64,000 bases of DNA, taken from contig LADS01000031.1 of assembly GCA_000961725.1 (NCBI GenBank), forward strand, positions 1 to 64,000, written 5' to 3'. A program made the position numbers and the translations under genes. The DNA is from Desulfobulbaceae bacterium BRH_c16a (GTDB lineage: Bacteria > Desulfobacterota > Desulfobulbia > Desulfobulbales > Desulfocapsaceae). Every line of letters begins with the position of its first letter. Position 1 is the stretch's first letter. Shown piece after piece: positions 1 through 64,000 of this stretch. The notes under the pieces were generated by a model, which saw nothing but the letters and a program-made list of their open reading frames with translations, had not been told where the DNA came from and ran no database searches.

Positions 1-399
1 TTTGCCATGGTGGGCGAAACCAAGCAGAAGTTCCCCACGTTACGTGCGGTCAGCATGGACAAAGGTTTTTATAGCCCAGCCAACCAGGAAGTACTGAAAC
101 CGCGTCTTGAATGTGTGGTGCTGCCAAAAAAGGGTAGGCTTTCTCAAGCTGACAAAGATCGCGAAAACGATCTTGAGTTTGTCAAGCTGCGCAAACAACA
201 CTCGGCAGTGGAATCGGCGATCAACGCCCTTGAAGTTCACGGCCTAGATAAATGTCCCGATCACGGTCTTCGTGGATTTAAACGCTACATCGCCATGGCG
301 GTGGTGGCACGTAACATTCAGCGCTTGGGTGCGGTGTTGCGTCAGCAGGAACAAGAGGCTGCTCAACGAAAACGCGGATCTTACAAGAAAGCAGCCTGA
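1..399 (+). CDS. IS transposase, DDE type, C-terminal fragment (continues off the left edge)
   Basis: Frame open to base 1; ...SMDKGFYSPANQ...LRKQHSAVESAINALEVHGLDKCPDHGLRGFKRYIAMAVVARNIQRLG resembles the C-terminal part of IS5-like/ISNCY transposases. Confidence 0.8.
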   Translation, partial: FAMVGETKQKFPTLRAVSMDKGFYSPANQEVLKPRLECVVLPKKGRLSQADKDRENDLEFVKLRKQHSAVESAINALEVHGLDKCPDHGLRGFKRYIAMAVVARNIQRLGAVLRQQEQEAAQRKRGSYKKAA

Positions 400-472
400 G
401 AGAAGCGGGTTGGTCCTGCTGCAAGGTGTCGATGGCTGAGCTATGCCAACTCATCACAATACATGAGAATTA

Positions 473-1294
473 TTATTGTTTTGGAAGCCTATAAAATTCA
501 AAATTAGCTGCCGGAGAATAAACCTTACACATTAAAGGTGTCTGCGGTGGTAGGAGTTTTTGAAAATTGTGGGTTTTCTGCCAGGCACTAGTTAAATCTA
601 AATCTATAGAAAATCCAAAATCATAGATTTTTATCAAAAAATCCTCAATACTTTCATGTTGACTAAGAAAGATTGAGGGAAATTCATAAGAAGGGTTAAT
701 AATATTACTTTTTTTGAAAGCTCTCTTAAGGAATGCTTTCCGCCCGACACCTTCTATACCCGAAGCAATAATACAATTAGGTTTCTTTTTTGCGAAATCA
801 TCTATTCGTAATTCAAAGGATGAAATTAATTCATTTCTTCCAACAAAAATATCTTCCCGCTCTTTAAGTCTAGGATGAAAATCCCAACTTAATTCCCGCA
901 TTCGCTGTTTAATTCTTCGAGCAGCAACAGTTGGTCTCAATATTTGCTTTAGATTATATGAGTCTCTCAGCCAATCAGGAATCCTAGGATCTTTGTAATC
1001 AATTGATTTATCAATTATTATTGGATATATCTGCTTAATTTTCCCATTTTCATGTAACTTTTTCGCTTCTATGATTTCACGCTTAACCCATTCTTTGTTT
1101 AATGAGCTGTCAGAAAGAAATAAAACAAATATTCCTGTTTGGTTTAAACCTCTAAGAATTTCATCAAGAGGTGGCATTCCTTCTTCAAAAGATTTTGTGT
1201 CATAAATGATGCTTTCTTTTTCAAGCTTGGATGCTACTATCTCTACATATAATCCCTTATCCTCACTACTATGAGAAAGAAAACACTTGATCAT
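473..1294 (-). pseudogene. TIR-domain protein with start of a STAND/P-loop NTPase module, 3' end replaced, probably by the IS
   Basis: MIKCFLSHSSEDKGLYVE...FVLFLSDSSLNKEWVKREI (TIR with W-x3-E catalytic Glu), then IFVGRNELISSFE...IIASGIEGVGRKAFLKRA (P-loop-like); the last ~40 aa have no domain character. Confidence 0.75.
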
Positions 1295-1421
1295 CTTGTT
1301 CCTCCGGAAATTATCGTTGATGATTGTTTATTAGTTGATAACGCTTGGGATTTATTAATTTTATATTTATTACAATTGACGCGCTTAAATTGCTGATTAC
1401 TCAAAAATCTTTCATTTTAGT

Positions 1422-1886
1422 TCAAAAAAATTCGTTTTTCCACTTTATGAATTCGGGAAAGCGGTTCTCGAATTCGAGCCTGAACCATGCGGGGAAGCCT
1501 GGTCGCTTTGCTTCCTCTTCGCTTATCCAGGTTTGTAATTCGAGAAGGAAGTCAGAATCCAGTTTTGCCAGCTTTCGGTATGCTCTCAAGACCTGAAGTT
1601 CTATTTCTGTGATTTGTGATTCGCTTTCAAGCTGATCAGCAGCTTCTTGGTGTCTGGCCACTGATGTGGATGGAAAGGCTTCACCTTTCCCAGTTGCAAG
1701 CCATTCAATATTACAGCCAAAGAAATCGGCAAGTTTTTGCAGAGTCCCGCGCCTTGGATCTGTAACCTTTGCATTTAGCCAATCACTAATTCTTGACCTG
1801 CTAACCCCTATTCCTTCTGCAACTTCGTTTTGGTTCATTTTTTTTTGATCCATAACGTATTGCAATCTTTCACTAAAATCGAGCAT
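1422..1886 (-). CDS. CI-like phage repressor, XRE HTH at the N-terminus
   Basis: MLDFSERLQYVMDQKKMNQNEVAEGIGVSRSRISDWLNAK...TLQKLADFFGCNIEWLATGKG; divergent from a Cro-like ORF. Confidence 0.8.
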   Translation of the reverse strand: MLDFSERLQYVMDQKKMNQNEVAEGIGVSRSRISDWLNAKVTDPRRGTLQKLADFFGCNIEWLATGKGEAFPSTSVARHQEAADQLESESQITEIELQVLRAYRKLAKLDSDFLLELQTWISEEEAKRPGFPAWFRLEFENRFPEFIKWKNEFF

Positions 1887-1904
1887 CGTTCCTGTACCGT
1901 CCGA

Positions 1905-1980
1905 TTGTGTGCGTTTTTAATGTTGCGCTTAGGTACGCTTTCAGCTACCCTAGCCGAAACGCTTAATAACGTTTCACCCA
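1905..1980. promoter_or_regulatory. Candidate divergent operator/promoter region between cI-like and cro-like genes
   Basis: Intergenic; contains GAAACGcttaataaCGTTTC inverted repeat and further CGCTTA-type half-sites. Confidence 0.5.
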
Positions 1981-2007
1981 CTTCACTTAAGACTTTTGGT
2001 GACTGAG

Positions 2008-2265
2008 ATGCCCAAAAACCTCACAACTCCGGAACAGATAGTCCACGCCTTCCTGATCAAGGACAGCCTGGGCGCCATCGCCAAATTTGCCGATCAGACC
2101 AAATTCTCACGACCATATATCAGCCTTCATATCCACGGCCATCGTCGCAACAAAAAGGTCCTGCAGGATATCGCAAACCATCTCGGCTGCGGCGTCTACG
2201 GCGTAATGCCGGAAAAATTGCAAAAAGGCCCGAACCGGCCAGAAAGGAAGGAAGAGAGAAAATAA
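2008..2265 (+). CDS. Cro-like/YdaS-like HTH protein
   Basis: MPKNLTTPEQIVHAF...DSLGAIAKFADQTKFSRPYISLHIHGHRRNKKVLQDIANHLGC; divergent from the repressor. Confidence 0.6.
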   Translation: MPKNLTTPEQIVHAFLIKDSLGAIAKFADQTKFSRPYISLHIHGHRRNKKVLQDIANHLGCGVYGVMPEKLQKGPNRPERKEERK

Positions 2266-2412
2266 AAAAAAGTCCCGTCCCCCGGACATAGTTGGGGCGT
2301 TACAGGTGGCACTGCACACCCTAGCAGGGGGACGGGCGTTTTAGCAAGGTAAATGAATTAGATGGCACTACACCGCATACATAATGATCAACTTTCTGCC
2401 TAAGGTGAAGTT

Positions 2413-2928
2413 GTGATACAGAGAGAAACGAAACTCCCCCGTGACTACGAAGTTATGGACATGGTTCTCCAGCGAGGCGATTCAGGTGAACTCGCCCGTT
2501 TGCTGTCCATCTCTCCCCAGCTTGTCCGAGCATGGTGCCGCTCACCGGAAACCGATGACGAATTCGCCACCGGTAAGTTCGGCCCGCTTGCCCGGCTCCG
2601 GACTCTAATCTCGATGATCCGCGAAGACGATCGCAAACCCGACCGGGCCTATCCGATCGGCCGGTATATCGCAGATCTCCTTTCCGGTGTGTTTGTTCCC
2701 CTGCCGGTTCATCATCCTGCAGCTGACGCCGGAATCTTGCAGGAGGTGTCAAAGGTCCTCCGTGAAACCGGCGATGCCATAGAGGCATCCCGCAAAGCTT
2801 GGTTTGAAAAAACGCCTGGCAAGATCACCGCCAAGGAGCATTCCCGTTGCGCTGCCGAGATAGACGAGGCGATCGTCGCCCTGGTGCAGCTCAAGATCTG
2901 GATCGAAGCCCACACCAACGACCGATAG
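2413..2928 (+). CDS. Phage early regulator, CII-like (weak assignment)
   Basis: ELARLLSISPQLVRAWCRSPETDDEFATGKFGPLARLRTLI; position after the Cro-like gene. Confidence 0.45.
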   Translation: MIQRETKLPRDYEVMDMVLQRGDSGELARLLSISPQLVRAWCRSPETDDEFATGKFGPLARLRTLISMIREDDRKPDRAYPIGRYIADLLSGVFVPLPVHHPAADAGILQEVSKVLRETGDAIEASRKAWFEKTPGKITAKEHSRCAAEIDEAIVALVQLKIWIEAHTNDR

Positions 2929-2938
2929 GACGGACATC

Positions 2939-3265
2939 ATGGACAAGAAGATCATCATCCAAATCGAGCCTACCCCCGAGATCGTCAACCTCCTCGAGGC
3001 GCTTATCAAATCCTCAGGAGTGAAGATCGCCAACAAAGCCAATCCTATGGACGAATATCTTACCATCAAGGAAGCCGCCAATGAAATAAAGGTCAATTAC
3101 CACACTCTGCGGGATTGGGTGGTTATCAAGAAGTTTATCCCTTTCACCCGGCTTGGTGACAATCCAAAGGGCGATATCAGGATCCTGCGCCGCCACCTGC
3201 GTGAATTTGTCGCCGCCGGCTACCAGAAAAAGCCGTACAGAGGCCGACAGGTAACCGTCATATGA
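2939..3265 (+). CDS. Excisionase/MerR-type HTH protein
   Basis: YLTIKEAANEIKVNYHTLRDWVVIKKFIPFTRLGDNPKGDIRILRRHLREF is an HTH_17-like pattern. Confidence 0.6.
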   Translation: MDKKIIIQIEPTPEIVNLLEALIKSSGVKIANKANPMDEYLTIKEAANEIKVNYHTLRDWVVIKKFIPFTRLGDNPKGDIRILRRHLREFVAAGYQKKPYRGRQVTVI

Positions 3266-3572
3266 AAAAGCTTATTGTCGAGTGGCTGCAGTCGCTGATT
3301 ACTCTCGTGATCTTTGCCTCAATGATCATCAGTTTCATGATTACCCTCGCCGAGTCGGTGTCAGACCCTGCTGCACCGGCCGGTTTTAATCCTGCCCTAT
3401 CTGACGCTCCTTACACCCTCCTCTCAAGCCCTCAAACCCCTTTGCCCGCAGTCATCGCAAGCAGGGCGGCATCGGGGTTTTCTTCACCATGGCATGCACA
3501 GGATAACGACAAACTCGGCGGACCGGCCACGGACTCGGCCAATATCACCGCTGTTTCTCCGGGTCAGTTGGA

Positions 3573-3821
3573 GTGATTGTTATGCACGAAAATCAAATAC
3601 GATATTGTCTGTTAAAACAGCTAGGTACATCTCACACCATCAGCACTGATTATGGTGATATCACTCTGGACGAGGAAATGCGACAGGCTGTCGAAAGCGT
3701 GTTGCGGCCAATACTTGAGGCTCGCCTGCATGTCGTTTGCGATACCTGCGGTGGAACAAAGCGGGTGCATAGCCACAACCCGAAATGCCGGGATTGCAAC
3801 GGTACTGGTCGCACGGCGTAA
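3573..3821 (+). CDS. Small protein with DnaJ-type zinc-finger motifs
   Basis: CDTCGGTKRVHSHNPKCRDCNGTG (CxxCxGx...CxxCxGxG). Confidence 0.6.
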   Translation: MIVMHENQIRYCLLKQLGTSHTISTDYGDITLDEEMRQAVESVLRPILEARLHVVCDTCGGTKRVHSHNPKCRDCNGTGRTA

Positions 3822-3825
3822 CGCA

Positions 3826-4170
3826 ATGATCCCCAAACCGAAACGAATCATCAAACCACCGGTGCTGGCCAAGACTCCCACGGGTACGGAGCTGATGGTA
3901 CTCTGCGACAACGGGATCTGGTACTTCCTTCGGGATCTGGCCCAGGTCGTCAAGGTATCACCCGAGGCCATGCGTGCCCGCTTCGCTCGAATGCACTGGA
4001 GCAACCCGGAGATTCTGGCGCAGAATCGGTTTAAGGCCTTTCGGGCGAAGAAGCAGAATTCCGTACCAGCCCCGAAGAAGACCACCTCCTTATCTGCCCT
4101 GGGCGACAAGACGAGAAAGCACAACCTCGACAAGCTGGCCGGTCCCGGCCTGCTGGAGAGATCGAGATGA
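3826..4170 (+). CDS. Hypothetical phage early protein
   Basis: Start at MIPKPKRIIKPPVLAKTPTGTELMVLCDNGIWYFLRDLAQVVKVSPEAMRARF; its stop overlaps the next ATG. Confidence 0.5.
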   Translation: MIPKPKRIIKPPVLAKTPTGTELMVLCDNGIWYFLRDLAQVVKVSPEAMRARFARMHWSNPEILAQNRFKAFRAKKQNSVPAPKKTTSLSALGDKTRKHNLDKLAGPGLLERSR

Positions 4171-4535
4171 GTTCAGATACACGTCGGGTGTTGGATTGGT
4201 GACCACAGCATTCGTTTGCCGCCTGCCCTGTCTGCTTCGGAAGACGACCGTGGCGTTCCGCCTCCCCTCTCTCCCTCTCCCCGGGAAGACCCCGGCAAAG
4301 ACGACAACCACCCCCCGGACCGGCGGGTCCTTTCCAGAGGTCGACCCCTATCGGGCAGGGACACCGCGACGCTTGGACGGCTGTGAAGTTTTTGTTTCGA
4401 TGGCAACTTGGCAATTCCGGCAATTTCCCGACCCCGACCAGGTGGACCAGATCATGTCCAGAGCTCGGGGGGAAAGCGGGGCGGCTAGATTATGCAAGGA
4501 TCCTTTTTAACTCGAATTATAAGGAAAATTGATGA

Positions 4536-6173
4536 ATGGAAAACGCATGCATGCAGGACACAGAATCTATCAGAAGTCAGGTGGACCAACGGGTATTGCA
4601 GGAAAGAGCCCAGCGGGTAAACGGGAAAAAAGAACCGCCGACGGATGAGATTACGTCGGAATTCGTCATGGAGTGCCTGCAGTCCGAGCAGCTCGGCGAC
4701 GGCATCCTGTATGCCGCCTTACACAAGGGCAAAATCGTCTACGCCAAGAATTCCGCGCAGTGGTTTGTTTGGGATCGGCACACCTGGCGGCGGGACGATC
4801 TGGATAAGGCGGTCTCCTCGGTCGAAGCGGTGGCCCAGAGGTATGCGGCCGAAATTCCCTTGCTCCAGGAGAAGATCACCAAGGCGGTGAAGACCGGGGA
4901 CAATGATCACATCAAGCAGGTGAGCGCCGCAGTCAACAAGCAGATCGAAAAGATCGCCTCGCGGATCCGCGGCCTGCGCAAGGACACCGGCCGGAGCAAC
5001 TGCCTTAAATTCGCCCATACCAATCCGGTGAACCAGCTGGCGATCGCCGGCACCGAGTTCGATCTCAATCCGTGGCTGCTCGGCTGCCAGAACGGCGTCA
5101 TTAATCTGGTCACCGGCGAAGTGGAAGACGGCAGGCCGGAAGATTACGTGTTGAAGCGGTGCGGGGTCGAGTACCTGGGCCTCGACGTCGACCAGTCTCT
5201 CTGGGAGGATACCCTCAGGCAGATTTACAACAACGACGAAGACATGATCGCCTTTATGCAGCGGTTGTTCGGCTATGGGATCACCGGCATCGTCAGCGAG
5301 CACGTCTTTCCTGTCCTGATCGGCCGGGGCCGGAATGGCAAATCAATAATGGTCGAGGCCATCACCCATGTCATGGGCGATTACGCAAGTGTCGTTCCGC
5401 CGGAGCTGCTCCTCGACAGCAACCGGCCGAACAATGCCAACCAGTCGAACCCGGAACTCATGGCCCTGAAGGGCCTGCGGATCGCCATCGCCTCAGAGAC
5501 TGATGAAGGGAGGAAGTTTTCAGCATCGACCGTCAAACGATTGACCGGCGGTGATACCATCACCGCCCGCGGACTGTATGACAAACACCCGACCAAGTTC
5601 AAGCCGACTCATCTCCTTCTGCTCTTGACCAACCATGAACCGGGGGCACCTGTCGGCGACATGGCCTTTTGGGAAAGATGCTTTCTGATACGCCACCTGA
5701 TCAGCTTCGTAAACCGGGATCCGGCCACCGAAAACGAACGAAAAGCTGATACCCTGCTGCCGGAAAAACTACGACAGATTGGCCCGGCGATTCTGGCCTG
5801 GCTGGTTAAAGGCTGCCTGAAATGGCAGGAAGCAAAGCTCCTGCATCCGCCGGAATCGGTGAAGAAGTCGACGGAGGAATACCGCAAGGAAGAAGACTAT
5901 ATCGGTCAGTTCCTCGAAACCGCCTGTCTCCGCCAGTCAGGGGCCAGGGTTAACGCCACCGACCTCTATATTGCCTTTACCCTATGGTACCAGCAGACCG
6001 TTAACAAGAAGGAAAGGTTCACGCCGTCACAGAAGATGTTCGGCACCAAACTGAAGGCAAGAGAGGAATTCGGGGTGACCGTCTCGAACGGCCGGACCTT
6101 CTATCATGACCTTGACCTGACGGCCGAATATCACGCGAAAATCCTTGCTGCGGCAGGGCTTACGGAGGATTAG
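4536..6173 (+). CDS. D5/P4-type phage DNA helicase (primase C-terminal family)
   Basis: VFPVLIGRGRNGKSIMVEAITHVMGDYA (Walker A), LRIAIASETDEGRKFSASTVKRLTGGDTITARGLY, HLLLLLTNHEP. Confidence 0.9.
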   Translation: MENACMQDTESIRSQVDQRVLQERAQRVNGKKEPPTDEITSEFVMECLQSEQLGDGILYAALHKGKIVYAKNSAQWFVWDRHTWRRDDLDKAVSSVEAVAQRYAAEIPLLQEKITKAVKTGDNDHIKQVSAAVNKQIEKIASRIRGLRKDTGRSNCLKFAHTNPVNQLAIAGTEFDLNPWLLGCQNGVINLVTGEVEDGRPEDYVLKRCGVEYLGLDVDQSLWEDTLRQIYNNDEDMIAFMQRLFGYGITGIVSEHVFPVLIGRGRNGKSIMVEAITHVMGDYASVVPPELLLDSNRPNNANQSNPELMALKGLRIAIASETDEGRKFSASTVKRLTGGDTITARGLYDKHPTKFKPTHLLLLLTNHEPGAPVGDMAFWERCFLIRHLISFVNRDPATENERKADTLLPEKLRQIGPAILAWLVKGCLKWQEAKLLHPPESVKKSTEEYRKEEDYIGQFLETACLRQSGARVNATDLYIAFTLWYQQTVNKKERFTPSQKMFGTKLKAREEFGVTVSNGRTFYHDLDLTAEYHAKILAAAGLTED

Positions 6174-6323
6174 CGGGATGCTTTCGCCCTGGGGAAGGGG
6201 GGATAAGAGGATTGGTTGACAAAGTTTTAATGTAAGCGGGGTATGGTCGCGCGCGCGTTTTTTTATCTTTTTTTCCTCTCTATCCCCTACGTATAAAAAA
6301 AAGAAAAAAAGAAAAAAGAAAAT

Positions 6324-7772
6324 ATGAATAATTTACTGACGTTGCTCGATAAAAAAGGAATTTCGTGGCGTAGGGCATCAAGTGCCCATGGCGGCGAGTA
6401 TCATTCCGCATGCCCTGGTTGCGGTGACGGTGGGAAGGGGCGGAACTCAGACCGGTTTCATGTCTGGCCCGAGAAAACCAGCGGCAGCGGGAGGACTCCG
6501 GGCCGGTTCTGGTGCCGGCAGTGCGGCAAAAACGGCGATACCATCCAGTTTCTTATCGATTTCGACAGGATGAACTTCCGCGAGGCTTGCGCCTTTTTGG
6601 GGATCCACCTGCCGGACGCCAAAAGCTTTGTTTCTCCGCAAAAGTTTTCCACACCGAAAATTCCGCCCGCTCTCGGGAATACGCACGAACCGAAAATCTA
6701 CGATCCGCCTTCTGCGCTCTGGTCGGAACGGGCCACCGCCTTTCTTGCCGACTGCCATGCCCGGCTGCTTGACCGGCCGGATGCGCTTGACTGGCTGGCC
6801 AAACGGGGGATCGATCTCCAGGCTGTGAAGGATTACCAACTCGGCTACAACGAATCCTCCCAGGGGAAGGACCGATACCGACCGATGTCGAGATGGGGGC
6901 TGGCTGCGGAGAAGAGCGGCAAAAGCAGGGAGAAAAAGCTCTGGCTGCCTCGTGGCTGGGTTATCCCGATGTTTGGATCGGACGGTACCGTTCATCAGCT
7001 GCGGATCCGCCGCCGGGATGAGGACATCGAGACCTTCATGCCGAACATCAAGTACCTGGTGGTCAAAGGTTCGTCGCTCGCCACCATGGTTCTGCATCCG
7101 GAGTCCCTCGCCCATGTCGTGGTGGAATCGGGATTCGACGCGATCCTCATTGCAAGCCGGTTCGAGGGCAAACTGGGAGCGGTGACCACCTGGAACAGTG
7201 CCGCCAAGCCGGACAGCCGGGCAACCGCCATCCTGCAGAAGTCACATTGCATCCTCAATGCTCTTGATTTCGACAAGGCCGGAACGAACGAGCAGGACTG
7301 GTGGATGCGGACCTTCCGACGCAACAAGCGGTGGCCGGTACCGGTGGCCAAGGATCCCGGCGAGGCCTTCGGCAAAGGTGTGGACATTCGCTCGTGGATC
7401 CTCAGTGGACTGCCTGTAGGTCTTGCCAGACGGATGGACAGCAAGCCGGAGAATGAGATCAAGGCAGAAGGGACCGAACAGATACAGCCGGAAAAAACTC
7501 CTGAAGCCTCCGAACCTGTTGAAGCGGAAGTCCAGCACCGGATCCTCACCCTGGCCGATGGCCGGGAGTGCCACATCACCGACAGCCGTGAATTGTGGAA
7601 CGAATTAACCGATGCGGGAATGGTTGTTTTCTCGGACTTGGAACTGGAACGCCTGCAGGCGGCCTGCAAGACGATGAGTCAAACGGAACGGGAACAGGCC
7701 GCTCTGTTGACGGTAGACTTCAAGGAAGTTTTTGCCGGGGCGTACATCCGGCGGGGGGAGGCGGTGGCGTGA
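6324..7772 (+). CDS. DNA primase with CHC2 zinc finger and TOPRIM-like region
   Basis: EYHSACPGCGDGGKGRNSDRFHVWPE...RFWCRQCGKNGDTIQFLIDFDRMNFREACAFLGI; HVVVESGFDAILIAS...LNALDFDKAG. Confidence 0.85.
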   Translation: MNNLLTLLDKKGISWRRASSAHGGEYHSACPGCGDGGKGRNSDRFHVWPEKTSGSGRTPGRFWCRQCGKNGDTIQFLIDFDRMNFREACAFLGIHLPDAKSFVSPQKFSTPKIPPALGNTHEPKIYDPPSALWSERATAFLADCHARLLDRPDALDWLAKRGIDLQAVKDYQLGYNESSQGKDRYRPMSRWGLAAEKSGKSREKKLWLPRGWVIPMFGSDGTVHQLRIRRRDEDIETFMPNIKYLVVKGSSLATMVLHPESLAHVVVESGFDAILIASRFEGKLGAVTTWNSAAKPDSRATAILQKSHCILNALDFDKAGTNEQDWWMRTFRRNKRWPVPVAKDPGEAFGKGVDIRSWILSGLPVGLARRMDSKPENEIKAEGTEQIQPEKTPEASEPVEAEVQHRILTLADGRECHITDSRELWNELTDAGMVVFSDLELERLQAACKTMSQTEREQAALLTVDFKEVFAGAYIRRGEAVA

Positions 7773-7773
7773 A

Positions 7774-8118
7774 TCAGTCGATCAACTGGTCTACATCCAA
7801 ATCCATGGCTTTGGCAAGTTTGGCAAGAGTTGTACGTCTCGGGGCAACTGCTCCAGTTTCGAGCCTTGCCAATGCGGACTGTTTCATTCCAGCTCGTTCC
7901 GCCAACTCGGTCTGGCTGAGACCGAAATGTTCCCGCCATGCTTTGACCAGGCTGTCACCCCGGACATTGGCGGCTACCACATCATGCGGAAACCATACAT
8001 CAGCTTCATCCGGTTCTTCCGTCTTGCCGGTCAGCTTCTGGTATTCCTGCCAGGGTATGACGGCAAAAGCAGGCTTGCCTTTGATTTTAATTATCTGCGG
8101 TTCAATATGTGCGCTCAT
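7774..8118 (-). CDS. Antitoxin, Phd-like N-terminus plus XRE HTH C-terminus
   Basis: IIKIKGKPAFAVIPWQEYQKL... then LSQTELAERAGMKQSALARLETGAVAPRRTTLAKLAKAMD; overlaps the RelE-like gene. Confidence 0.75.
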   Translation of the reverse strand: MSAHIEPQIIKIKGKPAFAVIPWQEYQKLTGKTEEPDEADVWFPHDVVAANVRGDSLVKAWREHFGLSQTELAERAGMKQSALARLETGAVAPRRTTLAKLAKAMDLDVDQLID

Positions 8119-8362
8119 CTCTCTTTTTTACCTCCTGGATCATTACGATCCTGATGCCACCATCATGATCGAAAAGCACGCGATACCGGCCGACTCGAAG
8201 CCGGAATCCATACTGGTGCCCTTTGAGTTCCTTGACATCAAGCCCTTGATTTTCTGGAAAATCTTCCAATTTACCAACATGATCGATGATTGCCTGACGA
8301 TATTGCGCCGGTATCTTCTTGATCTGCTTACGTGCCCGGTTGTGCCAGACTATTTCATTCAT
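8102..8362 (-). CDS. RelE/ParE-family toxin
   Basis: MNEIVWHNRARKQIKKIPAQYRQAIIDHVGKLEDFPENQGLDVKELKGHQYGFRLRVGRYRVLFDHDGG is the typical RelE pattern. Confidence 0.85.
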   Translation of the reverse strand: MNEIVWHNRARKQIKKIPAQYRQAIIDHVGKLEDFPENQGLDVKELKGHQYGFRLRVGRYRVLFDHDGGIRIVMIQEVKKRDERTY

Positions 8363-8429
8363 AAAATTATAACATTTTATAACGTTTTATCAACAGCCAT
8401 ATAACAAATTGAGCAACGCGGAGGGAAAA

Positions 8430-8909
8430 ATGGAATCTACAGAAAAACCGCAAAGTTCGCAATCCGGAAAACGCCTCGCCGTCTGCGGCAGCCGAACCCT
8501 TGATGACGAACGAGTAAAAATCATTCTACTCGAAGAGATCGACGATAAAGGAATTACCGAGATCGTCACCCATGCCGAACCTGAAGGAGTCTGCGAAGTC
8601 GCTCGAAAGCTCTGCAAGGAAAAGGCGATCCCGCTCAAACTGCATTTTCTCAATTTCCGATATCTTCGTGGGGCATTCGAACACCGAAGCCGATCCGTTT
8701 TTGACGATTGCGATTGTGCCATCTTCATTCACGACGGTGAAAGCAAGGGCACCGCCAACGAGCTGAAGCTTGCGAAAAAGATGGGCCTGCCCTTCGTCTG
8801 TCATGAGCTCAAGCCTAGTCGATACAACGCCAGCGTCGGCTTTGAAATAGAAGTTGATTGGGCCGATGCGATCGAGATGGATCAATTTCCGCCGGAAACC
8901 GGCGCATAA
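8430..8909 (+). CDS. SLOG/DUF2493-like Rossmann protein
   Basis: RLAVCGSRTLDDERVKIILLEEI...GITEIVTHAEPEGVCEVARKLCKEKAIPLKLH...FDDCDCAIFIHDGESKGTANELKLAKKMGLPFVCHEL; good GGAGGG before ATG 8430. Confidence 0.6.
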   Translation: MESTEKPQSSQSGKRLAVCGSRTLDDERVKIILLEEIDDKGITEIVTHAEPEGVCEVARKLCKEKAIPLKLHFLNFRYLRGAFEHRSRSVFDDCDCAIFIHDGESKGTANELKLAKKMGLPFVCHELKPSRYNASVGFEIEVDWADAIEMDQFPPETGA

Positions 8910-8923
8910 CAAGGCTGATACCA

Positions 8924-9730
8924 ATGACTCAGGACATGCTGCATAGAATCCTCGATCTAGCCAGCCGTGAAGACAAGGCGGAACTGTCGGTAGCCAACAA
9001 TGGCAAAATCAGCGCGATGCGGGCTTACACCTCCACGCCGGGCAAAAAATCGAAAGAGGACTATGAGGTTGCCTCGGCTTTTTACCAGGAAACCCTGGAC
9101 CGCCTTGCCCTGAAATATCTGCCGGACGAACAGGAGGATCCCGAAAGCGAGGACACTTCCTCCCTGGTGCCGGAATGGCGGGATTTCCGGGAAACCAAAG
9201 TCAAGGCCGATGTGCTCGCCCAGTTGATCGCCATGGGCTATGACCTCACCCAGCGCACCTTTTACCGGCACTGCAAGCAGGGCAAGTGCCGGGTGAATAC
9301 CCTGGGATTCTACTCCCGGCGGCTGGTGAAGCAGTATATCGAGGCCGAGGGCATCATGCGCACCGGCGAACCGGTCGACGCCGATGGGCCTGACATGGCC
9401 CTTTCCGTCGAAAAACAACGGCTTGAAAATGAGAAGCTGCGGATCTCCAATCAACACGCAAACCTCAAGTTCAAAAAGGAACAGGCCCAGCTCATCGAGC
9501 GGGAAGCTCTGTACCTGGAGATGGCCGCGCGGGCAGTTGCCCTCGACAACGGCTTTCGCCAGATGATCGACATGGAAGCCGCAACCCTCATTGCTGCAGT
9601 GAAGGGAGACTCTTCCCGGCTGGCGGAGTTCCTTGATCTGATCAACCAGATCTGGAACGGCCTGCTCAACACCTTCGCCGCCACCGATGAATTCGAAGTG
9701 CTCTTTGAAGACGAGGAAATACCGCAATGA
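8924..9730 (+). CDS. Putative small terminase/packaging protein
   Basis: Directly upstream of and overlapping terL; DLTQRTFYRHCKQGKCRVNTLGFYSRRLVKQYIEAEG HTH-like segment. Confidence 0.55.
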   Translation: MTQDMLHRILDLASREDKAELSVANNGKISAMRAYTSTPGKKSKEDYEVASAFYQETLDRLALKYLPDEQEDPESEDTSSLVPEWRDFRETKVKADVLAQLIAMGYDLTQRTFYRHCKQGKCRVNTLGFYSRRLVKQYIEAEGIMRTGEPVDADGPDMALSVEKQRLENEKLRISNQHANLKFKKEQAQLIEREALYLEMAARAVALDNGFRQMIDMEAATLIAAVKGDSSRLAEFLDLINQIWNGLLNTFAATDEFEVLFEDEEIPQ

Positions 9731-11736
9731 TACTGCAATCCCAGGAACCAGGAAAAATCCGGAGATGCCGCGGATCACTCCGGAAAATTATCGGCAACGG
9801 CAATCAGGTGGAACACCTGCTGCACAACTCCACTTATCGTTTCCGCTTTTCGCCGGCCGAACGCCAGGTGCTCCGCCGGCGGGAAAAGATCATGCCTTCC
9901 AAGTGGGCGCCGGTCAGCATGAAGGTCCCGGCCGGTCCGTTCGAAGACAGCTTCTTCAACCTGGACATCACACCGCACCTGGCCGGGATGCTCGACGCTT
10001 ACGCCCTGCCCTTCGTCCGCAAGATCGGCGTCTGTGCCGCTCCGCAAACAACCAAGACAACTTTCGGCCTTATTGCTCTTGCCTGGTCCTCGGTTTTTGA
10101 GCCGGGACCGGCATTGTATGTCTATCCGACGGAAACCTCCGGGGTCGAGATCATGGAAGAGCGGATCCAGCGGTCCTACAGACAGTCGCCCCAGCTCAAG
10201 CGATTGATGACCGGCCGCAAGGACGACGTCTCCAAACACAAGCTGCGGCTGCGCACCATGTACCACCGGGTCGCCTGGGCCGGATCGCTCACTTCGCTTG
10301 CTCATCGATCAATCAAGTACCTGCTGCTCGACGAGGTCGACAAATACAACGAACGGCCGAGTGAAACAGAAGCCAGTACCATCGATCTGGCCAAACTCAG
10401 GACCCGCTCCTACCGAAACCGGAAAATCCTGGTCATGGCCTCCGCCTCGACTGAGAACGGTTTCATCTGGACCGAAATCACCAAGGAAACTCAGGCTGTT
10501 TTCGTTTACTGGGCGATCTGCCCGTATTGCCTGACTGAGCAGCTCATGGAGTTCACCAGCGACACCTTCTGGTGGCCAAAGGGCGAAGACGGCCATTCGC
10601 TTGACCGCAAGGAGATCGAAGCTAAGAAGCTGGCCCGTTATATCTGCCGGGAATCTTCCTGCCGCAGGATGTGGGACGACGATGCCCGCCATACCGCCAA
10701 CAAGCTGGCGATGAAAAGCGGCTGGCGGTTACGGATGGAGAATGGCGGCAAAGGTGAGGAGCTGTTTCATTACCTCAACAGGGTGCGGCCGCAGTCGATC
10801 GGCTTTATCGTCCCTTCCTGGACCTCTTATTTTGTCTCGCTTTCCGAGGTGGCCAGTGCCTATCTCAAATGCAAGGACAAGAGCCTGAGTCCCGAGGAAC
10901 AATTCAACGCCTATCAGGATTTCCAGAACGCTCACCGCTCCCTGCCATGGAAAGTTGAGCTGCAGGCTCAGCCGGTCGACAAGATCCTTTCTTTCCGCGA
11001 TGACCGCCCGGCAGGGACTTTACCCGGTGGCGAACGGGTGGCTTCGCTCCTGACGGCGATCGATACCCAGGACAACGATCTGTTCTATCTCTCCATCTGG
11101 GCGGTCGGCTGGGGATTCAAAAACGAGCAGTGGCTGGTCCTGGCCCGGCCGCTCAATTCCTTCGAGGCCATCGCCGAGACTCTTTGGGGATCGGAATATT
11201 ACGATGCTGACGGCCAGCGGCATATCATCGAACATGCTTTCATCGACATGCTGGGCCACCGGACAAGGGAGGTTCTTGAATTCTGCATCCAGTATGAAGG
11301 GCTGATCACTCCGGTGTTCGGCTCAGCCCGGGTGATGACCCAGCCTTATGCCTTCAGCCAGCGGGAATACATGCCGGGTACTGATCAACCGCTCCCGGGC
11401 GGCGGGATCCGGGCCATCCGCATGAACACCAGGTATTACAAAGACAATATGGCCATCAAACTCTCGCTTGAGCCAGACACTCCCGGCTGTATTCATCTTT
11501 ATCGGGATGCGGGAGAGGAATATTGCAAGCAGCTCATTTCCGAAGCCCGGGATGAAAAGGGCAACTGGATGAAGATCGGTAGCCGGGCAAATCACTACTG
11601 GGACAACTGGTGCGCCATCAACTGCCTAGCCGATTATCTCGGGATCAAACACCGGATCAATCCCGCCGATCAGGGCGACATCGAAATCGAAGACGAAAGC
11701 ATCATTGTGGTAGATTCACAATTCATGGGAGGCTGA
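9727..11736 (+). CDS. Phage terminase large subunit, GpA family
   Basis: RREKIMPSKWAPVSMKVPAGPFEDSFFNLDITPHLAGMLDAY...VYPTETSGVEIMEERIQ...YLLLDEVDKY...VASLLTAIDTQDNDLFYLSIWAVGWG. Confidence 0.9.
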   Translation: MILQSQEPGKIRRCRGSLRKIIGNGNQVEHLLHNSTYRFRFSPAERQVLRRREKIMPSKWAPVSMKVPAGPFEDSFFNLDITPHLAGMLDAYALPFVRKIGVCAAPQTTKTTFGLIALAWSSVFEPGPALYVYPTETSGVEIMEERIQRSYRQSPQLKRLMTGRKDDVSKHKLRLRTMYHRVAWAGSLTSLAHRSIKYLLLDEVDKYNERPSETEASTIDLAKLRTRSYRNRKILVMASASTENGFIWTEITKETQAVFVYWAICPYCLTEQLMEFTSDTFWWPKGEDGHSLDRKEIEAKKLARYICRESSCRRMWDDDARHTANKLAMKSGWRLRMENGGKGEELFHYLNRVRPQSIGFIVPSWTSYFVSLSEVASAYLKCKDKSLSPEEQFNAYQDFQNAHRSLPWKVELQAQPVDKILSFRDDRPAGTLPGGERVASLLTAIDTQDNDLFYLSIWAVGWGFKNEQWLVLARPLNSFEAIAETLWGSEYYDADGQRHIIEHAFIDMLGHRTREVLEFCIQYEGLITPVFGSARVMTQPYAFSQREYMPGTDQPLPGGGIRAIRMNTRYYKDNMAIKLSLEPDTPGCIHLYRDAGEEYCKQLISEARDEKGNWMKIGSRANHYWDNWCAINCLADYLGIKHRINPADQGDIEIEDESIIVVDSQFMGG

Positions 11737-11738
11737 GC

Positions 11739-11939
11739 ATGAAACAAAGCGGAAAAATACTCGTGACTCTGGAAGAAATAGCCGCCTATTCCGGCCGGAG
11801 CAAGAACACCATCCTGAAATGGGTCGAGGATGACAACTTCCCGGCAACCAAGGTCGACGGCCGGTGGGAATCAAACACGGATTTGGTCGACAACTGGCAG
11901 CGGCGCCGGATTGAGACGATGACTATGCTCACGATTTAG
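11739..11939 (+). CDS. Small MerR/excisionase-type HTH protein
   Basis: ILVTLEEIAAYSGRSKNTILKWVEDDNFPATKVDGRWESNTDLVDNW. Confidence 0.6.
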   Translation: MKQSGKILVTLEEIAAYSGRSKNTILKWVEDDNFPATKVDGRWESNTDLVDNWQRRRIETMTMLTI

Positions 11940-12139
11940 GCCTGATTATCACCAGCCCCTATCATTATTTGGATGAACTCCCTCGCGGTGAGGTTTTCAT
12001 GTCTCAAGAGTTGGAAGTGACGGATTTACCAAAGAGACTGAAAGGAAAATGCAGAGAAAATGACATTTATCATAAATGGAAAAGCAAAATGGCACCAGCA
12101 AGTCCTCTGGGGGCTGTGTGGTCGACATTCGATCTTTCA

Positions 12140-15007
12140 TTACTTGCGAACAACACCACTCAAAGCAGTTATAAAAACGGATGTGACAATCCAACCGCAG
12201 ATAATGACAAACCAGCGGAAAACGCACAATATCCAGCCCCACAAACTAAACTTTCCACTGCATTCATCTCCATTTTCAACCTGTGGATAAGCGGTTGGCA
12301 ACCAGTAAGCAGCTGTCTGAAAATCGACAATGGGTAAAAAAGTATCTAAAGAATAAAAAAAATAGTAGAAACCTGATGTGTCTGTAATTCTTCTGTTAGG
12401 TTTACATTTCCTGCCCAAGAAGTTCGCCACCTGAACTGTTTGAACTTGCTCTGGTTCCGATAGGTTAGCTACCTGATACCCTCCTTTATACTCACTTGGC
12501 ACCATAAGATCAAAGTGGAATCCAGAGTAAAATATGAAAGAACCAAACAAAACAATAAACAATCCAATCACAGCTGCCCGAAAAGGTTTGTATCCATATC
12601 CAACGAGAAAATTGTGCCACCAAGCTAGCTTCTTTCTTAATTTTGGACCTACTTTTTTCATTATGAAGTTCATCGAGTTGTTACCACTCTGATGATTATG
12701 TTTTTTTATAAGAACCAATTTAGCCTCCTCTAAGTGACCACTCCGCTTGAGCACTTTGGCGAGTTGCTCGTAAGGCTGTGTCCGGAAATCCTTAGATAAA
12801 GACAACCATTTCTCTCTACGTTTTTCTAATTCTTCTGGGCCTTGATCTCTTATGAACTGGTACTCAAAATCGTTAATTTGGAGGTTATTCTGTTTAGGCC
12901 AACTATCAATATCGTCAACCAAGACCTCGACTTTTGCCGCATCAAGGAAAAGTGAAACTTTTTGCGAATCTTTGACACCTTTCCAATAAAAATTTCTTCC
13001 TATAACAGCCCCTTGAAAGGAAACTGCACCATCAACTTTAAAATCCTTAAACCAAACACTTCCCTCCGTCTTTAGCCCAATCGCCCGAAAAGCATAATGA
13101 CGTTCTAATTCTTCATCTGGAGAATCTCTTTTTTTTCGTCTCTCCGTCTTAGATTTATCGTTCAAAAACTCACCTCCTGAACAATCAAGATTTCCTCCAA
13201 TTACAGAAAAATCAATTTTGATCTCGCCATGCGATATCAAGTTCTTAAAAATAATGCTACCTGCAACCTGCATTTGCATTGCTCTCAGGGAGAAATCTCC
13301 TTCGTTTTTAATAGTTCCTGAATTTAGATAAATGTTTCGACCGATTGATGCATCATTGAGCATAACTTCACCCTTGGCAGTAAATCCATCACCGAGATAA
13401 AGACTCCCACCGACATGCAATTTCCCTCCAGTGAACGCATAGACATGATCTCCTTCATGTGTGGGGGTACTGATTTTGCTTTGGTTGCAATTAAGGTAAC
13501 TTCCTATTCGAGTATCACTGATTCTGACACCCCCCTCTGTCTCGATCTCATCCATTTCTACTTTACCACCTATAGACATGTTGCCCGCTTGAATAGAATC
13601 AAAGTATGGGTTTTCAAGAGTGCAAGGTTTTCCTAACTTGAAATGTCCTCCAGTGCAAACAAGATCCATACCTAATTTTGACCCAGTGAGACAAACGAAG
13701 GCATTGGCAAGGAATATATTCCTGTCGAAATCTTCGAGATTTTTTTCTTTAAAGCTACGCAGGAAAACTGACCCACTTATACTCATGCCTTTAGCATTGA
13801 TGGCAAAGACACCCTCATTCAGGAATTTGCTGTTTGTGCAATCAAGGTTTCCACTAATAGTGGCGTGTGAAAGGTTGATGTAACCTTTTCTAGTCTCAAA
13901 TTTTTTAAGATAAAATGTCCCTTGAACCTTTATGCCTTCACAGTAGAGAACAGGGACATTATCATCTGAGCCATTCATCATTCCATTATAAAAACTGATA
14001 TCTGCACCAATTCTGGCACACGGGAATCGTATAATTCCTTCGGCCTCGAATCTGTCACAGAAAAAAGCATTGCCTTTGACGTGCATCCGGTCGCCATAGA
14101 TCGCGTTGGCTCCCTTGTTTTTATACTTCCCTCCAGCAGAATCCAAGTCTCCTTCAATAAGCGCACCTGTCAAGCGAATCTCACCCTCGACATTAATATC
14201 GTTCAATATCATGTTCCTTTTAACATGCATCCCTTCCCCGTTGAAAGCACAGGCATCATGGAATTCTGCTTCCGAATAACAGGTGAGACGTCGACCATTC
14301 GATAGCTCCTTTTGACAACCACTTCTTTTAATAAATTTGCCATTTGTACAGTTAAGATTACCATTGATGGTGCTATCTCCGAGATGCACTCCGCCAAAAG
14401 CGGAGAAACCGTCGCAGAGATAGACACTGCCCTTAATGTAAACTCTCTCAAGAACTAGAGAGTAGCTGTGTAAAGTGCTTTTTCTGCAGTCTCCACAACT
14501 GGTTGTGGTATTAGATCCCCCACAATTGGTTTTCTGTGTGTCAAACTTTTGGTTATTCTGATTATCGAAGCACCCTCTGGTGCAAATGAGATCTCCTTCA
14601 ATTTTTGCTCCCATGAGGCAGACAGATCCAGCCGCTGAGAATTCATCAGCCAGCCGAAAATTACCAAAAACTGTTAAACCGTCAGCGTCTATACTGTCTG
14701 TCTTTGATCCTGATAAATCCAATGCTTTAATAGCAGCATGTCGAAGATCAAGCGTATCAGGAATTGAACATTGGGTGAGAGAAAGGTTGAAGGGGATGTT
14801 GAGTAACCTTAAATCTAGACTACCTTCGATGTTGCTACCGCGAACGCGAATCCCATGTGGTTGAAGGTTGGAGATCAGGTTCGGCTCAGTACATAACTGC
14901 TTGATGAAGCTAGCCCTGACGATGCTTCCAGGTTGAAGATCAGCTATTTCTCCGATAGTCAGGCAACTCCACACTCTCTTTTCTGTTTCAGTCCAAGATT
15001 TACCCAT
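12140..15007 (-). CDS. Large beta-solenoid repeat protein with C-terminal transmembrane segments (phage moron)
   Basis: Recurrent units such as GDRMHVKGNAFFCDRFEAEGIIRFPCARIGADI and ALIEGDLDSAGGKYKNKGANAI; TM stretches FRAAVIGLFIVLFGSFIFYSGF and WILCVFRWFVIICGWIVTSVFITALSG; GGAGG before ATG at 15007. Confidence 0.85.
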   Translation of the reverse strand: MGKSWTETEKRVWSCLTIGEIADLQPGSIVRASFIKQLCTEPNLISNLQPHGIRVRGSNIEGSLDLRLLNIPFNLSLTQCSIPDTLDLRHAAIKALDLSGSKTDSIDADGLTVFGNFRLADEFSAAGSVCLMGAKIEGDLICTRGCFDNQNNQKFDTQKTNCGGSNTTTSCGDCRKSTLHSYSLVLERVYIKGSVYLCDGFSAFGGVHLGDSTINGNLNCTNGKFIKRSGCQKELSNGRRLTCYSEAEFHDACAFNGEGMHVKRNMILNDINVEGEIRLTGALIEGDLDSAGGKYKNKGANAIYGDRMHVKGNAFFCDRFEAEGIIRFPCARIGADISFYNGMMNGSDDNVPVLYCEGIKVQGTFYLKKFETRKGYINLSHATISGNLDCTNSKFLNEGVFAINAKGMSISGSVFLRSFKEKNLEDFDRNIFLANAFVCLTGSKLGMDLVCTGGHFKLGKPCTLENPYFDSIQAGNMSIGGKVEMDEIETEGGVRISDTRIGSYLNCNQSKISTPTHEGDHVYAFTGGKLHVGGSLYLGDGFTAKGEVMLNDASIGRNIYLNSGTIKNEGDFSLRAMQMQVAGSIIFKNLISHGEIKIDFSVIGGNLDCSGGEFLNDKSKTERRKKRDSPDEELERHYAFRAIGLKTEGSVWFKDFKVDGAVSFQGAVIGRNFYWKGVKDSQKVSLFLDAAKVEVLVDDIDSWPKQNNLQINDFEYQFIRDQGPEELEKRREKWLSLSKDFRTQPYEQLAKVLKRSGHLEEAKLVLIKKHNHQSGNNSMNFIMKKVGPKLRKKLAWWHNFLVGYGYKPFRAAVIGLFIVLFGSFIFYSGFHFDLMVPSEYKGGYQVANLSEPEQVQTVQVANFLGRKCKPNRRITDTSGFYYFFYSLDTFLPIVDFQTAAYWLPTAYPQVENGDECSGKFSLWGWILCVFRWFVIICGWIVTSVFITALSGVVRK

Positions 15008-15276
15008 TTGTAACACCTCCGATTTCCTATATTACCTAAGGGAGATAATTTATGAAAAGGAGAAAAGAGCTTATGAAATCCTTGATATTGCGCTCGTCTG
15101 ATTATTAAAATATCTGAATTTTCAAATGGTTAAATAATTTCTATAGAAATAAATCAAAGACAGTCCAGAGTGATTATTTATAATGTATTTCTTGTACATA
15201 TTCTTAATATCTAACAATCATATGCACCATTGTCAATAAACTAGAATCCGCGCTTTCAGGATTTTAAATCGCTACC

Positions 15277-15309
15277 CAGTTTCGTTTCCACCTCAAACGA
15301 AACCCCTGT
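15277..15309. repeat. Inverted repeat GTTTCGTTT-N7-AAACGAAAC
   Basis: Read directly; similar element near the integrase (37556..37587). Confidence 0.7.
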
Positions 15310-15333
15310 CAAGCATTAAAACACCACTTGGAC

Positions 15334-15363
15334 GGTCATAGAAGGTCATACGTGATCATAGAA
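15334..15363. repeat. Three 10-bp-spaced direct repeats (GGTCATAGAA GGTCATACGT GATCATAGAA)
   Basis: Read directly in the intergenic region before the head operon. Confidence 0.75.
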
Positions 15364-15389
15364 GAAAATCCCCAAAAACAGGGTGTACA

Positions 15390-15419
15390 GTCATGAAAAA
15401 TAATTCTGTTTTTCATGAC
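15390..15419. promoter_or_regulatory. Perfect 11-bp inverted repeat GTCATGAAAAA-N8-TTTTTCATGAC directly before the gpW-like gene
   Basis: Read directly. Confidence 0.75.
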
Positions 15420-15429
15420 GGAGGCACCA

Positions 15430-15660
15430 GTGGCATTCACCCAGGCCGATCTTACCAACATAGAACAAGCAATCATTGAGCTCGCCACCAACAAGCGGCC
15501 GGTTAAATTTGTCATCGACGGCAACGTTGTCCAATATTCGCCGATCGAGCTGCCTCAGCTCCGTGCCTTGCGCAACGAGATCGCCGCCGAACTCTCCGCC
15601 GCGGATCCAGCCTCTAATGTCATCTTTGCCTTCAGGATTCATGGAGGCAAGGGATTATGA
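15430..15660 (+). CDS. gpW-like head-tail joining protein
   Basis: FTQADLTNIEQAIIELATNKRPVKFVIDGNVVQYSPIELPQLRALRNEIAAEL; GTG start after GGAGG; precedes portal. Confidence 0.75.
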   Translation: MAFTQADLTNIEQAIIELATNKRPVKFVIDGNVVQYSPIELPQLRALRNEIAAELSAADPASNVIFAFRIHGGKGL

Positions 15661-17174
15661 ACTTTCCTCCCGGCACCATCCTTGACCGAACCGGCTTACC
15701 TCTTCCCTCGGCCGGGCTTGCCGCTTCGCCGCTGTACGAAGGAGCATCGACCGCCGATCGTATTGGAGACTGGGGACTTTCTTCGGCCGGACCGAACGCT
15801 GCCGCTTTCCGGAACCTCACCGCCCTGCGCAAAAGAAGCCGGGATTTCGAACGGAACAATCCCACCGCTAAAGGCGGCATTGATTCCTTTGTCGCCAACC
15901 TGGTCGGAACCGACATCTCACCCAGCTGGAACCTAGACAACCAGGATCAGAAGGACGAACTCCAGCAGCTCTGGGACGACAGCCAGCTCGAGGCGGACTT
16001 CTACGGGATCTCCGATTTCTATGGTACCCAGGAAATCGCCTGCCGTTCCGTGGTCCGGGACGGTGAAGTACTCGGCCGGTTTCACGATGTGGATCCAGAT
16101 TTCGGCCTGATTGTCCCCCTGCAGGTGCAACTCCTGGAATCAGACCACCTTGATGCCGGATATAATGACATCAGCCCGGAAGGCAACGAGATCCGCTTCG
16201 GGATCGAATGGCGGAAAGGCCGGCGTTACAAGTACTGGCTGTATGCCGACCATCCCGGAGAAACATTTCTCACCTCTTCCGACCTCAGCCGGATCGCGGT
16301 CGACGCAAGCGATATCGCCCATGTCTTCAGACCGCTTCGCGCCGGACAAGCCCGCGGCGTAAGCTGGCTGGCCCCGATCATCGTCAAGCTGCATGAGATC
16401 GATGTCTACGACGATGCGGAAGTGGTCCGCAAAAAAGCGTCTGCCCTCTGGGGCGGGTTCATCTATTCGGACAATCCGATCACCGACCGGACGATGGGCG
16501 GCAAGCCTCTATCACGTGAGAACGGCGTCCAGTCGATGCGGCTGGAACCTGGCACCTTCCCTGTCCTGCGCAACGGCCAGAAGGTGGCGTTCACAGAGAC
16601 CGCCGATGTCGGCAACAATTACCTCGACTTCATGAAGCTGCAGTTCCGGATCATCGCCCGCGGCCTCGGCATCACTTATGAGCAGCTCACCGGCGACCTG
16701 GCTGGGGTCACTTACACCTCACTCCGGGCCGGCCTCATCGAGTTCCGCCGACTCTGCGAAACCATCATCGCCAGGACCCTCGTCTTCCAGTACTGCCGCC
16801 CCTACATCAACCGGTGGATCAAGACGGCAGTCCTTAACGGTGCGACAAAAACCATTTCTGTTTCCCACTACCTGAAAAACCCGCGACTCTTTCACCGGGT
16901 CGACTGGCATCTCGACGGCTGGGACTTCACTGATCCGGTCAAGGACCGGGTGGCAGAACTGATGGATATCAGAAACGGCATCGAAACACGAGGCCAGAAG
17001 ATCGCCAAACGCGGCGGCAATATTGATCGGGTAGACAGGCAGAACCAGGCCGAACAGAAAAAGGCCGCTGAACGAGGCCTGATCTACGACTGCTATCCAT
17101 CCCAGACTACCCAGTCAGGAACCCTGCAAAAGGTCGAGGAACAGATCGTCATCGACTCTGCCAAAACTCAATAG
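15657..17174 (+). CDS. Phage portal protein, lambda family
   Basis: LTALRKRSRDFERNNPTAKGGIDSFVANLVGTDISPSW...ITYEQLTGDLAGVTYTSLRAGLIEFRR. Confidence 0.9.
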   Translation: MNFPPGTILDRTGLPLPSAGLAASPLYEGASTADRIGDWGLSSAGPNAAAFRNLTALRKRSRDFERNNPTAKGGIDSFVANLVGTDISPSWNLDNQDQKDELQQLWDDSQLEADFYGISDFYGTQEIACRSVVRDGEVLGRFHDVDPDFGLIVPLQVQLLESDHLDAGYNDISPEGNEIRFGIEWRKGRRYKYWLYADHPGETFLTSSDLSRIAVDASDIAHVFRPLRAGQARGVSWLAPIIVKLHEIDVYDDAEVVRKKASALWGGFIYSDNPITDRTMGGKPLSRENGVQSMRLEPGTFPVLRNGQKVAFTETADVGNNYLDFMKLQFRIIARGLGITYEQLTGDLAGVTYTSLRAGLIEFRRLCETIIARTLVFQYCRPYINRWIKTAVLNGATKTISVSHYLKNPRLFHRVDWHLDGWDFTDPVKDRVAELMDIRNGIETRGQKIAKRGGNIDRVDRQNQAEQKKAAERGLIYDCYPSQTTQSGTLQKVEEQIVIDSAKTQ

Positions 17175-17181
17175 GTGCAAC

Positions 17182-18438
17182 ATGGGCGTAGAACACATCC
17201 TTACTGAAATTCTCAACCGGCCGCTTCTGATCACTCCGGATAAGCTGAACGTTATTCTTGGTGTATTGAACAAGAAGGCGGACCATCCGATCAGCATCGA
17301 TTTTTCCGACCTGCTCCCGGCCATCGGCAGCGACCGCAACAACGGCTCGGTCCAGGCCAAGGCCCGCCCGGTCAACCAGACCAGAAGTGAGACAATCGCG
17401 GTGGTCTCCGCCCTTGGCAGCCTGGTCCATCGCAACCATGGGTTTGACGACGGCTCGGGCCTGCGCTCCTACCGGTATATGCAAAAGGATATCCAGGCCT
17501 GTCTTGACGATCCGGAGATCGCCGGAATGATCATCGACTTCGACACCTATGGTGGCGTTCATGCCGGTTGTGAGCGGCTGGCCAGGTTCATCCGGCAGGC
17601 CGATGCGGTAAAACCGATTTATGCGGTAATCGATCTGAGCTGCTTTTCCGCCGGTTACTACAATGCCGCCGCCTGCCGTAAAATTCTGCTCACCGATCAG
17701 ACCGCAGGAGTCGGTTCGATTGGCTGCATTGCCATCCACCGCGACCAGTCCTTGAAAAACGAGATGGACGGCATCACCTACACCGCCGTTTATTTCGGTG
17801 CCGAGAAAAACGACTTTTCACCGCATGCACCGCTCTCCGCCGACCTGAAGAAAAAACTTCAGGCCAGTGTCGACCAGGCGGGAATGCAGTTCGCAAAAAC
17901 CGTCGCCGAGTTCCGTGGTCTTGACTTGAAAAAGGTGCTCTCCATGAACGCCGGCGTCTACTACGGCGAACAGGCGATTGAAGCGGGCCTTGCAGACGGA
18001 ATCGCCGGTTTTGACGAGGCAGTGGCCTTGCTGGCCGCAGAGATAGAAGAACAACAATCAACCACAATATATGGAGGCGCGTCTATGACCACCAAAGAAC
18101 GAATGGAAAAACTCCTGACCGCAGAAGACGGCCCGGCTGCCCTTGCCGAGCTCGGCTATGTCAAGACGGAAGAGATCGCGGCAAAGTCTGCCGAAGCAAG
18201 CGAGATGGCAAAGAAAGAGATGCTTGATGTGGCCGAACTCTGCCAGCTCGGAAATCTTTCGATCGATCAAACCGTGGGCTTGCTGAAAAACTCCGCGACC
18301 GTGACCGATGCCCGGGAAACCATCCAGAAGATGAGGGCGGAAAAATCCCAGAAAAGCATGATCAAATCCACCGTCACTCCGCTGTCCGGCGACGACAAAC
18401 ATCCACTCATCGCTTCCTGCGAGAAGCTGGCGAAGTAG
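17182..18438 (+). CDS. S49-family head maturation protease/scaffold
   Basis: MIIDFDTYGGVHAGCERLARFIRQADAVKPIYAVIDLSCFSAGYYNAAACRKILLTDQTAGVGSIGCIAIHRDQS; scaffold-like charged C-terminus. Confidence 0.88.
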   Translation: MGVEHILTEILNRPLLITPDKLNVILGVLNKKADHPISIDFSDLLPAIGSDRNNGSVQAKARPVNQTRSETIAVVSALGSLVHRNHGFDDGSGLRSYRYMQKDIQACLDDPEIAGMIIDFDTYGGVHAGCERLARFIRQADAVKPIYAVIDLSCFSAGYYNAAACRKILLTDQTAGVGSIGCIAIHRDQSLKNEMDGITYTAVYFGAEKNDFSPHAPLSADLKKKLQASVDQAGMQFAKTVAEFRGLDLKKVLSMNAGVYYGEQAIEAGLADGIAGFDEAVALLAAEIEEQQSTTIYGGASMTTKERMEKLLTAEDGPAALAELGYVKTEEIAAKSAEASEMAKKEMLDVAELCQLGNLSIDQTVGLLKNSATVTDARETIQKMRAEKSQKSMIKSTVTPLSGDDKHPLIASCEKLAK

Positions 18439-18471
18439 TGCAATCAATCATGAAATCAAAAGGAGAATGAC

Positions 18472-18846
18472 ATGGCAGTAAAAACAGAACCAAACAGCCT
18501 GGGCGACGGGATTAAGTGGGAGGAAGACAACGACTACTCCCGCAGGAAAATAACGATCGCAAGCGGCAACAGCGTCAGCCTGCTCGAAGTCGTCGGCAAG
18601 ATCACCGCAAGCGGCAAGTACGCTCCTCTTAATCCGGCGGCAGCAGACGGCACCGAAGCGGCTGCCGGCATCATGATCGGTGCGGTGGATGCGACCGCTG
18701 CCGACAAGGAAGGCGTCATCATTGAGCGTGAAGCTCTCGTGGCTATGGACAATCTGGTCTGGCCGGCAGGTATCACCGCACCGGAGAAAACTGCAGCAAT
18801 CGGCGAACTTGAAGCCCTCGGTATCAAGGCCGTAGGTCTGGCATAA
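18472..18846 (+). CDS. Head decoration protein (lambda D-like)
   Basis: Position between protease and capsid; ASGKYAPLNPAAADGTEAAAGIMIGAVDATAADKEGVIIEREALV. Confidence 0.75.
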   Translation: MAVKTEPNSLGDGIKWEEDNDYSRRKITIASGNSVSLLEVVGKITASGKYAPLNPAAADGTEAAAGIMIGAVDATAADKEGVIIEREALVAMDNLVWPAGITAPEKTAAIGELEALGIKAVGLA

Positions 18847-18890
18847 ACATTTCCGGGACCAAGGACCCGATAAAAAACAAGGAGTCAATT

Positions 18891-19910
18891 ATGGATTTGA
18901 TCATCAACCCGTTCGACGAGTCCGGATATGACCTGGCCACCATGACCAGGGCGATCAACATTATCCCCAACACCTACGGCAGGGTTCGGCAGCTGGGTCT
19001 TTTCACGGCCGATCCGGTGCGTACCCGTACAGTCATCCTCGACGAGACCAACGGCGTTATCACCCTGCTGAAATCCCAGCCCGTAGGTTCCCCGGCACCG
19101 AAGAAGAAACATGCCAAGGCGAAAACCAGGTCTTTCATCATTCCTCACATCCCCTATGACGATGTGATTCTGCCGTCTGATCTGCAGGGACATCGTGAAG
19201 CGGGCTCGATTGATCCCAAAGCCCTCAACACCGAGATGACCAAACGGCTCTTCGAGATGCGGGCCTCCCATGCCATTACCGAAGAATATCTGATGGTTGG
19301 TGCCTTGAAGGGGATCATTCTCGATGCCGACGGGACCGTACTCAACAACCTCTATGATGAGTTCGGAATCATCATGAAGTCCATCACCTTTGCGCTCGCC
19401 AACAGTGCCACGGACGTGACCGCCAAATGCCGGGCGGTGATCCGTCATATAGAGGACAACCTTCTCGGCGAAGTTATGACCGGAGTCCATTGCCTCTGCG
19501 GCCCAACCTTTTTCGATACTCTCATCAGCCATGAAAAGGTCGAGAAGTTCTTCCTTAACCATGCCAAGGCTATCGAGCTTGCCGGCGGCGGACAGGATCC
19601 GCGGAAGGGTTTTTCGTTTGGCGGCATCACCTTTGAGGAATACAGGGCCAAGGCTTCCGACGCGGAAGGTAATGTCCGGCAGTTCATCGGTGACGAGGAT
19701 TCCCACTTCTTCCCCGTAGGCACCCAGTCAACTTTCAAGATCCACCATGCGCCGGCCAACTACTTTGAAACCGTCAACACCTACGGCCTGCCGCTCTATG
19801 CCAAGCAGGTCATGGCGGCGAACGGCAAACGGATCGATGTCCTCACCGAAGCAAACCCACTGCCGCTCTGTCGCCGCCCTGGGCTGCTGGTAAAAGGCCT
19901 CATTAATTAA
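18891..19910 (+). CDS. Major capsid protein, lambda E-like
   Basis: RARTVILDETNGVITLL-type segment (VRTRTVILDETNGVITLLKSQPVGSPAPKKKHAKAKTRSFIIPHIPYDDVILPSDLQGHR). Confidence 0.88.
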   Translation: MDLIINPFDESGYDLATMTRAINIIPNTYGRVRQLGLFTADPVRTRTVILDETNGVITLLKSQPVGSPAPKKKHAKAKTRSFIIPHIPYDDVILPSDLQGHREAGSIDPKALNTEMTKRLFEMRASHAITEEYLMVGALKGIILDADGTVLNNLYDEFGIIMKSITFALANSATDVTAKCRAVIRHIEDNLLGEVMTGVHCLCGPTFFDTLISHEKVEKFFLNHAKAIELAGGGQDPRKGFSFGGITFEEYRAKASDAEGNVRQFIGDEDSHFFPVGTQSTFKIHHAPANYFETVNTYGLPLYAKQVMAANGKRIDVLTEANPLPLCRRPGLLVKGLIN

Positions 19911-19919
19911 GGTGCCGCG

Positions 19920-20243
19920 ATGACCATCGAAAAAGCCCTTGCCGACCTTGCCGCCGCCACCTCTTCCGGAGTACTGGGGCGGCCGGTTGATATTGATGGT
20001 TTTGCCGTCGACGCGGTCAAAACCGGTCTCAACCAGGAAGAAGCCCAGGCCTTTGCCGGCGGTCACTTTGGGGCGGACGGCCTGCTGATCGAAGGGATCC
20101 GGTTGACGGTCGACCGTAACAAGCTGAGCTGGCAGCCGGTGGTCGGCGGCAGGATGAAGATCGACGGGGCAGACTATGATATCCGCCAGGTGGGAGAGAT
20201 CGGCATCCTCCTGCGCATTACGCTCACGAGGTTTATCTCCTGA
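19920..20243 (+). CDS. Head-tail joining protein (putative)
   Basis: Position after major capsid gene; small ORF with coupled downstream gene. Confidence 0.5.
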   Translation: MTIEKALADLAAATSSGVLGRPVDIDGFAVDAVKTGLNQEEAQAFAGGHFGADGLLIEGIRLTVDRNKLSWQPVVGGRMKIDGADYDIRQVGEIGILLRITLTRFIS

Positions 20244-20860
20244 TGCTGCAATTGACGATTGACCACAGCCTCCTTGACCACCTGGCGAAGATGGCCGGAG
20301 CCGCAGATTTCCAAGCCGAAGCGGCGAGAACCTCGACTCTTCGAAAGATGCGCAGGAGGATTGAAACCTATATCAAAAGGCGGGCGGCCAAGTCACTGCG
20401 GATTCCGCAAAAAGCCCTTGAAGGCCGGTTCTTCTCCACCTCTCTCGAGCCTGGAGCAGACACCCTGCGAGTCTGGATCGGTACATGGGACATCTCGCCC
20501 TACTCGATCGGCTCTCCTGCAGTCTATGGCATTCCGGGAAAATCGGGCGGGGTCCGAGTCGGCAGGCGGCTCTATCCCGGGGCCTTCCTCGCCAAAATAT
20601 ATACCACTGAAGAGAAAGTATGGATCCGCCTCCACTCGAAACACTACAGCCCGGAACTCTACCCGACCAGGCACCGGCCCGGTGATCGGGGCTGGACCGA
20701 ACACCGCGGCCGGTTCCCGGTGGTCAGGGCGGCGGTGCCAGTCGACTCGGTGATCCGCGATGTCATCAGCCAGGATGGCGAAATTCTGGCCAGAGAATTT
20801 GAAAAGGTTTTCATGCAGGAACTGAACTACCAGGTCAACGTCAAAGGGGGAAAAGCATGA
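20243..20860 (+). CDS. Minor tail/head completion protein, gpZ-like
   Basis: Position; RRIETYIKRRAAKSLRIPQKALEGRFFSTSLEPGADTLRVWIGTWDISPYSIG. Confidence 0.6.
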   Translation: MLQLTIDHSLLDHLAKMAGAADFQAEAARTSTLRKMRRRIETYIKRRAAKSLRIPQKALEGRFFSTSLEPGADTLRVWIGTWDISPYSIGSPAVYGIPGKSGGVRVGRRLYPGAFLAKIYTTEEKVWIRLHSKHYSPELYPTRHRPGDRGWTEHRGRFPVVRAAVPVDSVIRDVISQDGEILAREFEKVFMQELNYQVNVKGGKA

Positions 20861-21324
20861 ATGAACAATTTTCCTCTATTCTCACTGCCCGGCTTGCCGA
20901 GCTTACCGGCAGTCTCCGGTTTGAGCATAAACCCTCAGGTGTCGCCCGGGCGCCGCAGATCGTTGAAACCATGCTGCCGCCGAAAAGTCATGACCATCAG
21001 GAGGGCCAGGAGTTTCCTCTGGTTCGCTGGGCGATTCATAACGGCGGGTTTGATTTTATGCGACCTGCCCCGTTTGGGATCATTCTCCATGCCGGAATCT
21101 ACACTTCAGGCGACATCATTGCCGGGACCAGGGATATCACCACACTGGCACTGGCTCTCGGCCGTATCGCAAACGACCGCTCATTTCCGCCTTACCGGCT
21201 GGAAACCCCAGTACCATTTACTATCGGCAGCCCGGAGCAAGGGAGTGAAGGCCTGCAGCCTCACCCCTATTACTGGCTGACGATGAAACTGCAATTCATA
21301 GTGCCATCAGGGCACGGAGGATAA
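20857..21324 (+). CDS. Tail completion-type protein
   Basis: Overlapping ORF between minor tail and major tail genes. Confidence 0.5.
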   Translation: MNEQFSSILTARLAELTGSLRFEHKPSGVARAPQIVETMLPPKSHDHQEGQEFPLVRWAIHNGGFDFMRPAPFGIILHAGIYTSGDIIAGTRDITTLALALGRIANDRSFPPYRLETPVPFTIGSPEQGSEGLQPHPYYWLTMKLQFIVPSGHGG

Positions 21325-21328
21325 TTAC

Positions 21329-22099
21329 ATGGGCTCAAAAGCATATTCCCTGGTCGGCTCCGTCTATTTCGGTTTGCTCGACGCAAACAAGCAACTTGTC
21401 GGCGGCTACTTCAAGGTCGGCAACGTTTTTCCGTTGAAACTAAAGGTCGAGACGGAGCAGAAATCGCAGATCTCCCGTCAGATCGAAAACTTCGGTCAGA
21501 CCCTCGATACCCTGACCCGGTTGAAGTCGATCACAGGCAACATGGATATCCATCAATGGCTGGCGAAGACGCTCGCCTGGGGGCTGTCCGGCGGGGCAAC
21601 CGCCATGACCGCCGAAGCCGGGACGGTTGACGCGGGAACTCCGGAAGCAATCGTTGCCGTGCATGACCAGTTTGTTCGCCTTGCCAACAAGAAGGTATCG
21701 AGCGTGGTGGTCAAAGACGAGGCCGATACAACCACTTACGATGTCGGCACCGATTACACGGTCAACGCCAACCTCGGCATGATCGAGGTTCTTTCCACCG
21801 GGACTATCGCGGACGGCTCAACCCTGCATGTCTCCTACTCCTACGCCGCCGAATCCGGTTACCGGGTGGACATCGGCACCAACACCCTCATCCGGGTAGC
21901 GATCATGGTCGACGGCCAGAATGAGTACACCGGCGAGAAGATCGATGCCGAGTTCTATTCGGTGGTGCTCGCTTCCGGCAGCGAGATCGGCATCATCTCG
22001 GAACCCGAATCGGATTACGAGAAGCTGCCGTTCGCCATGACGTTCGAGACGCCGGAAGGAATGACCTCCCCCGGCAAGATCAACGGCATTCCGCTGTAA
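21329..22099 (+). CDS. Major tail tube protein
   Basis: Position; YSLVGSVYFGLLDANKQLVGGYFKVGNVFPLKLKVETEQKSQISRQIENFGQTLDTLTR. Confidence 0.65.
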   Translation: MGSKAYSLVGSVYFGLLDANKQLVGGYFKVGNVFPLKLKVETEQKSQISRQIENFGQTLDTLTRLKSITGNMDIHQWLAKTLAWGLSGGATAMTAEAGTVDAGTPEAIVAVHDQFVRLANKKVSSVVVKDEADTTTYDVGTDYTVNANLGMIEVLSTGTIADGSTLHVSYSYAAESGYRVDIGTNTLIRVAIMVDGQNEYTGEKIDAEFYSVVLASGSEIGIISEPESDYEKLPFAMTFETPEGMTSPGKINGIPL

Positions 22100-22177
22100 G
22101 AGACGATGTGTTCCCCCTGGGGCGGGCGGTTTCTCCTGGCCGCTCGCTCCTCTTCCCCCAGGATCAACAGTGACGCG

Positions 22178-22525
22178 ATGATAAAAGAAGAAAAAATAAA
22201 GGTCGCCGGTATCGATATCGACGTCCGGGAACTGACCGTGGCCGAGATCGACAAGCTGTTTGCTTCCTTTGCCATTGACCGGCAGGCAACCTTGGCGGAA
22301 CGGCTGATCGACTCGCCGATCCCGATCGAGGTGGTGACGGCGGCAACCGGTCTTGGCGCCGAAGAGCTGAACACGAAGTTTTCCCCGAGCGGGTTGAACG
22401 ATATCTGGGCGGCGACCGCCCGGGTGAACGATTTTTTGTCCAAAATGATCGGCCGGTACGAAAGCATCCTGGGTCTTTCGGAAGCTTCGACCGAGAGCGG
22501 TTCAGGCGACTCGTCTGCCGAATGA
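22178..22525 (+). CDS. Tail assembly chaperone
   Basis: Directly between tail tube and tape measure genes; MIKEEKIKVAGIDIDVRELTVAEIDKLF. Confidence 0.65.
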   Translation: MIKEEKIKVAGIDIDVRELTVAEIDKLFASFAIDRQATLAERLIDSPIPIEVVTAATGLGAEELNTKFSPSGLNDIWAATARVNDFLSKMIGRYESILGLSEASTESGSGDSSAE

Positions 22526-22620
22526 TCATTGCCGGCTACGATGTCCGCCAGTACGGCTATTCCTTTTTTCATTTGCTGCTCGAAGAACTCCTTGAAGACC
22601 ACAAGGCCAGGAAACGCTGA
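22522..22620 (+). CDS. Short overlapping ORF (32 aa), possible second tail chaperone product
   Basis: ATGA overlap with upstream ORF; MIIAGYDVRQYGYSFFHLLLEELLEDHKARKR; -1 frame relative to the upstream gene. Confidence 0.5.
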   Translation: MIIAGYDVRQYGYSFFHLLLEELLEDHKARKR

Positions 22621-22623
22621 ACG

Positions 22624-25600
22624 ATGACCACCGCAAGCAAGATAGTCTACGAGATCCAGGCCGCCTACACCGGCCGGGGCGAAGTCAAGCAGCTGAGCGA
22701 CGATCTCAAGTCGCTGAAGCAGGTTGAATCGTTTCAGGCCATGCTGGACAAGTTCAAGGGCTTGAACGATCAGTTTGTCGCCGCGAAAGAAAAGATGCGC
22801 GGCCTCAAGGCGGAGATGGCCAAGCCCGGCAATGAGGCGATGGCCGGTGAGTACGAGAAGTCCGTTGCTGCAGTGAACAAACTCGGAACGGCGATCCGTA
22901 AACAAAAGGATGTCATCGACGGCCAGCGTTCAACCATGCGTACCGCCGGGTTCGACCTCAAGAACCTCACCGGCGAGTACGACCGGCTGAAGCAGTCGAT
23001 CAACGGCCTTTCCAAGATCCAGGCGATGCGCAACCTGCTCGGGGTAAAAACTATCGGCGAAGTACGCCAGGAGATGGCCGGGCTCACGAAAGTCTACCGC
23101 GATGCCGCTGCCGCCGGGACCCTGTCGTCAAAGGACCAGGTCCGAGCACTTGAAGCCCTGCGCAAAAAGCAGCGCGAGCTGTACGCCGCCATCGGAAATC
23201 CGCCGAAGATGCAGAACGCCAGGAAAATCCTTGGTCTTAGCGGCACTGATGCCGAGATCAAAAAGGTCAAGGAGGCGTATCGGACGCTTGCTGCCTCCGG
23301 CAAGGCCAGCATGCGAGAACTTACCCTGGCAAAGCTCGCCATGGGCAAAAGGATTGACGAGCTGCGAAGCAAAACTCTCTCCTGGCGCGACGCCTTTGAC
23401 GGTATCGGCAGCAAGAGTCTGCAGATCGGCGGGGCGATCGCCGGCACCGCCTTTCCCGTTCGTGAGGCTATTTCCTACGAGACCGCCATGGCCAAGGTGG
23501 GAAAAGTTGTCGACGGCACCAGGCAGCAGATCGACGATCTTGGCGATGGCCTGCAGAAGATGACCCGCAGGATCCCGATGAATGCCGCCGAACTGGCATC
23601 CATCGCCGCGGCCGGCGGTTCCCTTGGTCTTGCTGTCGGCGATATTCAATCCTTTGTCGATGTCGCGGCAAGGATGGGAACAGCTTTCGATATGACGGCC
23701 GATGATGCCGGAGACGCGATCGGCAAGCTGAAGAACATCTTCAACCTGAGCATTCCCGAGGTGGAGACCTTCGGCGACGCCATCAACAAGCTCGGCAATA
23801 CCACGGCCACCAATGAAAAAAGCATCGTCGAGGTCATGCTGCGGGTCGGCGGTACCGCCCAGCAGTTTGGTCTTGCCCGGGATAAGACCGCGGCCCTTGC
23901 CGCCGCCTTTCTCTCTTTGGGCAAGACGCCCGAGACGGCGGCTACCGGCATCAACGCCATGCTCAACAAAATGCAGACCGCGACCATGCAGGCGGGACCC
24001 TTCCAGGAAGCCCTGGAAAAAATCGGCATGAGTGCGGAGCAAATGGCCGAGTCGGTGGCGAAAGATCCGCAGAAGGCGATCGAAGATCTGCTCGCCAGCC
24101 TGGCCGAGCTCGACAAACGCGCGCAGAGCGAGGTACTTACCGGCCTGTTCGGCACCGAATACCAGGACGATATCGCCACCTTGGTTAACGGCATGCAGAC
24201 CTATAAGGATGCTCTCAGCCAGGTGGCTGACGCTTCGAGTTATGCCGGGGCGATGAATGAGGAATTCAAGAAACAGTCGGAGACCACCGGCAATCAATTG
24301 ATCCTCTTGAAAAATGCAGTGCTCGAGATTGTCCGCAATATCGGCGAAGGGCTGCTGCCTGCAGTGCAGAAAGGCGCGGAGTGGCTGACGGCCCTGCTGA
24401 AACCCATTGCCGATCTGACCGCCAGGTTTCCGGAGCTGTCCGGTGCGATAGTCGCTTTTGTCAGTGGCGCGATAATCTTGAACGGCGTGAAAAAGATCTT
24501 CGACATGCTGCGCAATGCCGCGACCCTCTTCGGTACCGAATCTCTCGCCTCTTTCGGCAAGGTTGGCAAAGGCGCGGAAACTCTCAGCACCGGCGCGACC
24601 GCTTCTTTCGGCAAGATCGGTACCTCTGCCAAAAGCCTCGGCACTATTATCAGAGGCCTCGGTGGAATCTTTGCCGCCCTGGCTGTGGGCTGGGAAATCG
24701 GCACCTTGCTGAATCAGTTCGGCATCGTCCAGAAAGGCATGACCACTTTAATCTATTGGGCTGACCGGCTGCAGCTCGGTGCCCGTAAGATGTGGCGGGC
24801 GCTCACCGGCGGCGATACCGCCGAGATCGACAAGAATATCGAGATCGCAAGACAGGCGTATGAAGAGCGGCTGAAAGAAATCGACAAGGAAGTCGCAGGC
24901 AAAAACAAGCCAAAAGAAAAAGCGCCCGAACAAGAACTACCGCCGAAGGAAGAGCTGCCTTCGGATGAAAAGAAGAAAGACGACTCCATCGACGGCTTCA
25001 CTCTTTTAGAACTCGAAGCCATGGATTCATGGGATCCGGACAAGTTGACGGAAGATCGAAAGAAGGCCCTGGAGAAATGGCGAGCGGAAAGAAAGCAGGA
25101 GATTCCTGCCGCGGGTCCTGAGACGGAGATAAAAAAAGAGCTCGAAAAAGAACCGGACTCCCTGAAGGAAGAGGAAAAGCGGCTGGAGCAGGAAAAGAAG
25201 GCTGCTGTCGAACTGGAACAGAAGAAGGTCGAAATTCCGGACGCTCACTTCGAGCCTTCACTTCTTGCCAGGGAACGTTCCGGACAGCTGGCCCGGGAAA
25301 AAGAGAAGCGGATCGCCCGGGAGCACGAAGCCGAAGACGAACGAAAGAAAAGAAAGGAGGCCGACCTGGTCGCCGAGTCCTTTAGTCCCGCCGGCAATGA
25401 TGAGGAGTGGCAAAAGAGCCTGGCAAACGCGAAAGAATATGAAGAGCGGATGCGACAGGTCCATGAGTCGGTGGCGGAAGCCGGCAAGGATTCAGCCGAA
25501 GAATGGGTGAAAGCACAAGCAACCGCCACCGAAAATGCCAAATCCGCCTTTCAGAAATACGCCGATAAGGTCCGGTCGCTGCAGGATGATATTGCCGGCC

Positions 25601-26133
25601 GCGAGAAGTCGCTTGCCCGGGAGATGGATGAACTCGACATCAAAACTCCGCCCGAATCGAAATGGCGAAGGAAGGCCAAAGAGGCCAAGGAGTACGAGAA
25701 GGCCGCTCGGGAAGCAATGAAAGCCGGCGATCTCGATAAGGCTCTTTTGCTTTCCGACCAGGCCAGGGAACTGTACAGCTCGCTGAAAAGCGGGGCAGGC
25801 AGCATCACTGCGGAACAGGCAAGACGGACGGCCCTGCGCGGGATCGGATCGACCGGAGAGCTGGGGATTGATATCGCCGGCAGGCAACAACGCGCCGCCG
25901 CCAAAGAGGCAATGTTTGCCATCCCGCCTGGAGTGGCCGAGCTGTTCGGCGATCTCACCTCCGGGATCCGCGGCAAAATCTCGTCAATAGCAACGGGCCA
26001 GGGCAAGGACCAAGGCAAGGACCAGGTCGCCAAAGTCCATGAACTGAAATTCAAAGACGGCGCCCTGCGCGGCAGTGGGGACGATATGGAAGCATTCTTC
26101 AGAGCCTTGGAGCAGGCGGGGCTAAGCGCATGA
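22624..26133 (+). CDS. Tail tape measure protein
   Basis: 1169 aa; AISYETAMAKVGKVVDGTRQQIDDLGDGLQKMTRRIPMNAAELASIAAAGGSLG is a TP901-type tape-measure core. Confidence 0.93.
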   Translation: MTTASKIVYEIQAAYTGRGEVKQLSDDLKSLKQVESFQAMLDKFKGLNDQFVAAKEKMRGLKAEMAKPGNEAMAGEYEKSVAAVNKLGTAIRKQKDVIDGQRSTMRTAGFDLKNLTGEYDRLKQSINGLSKIQAMRNLLGVKTIGEVRQEMAGLTKVYRDAAAAGTLSSKDQVRALEALRKKQRELYAAIGNPPKMQNARKILGLSGTDAEIKKVKEAYRTLAASGKASMRELTLAKLAMGKRIDELRSKTLSWRDAFDGIGSKSLQIGGAIAGTAFPVREAISYETAMAKVGKVVDGTRQQIDDLGDGLQKMTRRIPMNAAELASIAAAGGSLGLAVGDIQSFVDVAARMGTAFDMTADDAGDAIGKLKNIFNLSIPEVETFGDAINKLGNTTATNEKSIVEVMLRVGGTAQQFGLARDKTAALAAAFLSLGKTPETAATGINAMLNKMQTATMQAGPFQEALEKIGMSAEQMAESVAKDPQKAIEDLLASLAELDKRAQSEVLTGLFGTEYQDDIATLVNGMQTYKDALSQVADASSYAGAMNEEFKKQSETTGNQLILLKNAVLEIVRNIGEGLLPAVQKGAEWLTALLKPIADLTARFPELSGAIVAFVSGAIILNGVKKIFDMLRNAATLFGTESLASFGKVGKGAETLSTGATASFGKIGTSAKSLGTIIRGLGGIFAALAVGWEIGTLLNQFGIVQKGMTTLIYWADRLQLGARKMWRALTGGDTAEIDKNIEIARQAYEERLKEIDKEVAGKNKPKEKAPEQELPPKEELPSDEKKKDDSIDGFTLLELEAMDSWDPDKLTEDRKKALEKWRAERKQEIPAAGPETEIKKELEKEPDSLKEEEKRLEQEKKAAVELEQKKVEIPDAHFEPSLLARERSGQLAREKEKRIAREHEAEDERKKRKEADLVAESFSPAGNDEEWQKSLANAKEYEERMRQVHESVAEAGKDSAEEWVKAQATATENAKSAFQKYADKVRSLQDDIAGREKSLAREMDELDIKTPPESKWRRKAKEAKEYEKAAREAMKAGDLDKALLLSDQARELYSSLKSGAGSITAEQARRTALRGIGSTGELGIDIAGRQQRAAAKEAMFAIPPGVAELFGDLTSGIRGKISSIATGQGKDQGKDQVAKVHELKFKDGALRGSGDDMEAFFRALEQAGLSA

Positions 26134-26522
26134 TGATCACGCTCGATACCATCACCCTGCCGAAAGACCTCTGGTGGGAAGACGAAACGGAATGGACCCC
26201 GGTCGAACAGTCGGTGGAATACTCGACTACCGGTGCGCTCCTGATCGATATTGCCACGAAACAGGCCGGGCGACCTATCACCCTTACCGGCGAAGAAGGC
26301 AAGGCCTGGACTACGAGAAAGACGGTGCTTGATCTTATGGCACTAGCCGCCGTGCCGGGCAAAGAGATGACCCTTGTCATCGGCAGCCGGTCCTTTCAGG
26401 TGATGTTTAGACAGAATGAAAAACCGATCGAGGCGGATCCCGTCTTCCGGACCATTCCGCCGCCGGACGATGAAAAATATTTCTTGAAAGCCCTGCGCTT
26501 TCTGATCCTGTCGGAAAACTAA
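26130..26522 (+). CDS. Tail protein, small
   Basis: Overlaps tape measure stop; tail module position. Confidence 0.5.
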   Translation: MMITLDTITLPKDLWWEDETEWTPVEQSVEYSTTGALLIDIATKQAGRPITLTGEEGKAWTTRKTVLDLMALAAVPGKEMTLVIGSRSFQVMFRQNEKPIEADPVFRTIPPPDDEKYFLKALRFLILSEN

Positions 26523-26538
26523 GAAGAATGAGAAACAC

Positions 26539-28551
26539 ATGCCGATTTTAACCGAAGATGTAAAACTCATGGCCTCGCAGCGCCTCACCGACAATGACGA
26601 CGGCGGCGGCCGCATGACCGGCGTGGAGATTGTCGACGGCAACGTCAATAACCTCTTTCCGGATATCTCACGCCTTGACCGCGTCTATGGCCGGGTGAGC
26701 CTGCGTAAAGCTTTTGTCTCAGTCCAGACCGCCGATACCGACGCCTATTCCGGCGCTCATGTTATTTTGTCGCTTCCGGCCAAGGATCCGAATGTTTCGG
26801 TCTGCATGTTCTCGACCGGCGATCCGAATGATGAACGGACGGCAGCACGCAACCGCCTTGAATCCTATGTCACGGTCGGCCCCAGGTATCAGGGCTGGCT
26901 CTGGGGTGATCAGCCTGCAGGATCAAGGTCCCTGCTGATGTTCCAGATTAAAGGGACCAAGATCCCCGATATTGGCAGCGTACTCTGTTTGTATAAAGAC
27001 AAGGGCCTGGCCAACGAGGTTCAGCAGTTTGTACGGGTCACAAAGGTTGAAGCAACAAGCGCCGAGTTTAATGCAACTTCTGAAAGCTCTGAATACGGGG
27101 CAACGGCCATGGCCTTCAGGCGCGATATCATCAAGGTGGAGATTGGTGATCCCTTGCGCGATACGTTCCCCGGCGTTGAAATCAGCAAGAACGATTCTCT
27201 GCCAACCAACGTTTATACCACCATAGTTTCCGATGCTTCGAAGTATTACGGGGTAATGCTGCCGACAGAACAGATCACCGCAGGCGACATCGAGATCAAT
27301 GTCGATTCGATTTTCACCCACCTTGTACCGTCCGCCCAGGGCGAAGCGCCGATGGTGGATTTAAATGTCGGTGAGGCCGGGCCGGTTATCGGCAGCGGAT
27401 CAGCGTATAACTTCACGGTTGCCTCCTTTGCCGTCGCGAACAACGCCCAACTCCACTTCGGCAGAGGCATCAAGCCAAAGACTCTGACTGTCATCGGCTC
27501 AACCCACACCTACATCGATGACGGCAACGGGATCCTGATGGCAGGATCAAGCCAGGTTGGAATAGTCGAGTATTCGACCGGCACCGTGACCTTTTCCAAT
27601 ATCAGCGCCGGATATACGGCAAACATGTCGGTATCCGCTGTCGTCGGTGTCGAGGTGCCAAGGGTGCCGAACACCCTTTTTAAATATGTTGAGCTGTCGA
27701 ATCGAGGCTACAACTACACCGCGATCCTGGATCCGCTGCCGATCCCGAAAAGCATCTGGGTCGATTACATGGCCCAGGGCAAATGGTACCGGCTCCGCGA
27801 TAACGGCAACGGCGTCCTCATCCCGGATATCGCAAATACCGGGACCGGGACGGTCAACTATGCGACCGGCAGCATCATCCTTACCTGCGGAGCGCTGCCC
27901 GATGTGGAGACAGCGATCATCTTCAACTGGGCAAACCCGATCGAAACGGTCGACCTGTCCGGAGAGGTATCAATCGACGTTGCGGAGATCAGCCACACGC
28001 TGGCCCATAAGCCTGTCGCCCCAGGCTCATTTACAATGACCTGGCCGGTCGCTGCGGGCGGCACCGGAACGTCTACCGATGATGGTCTCGGGTATCTCAC
28101 TGGAGACGCAACAGGCTGGATCAACTACGCCACCGGCGAGTTTGCCTTCAGGCCGACGGCTCTGCCGGTTGCCGGTGGTGAATACACCATCGACTATGAA
28201 AAATACCCACTGGTGGCCGGGGCGACAACGGCCAACCAAAACGGCCTGTGCACCATCACCCTGCCGCAGACACCGATCAAACCGGGCAGCGTGTCAATCA
28301 ATGCCCTGATCGCTTTTTCCAGTTACCAGCACGTCTATGCTCTGCGCGATGATGGAGCCGGTAATCTCTCCGCACCTGGTTGGGATATCCCGGTGCCGGT
28401 ATCGCACACCTCATGGCCGGGAAACACCAAGGCCAACGGGATCACCGGCACGATTGATTATATCACCGGCGTCTGCCAGTTCGATCTGACCAATGTTGAA
28501 GGTCTGGAGACCTGGCAAGAGCCGTATACTTTTAGAATTTGCGCAGGGTAA
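26539..28551 (+). CDS. Tail structural protein with repeated beta modules
   Basis: Repeated PGS(V/F)-...-G(T/W)(V/I)(D/N)Y.TG units; tail module position. Confidence 0.6.
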   Translation: MPILTEDVKLMASQRLTDNDDGGGRMTGVEIVDGNVNNLFPDISRLDRVYGRVSLRKAFVSVQTADTDAYSGAHVILSLPAKDPNVSVCMFSTGDPNDERTAARNRLESYVTVGPRYQGWLWGDQPAGSRSLLMFQIKGTKIPDIGSVLCLYKDKGLANEVQQFVRVTKVEATSAEFNATSESSEYGATAMAFRRDIIKVEIGDPLRDTFPGVEISKNDSLPTNVYTTIVSDASKYYGVMLPTEQITAGDIEINVDSIFTHLVPSAQGEAPMVDLNVGEAGPVIGSGSAYNFTVASFAVANNAQLHFGRGIKPKTLTVIGSTHTYIDDGNGILMAGSSQVGIVEYSTGTVTFSNISAGYTANMSVSAVVGVEVPRVPNTLFKYVELSNRGYNYTAILDPLPIPKSIWVDYMAQGKWYRLRDNGNGVLIPDIANTGTGTVNYATGSIILTCGALPDVETAIIFNWANPIETVDLSGEVSIDVAEISHTLAHKPVAPGSFTMTWPVAAGGTGTSTDDGLGYLTGDATGWINYATGEFAFRPTALPVAGGEYTIDYEKYPLVAGATTANQNGLCTITLPQTPIKPGSVSINALIAFSSYQHVYALRDDGAGNLSAPGWDIPVPVSHTSWPGNTKANGITGTIDYITGVCQFDLTNVEGLETWQEPYTFRICAG

Positions 28552-28560
28552 GGGAGAATC

Positions 28561-30189
28561 ATGGGCACAGCAATAGGATCGGCCTTCGGGTTTTGCTCCA
28601 AAAATATTCAGTATTACGACAAGGAGACGCGGATCATTGCCTGGGCGGACTCCTTCGTCGGGCAGGTTAATTTTTCCTACTCACTGACGGCTGCTGGGGC
28701 GGAAACAGCCGACGAGATCATCCCGGCTAAACCCTTTGTCATCAACCTGCTCGAGAACCATGTCGGCTACACCATCCTACCCGGATCGGTTTCCTTCTCG
28801 TGGAGCGGGGTCCGGTATGTTGACCGCCTCGGCAAGCTCTATCGCAATGTCGACCCGAAAACAGGGTTTGGTGTTGAGGCCGGAACGATCGATTATTCAA
28901 CCGGCGTGGCAACGCTCACCGTTTATGACGGTGGCAGCAATACCATTATCGTTCATTCTCTCTCTGCCAGAATCGGCAGACAGTTGCTGACCGATGCCAC
29001 CTTCCGGACACCCGGCGCACCGCTTCGCCCCGGCTCGATCTCGATCAGCGGCGTGGCCCTGGACGGTACAGCCGTTTCCGGCACCAGCAACTTTGATGGT
29101 TCTATCTCCGGCTCACTGGTAGGCGGTGTGGTTGATTATGAAAAAGGCATCGTCTGGTTGAAGTTCGGGCAATGGGTAACCGATGACGGCTCATACTTTG
29201 ATGAGCCCTGGTATCACGAAGATGACGTAAGAGACGGCAAGACCTTCAAGCCGGTGCCGGTCTTTGCCGACAGCCTCACCTATGCCTGCGTGGTTTATTC
29301 GTATATTCCGCTTAACGCCGATCTGATCGGCCTTGATCCTGTTCGGCTGCCGAGTGACGGCCGGGTGCCGATCGTCAGAACCGGCGATGTCGTTGTCATT
29401 CACAACACCCAGACCACACAGCTTGCCAATCCCCTGTCGGCTGGGCAGGTACTGACCCTGCCGAGAGAAAACATCGTCCATGTCGAGTTATATGATTCCT
29501 CCGAGCCGATTCCGGTTCGGGTGCCGTCAACGCTCTACAACTGGGATAAAGACGCGCAAAAACTCACCATGGCGGATCCGCTCGATCTGAGCGAATACAC
29601 CCAGCCGCTTATCGCCATGCACCGGATCGAAGACATGTCTCTTGTCTCCGGTGTCCAGATCAACGGCCAGATCATCGTCGGGTCAGGCCTCACCAACAAT
29701 TACCCGGTGCAAGGCACCTATGTCTCTTCCGCTCTTTTATACGGGGATCTGCAGGCCAGAGCCTACGGCCTGTTCGATCAGAAAACCTGGACTTCTGTCT
29801 GGTCGAACAACCTTATCGGCGATGCCACCAACGCCTCATACAATGAGGTCAACTATCCGCTGATCGTCACCAACGCAGGCGGGATCAATGGCAGGTGGTG
29901 CCTGAAATTCACCGACGAAACAGCCTTCGACATCATCGAAGAAAAGCTCGGGATCATCGGCAGCGGCTATATCACCCAGGACTGCGCGCCAATCAATCCG
30001 GCAACCAATCAACCGTATTTCTTCATCGACTATCGCGGCTGGGGTTCAGGCTGGGCGGCAAATAATGCTCTCCGGTTCAACACCGATGGCCCGATCGGCC
30101 CCTTGTGGATTGCGAGAACCACCTTGCAGGGACCGGTCACTGAGCCGAATGATCAATTTACCATTCAGATACGAGGAGATGCGGAATAA
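28561..30189 (+). CDS. Tail structural protein, shares modules with upstream gene
   Basis: ILPGSVSFSWSGVRYVDRLGKLYRNVDPKTGFGVEAGTIDYSTGVATLTV and related unit. Confidence 0.6.
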   Translation: MGTAIGSAFGFCSKNIQYYDKETRIIAWADSFVGQVNFSYSLTAAGAETADEIIPAKPFVINLLENHVGYTILPGSVSFSWSGVRYVDRLGKLYRNVDPKTGFGVEAGTIDYSTGVATLTVYDGGSNTIIVHSLSARIGRQLLTDATFRTPGAPLRPGSISISGVALDGTAVSGTSNFDGSISGSLVGGVVDYEKGIVWLKFGQWVTDDGSYFDEPWYHEDDVRDGKTFKPVPVFADSLTYACVVYSYIPLNADLIGLDPVRLPSDGRVPIVRTGDVVVIHNTQTTQLANPLSAGQVLTLPRENIVHVELYDSSEPIPVRVPSTLYNWDKDAQKLTMADPLDLSEYTQPLIAMHRIEDMSLVSGVQINGQIIVGSGLTNNYPVQGTYVSSALLYGDLQARAYGLFDQKTWTSVWSNNLIGDATNASYNEVNYPLIVTNAGGINGRWCLKFTDETAFDIIEEKLGIIGSGYITQDCAPINPATNQPYFFIDYRGWGSGWAANNALRFNTDGPIGPLWIARTTLQGPVTEPNDQFTIQIRGDAE

Positions 30190-31145
30190 TGGCGGCCCCG
30201 ATAGTTTACAGATGGGATGACGGCAATGCTCCGGTACTTGCAGGGGCTTTAGGGTACACCTTAGTGCAGCTACTTAAAGCATGTCTGGTGGATGGCTATG
30301 GTAGTAAAGCAGCTGCTGGATGGACAATGCCATATGATGACGGCACCGTTAATCCACGTATAGGGGTTTTCCGCAACAACCCCGTGACTGGGACGGGGAG
30401 ATACCTGCAAGTCAACTCGACAGCACTTGCCACTTCGATTGTGCAGGGATACGAGGATATGACCGATCATATTACTGGTGTCAATAAATTCTCAAACACA
30501 ACCCTGTATTCAATGGAAAGCACTGCCGCCAATACCACTGCAAGGCCCTGGGTTTTAATAGCCGACGACAGGTTTTTCATTCTGACCGTATGGCCTAATG
30601 TAACAGCGGGTAGCTTTAATCCAGCGGCAAACTGCGTAAGCAGTACTACCAATTCAATAAAGGCACTTTTCTTTGGCGATGGAATACCGATAAGAGGCGA
30701 CGATACTAATTTTTGCATGTTGGGGGCCGAGACTTCTACTTATTATTACTGGAGCAGAAATCTCTATTTTGGCAACCATACAAGCACCACTAATGTCCAC
30801 AACGGGGTGTCACGAAACTCGTTAGGCACGTATGGCCCGTTTCAGCCGCAAATCGCAAATACAGGCCCATGTGCTGGCACTGATCATGGGGGGGTTTCCC
30901 AAGGATTTACGCTGGCAACCTATGGGTATATGTTTGCCCGTCCATACGTAAACGAGGGAGCGGCGTACACCATGCGGGGATACCTTCCCGGTCTATGGTT
31001 TCCGTGCAATACCCCCACGGTGTTCCCATACTTATCTGAGGTCACCTATGGCGGGAGGACATTTCTGATTTTTGGTGGGATGCAGGGGAGTGCTCAGTAT
31101 GTCCAATCATGGGCGGTTGAAATTACAACAGGTTGGCGAGAATGA
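30189..31145 (+). CDS. Phage tail/virion surface protein
   Basis: APVLAGALGYTLVQLLKACLVDGYGSKAAAGWTMPYDDG...GRYLQVN, a pattern familiar from phage tail loci. Confidence 0.6.
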   Translation: MAAPIVYRWDDGNAPVLAGALGYTLVQLLKACLVDGYGSKAAAGWTMPYDDGTVNPRIGVFRNNPVTGTGRYLQVNSTALATSIVQGYEDMTDHITGVNKFSNTTLYSMESTAANTTARPWVLIADDRFFILTVWPNVTAGSFNPAANCVSSTTNSIKALFFGDGIPIRGDDTNFCMLGAETSTYYYWSRNLYFGNHTSTTNVHNGVSRNSLGTYGPFQPQIANTGPCAGTDHGGVSQGFTLATYGYMFARPYVNEGAAYTMRGYLPGLWFPCNTPTVFPYLSEVTYGGRTFLIFGGMQGSAQYVQSWAVEITTGWRE

Positions 31146-31450
31146 GCATAAATATCAATGATGAGCTGCTTATACTACCAGCTCCATATAGTCTTGCCCC
31201 CCGCACGGATCGCCATGTCCTTGGCGGGTCTGTTAGCGTAGATGGCGTCGCTACTGCATTGCAGCGTGTAGCAGTTTTTCACCGTTACACTCTAAATCTT
31301 ATTGCGATCACAAGGTCTTTGCCAGACGGATCATGGAAGATAGACGGAATACAAGAATACGGCGAAAGAGATTTGCTCGTCTTGGCTATTGACGACACAG
31401 GGGCGTATAATTCCGAAGTTGCCGATCATATTTCACAGGTAACGGCATGA
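31142..31450 (+). CDS. Small tail-associated protein
   Basis: MSININDELLILPAPYSLAPRTDRHVLGGSVSVDGVATALQRVAVFHRYTLNLIAITRSLPDGSWKI; ATGA overlap. Confidence 0.5.
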   Translation: MSININDELLILPAPYSLAPRTDRHVLGGSVSVDGVATALQRVAVFHRYTLNLIAITRSLPDGSWKIDGIQEYGERDLLVLAIDDTGAYNSEVADHISQVTA

Positions 31451-31451
31451 T

Positions 31452-33491
31452 ATGGCCTATGATCCGCAGATCGGCTCAAACATCATTCTGGCCCTGTCCG
31501 GAGCCTACGTTCCGCCTGATGGCGCACACATCGTTTTCGGCGAACCGATATCGGGCACACCCATCACCGTCCACTTTGACCTGCAAGGAGCAGTCAGCAA
31601 TCAGAGACTGCTGTCTGCAGACAGCCTGGCGGCAATCGGCAATGCGCTATCAGCCTTCTTTGATACTAAAGCGACAATCACCACTTATGCCAGGATCACG
31701 GCAGATTTCGACGTCAAAGCTACAGTCAGCAATATCAGGGCAATATCGACAGATACCAGCACGGCAATCACCGTCACTGTTCAACCGGCAAAGCCTGATT
31801 TCGATGTTCCCTGGGGAGAGTTCCCTGCTCTCGACAATCGGGCGAAATCAGGCTGGAAGGATTGTCGGCAACTCACAACCTCAATCGGAATGGGCTGGAT
31901 CAAACGGCTTATTGTCGAGGCCAAAACTTCGGCGAGCTGGATTGACAAAGGCGCAAAAGATAATTCAAAGCGTGCGTCTTGGAATGATTGTCCCAAGAAA
32001 ATCAACCGAAGCACCAACTCGCGATGGCGAGACAAGACGGCAGCCGATCATGACAGGAATATATCTTGGAGTCTGCTCAATGCAATCGATGTGGATCACG
32101 GCAGTAAAAGCATTTCGCCGCCTGCAAAAGAAGTTTTCATCTCGATACTTCATGATGCCAAAAGGATCCTCGATCTTGGAGCTATTGACATCCCCTGGGG
32201 AAACCCTCCGCCGAAAGACAAGTTGCACCGAACCGTCTGGGGCAAGGAATATTATCAGGAGATCTGCTGGCGGCGCTATGAACCGCAGCCGGGCAACAGC
32301 CTCGATTTCAATATTCATGTACCGATCACCCTGGTCGATGATGGTGACAACATTCGGTTCCGTTTTGACCAGTTCACCTATGACCGTCGGTGCAGCCATC
32401 GCGAGCCTTCAGGCTGGCGCGATGCCTATTTTTACATCAAGCCTGGCGTTATTCCGACCGGCCCCTGGGCCTCGGTGTATACCATGCTAAACACCGCGTA
32501 TCTTACCCGGCTGCCGGAGAGGACGCCGATCGATATCACCGGAATGACCATCGGCACCGACTGGGATAGTCTCTACTGGACGCTCAAGGCAAATATCGGC
32601 AGCGACGCCAGCCTTGCCCTCCTGGAGCCGACCGAAGAAGGGCCGATCCTGGTCGAGGCGGCGATCAACGGCCACCTCTGGAAGTTCCAGGTCGACCGCT
32701 GGGCAAAGGGCGAGGCCTTCGGCAACAGGAGACGGTCGATTGACGGCCGCTCGATCTCCGCCCAGCTCGGCACACCGATGGCGGAAATCAGGACGTACAC
32801 GGAGGCCGAGGCCAGAACCGCCCAGCAGCTCATGGCCTACGAACTGGAGAATACCGGCTGGAGCGTATCCTTCCAGGGGCTCGATGACTGGCTGGTCCCG
32901 GCAAATATCCACTGCTACCAGGACCAAACCCCGATGCAGGTAATTAAAGCCATTGTCGATACCTGCCGGGCCATCGTCCAGACCGACATGGTCAATCAGA
33001 CCATCACCATCAAGCCCCGCTACAAGGTTGCACCGTGGCAGCTCGGCAGCGCGGTTCCCGATCTGATGATTCCGGCCTCGATGGCGGCACGAATTGACGG
33101 CGAATGGGATGAACGGCCGTTCTTCAATGCCTGCTTTGTTTCCGGCGAAGCTGGCGGCATCTCGGCCACCGTCACCCGCGAAGGTTCAGCCGGGGATCTG
33201 CTCGCCCCGATGATCACCAATCGGCTGATCACCGCAACCGAAGCGGCGAGATCCCTCGGCATTGCCGTACTCGGCGCATCGGGGAAATGGTCGAAACACC
33301 GGATCGAACTTCCGGTCTTTGCCGCCCCGGCCGTCCCTGGGATCATACAGCCGGGCAGTATCATCGAGTACAACCTCGGAGTATCATCATGGAAGGGCTT
33401 TGTCACTGCCGTTTCGGTTACATCCCCCAGGGGCCGTGATGGCCTGAAGGTAAGACAAACAATCGATGTCGAGAGATATCACGGCAATTAG
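31452..33491 (+). CDS. Tail hub/baseplate-like protein with N-terminal Trp-periodic repeat region
   Basis: C-terminal half VTREGSAGDLLAPMITNRLITATEAARSLGIAVLGASGKWSKHRIELPVF...GSIIEYNLG; W-x13-W repeats near residues 121-275. Confidence 0.6.
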   Translation: MAYDPQIGSNIILALSGAYVPPDGAHIVFGEPISGTPITVHFDLQGAVSNQRLLSADSLAAIGNALSAFFDTKATITTYARITADFDVKATVSNIRAISTDTSTAITVTVQPAKPDFDVPWGEFPALDNRAKSGWKDCRQLTTSIGMGWIKRLIVEAKTSASWIDKGAKDNSKRASWNDCPKKINRSTNSRWRDKTAADHDRNISWSLLNAIDVDHGSKSISPPAKEVFISILHDAKRILDLGAIDIPWGNPPPKDKLHRTVWGKEYYQEICWRRYEPQPGNSLDFNIHVPITLVDDGDNIRFRFDQFTYDRRCSHREPSGWRDAYFYIKPGVIPTGPWASVYTMLNTAYLTRLPERTPIDITGMTIGTDWDSLYWTLKANIGSDASLALLEPTEEGPILVEAAINGHLWKFQVDRWAKGEAFGNRRRSIDGRSISAQLGTPMAEIRTYTEAEARTAQQLMAYELENTGWSVSFQGLDDWLVPANIHCYQDQTPMQVIKAIVDTCRAIVQTDMVNQTITIKPRYKVAPWQLGSAVPDLMIPASMAARIDGEWDERPFFNACFVSGEAGGISATVTREGSAGDLLAPMITNRLITATEAARSLGIAVLGASGKWSKHRIELPVFAAPAVPGIIQPGSIIEYNLGVSSWKGFVTAVSVTSPRGRDGLKVRQTIDVERYHGN

Positions 33492-33499
33492 AGGCGTAA

Positions 33500-33915
33500 A
33501 TGATCCAACTGACAAAAGACAACACCGCGACTCCGGATGCATACTCCTCCGGCGACGGATCCGATCCGGTGCCGTATCGTTTACCCTCAACGGCACCGGC
33601 ATCCCTTCGACAGTCACGGCAAGCCCGGCAACTGACCTTTTCATCTGGGCGAGCGATGATACCGGCAGCATCGACAGCTATTCAAATATAGAGGTGGCAA
33701 TCACCGGCGCAGATGCCGGGATCGTTTGGGAATTGAGTGAAGACGGCTTAGCCGGGTGGGCGGAATCTATTGTTCTGCCAAATATGGACGTATCAGCCAC
33801 TGATCAAACCGCGCAGATATTTGCCCGGGCGACTGCAGCCAATGACGGTTCGATTGAAACAGCGAACTATGTAACGGCCAAGATCACCATAAACGCGATT
33901 GAGAATCCGGCGTAA
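33500..33915 (+). pseudogene. Small tail-region gene with apparent frameshift near 33565
   Basis: MIQLTKDNTATPDAYSSGDGSDPV in one frame continues sensibly as AVSFTLNGTGIPSTVTASPATDLFIWASDD in another. Confidence 0.5.
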
Positions 33916-33932
33916 GAATCCGAGGCACCACT

Positions 33933-34163
33933 ATGGCAACTAATTTATGGGCAAGATTCAAGCGCCTGCTGCCCGGCAGTCCGATGATCGTAGTCACTGT
34001 GATCTCGGTCAACTCCGACGGTACAAGCACGGTGACCACATCCGGCGGCGGCGCCATGCGGGTCCTGGGGACCACCGTTGCCGCCCCGAAAAAAGCCTAT
34101 GTCAAAGACGGGGCGATCATTGGTGAAGCCCCAAACCTGCAACATTTTGAGATTGAGGTGTGA
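33933..34163 (+). CDS. Small hypothetical phage protein
   Basis: MATNLWARFKRLLPGSPMIVVTVISVNSDGTSTVTTSGGGAMRVLGTTV. Confidence 0.5.
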   Translation: MATNLWARFKRLLPGSPMIVVTVISVNSDGTSTVTTSGGGAMRVLGTTVAAPKKAYVKDGAIIGEAPNLQHFEIEV

Positions 34164-34164
34164 A

Positions 34165-34761
34165 ATGATCAGATCGTTATTCGTGTTATTTGCCTGTCTG
34201 TTATCTGTTTTCTTTTTGTCCGGATGCGGGAGTAAAGGCGGGCTGATCCCGCTCACCGATACCATGGTAAACGAGGCCGGTGAGGTCGTGAAAAATACCG
34301 CTGGATATACGGCCGATGCCTCGGTTGCCAAGGAGCATGAAATCCACGATACCCTTCGCAACAGGGACAATGCCATCCGCAAGGCTCACGAGAAATCCGG
34401 CATGACCATGAGCTGGCAGCCGGTGGTCAAAACCGTTCAGTATCCCGGGATGATCGCCCCAGTCACTACCACCGAATATCTGCCGGTAGTGTCCTATCGC
34501 GAGCAGGCTCGTTTTGATCAGAAGCTGCCCACCGAGCCGAGCGAGCACCCGGTATGGAAAACTGTTCGCAGTGTGTCCAGTGACATTAAAGACGGAACGA
34601 TTATCGGCATGGGAATCAATGCCGCCGACAACGTTCTCTCAGCTGCCGTCGGCAAACCGGATAACCGCTACAATGGTGATGTGCAGTTCAACCAGTCTCA
34701 CAACCAGGGCGACGGTACAGGCCCGGTGACAAACACCGAAAACATTTTGCCACAGCCATGA
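34165..34761 (+). CDS. Phage-encoded lipoprotein
   Basis: MIRSLFVLFACLLSVFFLSGCGSKGG signal/lipobox. Confidence 0.65.
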   Translation: MIRSLFVLFACLLSVFFLSGCGSKGGLIPLTDTMVNEAGEVVKNTAGYTADASVAKEHEIHDTLRNRDNAIRKAHEKSGMTMSWQPVVKTVQYPGMIAPVTTTEYLPVVSYREQARFDQKLPTEPSEHPVWKTVRSVSSDIKDGTIIGMGINAADNVLSAAVGKPDNRYNGDVQFNQSHNQGDGTGPVTNTENILPQP

Positions 34762-34832
34762 CTTGTCCTGACTGCGGTTGTGAAAATCAAGGATGGAGAG
34801 GCCTGCCGCTGTCCCAAGTGCGGCCGGTCGCT
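34758..34832 (+). pseudogene. Zinc-ribbon (Com-like) short ORF with apparent frameshift
   Basis: MTCPDCG in one frame, VKIKDGEACRCPKCGRSL* in another. Confidence 0.4.
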
Positions 34833-34866
34833 GTGAGAAAACTGATATCGGCTGGAGGTCGATAGA

Positions 34867-35262
34867 ATGAAATACTGGGACGGCTATAAATACGTCGTGG
34901 CCGAAACCTTCACGACCCAGACCTCGGTCAAAGGTTTTACCGTCAGCGACGATCACACCGATCTGCAGCCGGACGGCAAGCTGACTATCCGCCGCGGCTA
35001 TCCCTGGGACGGCAACAGCGGGCCATGCATCGACACCCGCTCATCGATGGAGGCCTCCTGCGTCCATGACGTGCTCTGTGACTACGTCAACCTGGGGCTG
35101 CTGCCGGCAGAACTGCAGCCGATCATCGACCAGGAGTATTATGCGATTTGCGTCAAAAAAAAGATGTGGTGGCGGCGAGCCCGGTGGCGGATGCTGGCGA
35201 TCCGCTGGTACATGACCGGCAAGGGCTCAAAAAAATTTACACGAACAGTTCACGAGGCATGA
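34867..35262 (+). CDS. DUF1353-like phage protein
   Basis: LTIRRGYPWDGNSGPCIDTRSSMEASCVHDVLCDYVNLGLL. Confidence 0.75.
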   Translation: MKYWDGYKYVVAETFTTQTSVKGFTVSDDHTDLQPDGKLTIRRGYPWDGNSGPCIDTRSSMEASCVHDVLCDYVNLGLLPAELQPIIDQEYYAICVKKKMWWRRARWRMLAIRWYMTGKGSKKFTRTVHEA

Positions 35263-35263
35263 C

Positions 35264-35659
35264 ATGCAAATCGACGCGATGTTTCTCACCATAGCCGGTT
35301 TTATCGGTACGTTAATTCTTAACGCCTTCGCCGTCGGCGTTGCCTATGGCCGTCTCTCTGCCAAAATCAACAAAAACAGCGACGATATAATCAATATTCA
35401 AGCAAGGGAGATAGTCGATATTCGTACTGAACTCTCTAAAATAGATGGAAAATTCTTCACTCCGGAGGGAGAACCGAGACTCGTGTCTTTCAAAGCCCAT
35501 GATCATATCTGCCTGCGAGCGAACGAAGCCATAACAGCCGAGCTCCGCCACGTCACTGCTGCCCTGAACACCAACACCCAGCGAGTCAAGGAGTGCGGCG
35601 ACCAGGTTGCCCAGTTGACAACGTGGGTAACCGTACTCGAGGAGAAAGTGGAAAAATGA
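35264..35659 (+). CDS. Single-TM coiled-coil protein, possible holin/spanin-type lysis accessory
   Basis: MFLTIAGFIGTLILNAFAVGVAYG TM followed by heptad-like helix; directly upstream of endolysin. Confidence 0.45.
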   Translation: MQIDAMFLTIAGFIGTLILNAFAVGVAYGRLSAKINKNSDDIINIQAREIVDIRTELSKIDGKFFTPEGEPRLVSFKAHDHICLRANEAITAELRHVTAALNTNTQRVKECGDQVAQLTTWVTVLEEKVEK

Positions 35660-36141
35660 CAAGAAACGAACAAGCCTTTCTCGACATGCTTGCCTGGTCT
35701 GAACTTGGCCGGCAACTTATCGATGAGTCGGACAACGGCTATAATGTCCTAGTCGGGTCACTCCCCGGCCGGGTAAAGTTATTCCATGACTATTCTGATC
35801 ACCCTCGCCAACTGATCCGGATCAACGACAAGCTCTCATCCACCGCTGCCGGCAGATATCAGATCCTTAAACGAACTTTTGATCATTACAGGAAGGTTCT
35901 ACGCCTGTCCGATTTTTCGCCGGCATCCCAGGATGCAATCGCCCTTCGGCTGATTAAGGAGCGAGGCGCTGCAGAAGATGTGAAAGCAGGAAGAATAATA
36001 GAGGCGATTCAGAAAATAAGAAAAATATGGGCATCGCTCCCTGGAGCGGGCTATGGGCAGCGTGAGCACCCTATCAACAATCTCATTGCCACGTTCACAG
36101 CTGCAGGCGGACAGCCTGGAGGGAATTCATTGATCGCATAA
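35656..36141 (+). CDS. Lambda R-type endolysin (lytic transglycosylase)
   Basis: FLDMLAWSELGRQ...NGYNVLVG...LFHDYSDHPRQLIRINDKLSSTAAGRYQIL...DFSPASQDAIALRLIKERGA...WASLPGAGYGQREH. Confidence 0.92.
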   Translation: MTRNEQAFLDMLAWSELGRQLIDESDNGYNVLVGSLPGRVKLFHDYSDHPRQLIRINDKLSSTAAGRYQILKRTFDHYRKVLRLSDFSPASQDAIALRLIKERGAAEDVKAGRIIEAIQKIRKIWASLPGAGYGQREHPINNLIATFTAAGGQPGGNSLIA

Positions 36142-36174
36142 AACGACATTCTGCCTGATCCTGCGCGCGTGTTA

Positions 36175-36212
36175 TTAAGGGTGAAATCAAGATCTCACCC
36201 TTAAATTTTTTT
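36175..36212 (+). terminator. Rho-independent terminator after endolysin gene
   Basis: TTAAGGGTGA...TCACCCTTAA followed by ATTTTTTT. Confidence 0.8.
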
Positions 36213-36220
36213 CTAAAGAC

Positions 36221-37447
36221 TCACACGGTCGAATAGGTCGATATTTCTCTGATAACCTTATTCAATTCCTCATCCAGTCCATTGCTGCCGATAATCTTGA
36301 TCGCTTCCGCCAAGAGCTCCCGCAACGCCTTTCTTTCCTCCGATACTTCTTTTTGAATATCAACACCGTACCCCTCGATACGCTGCATCATCTCCGCCTT
36401 GTGCTCCATTGAGGGGTGGGTATAACGCATTGTCATCTGGATAGTCTTATGTCCGAGGATATCTGCCACCGTGCGTAGAGGGACTTCTTGTTCAATCAGG
36501 TAAGTGGCGGCAGAATGGCGAATATCATGAAGAGTAAGGTCTGCAGGAATGGAAGGATTGACAGCTATAGCCCTGCGTTTGGTCGCCTCCCAACTCTCGC
36601 GAAAGATCTGGGCCGGCCGATTCATTATATTGGACCTGCTTAAGTCCTTATCCTTCAGAAAGAAAAAGTTATCTGTATCAATGTTCCTTAAAGCGGCTGT
36701 GGCGGCATCCGTAAGCGATACGGTCCTTGGTGTTTTGGATTTCGTCTTCTTGATAATGATCGTCTGATTGTTCAGATTCACATCTCTCTTCCGCAAACCT
36801 GCCGCCTCGCTTGCTCTCATGCCGGTATGCATGAGTACAAGGAGGTAGGCCGGGAAAAGAGCATTCCTGGCTTTCCTGCTTTCCGTAATAATGACCCGAG
36901 CCTGCAGGTCAGTGAGAGCGAGGATACGTCCTGCCGCAGGTCTCGGCCGTGCCAGACGCTCTATCGGATTTGATACCGGCAATTCCCATTCCTGCATTGC
37001 AATGGTGAAAAGATGTGAAATCAATGAGAGCTCCTGGCGGACTGTGGACCCCGATCGTTTATCATCCCTCAATCGGCGGTCTCGAAACTCCGACATCACT
37101 CTCGGTGTGATTTCGGCAAGCGAAATATCCCTGCCGAGATATCTTTTTAATATGATCGCGCAAGTTCGCTTACGTTCAACAGTCGTTGGCTCATTGAAAT
37201 TTGGCCCAGGAGACTCTATGGTTCTGAAGTATTTGTTCAGTGCCTGCTCAAGAGTTACCATTTCAGCGAGTCGCGGATCCTGATGACGTTTCATGTCGAT
37301 CAAGTGCTCCTGCTCTCTGGCCCATACTTCAGCATCTTTCTTCAGAGCAAAGGTGCGAGTAATTGGTTTATTGCGGTATCTTCCTTTCCGGATGATTGCC
37401 TGGTATGATGTTTTATTATTTTTCTGCTTCTTTAAAATTGTTGCCAT
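36221..37447 (-). CDS. Tyrosine recombinase/phage integrase
   Basis: HTGMRASEAAGL...LHDIRHSAATYLIEQ...LGHKTIQMTMRYTHPS; adjacent to tRNA-Leu. Confidence 0.95.
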   Translation of the reverse strand: MATILKKQKNNKTSYQAIIRKGRYRNKPITRTFALKKDAEVWAREQEHLIDMKRHQDPRLAEMVTLEQALNKYFRTIESPGPNFNEPTTVERKRTCAIILKRYLGRDISLAEITPRVMSEFRDRRLRDDKRSGSTVRQELSLISHLFTIAMQEWELPVSNPIERLARPRPAAGRILALTDLQARVIITESRKARNALFPAYLLVLMHTGMRASEAAGLRKRDVNLNNQTIIIKKTKSKTPRTVSLTDAATAALRNIDTDNFFFLKDKDLSRSNIMNRPAQIFRESWEATKRRAIAVNPSIPADLTLHDIRHSAATYLIEQEVPLRTVADILGHKTIQMTMRYTHPSMEHKAEMMQRIEGYGVDIQKEVSEERKALRELLAEAIKIIGSNGLDEELNKVIREISTYSTV

Positions 37448-37555
37448 ACGTCGCCTCCCTCGATCGCCAGCACCTCCTTCAGGGGTTTTTGCCTGGAAAC
37501 AGCCTCAAATAATTATACACAAAAGTATACACAGAGCATTCAAAATTGCCATACG

Positions 37556-37587
37556 CAGTTTCGTTTGGACCCAAATCGAAACTCCCC
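37556..37587. repeat. Inverted repeat AGTTTCG...CGAAACT between integrase and tRNA terminator
   Basis: Read directly; resembles the 15277 element. Confidence 0.6.
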
Positions 37588-37597
37588 CCGGCAGGGC

Positions 37598-37640
37598 AAA
37601 AAAAAAGCCCGATAGCCAATGGTTATGGACTATCGGGCGT
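37598..37640 (-). terminator. Rho-independent terminator of tRNA-Leu
   Basis: On the minus strand GCCCGATAG-loop-CTATCGGGC followed by a T-run. Confidence 0.85.
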
Positions 37641-37649
37641 ATTATCTAA

Positions 37650-37736
37650 TGGTGCCGGAGGTCGGAATCGAACCGACATGACCTTGCGGTCGCGGGATTT
37701 TGAGTCCCGTGCGTCTACCAGTTTCACCACTCCGGC
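37650..37736 (-). tRNA. tRNA-Leu (CAA)
   Basis: Minus strand GCCGGAGTGGTGAAACTGGTAGACGCACGGGACTCAAAATCCCGCGACCGCAAGGTCATGTCGGTTCGATTCCGACCTCCGGCACCA; anticodon loop CTCAAAA. Confidence 0.95.
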
Positions 37737-37799
37737 GCAGGTTCGTTTATACCTTACTTGACCGATTATCGTCAAGGGTAAAAGGTGGTTGCGTGCCTC

Positions 37800-38363
37800 T
37801 CAGCACGAGGTTTCGAGGAAAACGCCGCGCAGTCTATAGGCATAGATGGCTCCCGACCACAGAGCCAGCACAAGAGAACAGTAGATGAGTACGGTTCCTA
37901 TCGTGTACTGGTAGGGGATGGGGAGAACGTTCAGGGGGAAAATGAGAAATCCCAGGCCGAAGTACTGAAAATTGCTCTTCAGCTTACCTACACGTCCTGC
38001 GGCAACGACTTTGCCGGTGGTGGCGGCGAGCCCCCTGAACCCGGTGACGATAATTTCCCTGCAGATAATCACAAGACAGACCCAGGCGACGATCTTGCCG
38101 AGAGGGATGAGCATGATCAGGGCTGTGGTCACCAGGGCTTTATCGGCCAGGGGATCCATCAGTTTGCCGAGGACCGTTTCAATGTGGTAGCGTCTGGCTA
38201 CCCAGCCGTCGACGAAATCGGTCAATGCCGCAATGGAAAAGATAACGAAACTCCACATCTCGATCTGGGTGTTTTGTTTCACCGAGAACAGGACAATCAG
38301 CACAGGAATAAGCGCAAACCGAAACCCGGTAAGAAGATTCGGCACTGAAAAAAGCTGTTTCAT
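37800..38363 (-). CDS. pgsA: CDP-diacylglycerol--glycerol-3-phosphate 3-phosphatidyltransferase
   Basis: MKQLFSVPNLLTGFRFALIPVLIVLFS...DFVDGWVARRYHIETVLGKLMDPLADKALV. Confidence 0.92.
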   Translation of the reverse strand: MKQLFSVPNLLTGFRFALIPVLIVLFSVKQNTQIEMWSFVIFSIAALTDFVDGWVARRYHIETVLGKLMDPLADKALVTTALIMLIPLGKIVAWVCLVIICREIIVTGFRGLAATTGKVVAAGRVGKLKSNFQYFGLGFLIFPLNVLPIPYQYTIGTVLIYCSLVLALWSGAIYAYRLRGVFLETSC

Positions 38364-39115
38364 TCCTGCACCAGAAGAGTGGCTTTGTCGTGTTGCGTTT
38401 TATACGCCTTGTATCGCTTCAGGACCTTGTTGACATACCGCCTGGTCTCCTGGATTCTCGGCACTCCGCCGGTGCGGGAGACTAAGCCCGGTCCGGCGTT
38501 ATAGGCAGCAAGGGAGAGGATTAAATCACCGTTGAAGCTGTCCAGCAGCCATCGCATATATCGCGTACCGCCATCAATGTTTTCCCACGGATCGAAAGGA
38601 TTGACAACCTGCAGGTCGCGAGCCGTGTCGGGCATCAACTGCATCAGCCCCTGGGCGCCGCTCCGCGATACCGCCCGATGGTTAAAATCGGATTCCGTAT
38701 GAATTATGGCCTTGATGAGGTGAGGATCCATCCGGTAGCGGCGGGCAATGCTCTTGATCTCCTGCTCGTAACCGGCGGACATGGCGGAGCGCGAGGGACG
38801 GGAATAAGCAGCGGCGACTTCACCCGCCAGTCCCGTGATCCGGCCTGTTTTCGGCAGAGAAACCGACTGACAATCAGGACTTCCGGGTGCATTGGTGAAG
38901 TTGATTGCACCCGATTTGCTGCGACAGACATACATGGATGCCTGGGGCGTTCCGACGATCAAAAAAAGCATTATCGTCGGGGCGACCAGCACAAAAAACC
39001 GAACAAATCCCGCCTGCCGCCGCCACCAGACGGCAAGCTCCCGCCGATTTTTTCTTCGGTCGGGGAGAGAAGAACACTTTCTATGGTTCAGGGGAACTGT
39101 TCGGTTGTCGGGCAT
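38360..39115 (-). CDS. SLT-type lytic transglycosylase
   Basis: YRMDPHLIKAIIHTESDFNHRAVSRSGAQGLMQLMPDTARDLQVVNPFDPWENIDGGTRYMRWLLDSF. Confidence 0.92.
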   Translation of the reverse strand: MPDNRTVPLNHRKCSSLPDRRKNRRELAVWWRRQAGFVRFFVLVAPTIMLFLIVGTPQASMYVCRSKSGAINFTNAPGSPDCQSVSLPKTGRITGLAGEVAAAYSRPSRSAMSAGYEQEIKSIARRYRMDPHLIKAIIHTESDFNHRAVSRSGAQGLMQLMPDTARDLQVVNPFDPWENIDGGTRYMRWLLDSFNGDLILSLAAYNAGPGLVSRTGGVPRIQETRRYVNKVLKRYKAYKTQHDKATLLVQE

Positions 39116-39759
39116 TATTTCGTCCGTTTCTCCCAGTCGGCGAGGAACTGTTCCATTCCCGCATCGGTCAGCGGGTGTTTGGCCAGTTGGGCAATCACCT
39201 TTAAAGGAATTGTGGCAATATCGGCGCCGATCAGGGCTGCATCCAGCACATGCTGCGGGCTTCTGACGCTCGCTACGATGATCTCGCTGGTGTAGCCGTA
39301 ATTGTCATAGATGGTGACGATATCACCGATCAGATCCATTCCGGGGTTGCCGATATCGTCAAGCCGGCCGACAAAAGGACTGACATAGCTTGCTCCGGCT
39401 TTTGCAGCAAGAAGCGCCTGGGCTGCGGAGAAAACCAGAGTAACATTGGTTTTGATGCCCTCTGCCGTGAGCTTTTTCACCGCCTTGAGTCCCTCGACAA
39501 TCATCGGGATCTTGATGACGATATTATCGGCTATCTTGGCCAGCTCCCTCGCTTCGGCGAGCATTCCCTCTGCCTCGAGGCTTACAACCTCGGCACTTAC
39601 CGGCCCGTCGACCAGTTTGCAGATCTCGGCGATTATCTCTTCAAACGGCTTGTTCTCTCTGGCCACCAGCGACGGATTGGTGGTTACGCCGTCCACCATG
39701 CCCATCTCCAGGCCTTTTTTGATTTCTTCTATATTTGCCGTATCGATAAAAAATTTCAT
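39115..39759 (-). CDS. tal: Transaldolase (fructose-6-phosphate aldolase-like short form)
   Basis: [33 protein letters not shown]...[32 protein letters not shown]. Confidence 0.93.
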
Positions 39760-40049
39760 TTTTGTTCTCCTTGTCTGGTTCTGAAAGTATTGCAACACTC
39801 CTGGCTGCAAAAATAATAGGTATGCCCATCCGCCTCATATTGAACGGCCTGCCTGCTGGGCACAAGTTTTTTGCAGACCGGGTCCTCCTGAAGGGTGTCG
39901 CTGACCGGCATCTCCTTTTGAGGTTTCCTCTTTGCCCCCTTGACTGACGGGGTCGATTTTCTGCTTCCCCATATCAGGCGGTAAGCAATATAAATGAGGA
40001 TGATAATGATGATTATTCTAAGAGGACTCAATGGTACCTCTCTTTGCAT
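39756..40049 (-). CDS. Small membrane protein with YHS-like C-terminus
   Basis: [35 protein letters not shown]-terminal TM. Confidence 0.75.
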
Positions 40050-40061
40050 CTTGCCTTCTAT

Positions 40062-40604
40062 CTACGCGTCCCACCGACTGCATACTATTTCCTGTTTTTT
40101 GTATTCTCCTGCGAGGATACTTTCCCGCAGTCGCTGTTCCATGGCAGCGATGGTCTTCCCGGTAACGGGGTCTTTAAAATCCGGCGCGAGTTCGGTAAAT
40201 GGCGCAAGAACAAAGAGACGGACGCCGATGCGAGGATGAGGCACGGTCAATTCGGGGCTGTCCATGACCTCCTGGCCGTAATAGAGCAGGTCCAGGTCGA
40301 GACTGCGATCATGGTAGCCAAAACTCGTATGTTCCCGTATTCGTCCGAACTCGGCCTCAATGTCCATCAGGGTTTTCAACAACTCGAGGGGCGACAGCGA
40401 AACGTGCAGACAGCCGACGGCGTTGGTAAACCAGTGCTGGCTCTGCATGTCGACCGGCGCGGTCATGTAGGGGCTCGACAATTGCTCGAGACGTATCCCC
40501 GAAACCTGTCCGAGGCTGTCCCATGCCTCTATCAGGATAGATTTGCCGTCACCGAGGTTGGAGCCCATGCCGATAAAAACTATGGTGCCTGCTTCCGGTT
40601 TCAC
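40062..40604 (-). CDS. folK: HPPK, 2-amino-4-hydroxy-6-hydroxymethyldihydropteridine diphosphokinase
   Basis: VFIGMGSNLGDG...GYHDRSLDLDLLYYGQEVMDSPELTVPHPRIGVRLFVLAPFTELAP. Confidence 0.93.
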   Translation of the reverse strand: MKPEAGTIVFIGMGSNLGDGKSILIEAWDSLGQVSGIRLEQLSSPYMTAPVDMQSQHWFTNAVGCLHVSLSPLELLKTLMDIEAEFGRIREHTSFGYHDRSLDLDLLYYGQEVMDSPELTVPHPRIGVRLFVLAPFTELAPDFKDPVTGKTIAAMEQRLRESILAGEYKKQEIVCSRWDA

Positions 40605-41414
40605 TTAAAAATCCTGCAGTCCGAGCACGTCGAACATAGAATAAACACCGCACTCCTTGCCGACAATCCAAGCTGCGGCTGCCGTCGCTCCCCGAGCAAA
40701 ATGATCGCGGCTGTGGGCGCGGTGCACCAGCTCGATGCGCTCGCCGGGGCCGGCAAAAAGGACAGTATGTTCACCGACGATATCCGCCGCCCTGATGGTC
40801 TGTATCCCGATTTCATTGGGTTTTCTCTCACCGATTATGCCGCTGCGTTCAAGCACGACCACGTCGTCAAGGTTTCGGTTCACCCCTTCCGCTGCCATCT
40901 CGGCAAGCTTTAACGCCGTACCGCTGGGCGCGTCTTTTTTCTTGTTGTGGTGGGCCTCGATAATCTCTATATCGTAGTCGTCGCCGAGAATGGCCGCGGT
41001 CTTTTTCACCAGCTTAAAGAGGACATTGACGCAGACCGACATATTGGGAGCCTGGACGCAGGGAAATTTTTTCGCAAGCACCCGCAACTCCGCCAGATTC
41101 TCTCCACTGAGGCCGGTAGTGCCGATAACCATCGCCTTGCCGTGTGCGGCTGCCACCCGGGCAAACTCCATCGTCGCCTTGTGGAAGGTGAAATCGATGA
41201 TCACATCCCCCCGGTCGATGACCGACTCGATTCCCTCACCGATGATTACGCCGTTTTTCTCGCCGCCGCCAAGCTGGCCGGCATCCCTGCCGATATAGGG
41301 ATTGCCCTTTGCTTCGAATGCCGCGGCGTATTTCAACTGGGGATGCCGGCTGACCATGTGCGCCACGCGCTGTCCCATCCGACCGGCTGCTCCGGCAATT
41401 ATTACTTTTATCAT
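40605..41414 (-). CDS. dapB: 4-hydroxy-tetrahydrodipicolinate reductase
   Basis: MIKVIIAGAAGRMGQRVA...VIGTTGLSGENLAEL...EIIEAHHNKKKDAPSGTALKLAE. Confidence 0.95.
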   Translation of the reverse strand: MIKVIIAGAAGRMGQRVAHMVSRHPQLKYAAAFEAKGNPYIGRDAGQLGGGEKNGVIIGEGIESVIDRGDVIIDFTFHKATMEFARVAAAHGKAMVIGTTGLSGENLAELRVLAKKFPCVQAPNMSVCVNVLFKLVKKTAAILGDDYDIEIIEAHHNKKKDAPSGTALKLAEMAAEGVNRNLDDVVVLERSGIIGERKPNEIGIQTIRAADIVGEHTVLFAGPGERIELVHRAHSRDHFARGATAAAAWIVGKECGVYSMFDVLGLQDF

Positions 41415-41447
41415 GTGAACCCCTCTCTGATCAAAAGGTTAAATGGG

Positions 41448-42329
41448 TTAAATGAGGCCCATCGTCCGCATCGTCGCCTGCAATTTTTCGAGATTCGGGC
41501 TATCCATTGGCGCCAGAGGCAGACGGGGCAGGCCGCTCTTGATCTTGCCCATCAGCTCCAGTCCCTTCTTGGCCGGCACCGGATTGGGCGCGCTGAACAT
41601 CAGCTTCATCAGCTCGAATATCCGGTAGTGCAGTTCATTCGCCTGTTTAATGTTGCCTTCCAGAGCGGCTTCCATCATCCCCGCCATCTCTTTCGGACAG
41701 ACATTGGAGATTACCGAAATAACGCCCTTGCCGCCAATGAAAACGGTCGGCATGGCGGTGAAGTCATCACCCGAGAGGACGATGAAATCTTTCGGACAGC
41801 GGCGGATGACATCGGAAATCTGCTCAAGACTGCCGGAAGCCTCCTTAATCCCGATGATATTGTCTACTTCAGCCAGGCGTGCCACGGTTTCCGGCAGCAT
41901 ATTGACCACCGTTCTGCCCGGCACATTGTACAGGAACATCGGAATATCGACCTTCTCGGCAATTTCCCTGAAATGGAGGTACATGCCTTCCTGGCTCGGC
42001 TTATTGTAGTAGGGAACTACCGACAACACTGCATCGGCACCGCTCTGTTTGGCGCTCTCGGTGAGGTCAATGGCTTCCATGGTGTTGTTGGCCCCGGTCC
42101 CTGCTACCACCGGCACCCGGCCGTTCACCGTCTTGACGGTAAGATCGATGACCCGTTTATGTTCGTCGAAACCAATGGTCGCCGACTCTCCGGTCGTGCC
42201 GCAGGGCACGATGCCGTGGGTGCCGCCGGCGATCTGAAACTCGATGAGATCGATCAAACCCTGTTCATCCAGACGGCCGTCGATAAACGGGGTAACAAGT
42301 GCAACAAGCGCTCCGTGAAATCTTTCCAT
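41448..42329 (-). CDS. dapA: 4-hydroxy-tetrahydrodipicolinate synthase
   Basis: GALVALVTPFIDGRLDEQGLIDLIEFQIAGGTHGIVPCGTTGESAT...VPYYNKPSQEGMYLHF. Confidence 0.95.
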   Translation of the reverse strand: MERFHGALVALVTPFIDGRLDEQGLIDLIEFQIAGGTHGIVPCGTTGESATIGFDEHKRVIDLTVKTVNGRVPVVAGTGANNTMEAIDLTESAKQSGADAVLSVVPYYNKPSQEGMYLHFREIAEKVDIPMFLYNVPGRTVVNMLPETVARLAEVDNIIGIKEASGSLEQISDVIRRCPKDFIVLSGDDFTAMPTVFIGGKGVISVISNVCPKEMAGMMEAALEGNIKQANELHYRIFELMKLMFSAPNPVPAKKGLELMGKIKSGLPRLPLAPMDSPNLEKLQATMRTMGLI

Positions 42330-42377
42330 AACTCCTCCCGATCCTGGTTTTACCCTATTGTTCATCTGCACGGTCCA

Positions 42378-43217
42378 TCAGAGCAGCGCTTCAGCGGTTA
42401 AATTTCCTGTACATATGAGCCGGGTGGGACCCTGCAGATACACATTTTCCACCACCGGCCCATCGAATACATCAAAAAGTATCGTCAGTAACCCCCCGCC
42501 GGAAGTGACTACCTCGACGGGAGATTCCATCCCCTTCTGGATTGCGGCAAAGAGGGCCGCAGCCACCGCGCCGGTTCCGCAGGCCATGGTCTCTGCCTCG
42601 ACGCCACGCTCATAGGTGCGTACTTTCAGTCTGCCGTCCGGCAGCAGTGTGACGAAGTTGGCATTTGCGCCTTTCGGCTCGAAGAGTTGATGAAACCTCA
42701 CCTTTCTTCCCCATGTTTTCACCGGAACGTCTTCTTCGCCGACAAAAATTACCGCGTGGGGAACGCCGGTATTGACATATGCCACCGGCCGTTCTTCATC
42801 CCCGAGCTGCAGGGAGAGCCCCAGCCGAAAATCGTGGGGCTGGGTCATCTTCACCCGGACGACTGTTTCTTCCTCGCAGATCTCGGCCTCGACTATGCCG
42901 GCCAGAGTCTCGAGCTTCATCTTCTTTTTTTCGACGATTTTATGTCGGTATGCAAAACGTGCCGCGCATCGCGAACCATTGCCGCACATCTCGGCAACCG
43001 AGCCGTCGGCGTTATAAAAATTCCAGCCGAAATCGGCTTTCGACGAATCCTCGATAAAAATCAGGCCATCGGCACCGACCGAAAACATTCTCCGGCAGAT
43101 CTTTCGAGCCAGTTCAGGCTGCTCCTCCGGAGGAATCCGCAATGTGCGGTTATCGATAATCACGAAATCGTTGCCGGTTCCGCTCATTTTTTCAAATGCG
43201 ATGGGAAAAGTTGCCAT
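42378..43217 (-). CDS. dapF: Diaminopimelate epimerase
   Basis: FEKMSGTGNDFVIIDNR...YNADGSVAEMCGNGSRCAARFA...YERGVEAETMACGTGAVAAA. Confidence 0.95.
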   Translation of the reverse strand: MATFPIAFEKMSGTGNDFVIIDNRTLRIPPEEQPELARKICRRMFSVGADGLIFIEDSSKADFGWNFYNADGSVAEMCGNGSRCAARFAYRHKIVEKKKMKLETLAGIVEAEICEEETVVRVKMTQPHDFRLGLSLQLGDEERPVAYVNTGVPHAVIFVGEEDVPVKTWGRKVRFHQLFEPKGANANFVTLLPDGRLKVRTYERGVEAETMACGTGAVAAALFAAIQKGMESPVEVVTSGGGLLTILFDVFDGPVVENVYLQGPTRLICTGNLTAEALL

Positions 43218-43303
43218 CACCATGCTCCTCGCTTATTGCCTTGTTCGATCAACTTGTTTTTCAAAGTCTACTCTGAAATTCGCCCCAGCGTCAAGACGAC
43301 ACA

Positions 43304-43333
43304 GCCCTCCAGCCGCATTCACGGCTGGAGGGC
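43304..43333. terminator. Strong hairpin between dapF and the FN3 lipoprotein gene
   Basis: GCCCTCCAGCCG-CATTCA-CGGCTGGAGGGC perfect 12-bp stem; no clear T-run. Confidence 0.55.
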
Positions 43334-43364
43334 ATGTTCTTCCTGTCGACCTGCTGCGAATAAA

Positions 43365-44420
43365 CTATCTGATAGTTGCTTCTTTCGATTTCCGGCTCTC
43401 GTTTGCCGGTACTGCCTGATCTATGGCGGTTACCGCATAATAGTATCGTACACCGTTTTCTGCTTTGGCATCTACGTAGAGCGTATATTGCGGCTCGACG
43501 TCTGCCAGCAGCTCGTGCCTGTCTGTGTCGGCAGTGCGGCGATAGACTCGATAGCCGCCGATATCGCCGGCATCGCTCTTATCCCAGAAAATCTTGTTGC
43601 CTTCGTCGGTCTTTACTGCCGTAACACCGGTCGGTATCGGCGGAGGAGTCAGGTCAACCGGGGTCACTGCCACCTCCTTGCTCACACCACCCTGCGCGAG
43701 TTCACCTTTAAAGGTTGTCAGCGTCTGTACTGCATAGAAATATTTCTGGCCGTTTGTGACCTGCCTGTCGATATAGCTGGTTTCTTTCTGCGGCTCGCCG
43801 GTCTTGCCATAGTCCCTGCCGTCGATGCTGCGCAGGACCTGGTAGTTCAAGCCCATTTCCGGATCGCTGCCGGCCCTTAAGGTCGCCGGTTGCCAGGAGA
43901 GGGTAACCTGGCTGTCCGCAGGCGTAGCTGTAAGATTTGTCGGCGCCGCAGCCGGCTCGAACCAGACAAACGTGACCACGTTCGAATCATTGCTGTCCGC
44001 CCACCAGCTGGTGCGGGAACGGACTTTAAAAAAGTATTTGTGCCCGGCACGGAGCAGGGAGGAGTCGTAGGTCGCCCGCCTTCTCGTTTCACCGTCGAGG
44101 GAAGAACCGCCATCCAGAGTGATCGGCTCGGCAAAGGGAATGGGACAAGTGCTGCAGTAGTCTTCCAGGGCTACTTCCGCGCGATACAGCTCGAAGGAAG
44201 AAACCTCTTCAAGTGCGGTACCCTTGATGGTTTTGACCGGATAGAACCAGGTCAGCTGCACCCCATCTTCGCTAATCGAATACTGCAGGTCGTCAATCGC
44301 CTGCGGCACAACACTTGCCGGCGGTACCGGGGCGTTTTTATAGCCGCATCCACCTGTAAAGAGGAGCGATGTGCCAAGAAAGAAGATTCCCGCCACCCGT
44401 GCCAAACATCTGTTCATCAT
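43365..44420 (-). CDS. Lipoprotein with fibronectin type III domains
   Basis: LLFTGGCGYKNAPVPPASVVPQAIDDLQYSISEDGVQLTW...APTNLTATPADSQVTLSWQPA...PPPIPTGVTAVKTDEGNKIFWDKS. Confidence 0.85.
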   Translation of the reverse strand: MMNRCLARVAGIFFLGTSLLFTGGCGYKNAPVPPASVVPQAIDDLQYSISEDGVQLTWFYPVKTIKGTALEEVSSFELYRAEVALEDYCSTCPIPFAEPITLDGGSSLDGETRRRATYDSSLLRAGHKYFFKVRSRTSWWADSNDSNVVTFVWFEPAAAPTNLTATPADSQVTLSWQPATLRAGSDPEMGLNYQVLRSIDGRDYGKTGEPQKETSYIDRQVTNGQKYFYAVQTLTTFKGELAQGGVSKEVAVTPVDLTPPPIPTGVTAVKTDEGNKIFWDKSDAGDIGGYRVYRRTADTDRHELLADVEPQYTLYVDAKAENGVRYYYAVTAIDQAVPANESRKSKEATIR

Positions 44421-45823
44421 TGTGCGATCCCCAATTGTTGTTCCGCTGCAACCAATGCTTCTTCCACTCGCTGTAAACCGGTACCCCCCGTGGATATCCG
44501 ACTGTTCACCGAACCCTCAACACTTAACACTTCGTAGACGTCCTTTGCAATCACTTCGGAGAATTGGCCAAGCTCCTTGAGCGTGAGATCAGGCAACTCG
44601 CATCCTTTTTCAAGACAGTAGGCGACAGCCCTGCCGACAATGCCGTGGGCCTCGCGGAAGGGCACGTTTTTCAGGACCAGATAGTCGGCAAGATCCGTCG
44701 CCGTCATACAGCCCTTCATGGTCGCGGCAGCCATCCGCTCGATCTTGAAGGCAAGGTTCTCGAGCAATTCGGTCATAATGGCAAGCGATGCCGTAACGGT
44801 ATCGACGGCATCGAAGACCGGTTCCTTGTCTTCCTGAAGATCGCGGTTATAGGTGAGCGGCAAACCTTTCACCAGGGTTATCAGGGTCATCAAACTGCCG
44901 ACCACCCGCCCGCTCTTGCCTCTGATCAGTTCGGGAATATCCGGATTTTTCTTCTGCGGCATGATAGACGAGCCGGTGCAGAATTTATCGGAGATATTGA
45001 CAAAATCAAACTCCTGGGTTGACCAGAGAACGAGCTCCTCCGAGAGCCTGGAGAGATGGAGCTGGATCATCGTGCAGTTGCTTGTGAACTCGATGGCAAA
45101 ATCCCGGTCCCCCGAGGTGTCCATCGAATTTGCGGTAACTCCGGCAAAACCGAGCGCCCGGGCCACCTGTTCGCGATCGATCGGCAGCCCGGTGCCGGCC
45201 ATTGCCGCACAGCCGAGCGGCGACAGGTTGAGGCGCTTGCGGCAATCGACCATCCGGTCCAGGTCCCGGCCGAACATCTCGTAATAGGCCAGCATATGAT
45301 GGGCAATCTGCACCGGCTGGGCGCGCTGCAGGTGGGTATAGCCCGGCATCACATGGCCGAGGTATTTCCGGGCCAGCATGACGAAAGCCTTGCGTATGCC
45401 GTCCAGCAACGCGATGGTCTCGTCGCACTGATCGCGAAGGTAGAGCTTGAAATCGAGGGCAACCTGATCGTTCCTGCTCCGGGCGCTGTGCAGCTTGGCA
45501 CCGGCGGGTCCGATTCTCTCGACCAGGGATTTTTCGATATTCATGTGAATATCTTCCAGTTCGCGGCGAAAGACAAACGTCCCCTGTTCGATCTCTTTTT
45601 CGATCGCGGACAGGCCGTCGGTTATGACCGCAAGCTCTTCCCTCGTGAGAATACCGTGATCGGCGAGCATGGCAGCGTGGGCCTTGCTGCCGGCGATGTC
45701 GTATCGATACAGTCTGGAATCATAGTGGATGGAGGCGGTAAAAGCCTCGACCGATGCGGCGGTCTTCTCGGAAAACCGCCCTCCCCACATTTTCCCCGAT
45801 CCACTGTTGTTCGGCTCAGTCAT
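44417..45823 (-). CDS. argH: Argininosuccinate lyase
   Basis: [21 protein letters not shown]...[26 protein letters not shown]. Confidence 0.96.
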
Positions 45824-45834
45824 AATCCGGTGTC

Positions 45835-47040
45835 CTATTTATTGCATCGACCCTGCAGAGCGTTGATCTTGAGACGGAGTCCGTGGAGACGAATGAAACC
45901 GGTGGCATCTCCCTGATCGTAGACATTGTCCTCTTCAAAGGTGGCGAAGTTGACCTGATACAAAGACTGATCGGATTTGCGGCCGACGGAAAAACAGTTG
46001 CCCTTGTAGAGTTTCAACCGGACGGTGCCGTTGACGGTCTGCTGGGTTTCATCCATGGTTTTCTGCAGGAGTTCGCGTTCCGGCGAGAACCAGAAACCGT
46101 TGTACACCAGTTCGGCATAGCGCGGAATGAGAGAATCGCGAATCTTCATGACTTCCCGGTCGAGGGTGATGGTCTCGAGGTCGCGGTGGGCGGTGCGCAG
46201 GATGGTGCCGCCGGGCGTCTCGTAGACGCCGTGCGACTTCATGCCGACAAAGCGGTTTTCCACGAGGTCGAGCCGGCCGATGCCATTGGCGCCGCCGACC
46301 TTGTTCAGCTGGGTAAAAAGTGCCAGCGGCTCCATGGCGACGCCGTCGAGGGCCACCGGATTGCCGTTTTTGAATTCGATCTCGAGATAGATCGGCTTAT
46401 CGGGCGCCTTTTCCGGTGAAACGGTCAACTTGAACATTGCCTCGTCCGGCTCGTTCCAGGGATCTTCAAGAATTCCACCTTCAAAACTGATGTGCAGCAG
46501 GTTCTCATCGGAGCTGTACGGCTTTTCCTTGGTGACCGGCACCGGGATATTGCGATCCCTGGCAAACTCGACCAGCTTCTGCCGGGAATTGAGGTCCCAG
46601 GTCCGCCAGGGTGCGATGATCTTCAGACTGGGTGCCAGTGCTATGTAGCCCAGCTCAAACCGCACCTGATCGTTGCCCTTGCCGGTTGCCCCGTGACTGA
46701 CTGCATCGGCCCCCTCTGCCAGGGCGATACGGACCTGTTCCTTGGCGATCAGCGGCCTCGCCAGGGAGGTGCCGAGCAGATACGATCCTTCATAGATGGC
46801 ATTGGCCCGGAAAGCCGGGAAGATATAGTCTTCGACGAATTCTTTCTTCAGATCGGAAACAATGACTTTTTCCGCGCCGGTGGCAAGTCCCTTTTTGGTG
46901 ACGGCATCCCAGTCTTCCTCCTGGCCGATATCGGCGGAGTAAGCGATTACCGAACATTTATATTCTTCCGCCAGCCATTTCAGGATCACCGATGTATCGA
47001 GACCGCCGGAGTAGGCGAGGACAATCTTGTTTACGCTCAT
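45835..47040 (-). CDS. argG: Argininosuccinate synthase
   Basis: [23 protein letters not shown]...[23 protein letters not shown]. Confidence 0.96.
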
Positions 47041-47102
47041 TTCACAAACCTCAAACTATGAATTTTCTTTTTCTTATTTTATTTTTATGGGGCAAGAATC
47101 GA

Positions 47103-48023
47103 TCAGACAATCAGACGTTCGAGAATCGCCTTGTGGATATGCATCTTGTTTTCCGCCTGATCGAAGGCTACACATTGCGCCGATTCCAGCACCTCGTCGG
47201 TAATTTCCTCGCCCCGATGGGCGGGCAGACAATGCAGAACGATACACTCTGCCGGAGCCTTGGCTAAAAGTTCCCGACCCAGCTGATAGTCGCTGAAAAT
47301 CCGCAGCCTCTCTTCCTGCTCGTCTTCCTGGCCCATGGAGGCCCAGACGTCGACGTTGACGACATCGGCGCCGGTCACCGCCTGAGCCGGATCAGTGATC
47401 AGTTGTATTTTTTTGCTCGCCATCTTCCGGCTTGCGGCGAGAATCTCCGCGTCCGGTTCATACCCTTTCGGACAGGCGAGGGTAAGGTCAAAGCCGATAA
47501 TTCCCGCCGCCTGAATCCAGGAGTTGGCCATATTGTTGCCGTCACCCACCCAGGCGATATGCAGGGCCTCGATCGGTCCCTTTTTTTCAATGACGGTCAT
47601 TATATCGCTCAGCACCTGACAGGGATGGTGCAGATCGGTCAAGGCGTTAATCACCGGCACCGTGGCGAAAGCGGCCAACTCCTCGACCACTTCCTGACCG
47701 AAGGTCCGGACCACCATACCGTCGACATAGCGCGACATGACCCGGGACATATCCTTGAGCGGTTCCGATCTCGCCAGCTGGGTATCGCGACCGGACAGAA
47801 AAATAACCCGGCCGCCGAGGCCGTACATGGCCGCCTCGAACGAAACCCGCGTTCTGGTGGAAGGTTTTTCGAAGATCAGGCCGATAGTCTTGCCCATCAG
47901 TTGCTGATGGATCCTGCCGGCCTGCTTTTCTTTCTTCAATTCAATTGCCCGGTCAATGAGACCAAGCAGCTCTTTTTTGGTGAATTCCTGTAATGACCTG
48001 AAATGCTTCGGCACTCTGCACAC
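47103..48023 (-). CDS. argF: Ornithine carbamoyltransferase
   Basis: IFEKPSTRTRVSFEAAMYGLGG...ALTDLHHPCQVLSDIMT...CIVLHCLPAHRGEEITDEV. Confidence 0.96.
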   Translation of the reverse strand: MCRVPKHFRSLQEFTKKELLGLIDRAIELKKEKQAGRIHQQLMGKTIGLIFEKPSTRTRVSFEAAMYGLGGRVIFLSGRDTQLARSEPLKDMSRVMSRYVDGMVVRTFGQEVVEELAAFATVPVINALTDLHHPCQVLSDIMTVIEKKGPIEALHIAWVGDGNNMANSWIQAAGIIGFDLTLACPKGYEPDAEILAASRKMASKKIQLITDPAQAVTGADVVNVDVWASMGQEDEQEERLRIFSDYQLGRELLAKAPAECIVLHCLPAHRGEEITDEVLESAQCVAFDQAENKMHIHKAILERLIV

Positions 48024-48243
48024 CTCGAAACAACGGGGATACTCCCCTTCGGTTACCTCCCCCGTACCCGTCCTTTTCTGCTCTATTCAGGGGAGAAAGA
48101 TGTTATCATTACCTAATACAAAGCTGATTTGCAAAACATTTCCCTTTTTCCTCTCCGGCGTTGCCCCATTTTTTTGAGTTGATCCCGCCGAAGTAATCGT
48201 TTCCGGTACACATCAAAAGACTGCATATCCCGGCTCAGTAACC

Positions 48244-48295
48244 GTGTCGCTCCCGTGCCATCCTTGGCACCCGCGACACTAGGCCATCCTTGGCC
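48244..48295. repeat. REP-like tandem hairpins sharing CCATCCTTGG in the argF-argD gap
   Basis: GTGTCGC..GTGCCA-TCCT-TGGCAC..GCGACAC then GGCCA-TCCT-TGGCC, read directly. Confidence 0.7.
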
Positions 48296-48423
48296 GTCGT
48301 CATCCAGTGCTCCAGGTTCGTTCAAGCAGGCCGCCGAGCTAGAGTTGGCTCTGTGAGGTGGCCTGATCGGACGAAAATGGGGTGCTGGTGAACGGTTACC
48401 CGCCGAAATGACGATCCCGGCAC

Positions 48424-49626
48424 TTATAATTCCGCCAGCACCTCGGCAAGTGCCGCAACGATACAGTCGATCTCCTCTTCTGTCACAATCAACGGCGGAA
48501 CAAAACGCAGGGCCACGTTCCCGGCAAAATTCATCAGAAAACCGCGCTCGAACATCCGGGCGACAATTGCCGCGCCTTGGACGACACCTTTTTCGGTAAG
48601 TACCGCGCCAACCAGAAGCCCCATGCCCCGCACGGATCCGATAAGATCCGGAAACCGACCGGCGAGCTTGTTCAGTTCCGCCTGGAAATATGCGCCCTTC
48701 TGCCTCACTCCGGCCAGGAAACCGTCCTCCAGCATAATCTGCAAGGTGGCAACAGCTGCGGCCGAGGCTACCGGATTGCCGCCGAAGGTGGAGGCGTGGG
48801 TACCGGGCGTAAACGCCGCGGCGATTTCAGTCGTTGTCATCATTGCCCCGATCGGCAGGCCGTTGCCGAGAGCCTTGGCCATGGTCAGGATGTCGGGCCG
48901 AACGCCCAGCTGCTCGTAGGCAAAGAGCGTCCCCGTTCGGCCGAGACCGGTCTGGATCTCGTCGAAAATAAGCAGCAGTCCATGCCTGTCGCACAGCTCC
49001 CGGATACCTCCGAGATACTCTTTTTCCAACGGCCGAACCCCGCCCTCGCCCTGCAGGGGTTCGCAGAGGATGGCACAGGTCGAGCCGATAATCATCTTTT
49101 CCAGAGCCTGCAGATCGCCGAAGGGTGCATGGAGAAAACCCTCGGGCAACGGCTCAAAGCCTTTATGGAATTTCGGCTGGCCGGTTGCCGCAACGGTGGC
49201 AAGGGTCCGGCCGTGGAAGGAGCCGGCAAGACTGATTACCTGGTAGCGGCCCTCGCCGGCATGAATCCGGGCCAGCTTGATCGCCGCCTCGTTGGCCTCG
49301 GCGCCGCTGTTGGCCAGAAAAATTTTCTCCCCGAAGGAATTACCGGTCAGCAGTTCGGCAAGCTCGATCTGCGGTACGGTGTAGTAGAGGTTCGAGACAT
49401 GGACAAGCTCCCCCGCCTGTCGCCGGATGGCTTCGGTCACCGCCGGATGACAGTGGCCAAGCGCACACACCGCGATGCCCGATAGAAAATCGAGGTATTC
49501 CCTGCCGTCGGCGTCGACGAGGCGACAGCCCGCGCCTTTCACCATGGCGGAGGGATACCTGGCATAGGTGCCGATAAAAACCTTGTCGCCCCTTTCCTTC
49601 AATTCTTTGTTTCCGCTCTTTTCCAT
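48424..49626 (-). CDS. argD: Acetylornithine aminotransferase
   Basis: LDFLSGIAVCALGHCHPAVTEAI...FLANSGAEANEAAIKLAR...LLIFDEIQTGLGRTGTLFAYE. Confidence 0.94.
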   Translation of the reverse strand: MEKSGNKELKERGDKVFIGTYARYPSAMVKGAGCRLVDADGREYLDFLSGIAVCALGHCHPAVTEAIRRQAGELVHVSNLYYTVPQIELAELLTGNSFGEKIFLANSGAEANEAAIKLARIHAGEGRYQVISLAGSFHGRTLATVAATGQPKFHKGFEPLPEGFLHAPFGDLQALEKMIIGSTCAILCEPLQGEGGVRPLEKEYLGGIRELCDRHGLLLIFDEIQTGLGRTGTLFAYEQLGVRPDILTMAKALGNGLPIGAMMTTTEIAAAFTPGTHASTFGGNPVASAAAVATLQIMLEDGFLAGVRQKGAYFQAELNKLAGRFPDLIGSVRGMGLLVGAVLTEKGVVQGAAIVARMFERGFLMNFAGNVALRFVPPLIVTEEEIDCIVAALAEVLAEL

Positions 49627-50528
49627 CAGTATATCTCCGTCCCCACCCCTTCCCGGGTAAACATTTCCAAAAGGATCGAATGCTCCACTCTGCCGTCGAC
49701 GATACAGGTCTTCGCCACCCCGCGGCGCAGGGCCTCTTCGCAGCAGCGCACCTTCGGGATCATTCCGCCGGCAATGGTGCCGTCGTCGATCAGTCCTTCC
49801 AGCTCGCCTTTCGGCAACGTGGTGATCAACTCGCCGCTCTTGTTTTTCACCCCCGGCACATCGGTCAGGAGGATCATTTTTTCGGCGGCCAGCGCTCCGG
49901 CAATGGCCCCGGCGACCAGATCGGCATTGATATTGAACGCCTGTCCGTCTTCGCCGACGCCAACCGGTGCGATAACCGGAATGAAATCATTTTTGCTGAG
50001 ACTCTCGAGCACCCCGATATTGACCTTGGTTACCTGACCGACTCGCCCTACGTCGATAAGCTCCGGCGGGGCATCCTGCATCGGATCGTCGCCTTTTTTT
50101 CCGCTTATTTTCATTTTTTTTGCACAGACCAGATCGCCGTCACGCCCCGAAAGGCCGACTGCCTTGCCTCCGCAATGATTGATCAGGCCGACGATCTGTT
50201 TGTTCACCTGACCGACCAATACCATTTCGACCACATCCATGGTCTCACCGTCGGTGACGCGCATCCCCTGCACATAACTCGGTTTAATCCCGAGACGGTC
50301 GAGCAGTTTGTTGATCTGCGGCCCGCCGCCGTGGACGATGATCGGATTGATGCCGATCTGTTTGAGCAGAATCACATCGAGAGCAAATTGTTTTTTCAGA
50401 TGTTCATCGACCATGGCATGTCCACCATACTTGATAACGATGGTTTTATGCCTGAATTCCTGCATATAGGGCAGAGCCTCAATCAGTACTTTTGCCTTTT
50501 CTATGCTCTCCTCGACGGTTTTTACCAT
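49626..50528 (-). CDS. argB: Acetylglutamate kinase
   Basis: [13 protein letters not shown]...[20 protein letters not shown]...[23 protein letters not shown]. Confidence 0.96.
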
Positions 50529-50763
50529 AGCAGCCCTTCCGATCCCCCGATTAGTCCTTATGTTTTAGCGTAATTTCAACGAGCTATAGCCTTATAAAAT
50601 GGCCGCAAACTGGGCCGTATTGTACTGGCTCATATTCGGTAAGTAAAGCACTCTTTGTGGTGCGATCGCATACCATGGCTTTACATTTCCCGACCTTTAC
50701 GCTACGATGACCACGGCAAAATCACGGGCCGGAATACTTTTTCCCCCAAATTGGAGGATCCAC

Positions 50764-51327
50764 ATGAAATTCTATTACAGCAATTCTTTTATCCTCGGCG
50801 CATGCCTTGCGGCAAGCCTGTTTCTCGGTGGAGCAATGACCGCCCTGGGGGCTGAAGCTCCCATCCATATTGAAGCAAACCGTATGACTTCAACTGAAAA
50901 AACCAATTCGGTTGTCTTTACCGGCGATGTCGATGCAAAACAGGGCGATGTCAGAATCCGTTCGGACGAAATGACCGTTTTTTACACAGCCGCAGCTGCC
51001 GAAAACCCAAAGGACAAGAAGGAAACAAAGAAAACCGCGCAGCAGGTTGAAAAACTGATCTGCATCGGCAATGTCGAACTTACCCGTGGAGAGTGGCTGG
51101 GGACTTCAAAAAAAATGGTCTATCTCTCCAAGGAGAGACAGGTTATACTTACCGATAACGCCAAGGCATGGCAGGGTCAAAATATGGTCAGTGGCGATAA
51201 GATCATTTATTATCTGGATGAAGGACGCTCCGAGGTCATCGGTAACAAGACGTCGACTACCCTGGGAGAATCGGACGGCGGCAAGAAAAAACCATCGCGG
51301 GTCAACATGACCATCATGCAGAATTAA
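50764..51327 (+). CDS. lptA: LPS transport periplasmic protein LptA
   Basis: PIHIEANRMTSTEKTNSVVFTGDVDAKQGDVRIRSDEMTVFY...QGQNMVSGDKIIYYLDEGRSEV; next gene lptB. Confidence 0.9.
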   Translation: MKFYYSNSFILGACLAASLFLGGAMTALGAEAPIHIEANRMTSTEKTNSVVFTGDVDAKQGDVRIRSDEMTVFYTAAAAENPKDKKETKKTAQQVEKLICIGNVELTRGEWLGTSKKMVYLSKERQVILTDNAKAWQGQNMVSGDKIIYYLDEGRSEVIGNKTSTTLGESDGGKKKPSRVNMTIMQN

Positions 51328-51359
51328 AGGACGCAGAAAAGGAAAGACTCGCAAAAACG

Positions 51360-52082
51360 ATGTCGATACTCGAAACACGAAATATAATTAAAAGTTACGG
51401 TGCCCGGACGGTTGTCGACGGGGTCAGCCTTCAGGTCCAGACCGGGGCGGTAGTCGGTCTTCTCGGTCCAAACGGCGCCGGCAAAACAACAACTTTCTAT
51501 TCGATTGCCGGATTTATTCGGCCGGACCGTGGTAATATCATCTTTGCCGGCGAGGTAATTACCAACCTTCCCATCCATAAAAGGGCTCTCCGTGGAATTA
51601 CCTATCTGGCCCAGGAACCTTCCGTCTTCAAAAAACTGACAGTCGAGGAAAATGTCCGCATCATCCTGGAACCCCTTGGCCTGGCAAAAAACGAGATCAA
51701 CTCCCGTATCGACGAACTGATGGAAGATCTCAATATCGGCTATCTCCGGAACAATAAAGGACATGCCCTGTCAGGGGGAGAAAGGCGGCGGGTTGAAATC
51801 ATGAGGGCTTTGTCGACCAAGCCCAAATTCATCCTTCTTGACGAACCGTTTGCCGGTATCGACCCGCTGGCGGTTCACGATCTGCAGAAAATCATCGTTA
51901 AACTGAAAGAAAAAGGACTGGGCATCCTTATCTCCGACCACAACGTAAGAGAAACTTTACAGGTGTGCGACTTTGCATATATCATGAATGCAGGACAAGT
52001 ACTCACGAGTGGTGTCGCCGACGATATCATCGAGAGTGAAGTAGCCCGAAAAATGTATCTTGGTGAAAATTTCCACATGTGA
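51360..52082 (+). CDS. lptB: LPS export ABC transporter ATP-binding protein
   Basis: VVGLLGPNGAGKTTTFYSIAGFIRPDRG...LSGGERRRVEIMRALSTKPKFILLDEPFAGIDPLAV. Confidence 0.95.
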   Translation: MSILETRNIIKSYGARTVVDGVSLQVQTGAVVGLLGPNGAGKTTTFYSIAGFIRPDRGNIIFAGEVITNLPIHKRALRGITYLAQEPSVFKKLTVEENVRIILEPLGLAKNEINSRIDELMEDLNIGYLRNNKGHALSGGERRRVEIMRALSTKPKFILLDEPFAGIDPLAVHDLQKIIVKLKEKGLGILISDHNVRETLQVCDFAYIMNAGQVLTSGVADDIIESEVARKMYLGENFHM

Positions 52083-52088
52083 TCCTCT

Positions 52089-53543
52089 ATGGCGCTCGAA
52101 CTCAGACAACAGCTCAAGCTTGCTCAGAAACTGGTAATGACGCAGCAGCTGCGGCAAGCCATAAAACTTCTACAACTCAACAGACTCGAGCTTTCCGACG
52201 CTCTGCAGGCAGAAATCGAACAGAATCCGGCGCTTGAAGAAGATTTTTCCTCTCCCGACGCTATTGAAACGCCTTTTTCACTGTCAACGACCATCGAAGA
52301 AAAAAGCGGCACGATAGAACCGGACATCACCGAAACCGTCAAGGTATCCGACGGATTTGCCGAAACGAACTGGGAGGATTACGCCAATAATTTCGACTCC
52401 AATTTCTCCTTCTCCCATGAAGTTCCTCCGGCAGACGCACCTTCGCAATTCGACTTCATCTCAGAAAAACCCGGACTCTCGGCCTATCTGCAGTGGCAGC
52501 TGGCCCACAGCAATCTCGACGAGAAAGAGTGGGAAATTGCCCTTTTCATTGTCGGCAATCTGAACAGGTATGGCTTTCTTGAGGTTGAACTCGACAAGAT
52601 CATCGAGGTAACGGCGTGTGAGCGGGACGATGCCGAATACATTCTGGAGGTGATCCAGGAACTGGACCCGCCGGGGATCGCGGCGAGAAATGTCAGTGAA
52701 TCTCTTTTTCTGCAGCTGGAAAGGCTGGGCAAGGGGAAGAGTCTTGCCGCCGAGATCGTGCTGCACCACCTGCCGCTTCTCGAAACCCGCAACTATAAGG
52801 CGCTTGCCAGGGAAACCGGGCGAAAAAGACCGGAACTGGAGCGGGCTATCAATTTCATCATTGCCGAATTGACCCCCTTCCCGGGACTGCCCTATTCCAC
52901 CGACAATACCAATTACATCGTCCCCGATGTCTATGTCCGGAAGATCAACGATGAATACGTTATCCAGCTGAACGAAGACGACCTTCCCCGCCTGAAACTG
53001 TCCTCGGTCTATCAGGAGATGCTGAAGAAGGATAAGGCCCTTGCCAAGGAATCGCGGCAGTACATCCAGGATAAGCTGAAAAACGCCGATTGGTTTATCA
53101 AATCGCTGTACCAGCGACAACGAACCATCTTTAAAGTAATGGAAAGTATTCTTCGCTTTCAATATGATTTCTTCGAACGGGGATCGGCCTATCTGAAACC
53201 GCTCATCCTCAAAGATGTTGCCGACGATATCGAGATGCACGAATCGACGGTCAGCCGCGTCACTTCCAACAAGTATGTCCATACGCCGCAGGGGATCTAC
53301 GAACTCAAATACTTTTTTTCCACTGCCATCCAGCGCGACGGCCAGGATGACATGGCGGCGGAATCGATCAAGACGCTGATCAGGAGAATGGTCCAGGAAG
53401 AAGATAGAAACAATCCCCTCAGCGATAACGCCATCTCCGAAAAGCTCGCCGAAGATAATATCAGAATAGCCCGCCGGACGGTTGCCAAATACAGGGAACA
53501 GCTGAAGATCCTCCCGGTCAAGCACCGTCGGCACGCGAAGTAG
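52089..53543 (+). CDS. rpoN: RNA polymerase sigma-54 factor
   Basis: LRQQLKLAQKLVMTQQLRQAIKLLQLNRLEL...DIEMHESTVSRVTSNKYVHTPQGIYELKYFFS...IARRTVAKYREQLKILPVKHRR. Confidence 0.96.
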   Translation: MALELRQQLKLAQKLVMTQQLRQAIKLLQLNRLELSDALQAEIEQNPALEEDFSSPDAIETPFSLSTTIEEKSGTIEPDITETVKVSDGFAETNWEDYANNFDSNFSFSHEVPPADAPSQFDFISEKPGLSAYLQWQLAHSNLDEKEWEIALFIVGNLNRYGFLEVELDKIIEVTACERDDAEYILEVIQELDPPGIAARNVSESLFLQLERLGKGKSLAAEIVLHHLPLLETRNYKALARETGRKRPELERAINFIIAELTPFPGLPYSTDNTNYIVPDVYVRKINDEYVIQLNEDDLPRLKLSSVYQEMLKKDKALAKESRQYIQDKLKNADWFIKSLYQRQRTIFKVMESILRFQYDFFERGSAYLKPLILKDVADDIEMHESTVSRVTSNKYVHTPQGIYELKYFFSTAIQRDGQDDMAAESIKTLIRRMVQEEDRNNPLSDNAISEKLAEDNIRIARRTVAKYREQLKILPVKHRRHAK

Positions 53544-53549
53544 CAGGTC

Positions 53550-54530
53550 ATGAGCTTCCTCGAACGGGTGTTTTATTTTCATCAGGAAGCAAGCCAGGGC
53601 AATTTTCCCAACGCCAGAACTCTCATCGAGCACTTCGAAGTATCGCTTGCCACTGCCAGAAGAGACATCAACTATCTTCGCGACAGACTTTTCGCCCCGC
53701 TCGCCTTTGATTCAAAAAGAAACGGCTTCTACTACCAGAATGAAGGTTTCCGGCTGCCTTTTGAAGAAAGCCCGCGGATCGTCTTTCTCCTGGCCATGCT
53801 TGGTAAATTCGCCGAAGAGGCAGGCCTTGGCAGTTTGCCCGAAGTGAGACAGCTGGAACAGCGATTGGCCACTTTGATCTCCGCCGATTACCAGAAAATT
53901 GTCGATTCCCTCTTCTGCCAGTGGATCGAGGTGGAATCGATCGATCATACGATCTTCGAGACCATCATCGAGGCGGTCGTAAAAAAACGGCTCATTGTTT
54001 TTGAATACCGGCCGATAGGCGGGCAGTCGAGGGAAAGAACCGTGGCGCCGCTGCAGATCATCAATTACCAGGGGCGCTGGTACCTGTACGGTTTCTGTAA
54101 TCTCCGCCTTGAAAACCGCCTTTTCCACATTGCCAGGATAAGTAAGGCTGCCCTCGGCAACTCGCCGATGCCTGCCGATCTCCAGTTTGATCGAAACCAT
54201 CTGATTCAGTCATTCGGCATCTTCCAGGGCAAACCACGCTACCAGGCGGAGATCCTCTTCACCTCTAAAGCCGCCGATCTGGTCCGCAAGCAGCACTGGC
54301 ATAAGGACCAGGAGTTGACGGCAGTTGACGATGGACTGCTTTTGCGGTTGCCGGTGAGCGACAGCCGGGAACTGCTCATGAAGGTTCTCCAGCATGGATC
54401 TCTGGCCCGTGTCATATCGCCCCCCGAACTCGTCATGCAGGCACAAAAAGAGACCTCTGCCATGGCCGGCCTGTATTCGACCGTAAAAATTGTCAAGACT
54501 GATCTGCCTGAAATTACATCAATTACTTGA
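53550..54530 (+). CDS. WYL-domain transcriptional regulator
   Basis: N-terminal HTH (FEVSLATARRDINYLRDRL); TVAPLQIINYQGRWYLYGFCNLRLENRLFHIARI. Confidence 0.88.
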   Translation: MSFLERVFYFHQEASQGNFPNARTLIEHFEVSLATARRDINYLRDRLFAPLAFDSKRNGFYYQNEGFRLPFEESPRIVFLLAMLGKFAEEAGLGSLPEVRQLEQRLATLISADYQKIVDSLFCQWIEVESIDHTIFETIIEAVVKKRLIVFEYRPIGGQSRERTVAPLQIINYQGRWYLYGFCNLRLENRLFHIARISKAALGNSPMPADLQFDRNHLIQSFGIFQGKPRYQAEILFTSKAADLVRKQHWHKDQELTAVDDGLLLRLPVSDSRELLMKVLQHGSLARVISPPELVMQAQKETSAMAGLYSTVKIVKTDLPEITSIT

Positions 54531-54677
54531 AATATCCCAGCTGCTGCAGTGAAAAAAGTAAAAACAGCAGCAAATCTATGCTAGAATCCTCCCCAGATTT
54601 TCACAATTAACAATTGTCATCTTCGTGTTAAGCTTACGAGTTTCCCATCACCTACTACTTAATAGGAGAATCAATCA

Positions 54678-55616
54678 ATGAGATACGCTTTTATCGCTTT
54701 AATTGTTTTATATCTGATCACTTACGGCTGCAATTCGGATGATTCGAAGACGAAGACGGACTCCCCCGACAAGGTGGAGCGCATCACCGTTGAAAAATCT
54801 CACCCGACAGCTCCAATCGACGCAACAGAGCAATCAGCCCAGGCCGGCCATGATCATGGGGCAGCAGCGCAACCCTCTGAGACCGCAGCAGTTCAGCCAG
54901 TTGAAGAGACTGAAAAGCCAACTGTGACCCAGGAACAATCGGCAGAAGAGCAGAGTGCTCTGCCTGCAGTGGCCGAGGAACAGATTGCTCCGCCTGCAGT
55001 GGCCGAAACTGCAGAAGAAGAGCAGGCGACTGTACAGGAACAGCCTGTCGCTGTAGCTCCCGAGGAACAATCGCCCCGGTTGAGCGAAGAGGACGCTGTC
55101 GCAGCGTATGCCGAGGACACGGTTGTCATGCCCTGCGGTCGGGTTTTTTTGCGAAAGGATATTCCGTGCCTTAACTGTCCGATGTTTCAGCTTGAGGAAG
55201 GCCCGATAGTGCAGGAAGAACCGATGCCCCAGGAAGAACCCCAGCAGCAGGCAGCACCGGCAATCACTGAAGATGAGCTGACTGCCGCCATGCAGAAGAT
55301 GGTGGAAGCCACCAATGATATGGTCCTGGTAACACGCCAGCTGGTCAATGCCACCGAGGAAATGATACAGGCAACCAAAGGGGCGGCAGCCGAGGTTATT
55401 ACTACGGGCAAGGAACTTCTGCAGGCGGAGGAAGCTGACAAAGCCGGCGAACAACCGGCTGAGGCAGGAGAACCTCAGACCCGGAACGAAGCTCAGGCCC
55501 CGTCTCCGGAAAAGGACGTGGTTGAGTCGATGAAAGAGGTGGTCGGCGCCGCCAAAGAGGTGATCGAAGTCACCAACGACGCCATCTCCAAGGCACTTGA
55601 ACCAAAACAACAATAA
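54678..55616 (+). CDS. Low-complexity Glu/Ala-rich lipoprotein
   Basis: MRYAFIALIVLYLITYGCNSDD lipobox; EEQSALPAVAEEQIAPPAVAETAEEEQ repeats; MPCGRVFLRKDIPCLNCPMF. Confidence 0.65.
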   Translation: MRYAFIALIVLYLITYGCNSDDSKTKTDSPDKVERITVEKSHPTAPIDATEQSAQAGHDHGAAAQPSETAAVQPVEETEKPTVTQEQSAEEQSALPAVAEEQIAPPAVAETAEEEQATVQEQPVAVAPEEQSPRLSEEDAVAAYAEDTVVMPCGRVFLRKDIPCLNCPMFQLEEGPIVQEEPMPQEEPQQQAAPAITEDELTAAMQKMVEATNDMVLVTRQLVNATEEMIQATKGAAAEVITTGKELLQAEEADKAGEQPAEAGEPQTRNEAQAPSPEKDVVESMKEVVGAAKEVIEVTNDAISKALEPKQQ

Positions 55617-55633
55617 TTTTAAATGATTTCTTC

Positions 55634-55665
55634 CCCCATTGTCGTTGCAAGCAACGGCAATGGGG
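55634..55665. terminator. Strong hairpin after the low-complexity lipoprotein gene
   Basis: CCCCATTGtCGTTGC-AA-GCAACGgCAATGGGG. Confidence 0.6.
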
Positions 55666-55832
55666 TTGTACAGCAGAAAGTTAAACGTCTTTCCCGGGCG
55701 CTGATGATAAAGTTCTGATTGCCAAATTGCTGCCGGATAATTACTATCGTCGTGATTCCGGCCTCTTTCCGGAAAATAATTGACAACCCGGTTTTTGTGT
55801 CTTTCAATCCAGCCCTGCCAGGGGAGATCAGC

Positions 55833-56699
55833 ATGCCTGCACGACAATTTCGTTTCCGGCTCTACCTGCCGGTACTGTTCCTTCTCTGTTGCAGCCTCTC
55901 TTCCTGTTCCCGATTGATTACCAGCACGGTCATCAAACCGGCTATCGGCAACCTCCAGCAGCAGACCGATATCGAACTGGTATGCGAAGGCGCCCCTGCC
56001 TATCTGCTGATGCTCGACAGCATGCTCGTCTCCTCCCCCGACAACCGTGATCTGCTGATTACCACGACCCAATCCTATTCTGCTTACGCCACCGCCCTCG
56101 CCGAATGCGGTGGCTCCGACACCCGGATCACTGCCATTGCCGAGAAAGCGAACAACTATGGACAGAGCCTTCTCCGCCCCTTGCTGCCCTCGGGCAGCGG
56201 CACGGATATGGCCACCTTTGAGCGACGGCTGGCGCAACTGGGGAAAGACGATGTTCCCCCTGTTTTCTGGGGTGCCTCCGGATGGCTTACCTGGGTCCTG
56301 CAGCAAAAAGGCTCCCCGGCATCCATCGCCGATATGATTTTTATCGAAAAAATCATGGCAAGACTCCTGGAACTCGACGAGTCCTATCAGGGGGGCAGCA
56401 TTCATCTCTTTTTTGGCGCCTACTACGCAGCCAAACCCGAGATGTTCGGCGGCAGGCCGGATCTCAGCACCCACCATTTCGACAAGGCTCTGGCTATCTC
56501 CGGACGAAAATTTCTTCTTACCCAAGTCACCTATGCCGAAAAACTGGCCAGGATGACTATGGACAAAGATCTTCATGACAGTTTGCTGAGCGAGGTTCTT
56601 GACTTTCCCTTGGAGAGCGCTCCGGAATTCGGCCTCAGCAACAGGATAGCCAAAAACAGGGCCCAGAAATTGCTTGAAGAAAACTATTTCGCAGAGTAA
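55833..56699 (+). CDS. TRAP transporter TatT (T component)-like lipoprotein
   Basis: LLCCSLSSCSRLITSTVIKPAIGNLQQQTDIELVCEGAPAYLLMLDSML; followed by DctP/Q/M. Confidence 0.8.
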   Translation: MPARQFRFRLYLPVLFLLCCSLSSCSRLITSTVIKPAIGNLQQQTDIELVCEGAPAYLLMLDSMLVSSPDNRDLLITTTQSYSAYATALAECGGSDTRITAIAEKANNYGQSLLRPLLPSGSGTDMATFERRLAQLGKDDVPPVFWGASGWLTWVLQQKGSPASIADMIFIEKIMARLLELDESYQGGSIHLFFGAYYAAKPEMFGGRPDLSTHHFDKALAISGRKFLLTQVTYAEKLARMTMDKDLHDSLLSEVLDFPLESAPEFGLSNRIAKNRAQKLLEENYFAE

Positions 56700-56739
56700 C
56701 AGATTTCATTTTATATAATTCGCATTTCCCGGAGACCCC

Positions 56740-57768
56740 ATGCAACGAGTATTTACGCCGATAGCATTTGTTCTGCTCTGTTTTGTCCTTAGCTGTCAGT
56801 CGCTTCAGGCCGCCCCCCGACATCTGTTCAAGATCGCCAGTCTCGCCCCGGCCGGTTCGGTCTGGGTTGAGCAGTTCGAGAATTTCGCCAGGTCGGTGGA
56901 AGAAAAAACCGGTGGAGAAGTCGGCTTTCGGGTCTATCCCGGCGGAGTAATGGGCGACGACCAGGCGATGTTCCGCAAGATGCGGGTCGGGCAACTGCAC
57001 GGCGGCGGCTTCACCATGACAGGAGTTTCCACCCTGGTTCAAGACTTCAGGGTTATGGCCATTCCCTTTCTCTTCGAGTCATATGAAGAAGTAGATTTTG
57101 TCAAGGAAGGGCTGCTCCCGACCTTTAAGGAGCGGTTCCGGGAAAAGGATCTGGAACTCATCGCCATGACCGAGGTGGGCTTCGTCTACGCCATGTCGAC
57201 AAAACCGATCGATACTCTGGAAGGCCTGCAGAAATCGAAGAACTGGAGTCCGGTAGGAGATCCGCTGTCCGAATCCTATCTGGCCGCCCTGGGGATTACG
57301 CCGGTCCAGCTGGCAATTCCGGACGTCTTGTCCTCCCTGCAAAGCGGTTTAATCGAAACGGTCTACAATTCCCTTTACGGCTCCATTGTCCTGCAATGGT
57401 TTACCAAGGCCCGCTACGTCGTCGATAAACCATATGGTTATGCCTACGGCGTCTTTGCCCTCGACCGCAAAAAATTTTCCAGCTTGTCCGAGGCTCATCA
57501 ACAAGCCATTGAGGAAGCGGCAGCCCTCCATTTTCCGATACTCCTGAAAAAAACCAGGGAAAGCAATCTCGATTCTAAACGGGTGATGATTGAACGAGGA
57601 ACGGAATTCCTTAAAATCGATGAAGAAACCGCAAGGGTATTGCAAGAAAAAAGAGACGAGGCTGTCCAGGGGCTGATTCCCGAGGCTCTTTCCAGGGAAA
57701 TTCATGACCTGACTACCGGTCTGCTCAAGGAATATCGCAGCAAAACCACCGGAGGGAAAGCACCTTGA
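56740..57768 (+). CDS. dctP: TRAP transporter substrate-binding protein DctP
   Basis: FKIASLAPAGSVWVEQFENFARSVEEKTGGEVGFRVYPGGVMGDDQAMFRKMRVGQLHGGGFTMTG. Confidence 0.9.
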   Translation: MQRVFTPIAFVLLCFVLSCQSLQAAPRHLFKIASLAPAGSVWVEQFENFARSVEEKTGGEVGFRVYPGGVMGDDQAMFRKMRVGQLHGGGFTMTGVSTLVQDFRVMAIPFLFESYEEVDFVKEGLLPTFKERFREKDLELIAMTEVGFVYAMSTKPIDTLEGLQKSKNWSPVGDPLSESYLAALGITPVQLAIPDVLSSLQSGLIETVYNSLYGSIVLQWFTKARYVVDKPYGYAYGVFALDRKKFSSLSEAHQQAIEEAAALHFPILLKKTRESNLDSKRVMIERGTEFLKIDEETARVLQEKRDEAVQGLIPEALSREIHDLTTGLLKEYRSKTTGGKAP

Positions 57769-58274
57769 TCGAAGCGGACAAGCTGTATCCGACGAACAGG
57801 ATGCTTGTTTTTCTCGACCGGGTTGAAGAAAAACTGCTCTCTGCTATGCTTGCGGCGATGATCATCCTCGCCTGCCTGCAGATCTTCCTGCGTTTCGTTT
57901 TTTCGGGCGGCCTGCTGTGGATCGATCCGGTCCTGCGTTATCTGGTGTTATGGTGCGGTCTGGTGGGCGCTGTTTCCGCCACATCCCAAGGCAAACACAT
58001 CGCTCTCGATATTACCGGAAACCGGCTGCCTCCGGCAATCGTACCGTGGCTCACCCTCCTCACCCACCTTTTCTGCACCCTGGCCGCGGCAGGGCTTACC
58101 TGGGCGGGATGGCTCTTTCTTGCCGGCGAAATAGAGGCAGGCGGAGAGGGACCTTTGAAGCTGCCGCTGTGGTTCTGGAACAGTATTTTTCCTTTGGCCT
58201 TCGGCCTGATCTGCATGAAATACCTTCTGTTGTTCATTTTGCAGACCAGGATCCTCCTTTCCGGGAGCAAATAA
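57765..58274 (+). CDS. TRAP transporter small permease DctQ
   Basis: LACLQIFLRFVFSGGLLWIDPVLRYLVLWCGLVGAVSATSQGKHIALDI. Confidence 0.9.
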   Translation: MIEADKLYPTNRMLVFLDRVEEKLLSAMLAAMIILACLQIFLRFVFSGGLLWIDPVLRYLVLWCGLVGAVSATSQGKHIALDITGNRLPPAIVPWLTLLTHLFCTLAAAGLTWAGWLFLAGEIEAGGEGPLKLPLWFWNSIFPLAFGLICMKYLLLFILQTRILLSGSK

Positions 58275-58292
58275 GGGAATCGCGGGCAATCC

Positions 58293-59555
58293 ATGACACT
58301 TCTGAAAATCATCATCCTCTCTCTTGCCCTGTTCAGGACGCCACTGTTCCTGGTCATCGGTGCCCTGGCGCTGATTTCCTTTTACTCTGCGGACATCGAT
58401 ATTTCCGTGGTAATCATTGAAATGTCGCGGCTGGCCGATACTCCGCTGCTGGTATCCCTGCCGCTCTTTATTTTCACAGGCATCCTGCTCTCGGAGAGCA
58501 AGGCGCCCAGCCGGATGCTCCACTTCTCGAGAATCTTTCTCGGCTGGCTGCCGGGCGGAATCGCCGTAGTCACTTTGCTGGTATGTGCCGTTTTCACCGC
58601 GTTTACCGGAGCTTCCGGGATAACCATCTTCGCTCTCGGTGGACTGCTTTTGCCGACACTCCTCGAAGAGGGGTACCAAGAGCGGTTTTCCATGGGACTC
58701 ATCACCTCGTCCGGCAGTCTCGGCTTGCTCTTCCCGCCAAGTTTGCCACTTATCCTCTTCGGCGTAATTGCCGAAACACGAATCGATCATCTTTTTCTCG
58801 CCGGAATCCTGCCGGGTATGTTGATGCTTCTCCTGCTCATCGGCTACTCCCTGGTAAAAAGCCCGGGGCGCAAGGCAAGACCCGCATACAGCGGGAGAGA
58901 AATATTGAAGGGTTTGCAGGTCATCGCCTGGGAACTGCCCTTGCCGGTCATCCTGCTCGGCGGCATCTACGGCGGCATTTTTGTTCCCGGAGAAGCGGCG
59001 GCGGTGACAGCTTTCTATGTCCTGGTGGTTGAAGTGCTTATTCACCGCGATATTCGGCTGAGACAGCTGCCTTCGGTCATGAGCAAATCCATGGTGCTCT
59101 TCGGCGGAATTCTGGTAATCCTCGCCGCCTCTATGGCTTCCACCAATTTCCTGATCGATCAGCAGGTTCCGACCCGCCTGTTCGACTTCATTCAAAAATA
59201 CGTCCACGACAAATACTCTTTTCTGCTGCTGCTGAACATCTTCCTGCTCATTGTCGGGGCAATGCTCGATATTTTTTCCGCCCTGGTGTTGATCGTCCCC
59301 CTTATCCTGCCGATTGCCCTGGGTTATGGGGTAGATCCCATCCACCTTGGGATCATTTTCCTTACCAACCTGCAGATCGGCTACTGTACCCCGCCGGTGG
59401 GATTGAACCTCTTCCTCGCCTCATACCGGTTCGAGCGGCCGATAACCGAACTCTATCGTTCCACCCTGCCTTTTCTCGGTATCCTGCTCGTCACGCTCAT
59501 GATCATTACCTATCTGCCCCTGCTGAGCACTCTCCTTATTCAGCTCCTGGGGTAG
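58293..59555 (+). CDS. TRAP transporter large permease DctM
   Basis: LPLFIFTGILLSESKAPSRMLHFSRIFLGWLPGGIAVVTLLVCAVFTAFTGASGITIFALGGLLLPTLLEEGY. Confidence 0.93.
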   Translation: MTLLKIIILSLALFRTPLFLVIGALALISFYSADIDISVVIIEMSRLADTPLLVSLPLFIFTGILLSESKAPSRMLHFSRIFLGWLPGGIAVVTLLVCAVFTAFTGASGITIFALGGLLLPTLLEEGYQERFSMGLITSSGSLGLLFPPSLPLILFGVIAETRIDHLFLAGILPGMLMLLLLIGYSLVKSPGRKARPAYSGREILKGLQVIAWELPLPVILLGGIYGGIFVPGEAAAVTAFYVLVVEVLIHRDIRLRQLPSVMSKSMVLFGGILVILAASMASTNFLIDQQVPTRLFDFIQKYVHDKYSFLLLLNIFLLIVGAMLDIFSALVLIVPLILPIALGYGVDPIHLGIIFLTNLQIGYCTPPVGLNLFLASYRFERPITELYRSTLPFLGILLVTLMIITYLPLLSTLLIQLLG

Positions 59556-59699
59556 GGCCTTGCTGTTCTCCCTGCTATTGAAATTGCCGATTGTTCTCCC
59601 TTAAACGATAGGAACAATGAATTGTACCTGAGGACGAATCTGTCGTACATTCGCCCCACAATGCAGGAGTTTTGGTAATTTCACATCGAGGAGAATGCA

Positions 59700-60713
59700 A
59701 TGAGAACGATTTTTTTTCTTGTCGGAGCACTGGTGGCCCTGTCGATACCGGTATCCGGCATGGCGCAGTCGCATGCTGCCGGAACAATAGTAATGGAGTT
59801 TGATCTTTCCGACTACCCCGCGGACCGGGAAGCACGGCTTTGGATTCCCTATCCTGTTTCCGATGCAGACCAGTTGATCACCGACATCTCTCTGTCAGGC
59901 AACTATGCGCAGTCTGCGGTATACTCCGACCGGCAATACTCCACCCCCATGCTCTATGCCCGCTGGGATAAAGGCGCCGCCAGCCGCAAACTGGTCCTGA
60001 GCTTTCATGCCGTCCGCCAGGAAGTGGTGAAAAAGGACTTCCCGGAAAAAGAAGGCGGCTGGGACCCGACGGATTACGCGCTGTATCTTGAGCCAACCAG
60101 TCTTGGACCGATCGATGGCCCGGTAAAGGTTCTGGCCGACGAGATTACGGCAGGGAAAACCACTGTTCTCGGGAAAGCCAAGGCAATCTATGACTGGATT
60201 TGCGGAAACATGTACCGGGATCCGATGACCAAAGGCTGCGGACCCGGCGACGTCTGTTCCCTTCTTGTCACCCCAGGCGGGAAATGCACCGATATCCACT
60301 CGGTTTTTGTCGCGCTGTGCCGGGCTGCCGGGGTCCCTGCCCGGGAAATTTTCGGGATCCGCCTGGGCAAGGAAGCCATAGTCGACATCTCCACCTGGCA
60401 GCACTGCTGGGCGGAGTTTTTCCTGCCCGGATATGGCTGGGTCCCTGTTGATCCGGCGGATGTCCGGAAGATGATGCTGACTGAAAATCTCACATCGGAG
60501 GATCCCAAGGCAAAAGAATACCATGAGTATTTCTGGGGTGCCTGGGATTCATATCGGGTAAAACTGGCAGTCGGCCGGGATCTGGTTCTCAATCCGCGCC
60601 AGGAAGGAGCGCCGCTCAACACCTTTGGCTACCCCTACGCCGAAGTGGGCGGCAAGGCACTGGACTGGCTTGATCCGAAAACATTCAGATATACTTTCAC
60701 CTACCGTCAATAA
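59700..60713 (+). CDS. Secreted transglutaminase-like domain protein
   Basis: GKCTDIHSVFVALCRAAGVPAREIFGIRLG...TWQHCWAEFFLPGYGWVPVDPADV (Cys-His-Asp order). Confidence 0.88.
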   Translation: MRTIFFLVGALVALSIPVSGMAQSHAAGTIVMEFDLSDYPADREARLWIPYPVSDADQLITDISLSGNYAQSAVYSDRQYSTPMLYARWDKGAASRKLVLSFHAVRQEVVKKDFPEKEGGWDPTDYALYLEPTSLGPIDGPVKVLADEITAGKTTVLGKAKAIYDWICGNMYRDPMTKGCGPGDVCSLLVTPGGKCTDIHSVFVALCRAAGVPAREIFGIRLGKEAIVDISTWQHCWAEFFLPGYGWVPVDPADVRKMMLTENLTSEDPKAKEYHEYFWGAWDSYRVKLAVGRDLVLNPRQEGAPLNTFGYPYAEVGGKALDWLDPKTFRYTFTYRQ

Positions 60714-60729
60714 TTATCATCCGGTTATA

Positions 60730-60764
60730 AAATGGCAGGACCGGCCGGGCCGGTCCTGCCATTT
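60730..60764. terminator. Bidirectional hairpin between convergent genes
   Basis: AAATGGCAGGACCGGC-CGG-GCCGGTCCTGCCATTT perfect 16-bp stem. Confidence 0.8.
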
Positions 60765-60782
60765 GCCGCGCGATGAACAACC

Positions 60783-63245
60783 TCAGGCCGGGGCCGATGT
60801 CGGCGATACACGTCCATTACTGCGGTTTTTCTCTGCGTCCCTTTTATTCTTGCTGTTTTGCATGTACCAGACCAGAGCGACCATCACCACACCGATGCCA
60901 TCCGTGAGAAATGTCGGCCAGTAAAGAAGAAGGGTTGCCGGCGCCAGCAGCAGCCACTCCATTACCGACGTCCGGCGGATCCAGTAGCCCATCGTCAACC
61001 CGGAAAAGGCTATCGTGCCCAGAAACGCCGAGAAGAACGAAGAAAAAATCCGGAAGGGGGTTGGTACGATTTCCGACCGGACAAGGGTGTCACCCGGGCT
61101 GATCATCATTCCCGGAGAGGCGTAAACCTGTACCACTTTTGCCTCCCTCGAGGCTTTAATCTCTTCGACATTGTCACCCATCTGCACCAGGGCAAGCACA
61201 TCCCCCGAACGATATTCGTCACCCTCCTTGACCTTGATCTGGAGGACGGTGGCAAAAGGCGACTCGACCTCCGGCATCGCAACCTCCACTATTTTGCCCT
61301 GGAACAGGATGGACGGGGTAAAGGCGAAGAGCAGCGGCATGACATAGAGCAGTTTGGCGAACTTGAAGGAAGTCCAGCCGGTCTTCCATGGATCGGAACC
61401 GGCAATGGCGGCCCCTGCATAGGCTGCGACACAGACCGGCGGGGTGATATTGGAGTCCTGGCTGAGCCAGTAGACAATCTGGTGCGCGACAATGGGGGCG
61501 ACGCCGAAGACTCCGAGAGCGGGCACCGCCAGTACCGCCACGATAAGATAGGAGGCGGTCACCGGCACTCCCATGCCGAGGACCAGGGAGGCCAGGGCAA
61601 TTAAAATGATCGCCAGCAGCAGGCTGTTGCCGGCCAAACCAATGATCAGATCGGAGAACTTCAGCCCCATGCCGGTGAGGGAAATGACCCCGACAATCAC
61701 CCCGATCACGCCCACCGTCGCTCCGATGAGCAGGGTATTGCGGGCTCCGGTCAGAGTTGCTTCCCAGATCTCCTTCGGCCCCATCCGGGTTTCCTTTTTT
61801 ATCCAACTGACCACGATGCAGGAAATGGTCGCCCAGAAGGCGGCAAATCCCGGTGAACGTCCGACGAGCATCAGGATGGTGATGATGATCAGCGGCAAGG
61901 CGAAATACCAGCCGGTCCTCAGCACCTCCTGCCAACGCGGGAACTCATCGTCGAGGATACCGACAATGTTGAGTTTCTTCGCCTCGAAATGGATCATGCA
62001 GAAGACCGAAAAAAAATAGAGCAGGGCCGGACCAACCGAGATCAGCATGATGTAGGAATAGGGCAGACCGGTCAACTCGGCCATCAGAAAGCCACCGGCA
62101 CCCATGACCGGAGGGAGAAACATTCCTCCAATCGAGGCGGCCGGTTCTATCGCCCCTGCGACATGGGGTCGAAATCCGGCCCGTTTCATGAGCGGGATGG
62201 TAAAAGCTCCGGTGGAGACAGTGTTGGCGATGGCACTCCCGGAGACCGATCCGAACAGCGCGGAGGCAATAACCGCCACCTTGGCCGGCCCGCCGGTGCT
62301 GCGCCCGGCAAGAGCCAGAGGCAGATCGATGAAAAAGCGGCCGGCCCCGGATTTCTGCAGGAAAGCGCCAAAAAAAATAAACAGGATGACATAGGTGGCG
62401 AGGACGTTGGCCATTACCCCGAAAACCCCATTGGTTGTCAGGAAAAGGGCATTGCAGATTCGCTCGAAAGAAAACCCGCGATGGGCCAGCAGGTCCGGAA
62501 GTACAGGTCCGAAATAGGCAAATGCCACCATCAGGGCACCGATGATTGTCATGGACCAGCCAAGCACCCGTCGGCAGACCTCAAAAGAAATCAGGATGCC
62601 GGTGATACTGATCAGCGAATCCAGCTCGTTTTCCGCTCCGGCCCGCCAGTTGAGAGCCTCGAACTGACTGAGCCAGTAATAGACCACCCCCGCCGCCGTC
62701 AGGGCAAAGAAGACATCGGAGACAGTGGGAGAATTCTTCCAGCGCCTGATACAGATTCCATCGACAAAAAAGAGCACTGCGGCAAGGATGCCGGTGACTG
62801 CAAACAGCGGCCAGACAGTTGCCGCCCGAGCCAGGCCGGCTGCAGGTCCTTCCGTCCTGAAACTGTCGGCCAGCTCCATGATCAGCCGATAATAGACGAT
62901 ATGGTCGCTGTAAAAAAAGAGAATGGCGACAAAACTTACAAGAACAAAAGACAGCAGCAGACTGAGGGCGAAGCGGACGGGTGAGGTACCTGCCGGATAG
63001 AGGAGAAAAACCAGAACGTACGTGATAAAGACATAAATGCCGAGATGATACTGGGTCCCCACAGAAGCAATGCCGGCCGCATAAAAGTAAAACAACACCA
63101 TGCCGATGCTCAGCAGGGCGATAAACAGCTTCCAGAAACCGGTGGGTCGGCGAAAGGACTTGGCATCCTTTTCCATCAGCTTCTTCAGCTGCTTTTTCTC
63201 GTCAATTTTGAGGTCGGCAAAATCCTTGTCAAGGTCTTCTGACAT
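60783..63245 (-). CDS. TAXI-type TRAP fused permease (4TM/12TM) with C-terminal lipoyl/biotinyl-like extension
   Basis: FIDLPLALAGRSTGGPAKVAVIASALFGSVSGSAIANTVSTGAFTIPLMKRAGFRP; C-terminal VLQIKVKEGDEYRSGDVLALVQMGDNVEEIKASREAKVVQVYASPGMMISPGDTLV. Confidence 0.92.
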   Translation of the reverse strand: MSEDLDKDFADLKIDEKKQLKKLMEKDAKSFRRPTGFWKLFIALLSIGMVLFYFYAAGIASVGTQYHLGIYVFITYVLVFLLYPAGTSPVRFALSLLLSFVLVSFVAILFFYSDHIVYYRLIMELADSFRTEGPAAGLARAATVWPLFAVTGILAAVLFFVDGICIRRWKNSPTVSDVFFALTAAGVVYYWLSQFEALNWRAGAENELDSLISITGILISFEVCRRVLGWSMTIIGALMVAFAYFGPVLPDLLAHRGFSFERICNALFLTTNGVFGVMANVLATYVILFIFFGAFLQKSGAGRFFIDLPLALAGRSTGGPAKVAVIASALFGSVSGSAIANTVSTGAFTIPLMKRAGFRPHVAGAIEPAASIGGMFLPPVMGAGGFLMAELTGLPYSYIMLISVGPALLYFFSVFCMIHFEAKKLNIVGILDDEFPRWQEVLRTGWYFALPLIIITILMLVGRSPGFAAFWATISCIVVSWIKKETRMGPKEIWEATLTGARNTLLIGATVGVIGVIVGVISLTGMGLKFSDLIIGLAGNSLLLAIILIALASLVLGMGVPVTASYLIVAVLAVPALGVFGVAPIVAHQIVYWLSQDSNITPPVCVAAYAGAAIAGSDPWKTGWTSFKFAKLLYVMPLLFAFTPSILFQGKIVEVAMPEVESPFATVLQIKVKEGDEYRSGDVLALVQMGDNVEEIKASREAKVVQVYASPGMMISPGDTLVRSEIVPTPFRIFSSFFSAFLGTIAFSGLTMGYWIRRTSVMEWLLLAPATLLLYWPTFLTDGIGVVMVALVWYMQNSKNKRDAEKNRSNGRVSPTSAPA

Positions 63246-63342
63246 CGTCTGCTCCGTCTTAATGTGGAAAGGGAAAAAATCCCTCATGACTGGAGCGGCG
63301 TCGCTGGCCCAGCTCCAGTCTGTTACGGCGATACAGTCTGGT

Positions 63343-64000
63343 CTACTTGATTTTCTGGTCCTCGGTCAATGTCAGGCCATGACCGGTCCAGTATTTCTCG
63401 GCACCCTTATGCACCGGGGTGACGATTCCGCGCAGGCCGTCGGGGACCGTCATAGACTTGGCGGTACTGGTGACACTGACCATGAAGGCCAGGCCTTCCT
63501 CGGAATAGATACTCTCGAGTAAGCGGAAGACATGATCTTCACTCACATGTTTGCCGGCCACCAGAATGGCGGAATCCTGAATGGTAGCAACGTCCTTCTC
63601 GACACCCTGATAGGTCCCACCGGGGATTGTCACCTCGGTGTAGTAGGGATTGTCGGTAAAAAAACCTGATTCCTTGCCCACTTCGACCAGGTCGAGGATC
63701 TTGATTTTATTGCTGGCGGCCGCCTGAATAACCGAAGAATTCGGGTAACCGGCAAAAACCCACATGGCATCGATCAGGCGATCACCCAGGGCGGAAGCAC
63801 CCTGGCTGTAGCCGATGAACTCCGGAGTAAACTTGTCCCACAATCCGGCAGAAGTAAAATAACGCTGGGCGGACGCCGCAGCTCCCGAGCCTGCCGGACC
63901 GACCGCAACGCGCTTTCCGGCCAGATCCTTGACACTGTCGATGCCGCTGCCATCAAGTACCAGCAGGTGGGCCGGGGCGCCATAGAGATACGAAAGCGAA
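63343..64000 (-). CDS. TAXI-family TRAP substrate-binding protein (N-terminus beyond the right edge)
   Basis: SYLYGAPAHLLVLDGSGIDSVKDLAGKRVAVGPAGSGAAASAQRYFTSAGLWDKFTPEF...VFAGYPNSSVIQAA...; open to window end. Confidence 0.9.
   Translation of the reverse strand, partial: SLSYLYGAPAHLLVLDGSGIDSVKDLAGKRVAVGPAGSGAAASAQRYFTSAGLWDKFTPEFIGYSQGASALGDRLIDAMWVFAGYPNSSVIQAAASNKIKILDLVEVGKESGFFTDNPYYTEVTIPGGTYQGVEKDVATIQDSAILVAGKHVSEDHVFRLLESIYSEEGLAFMVSVTSTAKSMTVPDGLRGIVTPVHKGAEKYWTGHGLTLTEDQKIK

Follow-up and report, generated by a model that had tools for sequence, protein, structure and literature searches.

Prophage slots of ~1–5 kb between conserved genes, which in P2-like phages adjoin the portal, have been proven to store antiviral genes (PMC9122126). 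PADLOC also lists defence proteins that are prophage-borne, encoded by a single gene and equipped with a membrane domain. Among solenoid proteins, those built from contiguous pentapeptides fold into a quadrilateral β-helix with about 20 residues per coil, and a solenoid of this kind also precedes the two-TM pore domain (Ion_trans_2) of pentapeptide-repeat K+ channels. HglK and bactofilins organise or tether partners at the membrane. HglK is described, in a reference given in PMC8145042, as a membrane pentapeptide protein affecting septal junctions.

Here, we describe P0001, a protein encoded in a 64,000-nucleotide stretch of Desulfobulbaceae bacterium BRH_c16a (contig LADS01000031.1, positions 1 to 64,000; hereafter the window). 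As in the P2-like and P4-like antiviral cargo hotspots (PMC9122126), its gene occupies a small interval between two conserved phage genes beside the portal, and related prophages hold unrelated cargo at this place, including an OLD-type ATPase. The slot differs from those hotspots in its lambda-type portal, its GpA-type terminase, its Desulfobacterota-like host and its position between terL-HTH and gpW, and any antiviral role is here putative. P0001 shares with the single-gene membrane defence proteins its prophage location, its single gene and its membrane domain, but no PADLOC model matches it. It resembles pentapeptide repeat proteins in its predicted solenoid with short strands every 5–7 residues and differs from them in that its repeat is a longer, irregular unit.

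The gene and its prophage

The P0001 gene runs antisense between the terL/HTH and gpW/portal genes of a lambda-type prophage located at a tRNA-Leu gene (Table 1). The 955-aa frame reported by the earlier note as opposite to the neighbouring late genes was confirmed by reading the sequence from the ATG at 15007 to the stop at 12140 on the minus strand, and its AT-richness was borne out as well, with a G+C fraction of 0.412 compared with 0.560 in the late genes (0.557 from the replication genes to terL, and about 56% in the prophage overall). Full-length homologues in about ten phyla and a strongly conserved C-terminal domain argue that the frame is not a chance one. Sigma-70-like promoter matches for the gene numbered 9 versus 7.6 in shuffled sequences, which is no excess, and no second copy was found in its own genome.

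The prophage also encodes a tail tape measure protein, a head protease and a D5-type primase/helicase. On its left side the prophage is truncated, the contig beginning within a transposase fragment, and a search for the left attachment site found no recurring 14-mer of the tRNA-Leu region. Two IMG/VR contigs contain identical copies of the P0001 gene, and the coordinates of one of these contigs match about window 470–37447. At the left end, a gene on the minus strand (window 473–1294; 33% G+C), whose end adjoins the transposase fragment, encodes a TIR protein matching residues 1–231 of the 824-position PADLOC TIR-NLR model (1.8e-79). This is probably a truncated second cargo gene.

Table 1. 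Features of the P0001 locus (positions in the window)
Feature	Coordinates	Strand	Basis
Terminase large subunit (GpA type), terL; left conserved flank	9727..11736	+	PF05876, PF20454; phrog_15; GpA ATPase and nuclease domains
Small HTH/excisionase-like gene, kept near terL in relatives	11739..11939	+	PHROG search; tblastn in L138, L218, L219, L220
Cargo interval, 40.6% G+C, from terL-HTH pair to gpW-portal	11940..15390	.	Comparison with five related prophages
P0001, 955-aa membrane-anchored β-solenoid protein (predicted); cargo gene	12140..15007	-	ORF and translation; homologues
Predicted TM2, residues 922–954, GW at 938–939	12146..12244	-	Conservation, AlphaFold, hydropathy
Re-entrant-like conserved segment, residues 882–904 (YFFYSLDTFLPIVDFQTAAYWLP), with predicted short helix 882–890	12296..12364	-	Conservation; helix pLDDT about 90
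Predicted TM1, residues 808–831, after positively charged GYGYxP motif	12515..12586	-	Conservation, AlphaFold, hydropathy
Conserved helical neck (predicted), residues 724–776 (WL..., QPYEQLA.VL...G...A..V)	12680..12838	-	Conservation over 95 rows; AlphaFold helices
Predicted β-solenoid, about residues 50–715, without preceding signal peptide	12863..14860	-	AlphaFold, most blocks pLDDT >85; hydropathy
Shine-Dalgarno-like GGAGGTG, 6 nt before the ATG of P0001	15014..15020	-	Read from sequence
gpW-like head-joining gene; right conserved flank	15415..15660	+	Named by position before portal; tblastn in L138, L151, L219, L220, L221
Portal protein, lambda family	15657..17174	+	PF05136, TIGR01539
Tyrosine integrase of the prophage, adjoining tRNA-Leu 37650–37736	36221..37447	-	PF00589; ARAGORN for the tRNA

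Turnover of cargo in the terL-gpW slot

Related prophages were located through portal and terL, and five of them, with portals 62–75% identical, were compared at the slot. Both flanks are present in L138, L219 and L220 (G447:C9), and the gpW-portal flank only in L151 (G399:C262) and L221 (G447:C23), giving intervals of 3.4, 6.8, 8.5, at least 2.4 and at least 1.7 kb, respectively. All five hold unrelated DNA that is AT-richer than the genes that follow, so that, with the P0001 interval included, six intervals carry unrelated cargo between conserved terL/HTH and/or gpW/portal flanks. Long antisense genes occur in three of the five related slots, and no P0001-family member was detected in any of them. 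In L220, an OLD/GajA/AriA-type ATPase gene (4830–6575, plus strand) lies antisense in the slot; its product matches GajA at 8.7e-20 as well as solved GajA and AriA chains. The slot of L138 contains a DUF5131 gene (Pfam, 1.6e-72) with a match to the PADLOC candidate-defence model PDC-M41B (2.4e-53). Cargo of known defence type was absent from the remaining three slots (L151, L219 and L221); that of L151 carries a pair of antisense genes (14242–14772 and 14813–15427) whose products have membrane or export segments. Further antisense genes, of 413, 272, 207, 138 and 115 aa, accompany the OLD-type ATPase in L220, and an antisense uncharacterised protein is encoded at 236–1102 in L221.

The interval between terL-HTH and gpW-portal is a site of fast turnover, in which the P0001 gene is an accessory single-gene cargo, and it is a slot of a known kind for which we found no description in this phage group. 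The P0001 gene is almost certainly prophage cargo: its composition and position fit the moron-like character proposed by the earlier note, and the five related prophages hold different cargo at the same place. That the slot is common to OLD/GajA-type and DUF5131 genes supports an accessory, possibly exclusion, role for P0001.

Predicted architecture of P0001

An AlphaFold model computed with a 50-row alignment (P0001 and 49 homologues) reached a mean pLDDT of 84.8 and a pTM of 0.70, while a single-sequence run gave only pLDDT 39. The model agrees with the earlier description of many irregular repeats forming a β-solenoid followed by a membrane part, with a short strand every 5–7 residues between about residues 50 and 715. 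Four helices (724–736, 743–755, 759–776 and 788–805) are predicted between the solenoid and TM1, and the hydropathy of the protein peaks at 800–837 and 918–955. Hence, the membrane part, read by the earlier note as several TM segments, contains two clear TM helices and not several; the third element is the short, membrane-like helix 882–890, which lies inside the phrase that the note had quoted as pore-like. The loop between TM1 and this helix is poorly predicted. Over 95 aligned rows, conservation reaches 92% for Y885, 87% for D888, 98% for P892, 96% for W902 and 100% for G938; the short-helix segment reads LPIVDF in P0001, and its family form is YSLDxxLPxVDL..YW.P. According to this model, the protein very probably comprises a β-solenoid joined by a helical neck to a two-TM domain that includes a re-entrant-like segment. 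With the whole model, Foldseek returned only generic solenoids, the Qnr-type matches being weak (E 0.13 and above), and a PDB profile search gave nothing convincing.

The absence of a recognisable enzymatic domain, noted earlier, was upheld by searches of Pfam, NCBIfam, PADLOC and PHROG, and an enzyme was rejected on this ground. A phage tail-spike or adhesin was also rejected, as P0001 matches no trimeric tailspike family, ends in two C-terminal TM helices and is encoded antisense to the late genes.

Comparison with pentapeptide-repeat K+ channels

The Pentapeptide_3 model scores 17.4 bits on P0001, against a cut-off of 27, over a single 22-residue stretch; across the family it touches the solenoid in 24 of 50 members at E <0.1 (best 1.3e-12). 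P0001 and the pentapeptide-repeat K+ channels share the order solenoid, interfacial helix, TM1, short helix with loop, and TM2. Channels of this type are encoded in Desulfobacterota (L172, 1483–2520, minus strand, and L176–L196) and carry TTLGYGD, with DCGRS before TM1. The motif preceding TM1 is DCGRS..RW in the channels and GYGYxP.RA in the P0001 family, the YS-containing segment reads YYSVVTLTTLGYGD in the former and YSLDVFLPIVDL in the latter, and TM2 begins with G[YW] in both. P0001 differs in its added helical neck and longer loop. A PF07885 match was found neither in P0001 nor in the 50 members, and a selectivity filter of the TVGYGD/TTVGYGD type is absent from P0001, the segment reading LPIVDF instead. 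When the C-terminal profile was compared globally with the K+ channels, it scored 14.9 versus 3.8 ± 2.3 for column-shuffled decoys, with 0 of 60 decoys as high, whereas locally 7 of 60 decoys scored as high, which is not significant, and the hhalign probability was <10%. These comparisons are no more than suggestive of a K+-channel-like pore ancestry; P0001 may work like a pore, though they do not establish it as a K+ channel family member.

Membrane orientation

P0001 lacks a signal peptide, the region before TM1 and the C-terminal tail are positively charged, and the loop is negative in the family. Based on the missing signal peptide and the positive-inside rule, the solenoid is predicted to be cytoplasmic, together with the C-terminus, and the conserved segment to face the periplasm. 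With a cytoplasmic solenoid, P0001 is unlikely to sense an outer-envelope component directly, contrary to what the earlier note had envisaged. On a simple hydropathy criterion, supplemented by three manual decisions of which one (L043) is weak, 12 of 71 non-Rhizobiales members were scored as having a signal peptide. The TM1–TM2 loop has a net charge of +0.75 in members with a signal peptide and -2.59 in the rest (Mann-Whitney p 5e-5, a test that ignores kinship). Members with a signal peptide and a less negative loop include L044, L045, L046, L052, L059, L062, L068, L071 and L088. The charge pattern suggests that the family comprises two opposite membrane orientations, with the solenoid inside in most members and exported in those with a signal peptide.

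Distribution and gene neighbourhoods

Scanning of genome contigs with a four-row alignment yielded 126 relatives, of which 80 were kept. Their occurrence is sporadic and extends over about ten phyla, among them Planctomycetota, Cyanobacteriota, Pseudomonadota, Nitrospirota, Nitrospinota, Bacteroidota, Zixibacteria and Verrucomicrobiota. Distant members were found by tblastn on 33 plasmids, mainly of Streptomyces, Rhodococcus and Rhizobiales, and mostly annotated as hypothetical. Within its own phylum P0001 has matches in 15 of 395 genomes, and none was found in 14 other species of the same genus; no close relatives were found beyond the identical prophage copies. The deep nodes of the family tree are without resolution, and P0001 sits on a long branch. 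Outside the prophage copies, no family member was found in 2.9 million viral contigs, scanned with the exact QPYEQLA pattern and one more and returning this prophage only, or in 50,697 phage records.

Conservation is concentrated in the C-terminal 260 residues, with the motifs D..SWP..L.L.GF.Y, WL..Q..F.PQPYEQLA.VL...G...A..V, GYGYxP, YP.F...YSLDxxLPxVDL.Q..YW.P, GW and G..R. Hfq and IPI_T4 matches in a few members were weak and local and were set aside.

The 143 genes neighbouring diverse homologues are mostly metabolic or regulatory (a raw count without a control set), with some mobile genes and scattered matches to defence models (reverse transcriptase, Cas1, AriA and mads). The Rhizobiales members (L049, L108, L111, L114, L121, L126 and others) keep a conserved position, on the chromosome or a megaplasmid, next to a cation/proton antiporter cluster of the Mrp type and on the strand opposite to it. 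A counter-example is the member on the Acaryochloris plasmid pMB04, which lies near NB-ARC, TIR, CU044_2847 and caspase-family genes. The idea of a conserved operon partner was dropped, since the same neighbouring genes reappear only inside the Rhizobiales, Roseobacter-like or Desulfovibrio-like groups, and the context does not point to a multi-gene system, P0001 travelling alone. The earlier note had held that homologues residing mainly in conserved chromosomal housekeeping contexts would tell against its defence reading; the survey went halfway there, in that homologues are mostly chromosomal and enriched neither in phages nor in defence neighbourhoods. This mainly chromosomal distribution, with no visible association with defence genes, speaks against a family dedicated to defence.

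Possible functions

Of the roles considered for P0001, phage exclusion or defence ranks first, though only tentatively. Against it, PADLOC returned no family for the protein and only noise (E 0.02 or worse) for the 50 members, consistent with the earlier statement that it resembles no named defence system, and three of the five related slots carry no cargo of known defence type. The evidence counted for defence comprises, besides the slot and its OLD/GajA-type and DUF5131 cargo, the TIR-NLR-type fragment in the same prophage and the patchy presence of the gene in genus and phylum. We hypothesize that P0001 would protect the lysogen from other phages: the solenoid would bind an intracellular trigger, for example a phage product or an altered state of the envelope or of the ions, and the membrane domains, probably oligomeric, would in response perturb the membrane or the flow of ions, whereupon infection might abort or injected DNA fail. 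The fully specified version, a single-gene exclusion protein combining a cytoplasmic solenoid sensor with a K+-channel-like pore, its filter replaced by LPxVDL, within a two-orientation family, is improbable as a whole. A host-fitness cargo conferring lysogenic conversion without an anti-phage role, for instance a protein that many bacteria employ in ion, osmotic or envelope homeostasis, either as an ion channel gated by the solenoid or against membrane stress, is doubtful and yet deserves weight, being in keeping with a mainly chromosomal family that shows no defence pattern around it, with the antiporter genes adjoining the Rhizobiales members, and with an order of parts and a global profile score (above 60 of 60 decoys) that recall the pentapeptide-repeat K+ channels. 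However, the non-significant local score, the hhalign value below 10% and the absent TTVGYGD filter speak against such a channel, and the patchy presence within genera and the slot common to OLD- and DUF5131-type genes point to conflict and not to housekeeping.

Exclusion also has to be set against a purely mechanical role, in which the rod would organise or tether partners and the two-TM hairpin would be a mere anchor without a pore. Two family orientations would suit a simple anchor, and solenoids typically serve as binding or polymer surfaces; yet the hairpin and the short-helix segment are among the most conserved parts (P892, W902 and G938), beyond the needs of an anchor, and a conserved partner gene is lacking, making such a scaffold unlikely. 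The fast turnover of the slot and the restriction of the gene to this one prophage would also suit a neutral passenger without benefit, or a virion structural or lysis component, but the frame is intact over 955 aa and keeps the conserved motifs, it runs antisense to the late operon, and its product is unlike virion or lysis families in the PHROG search, all of which renders this very improbable.

Because the slot of P0001 is shared with an OLD/GajA-type gene, the function is directly testable, and a solenoid-gated pore, if true, would represent a new design of exclusion effector. The terL-gpW slot is also a place to seek more antiviral genes among phages infecting this host group. The C-terminal membrane domain is strongly conserved across about ten phyla, and none of Pfam, NCBIfam, PADLOC and PHROG models it, leaving members annotated as hypothetical or pentapeptide-like. 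No published work on the family was found in open-access full text. The Acaryochloris member (L050, 10923–13209) is split over two overlapping frames.
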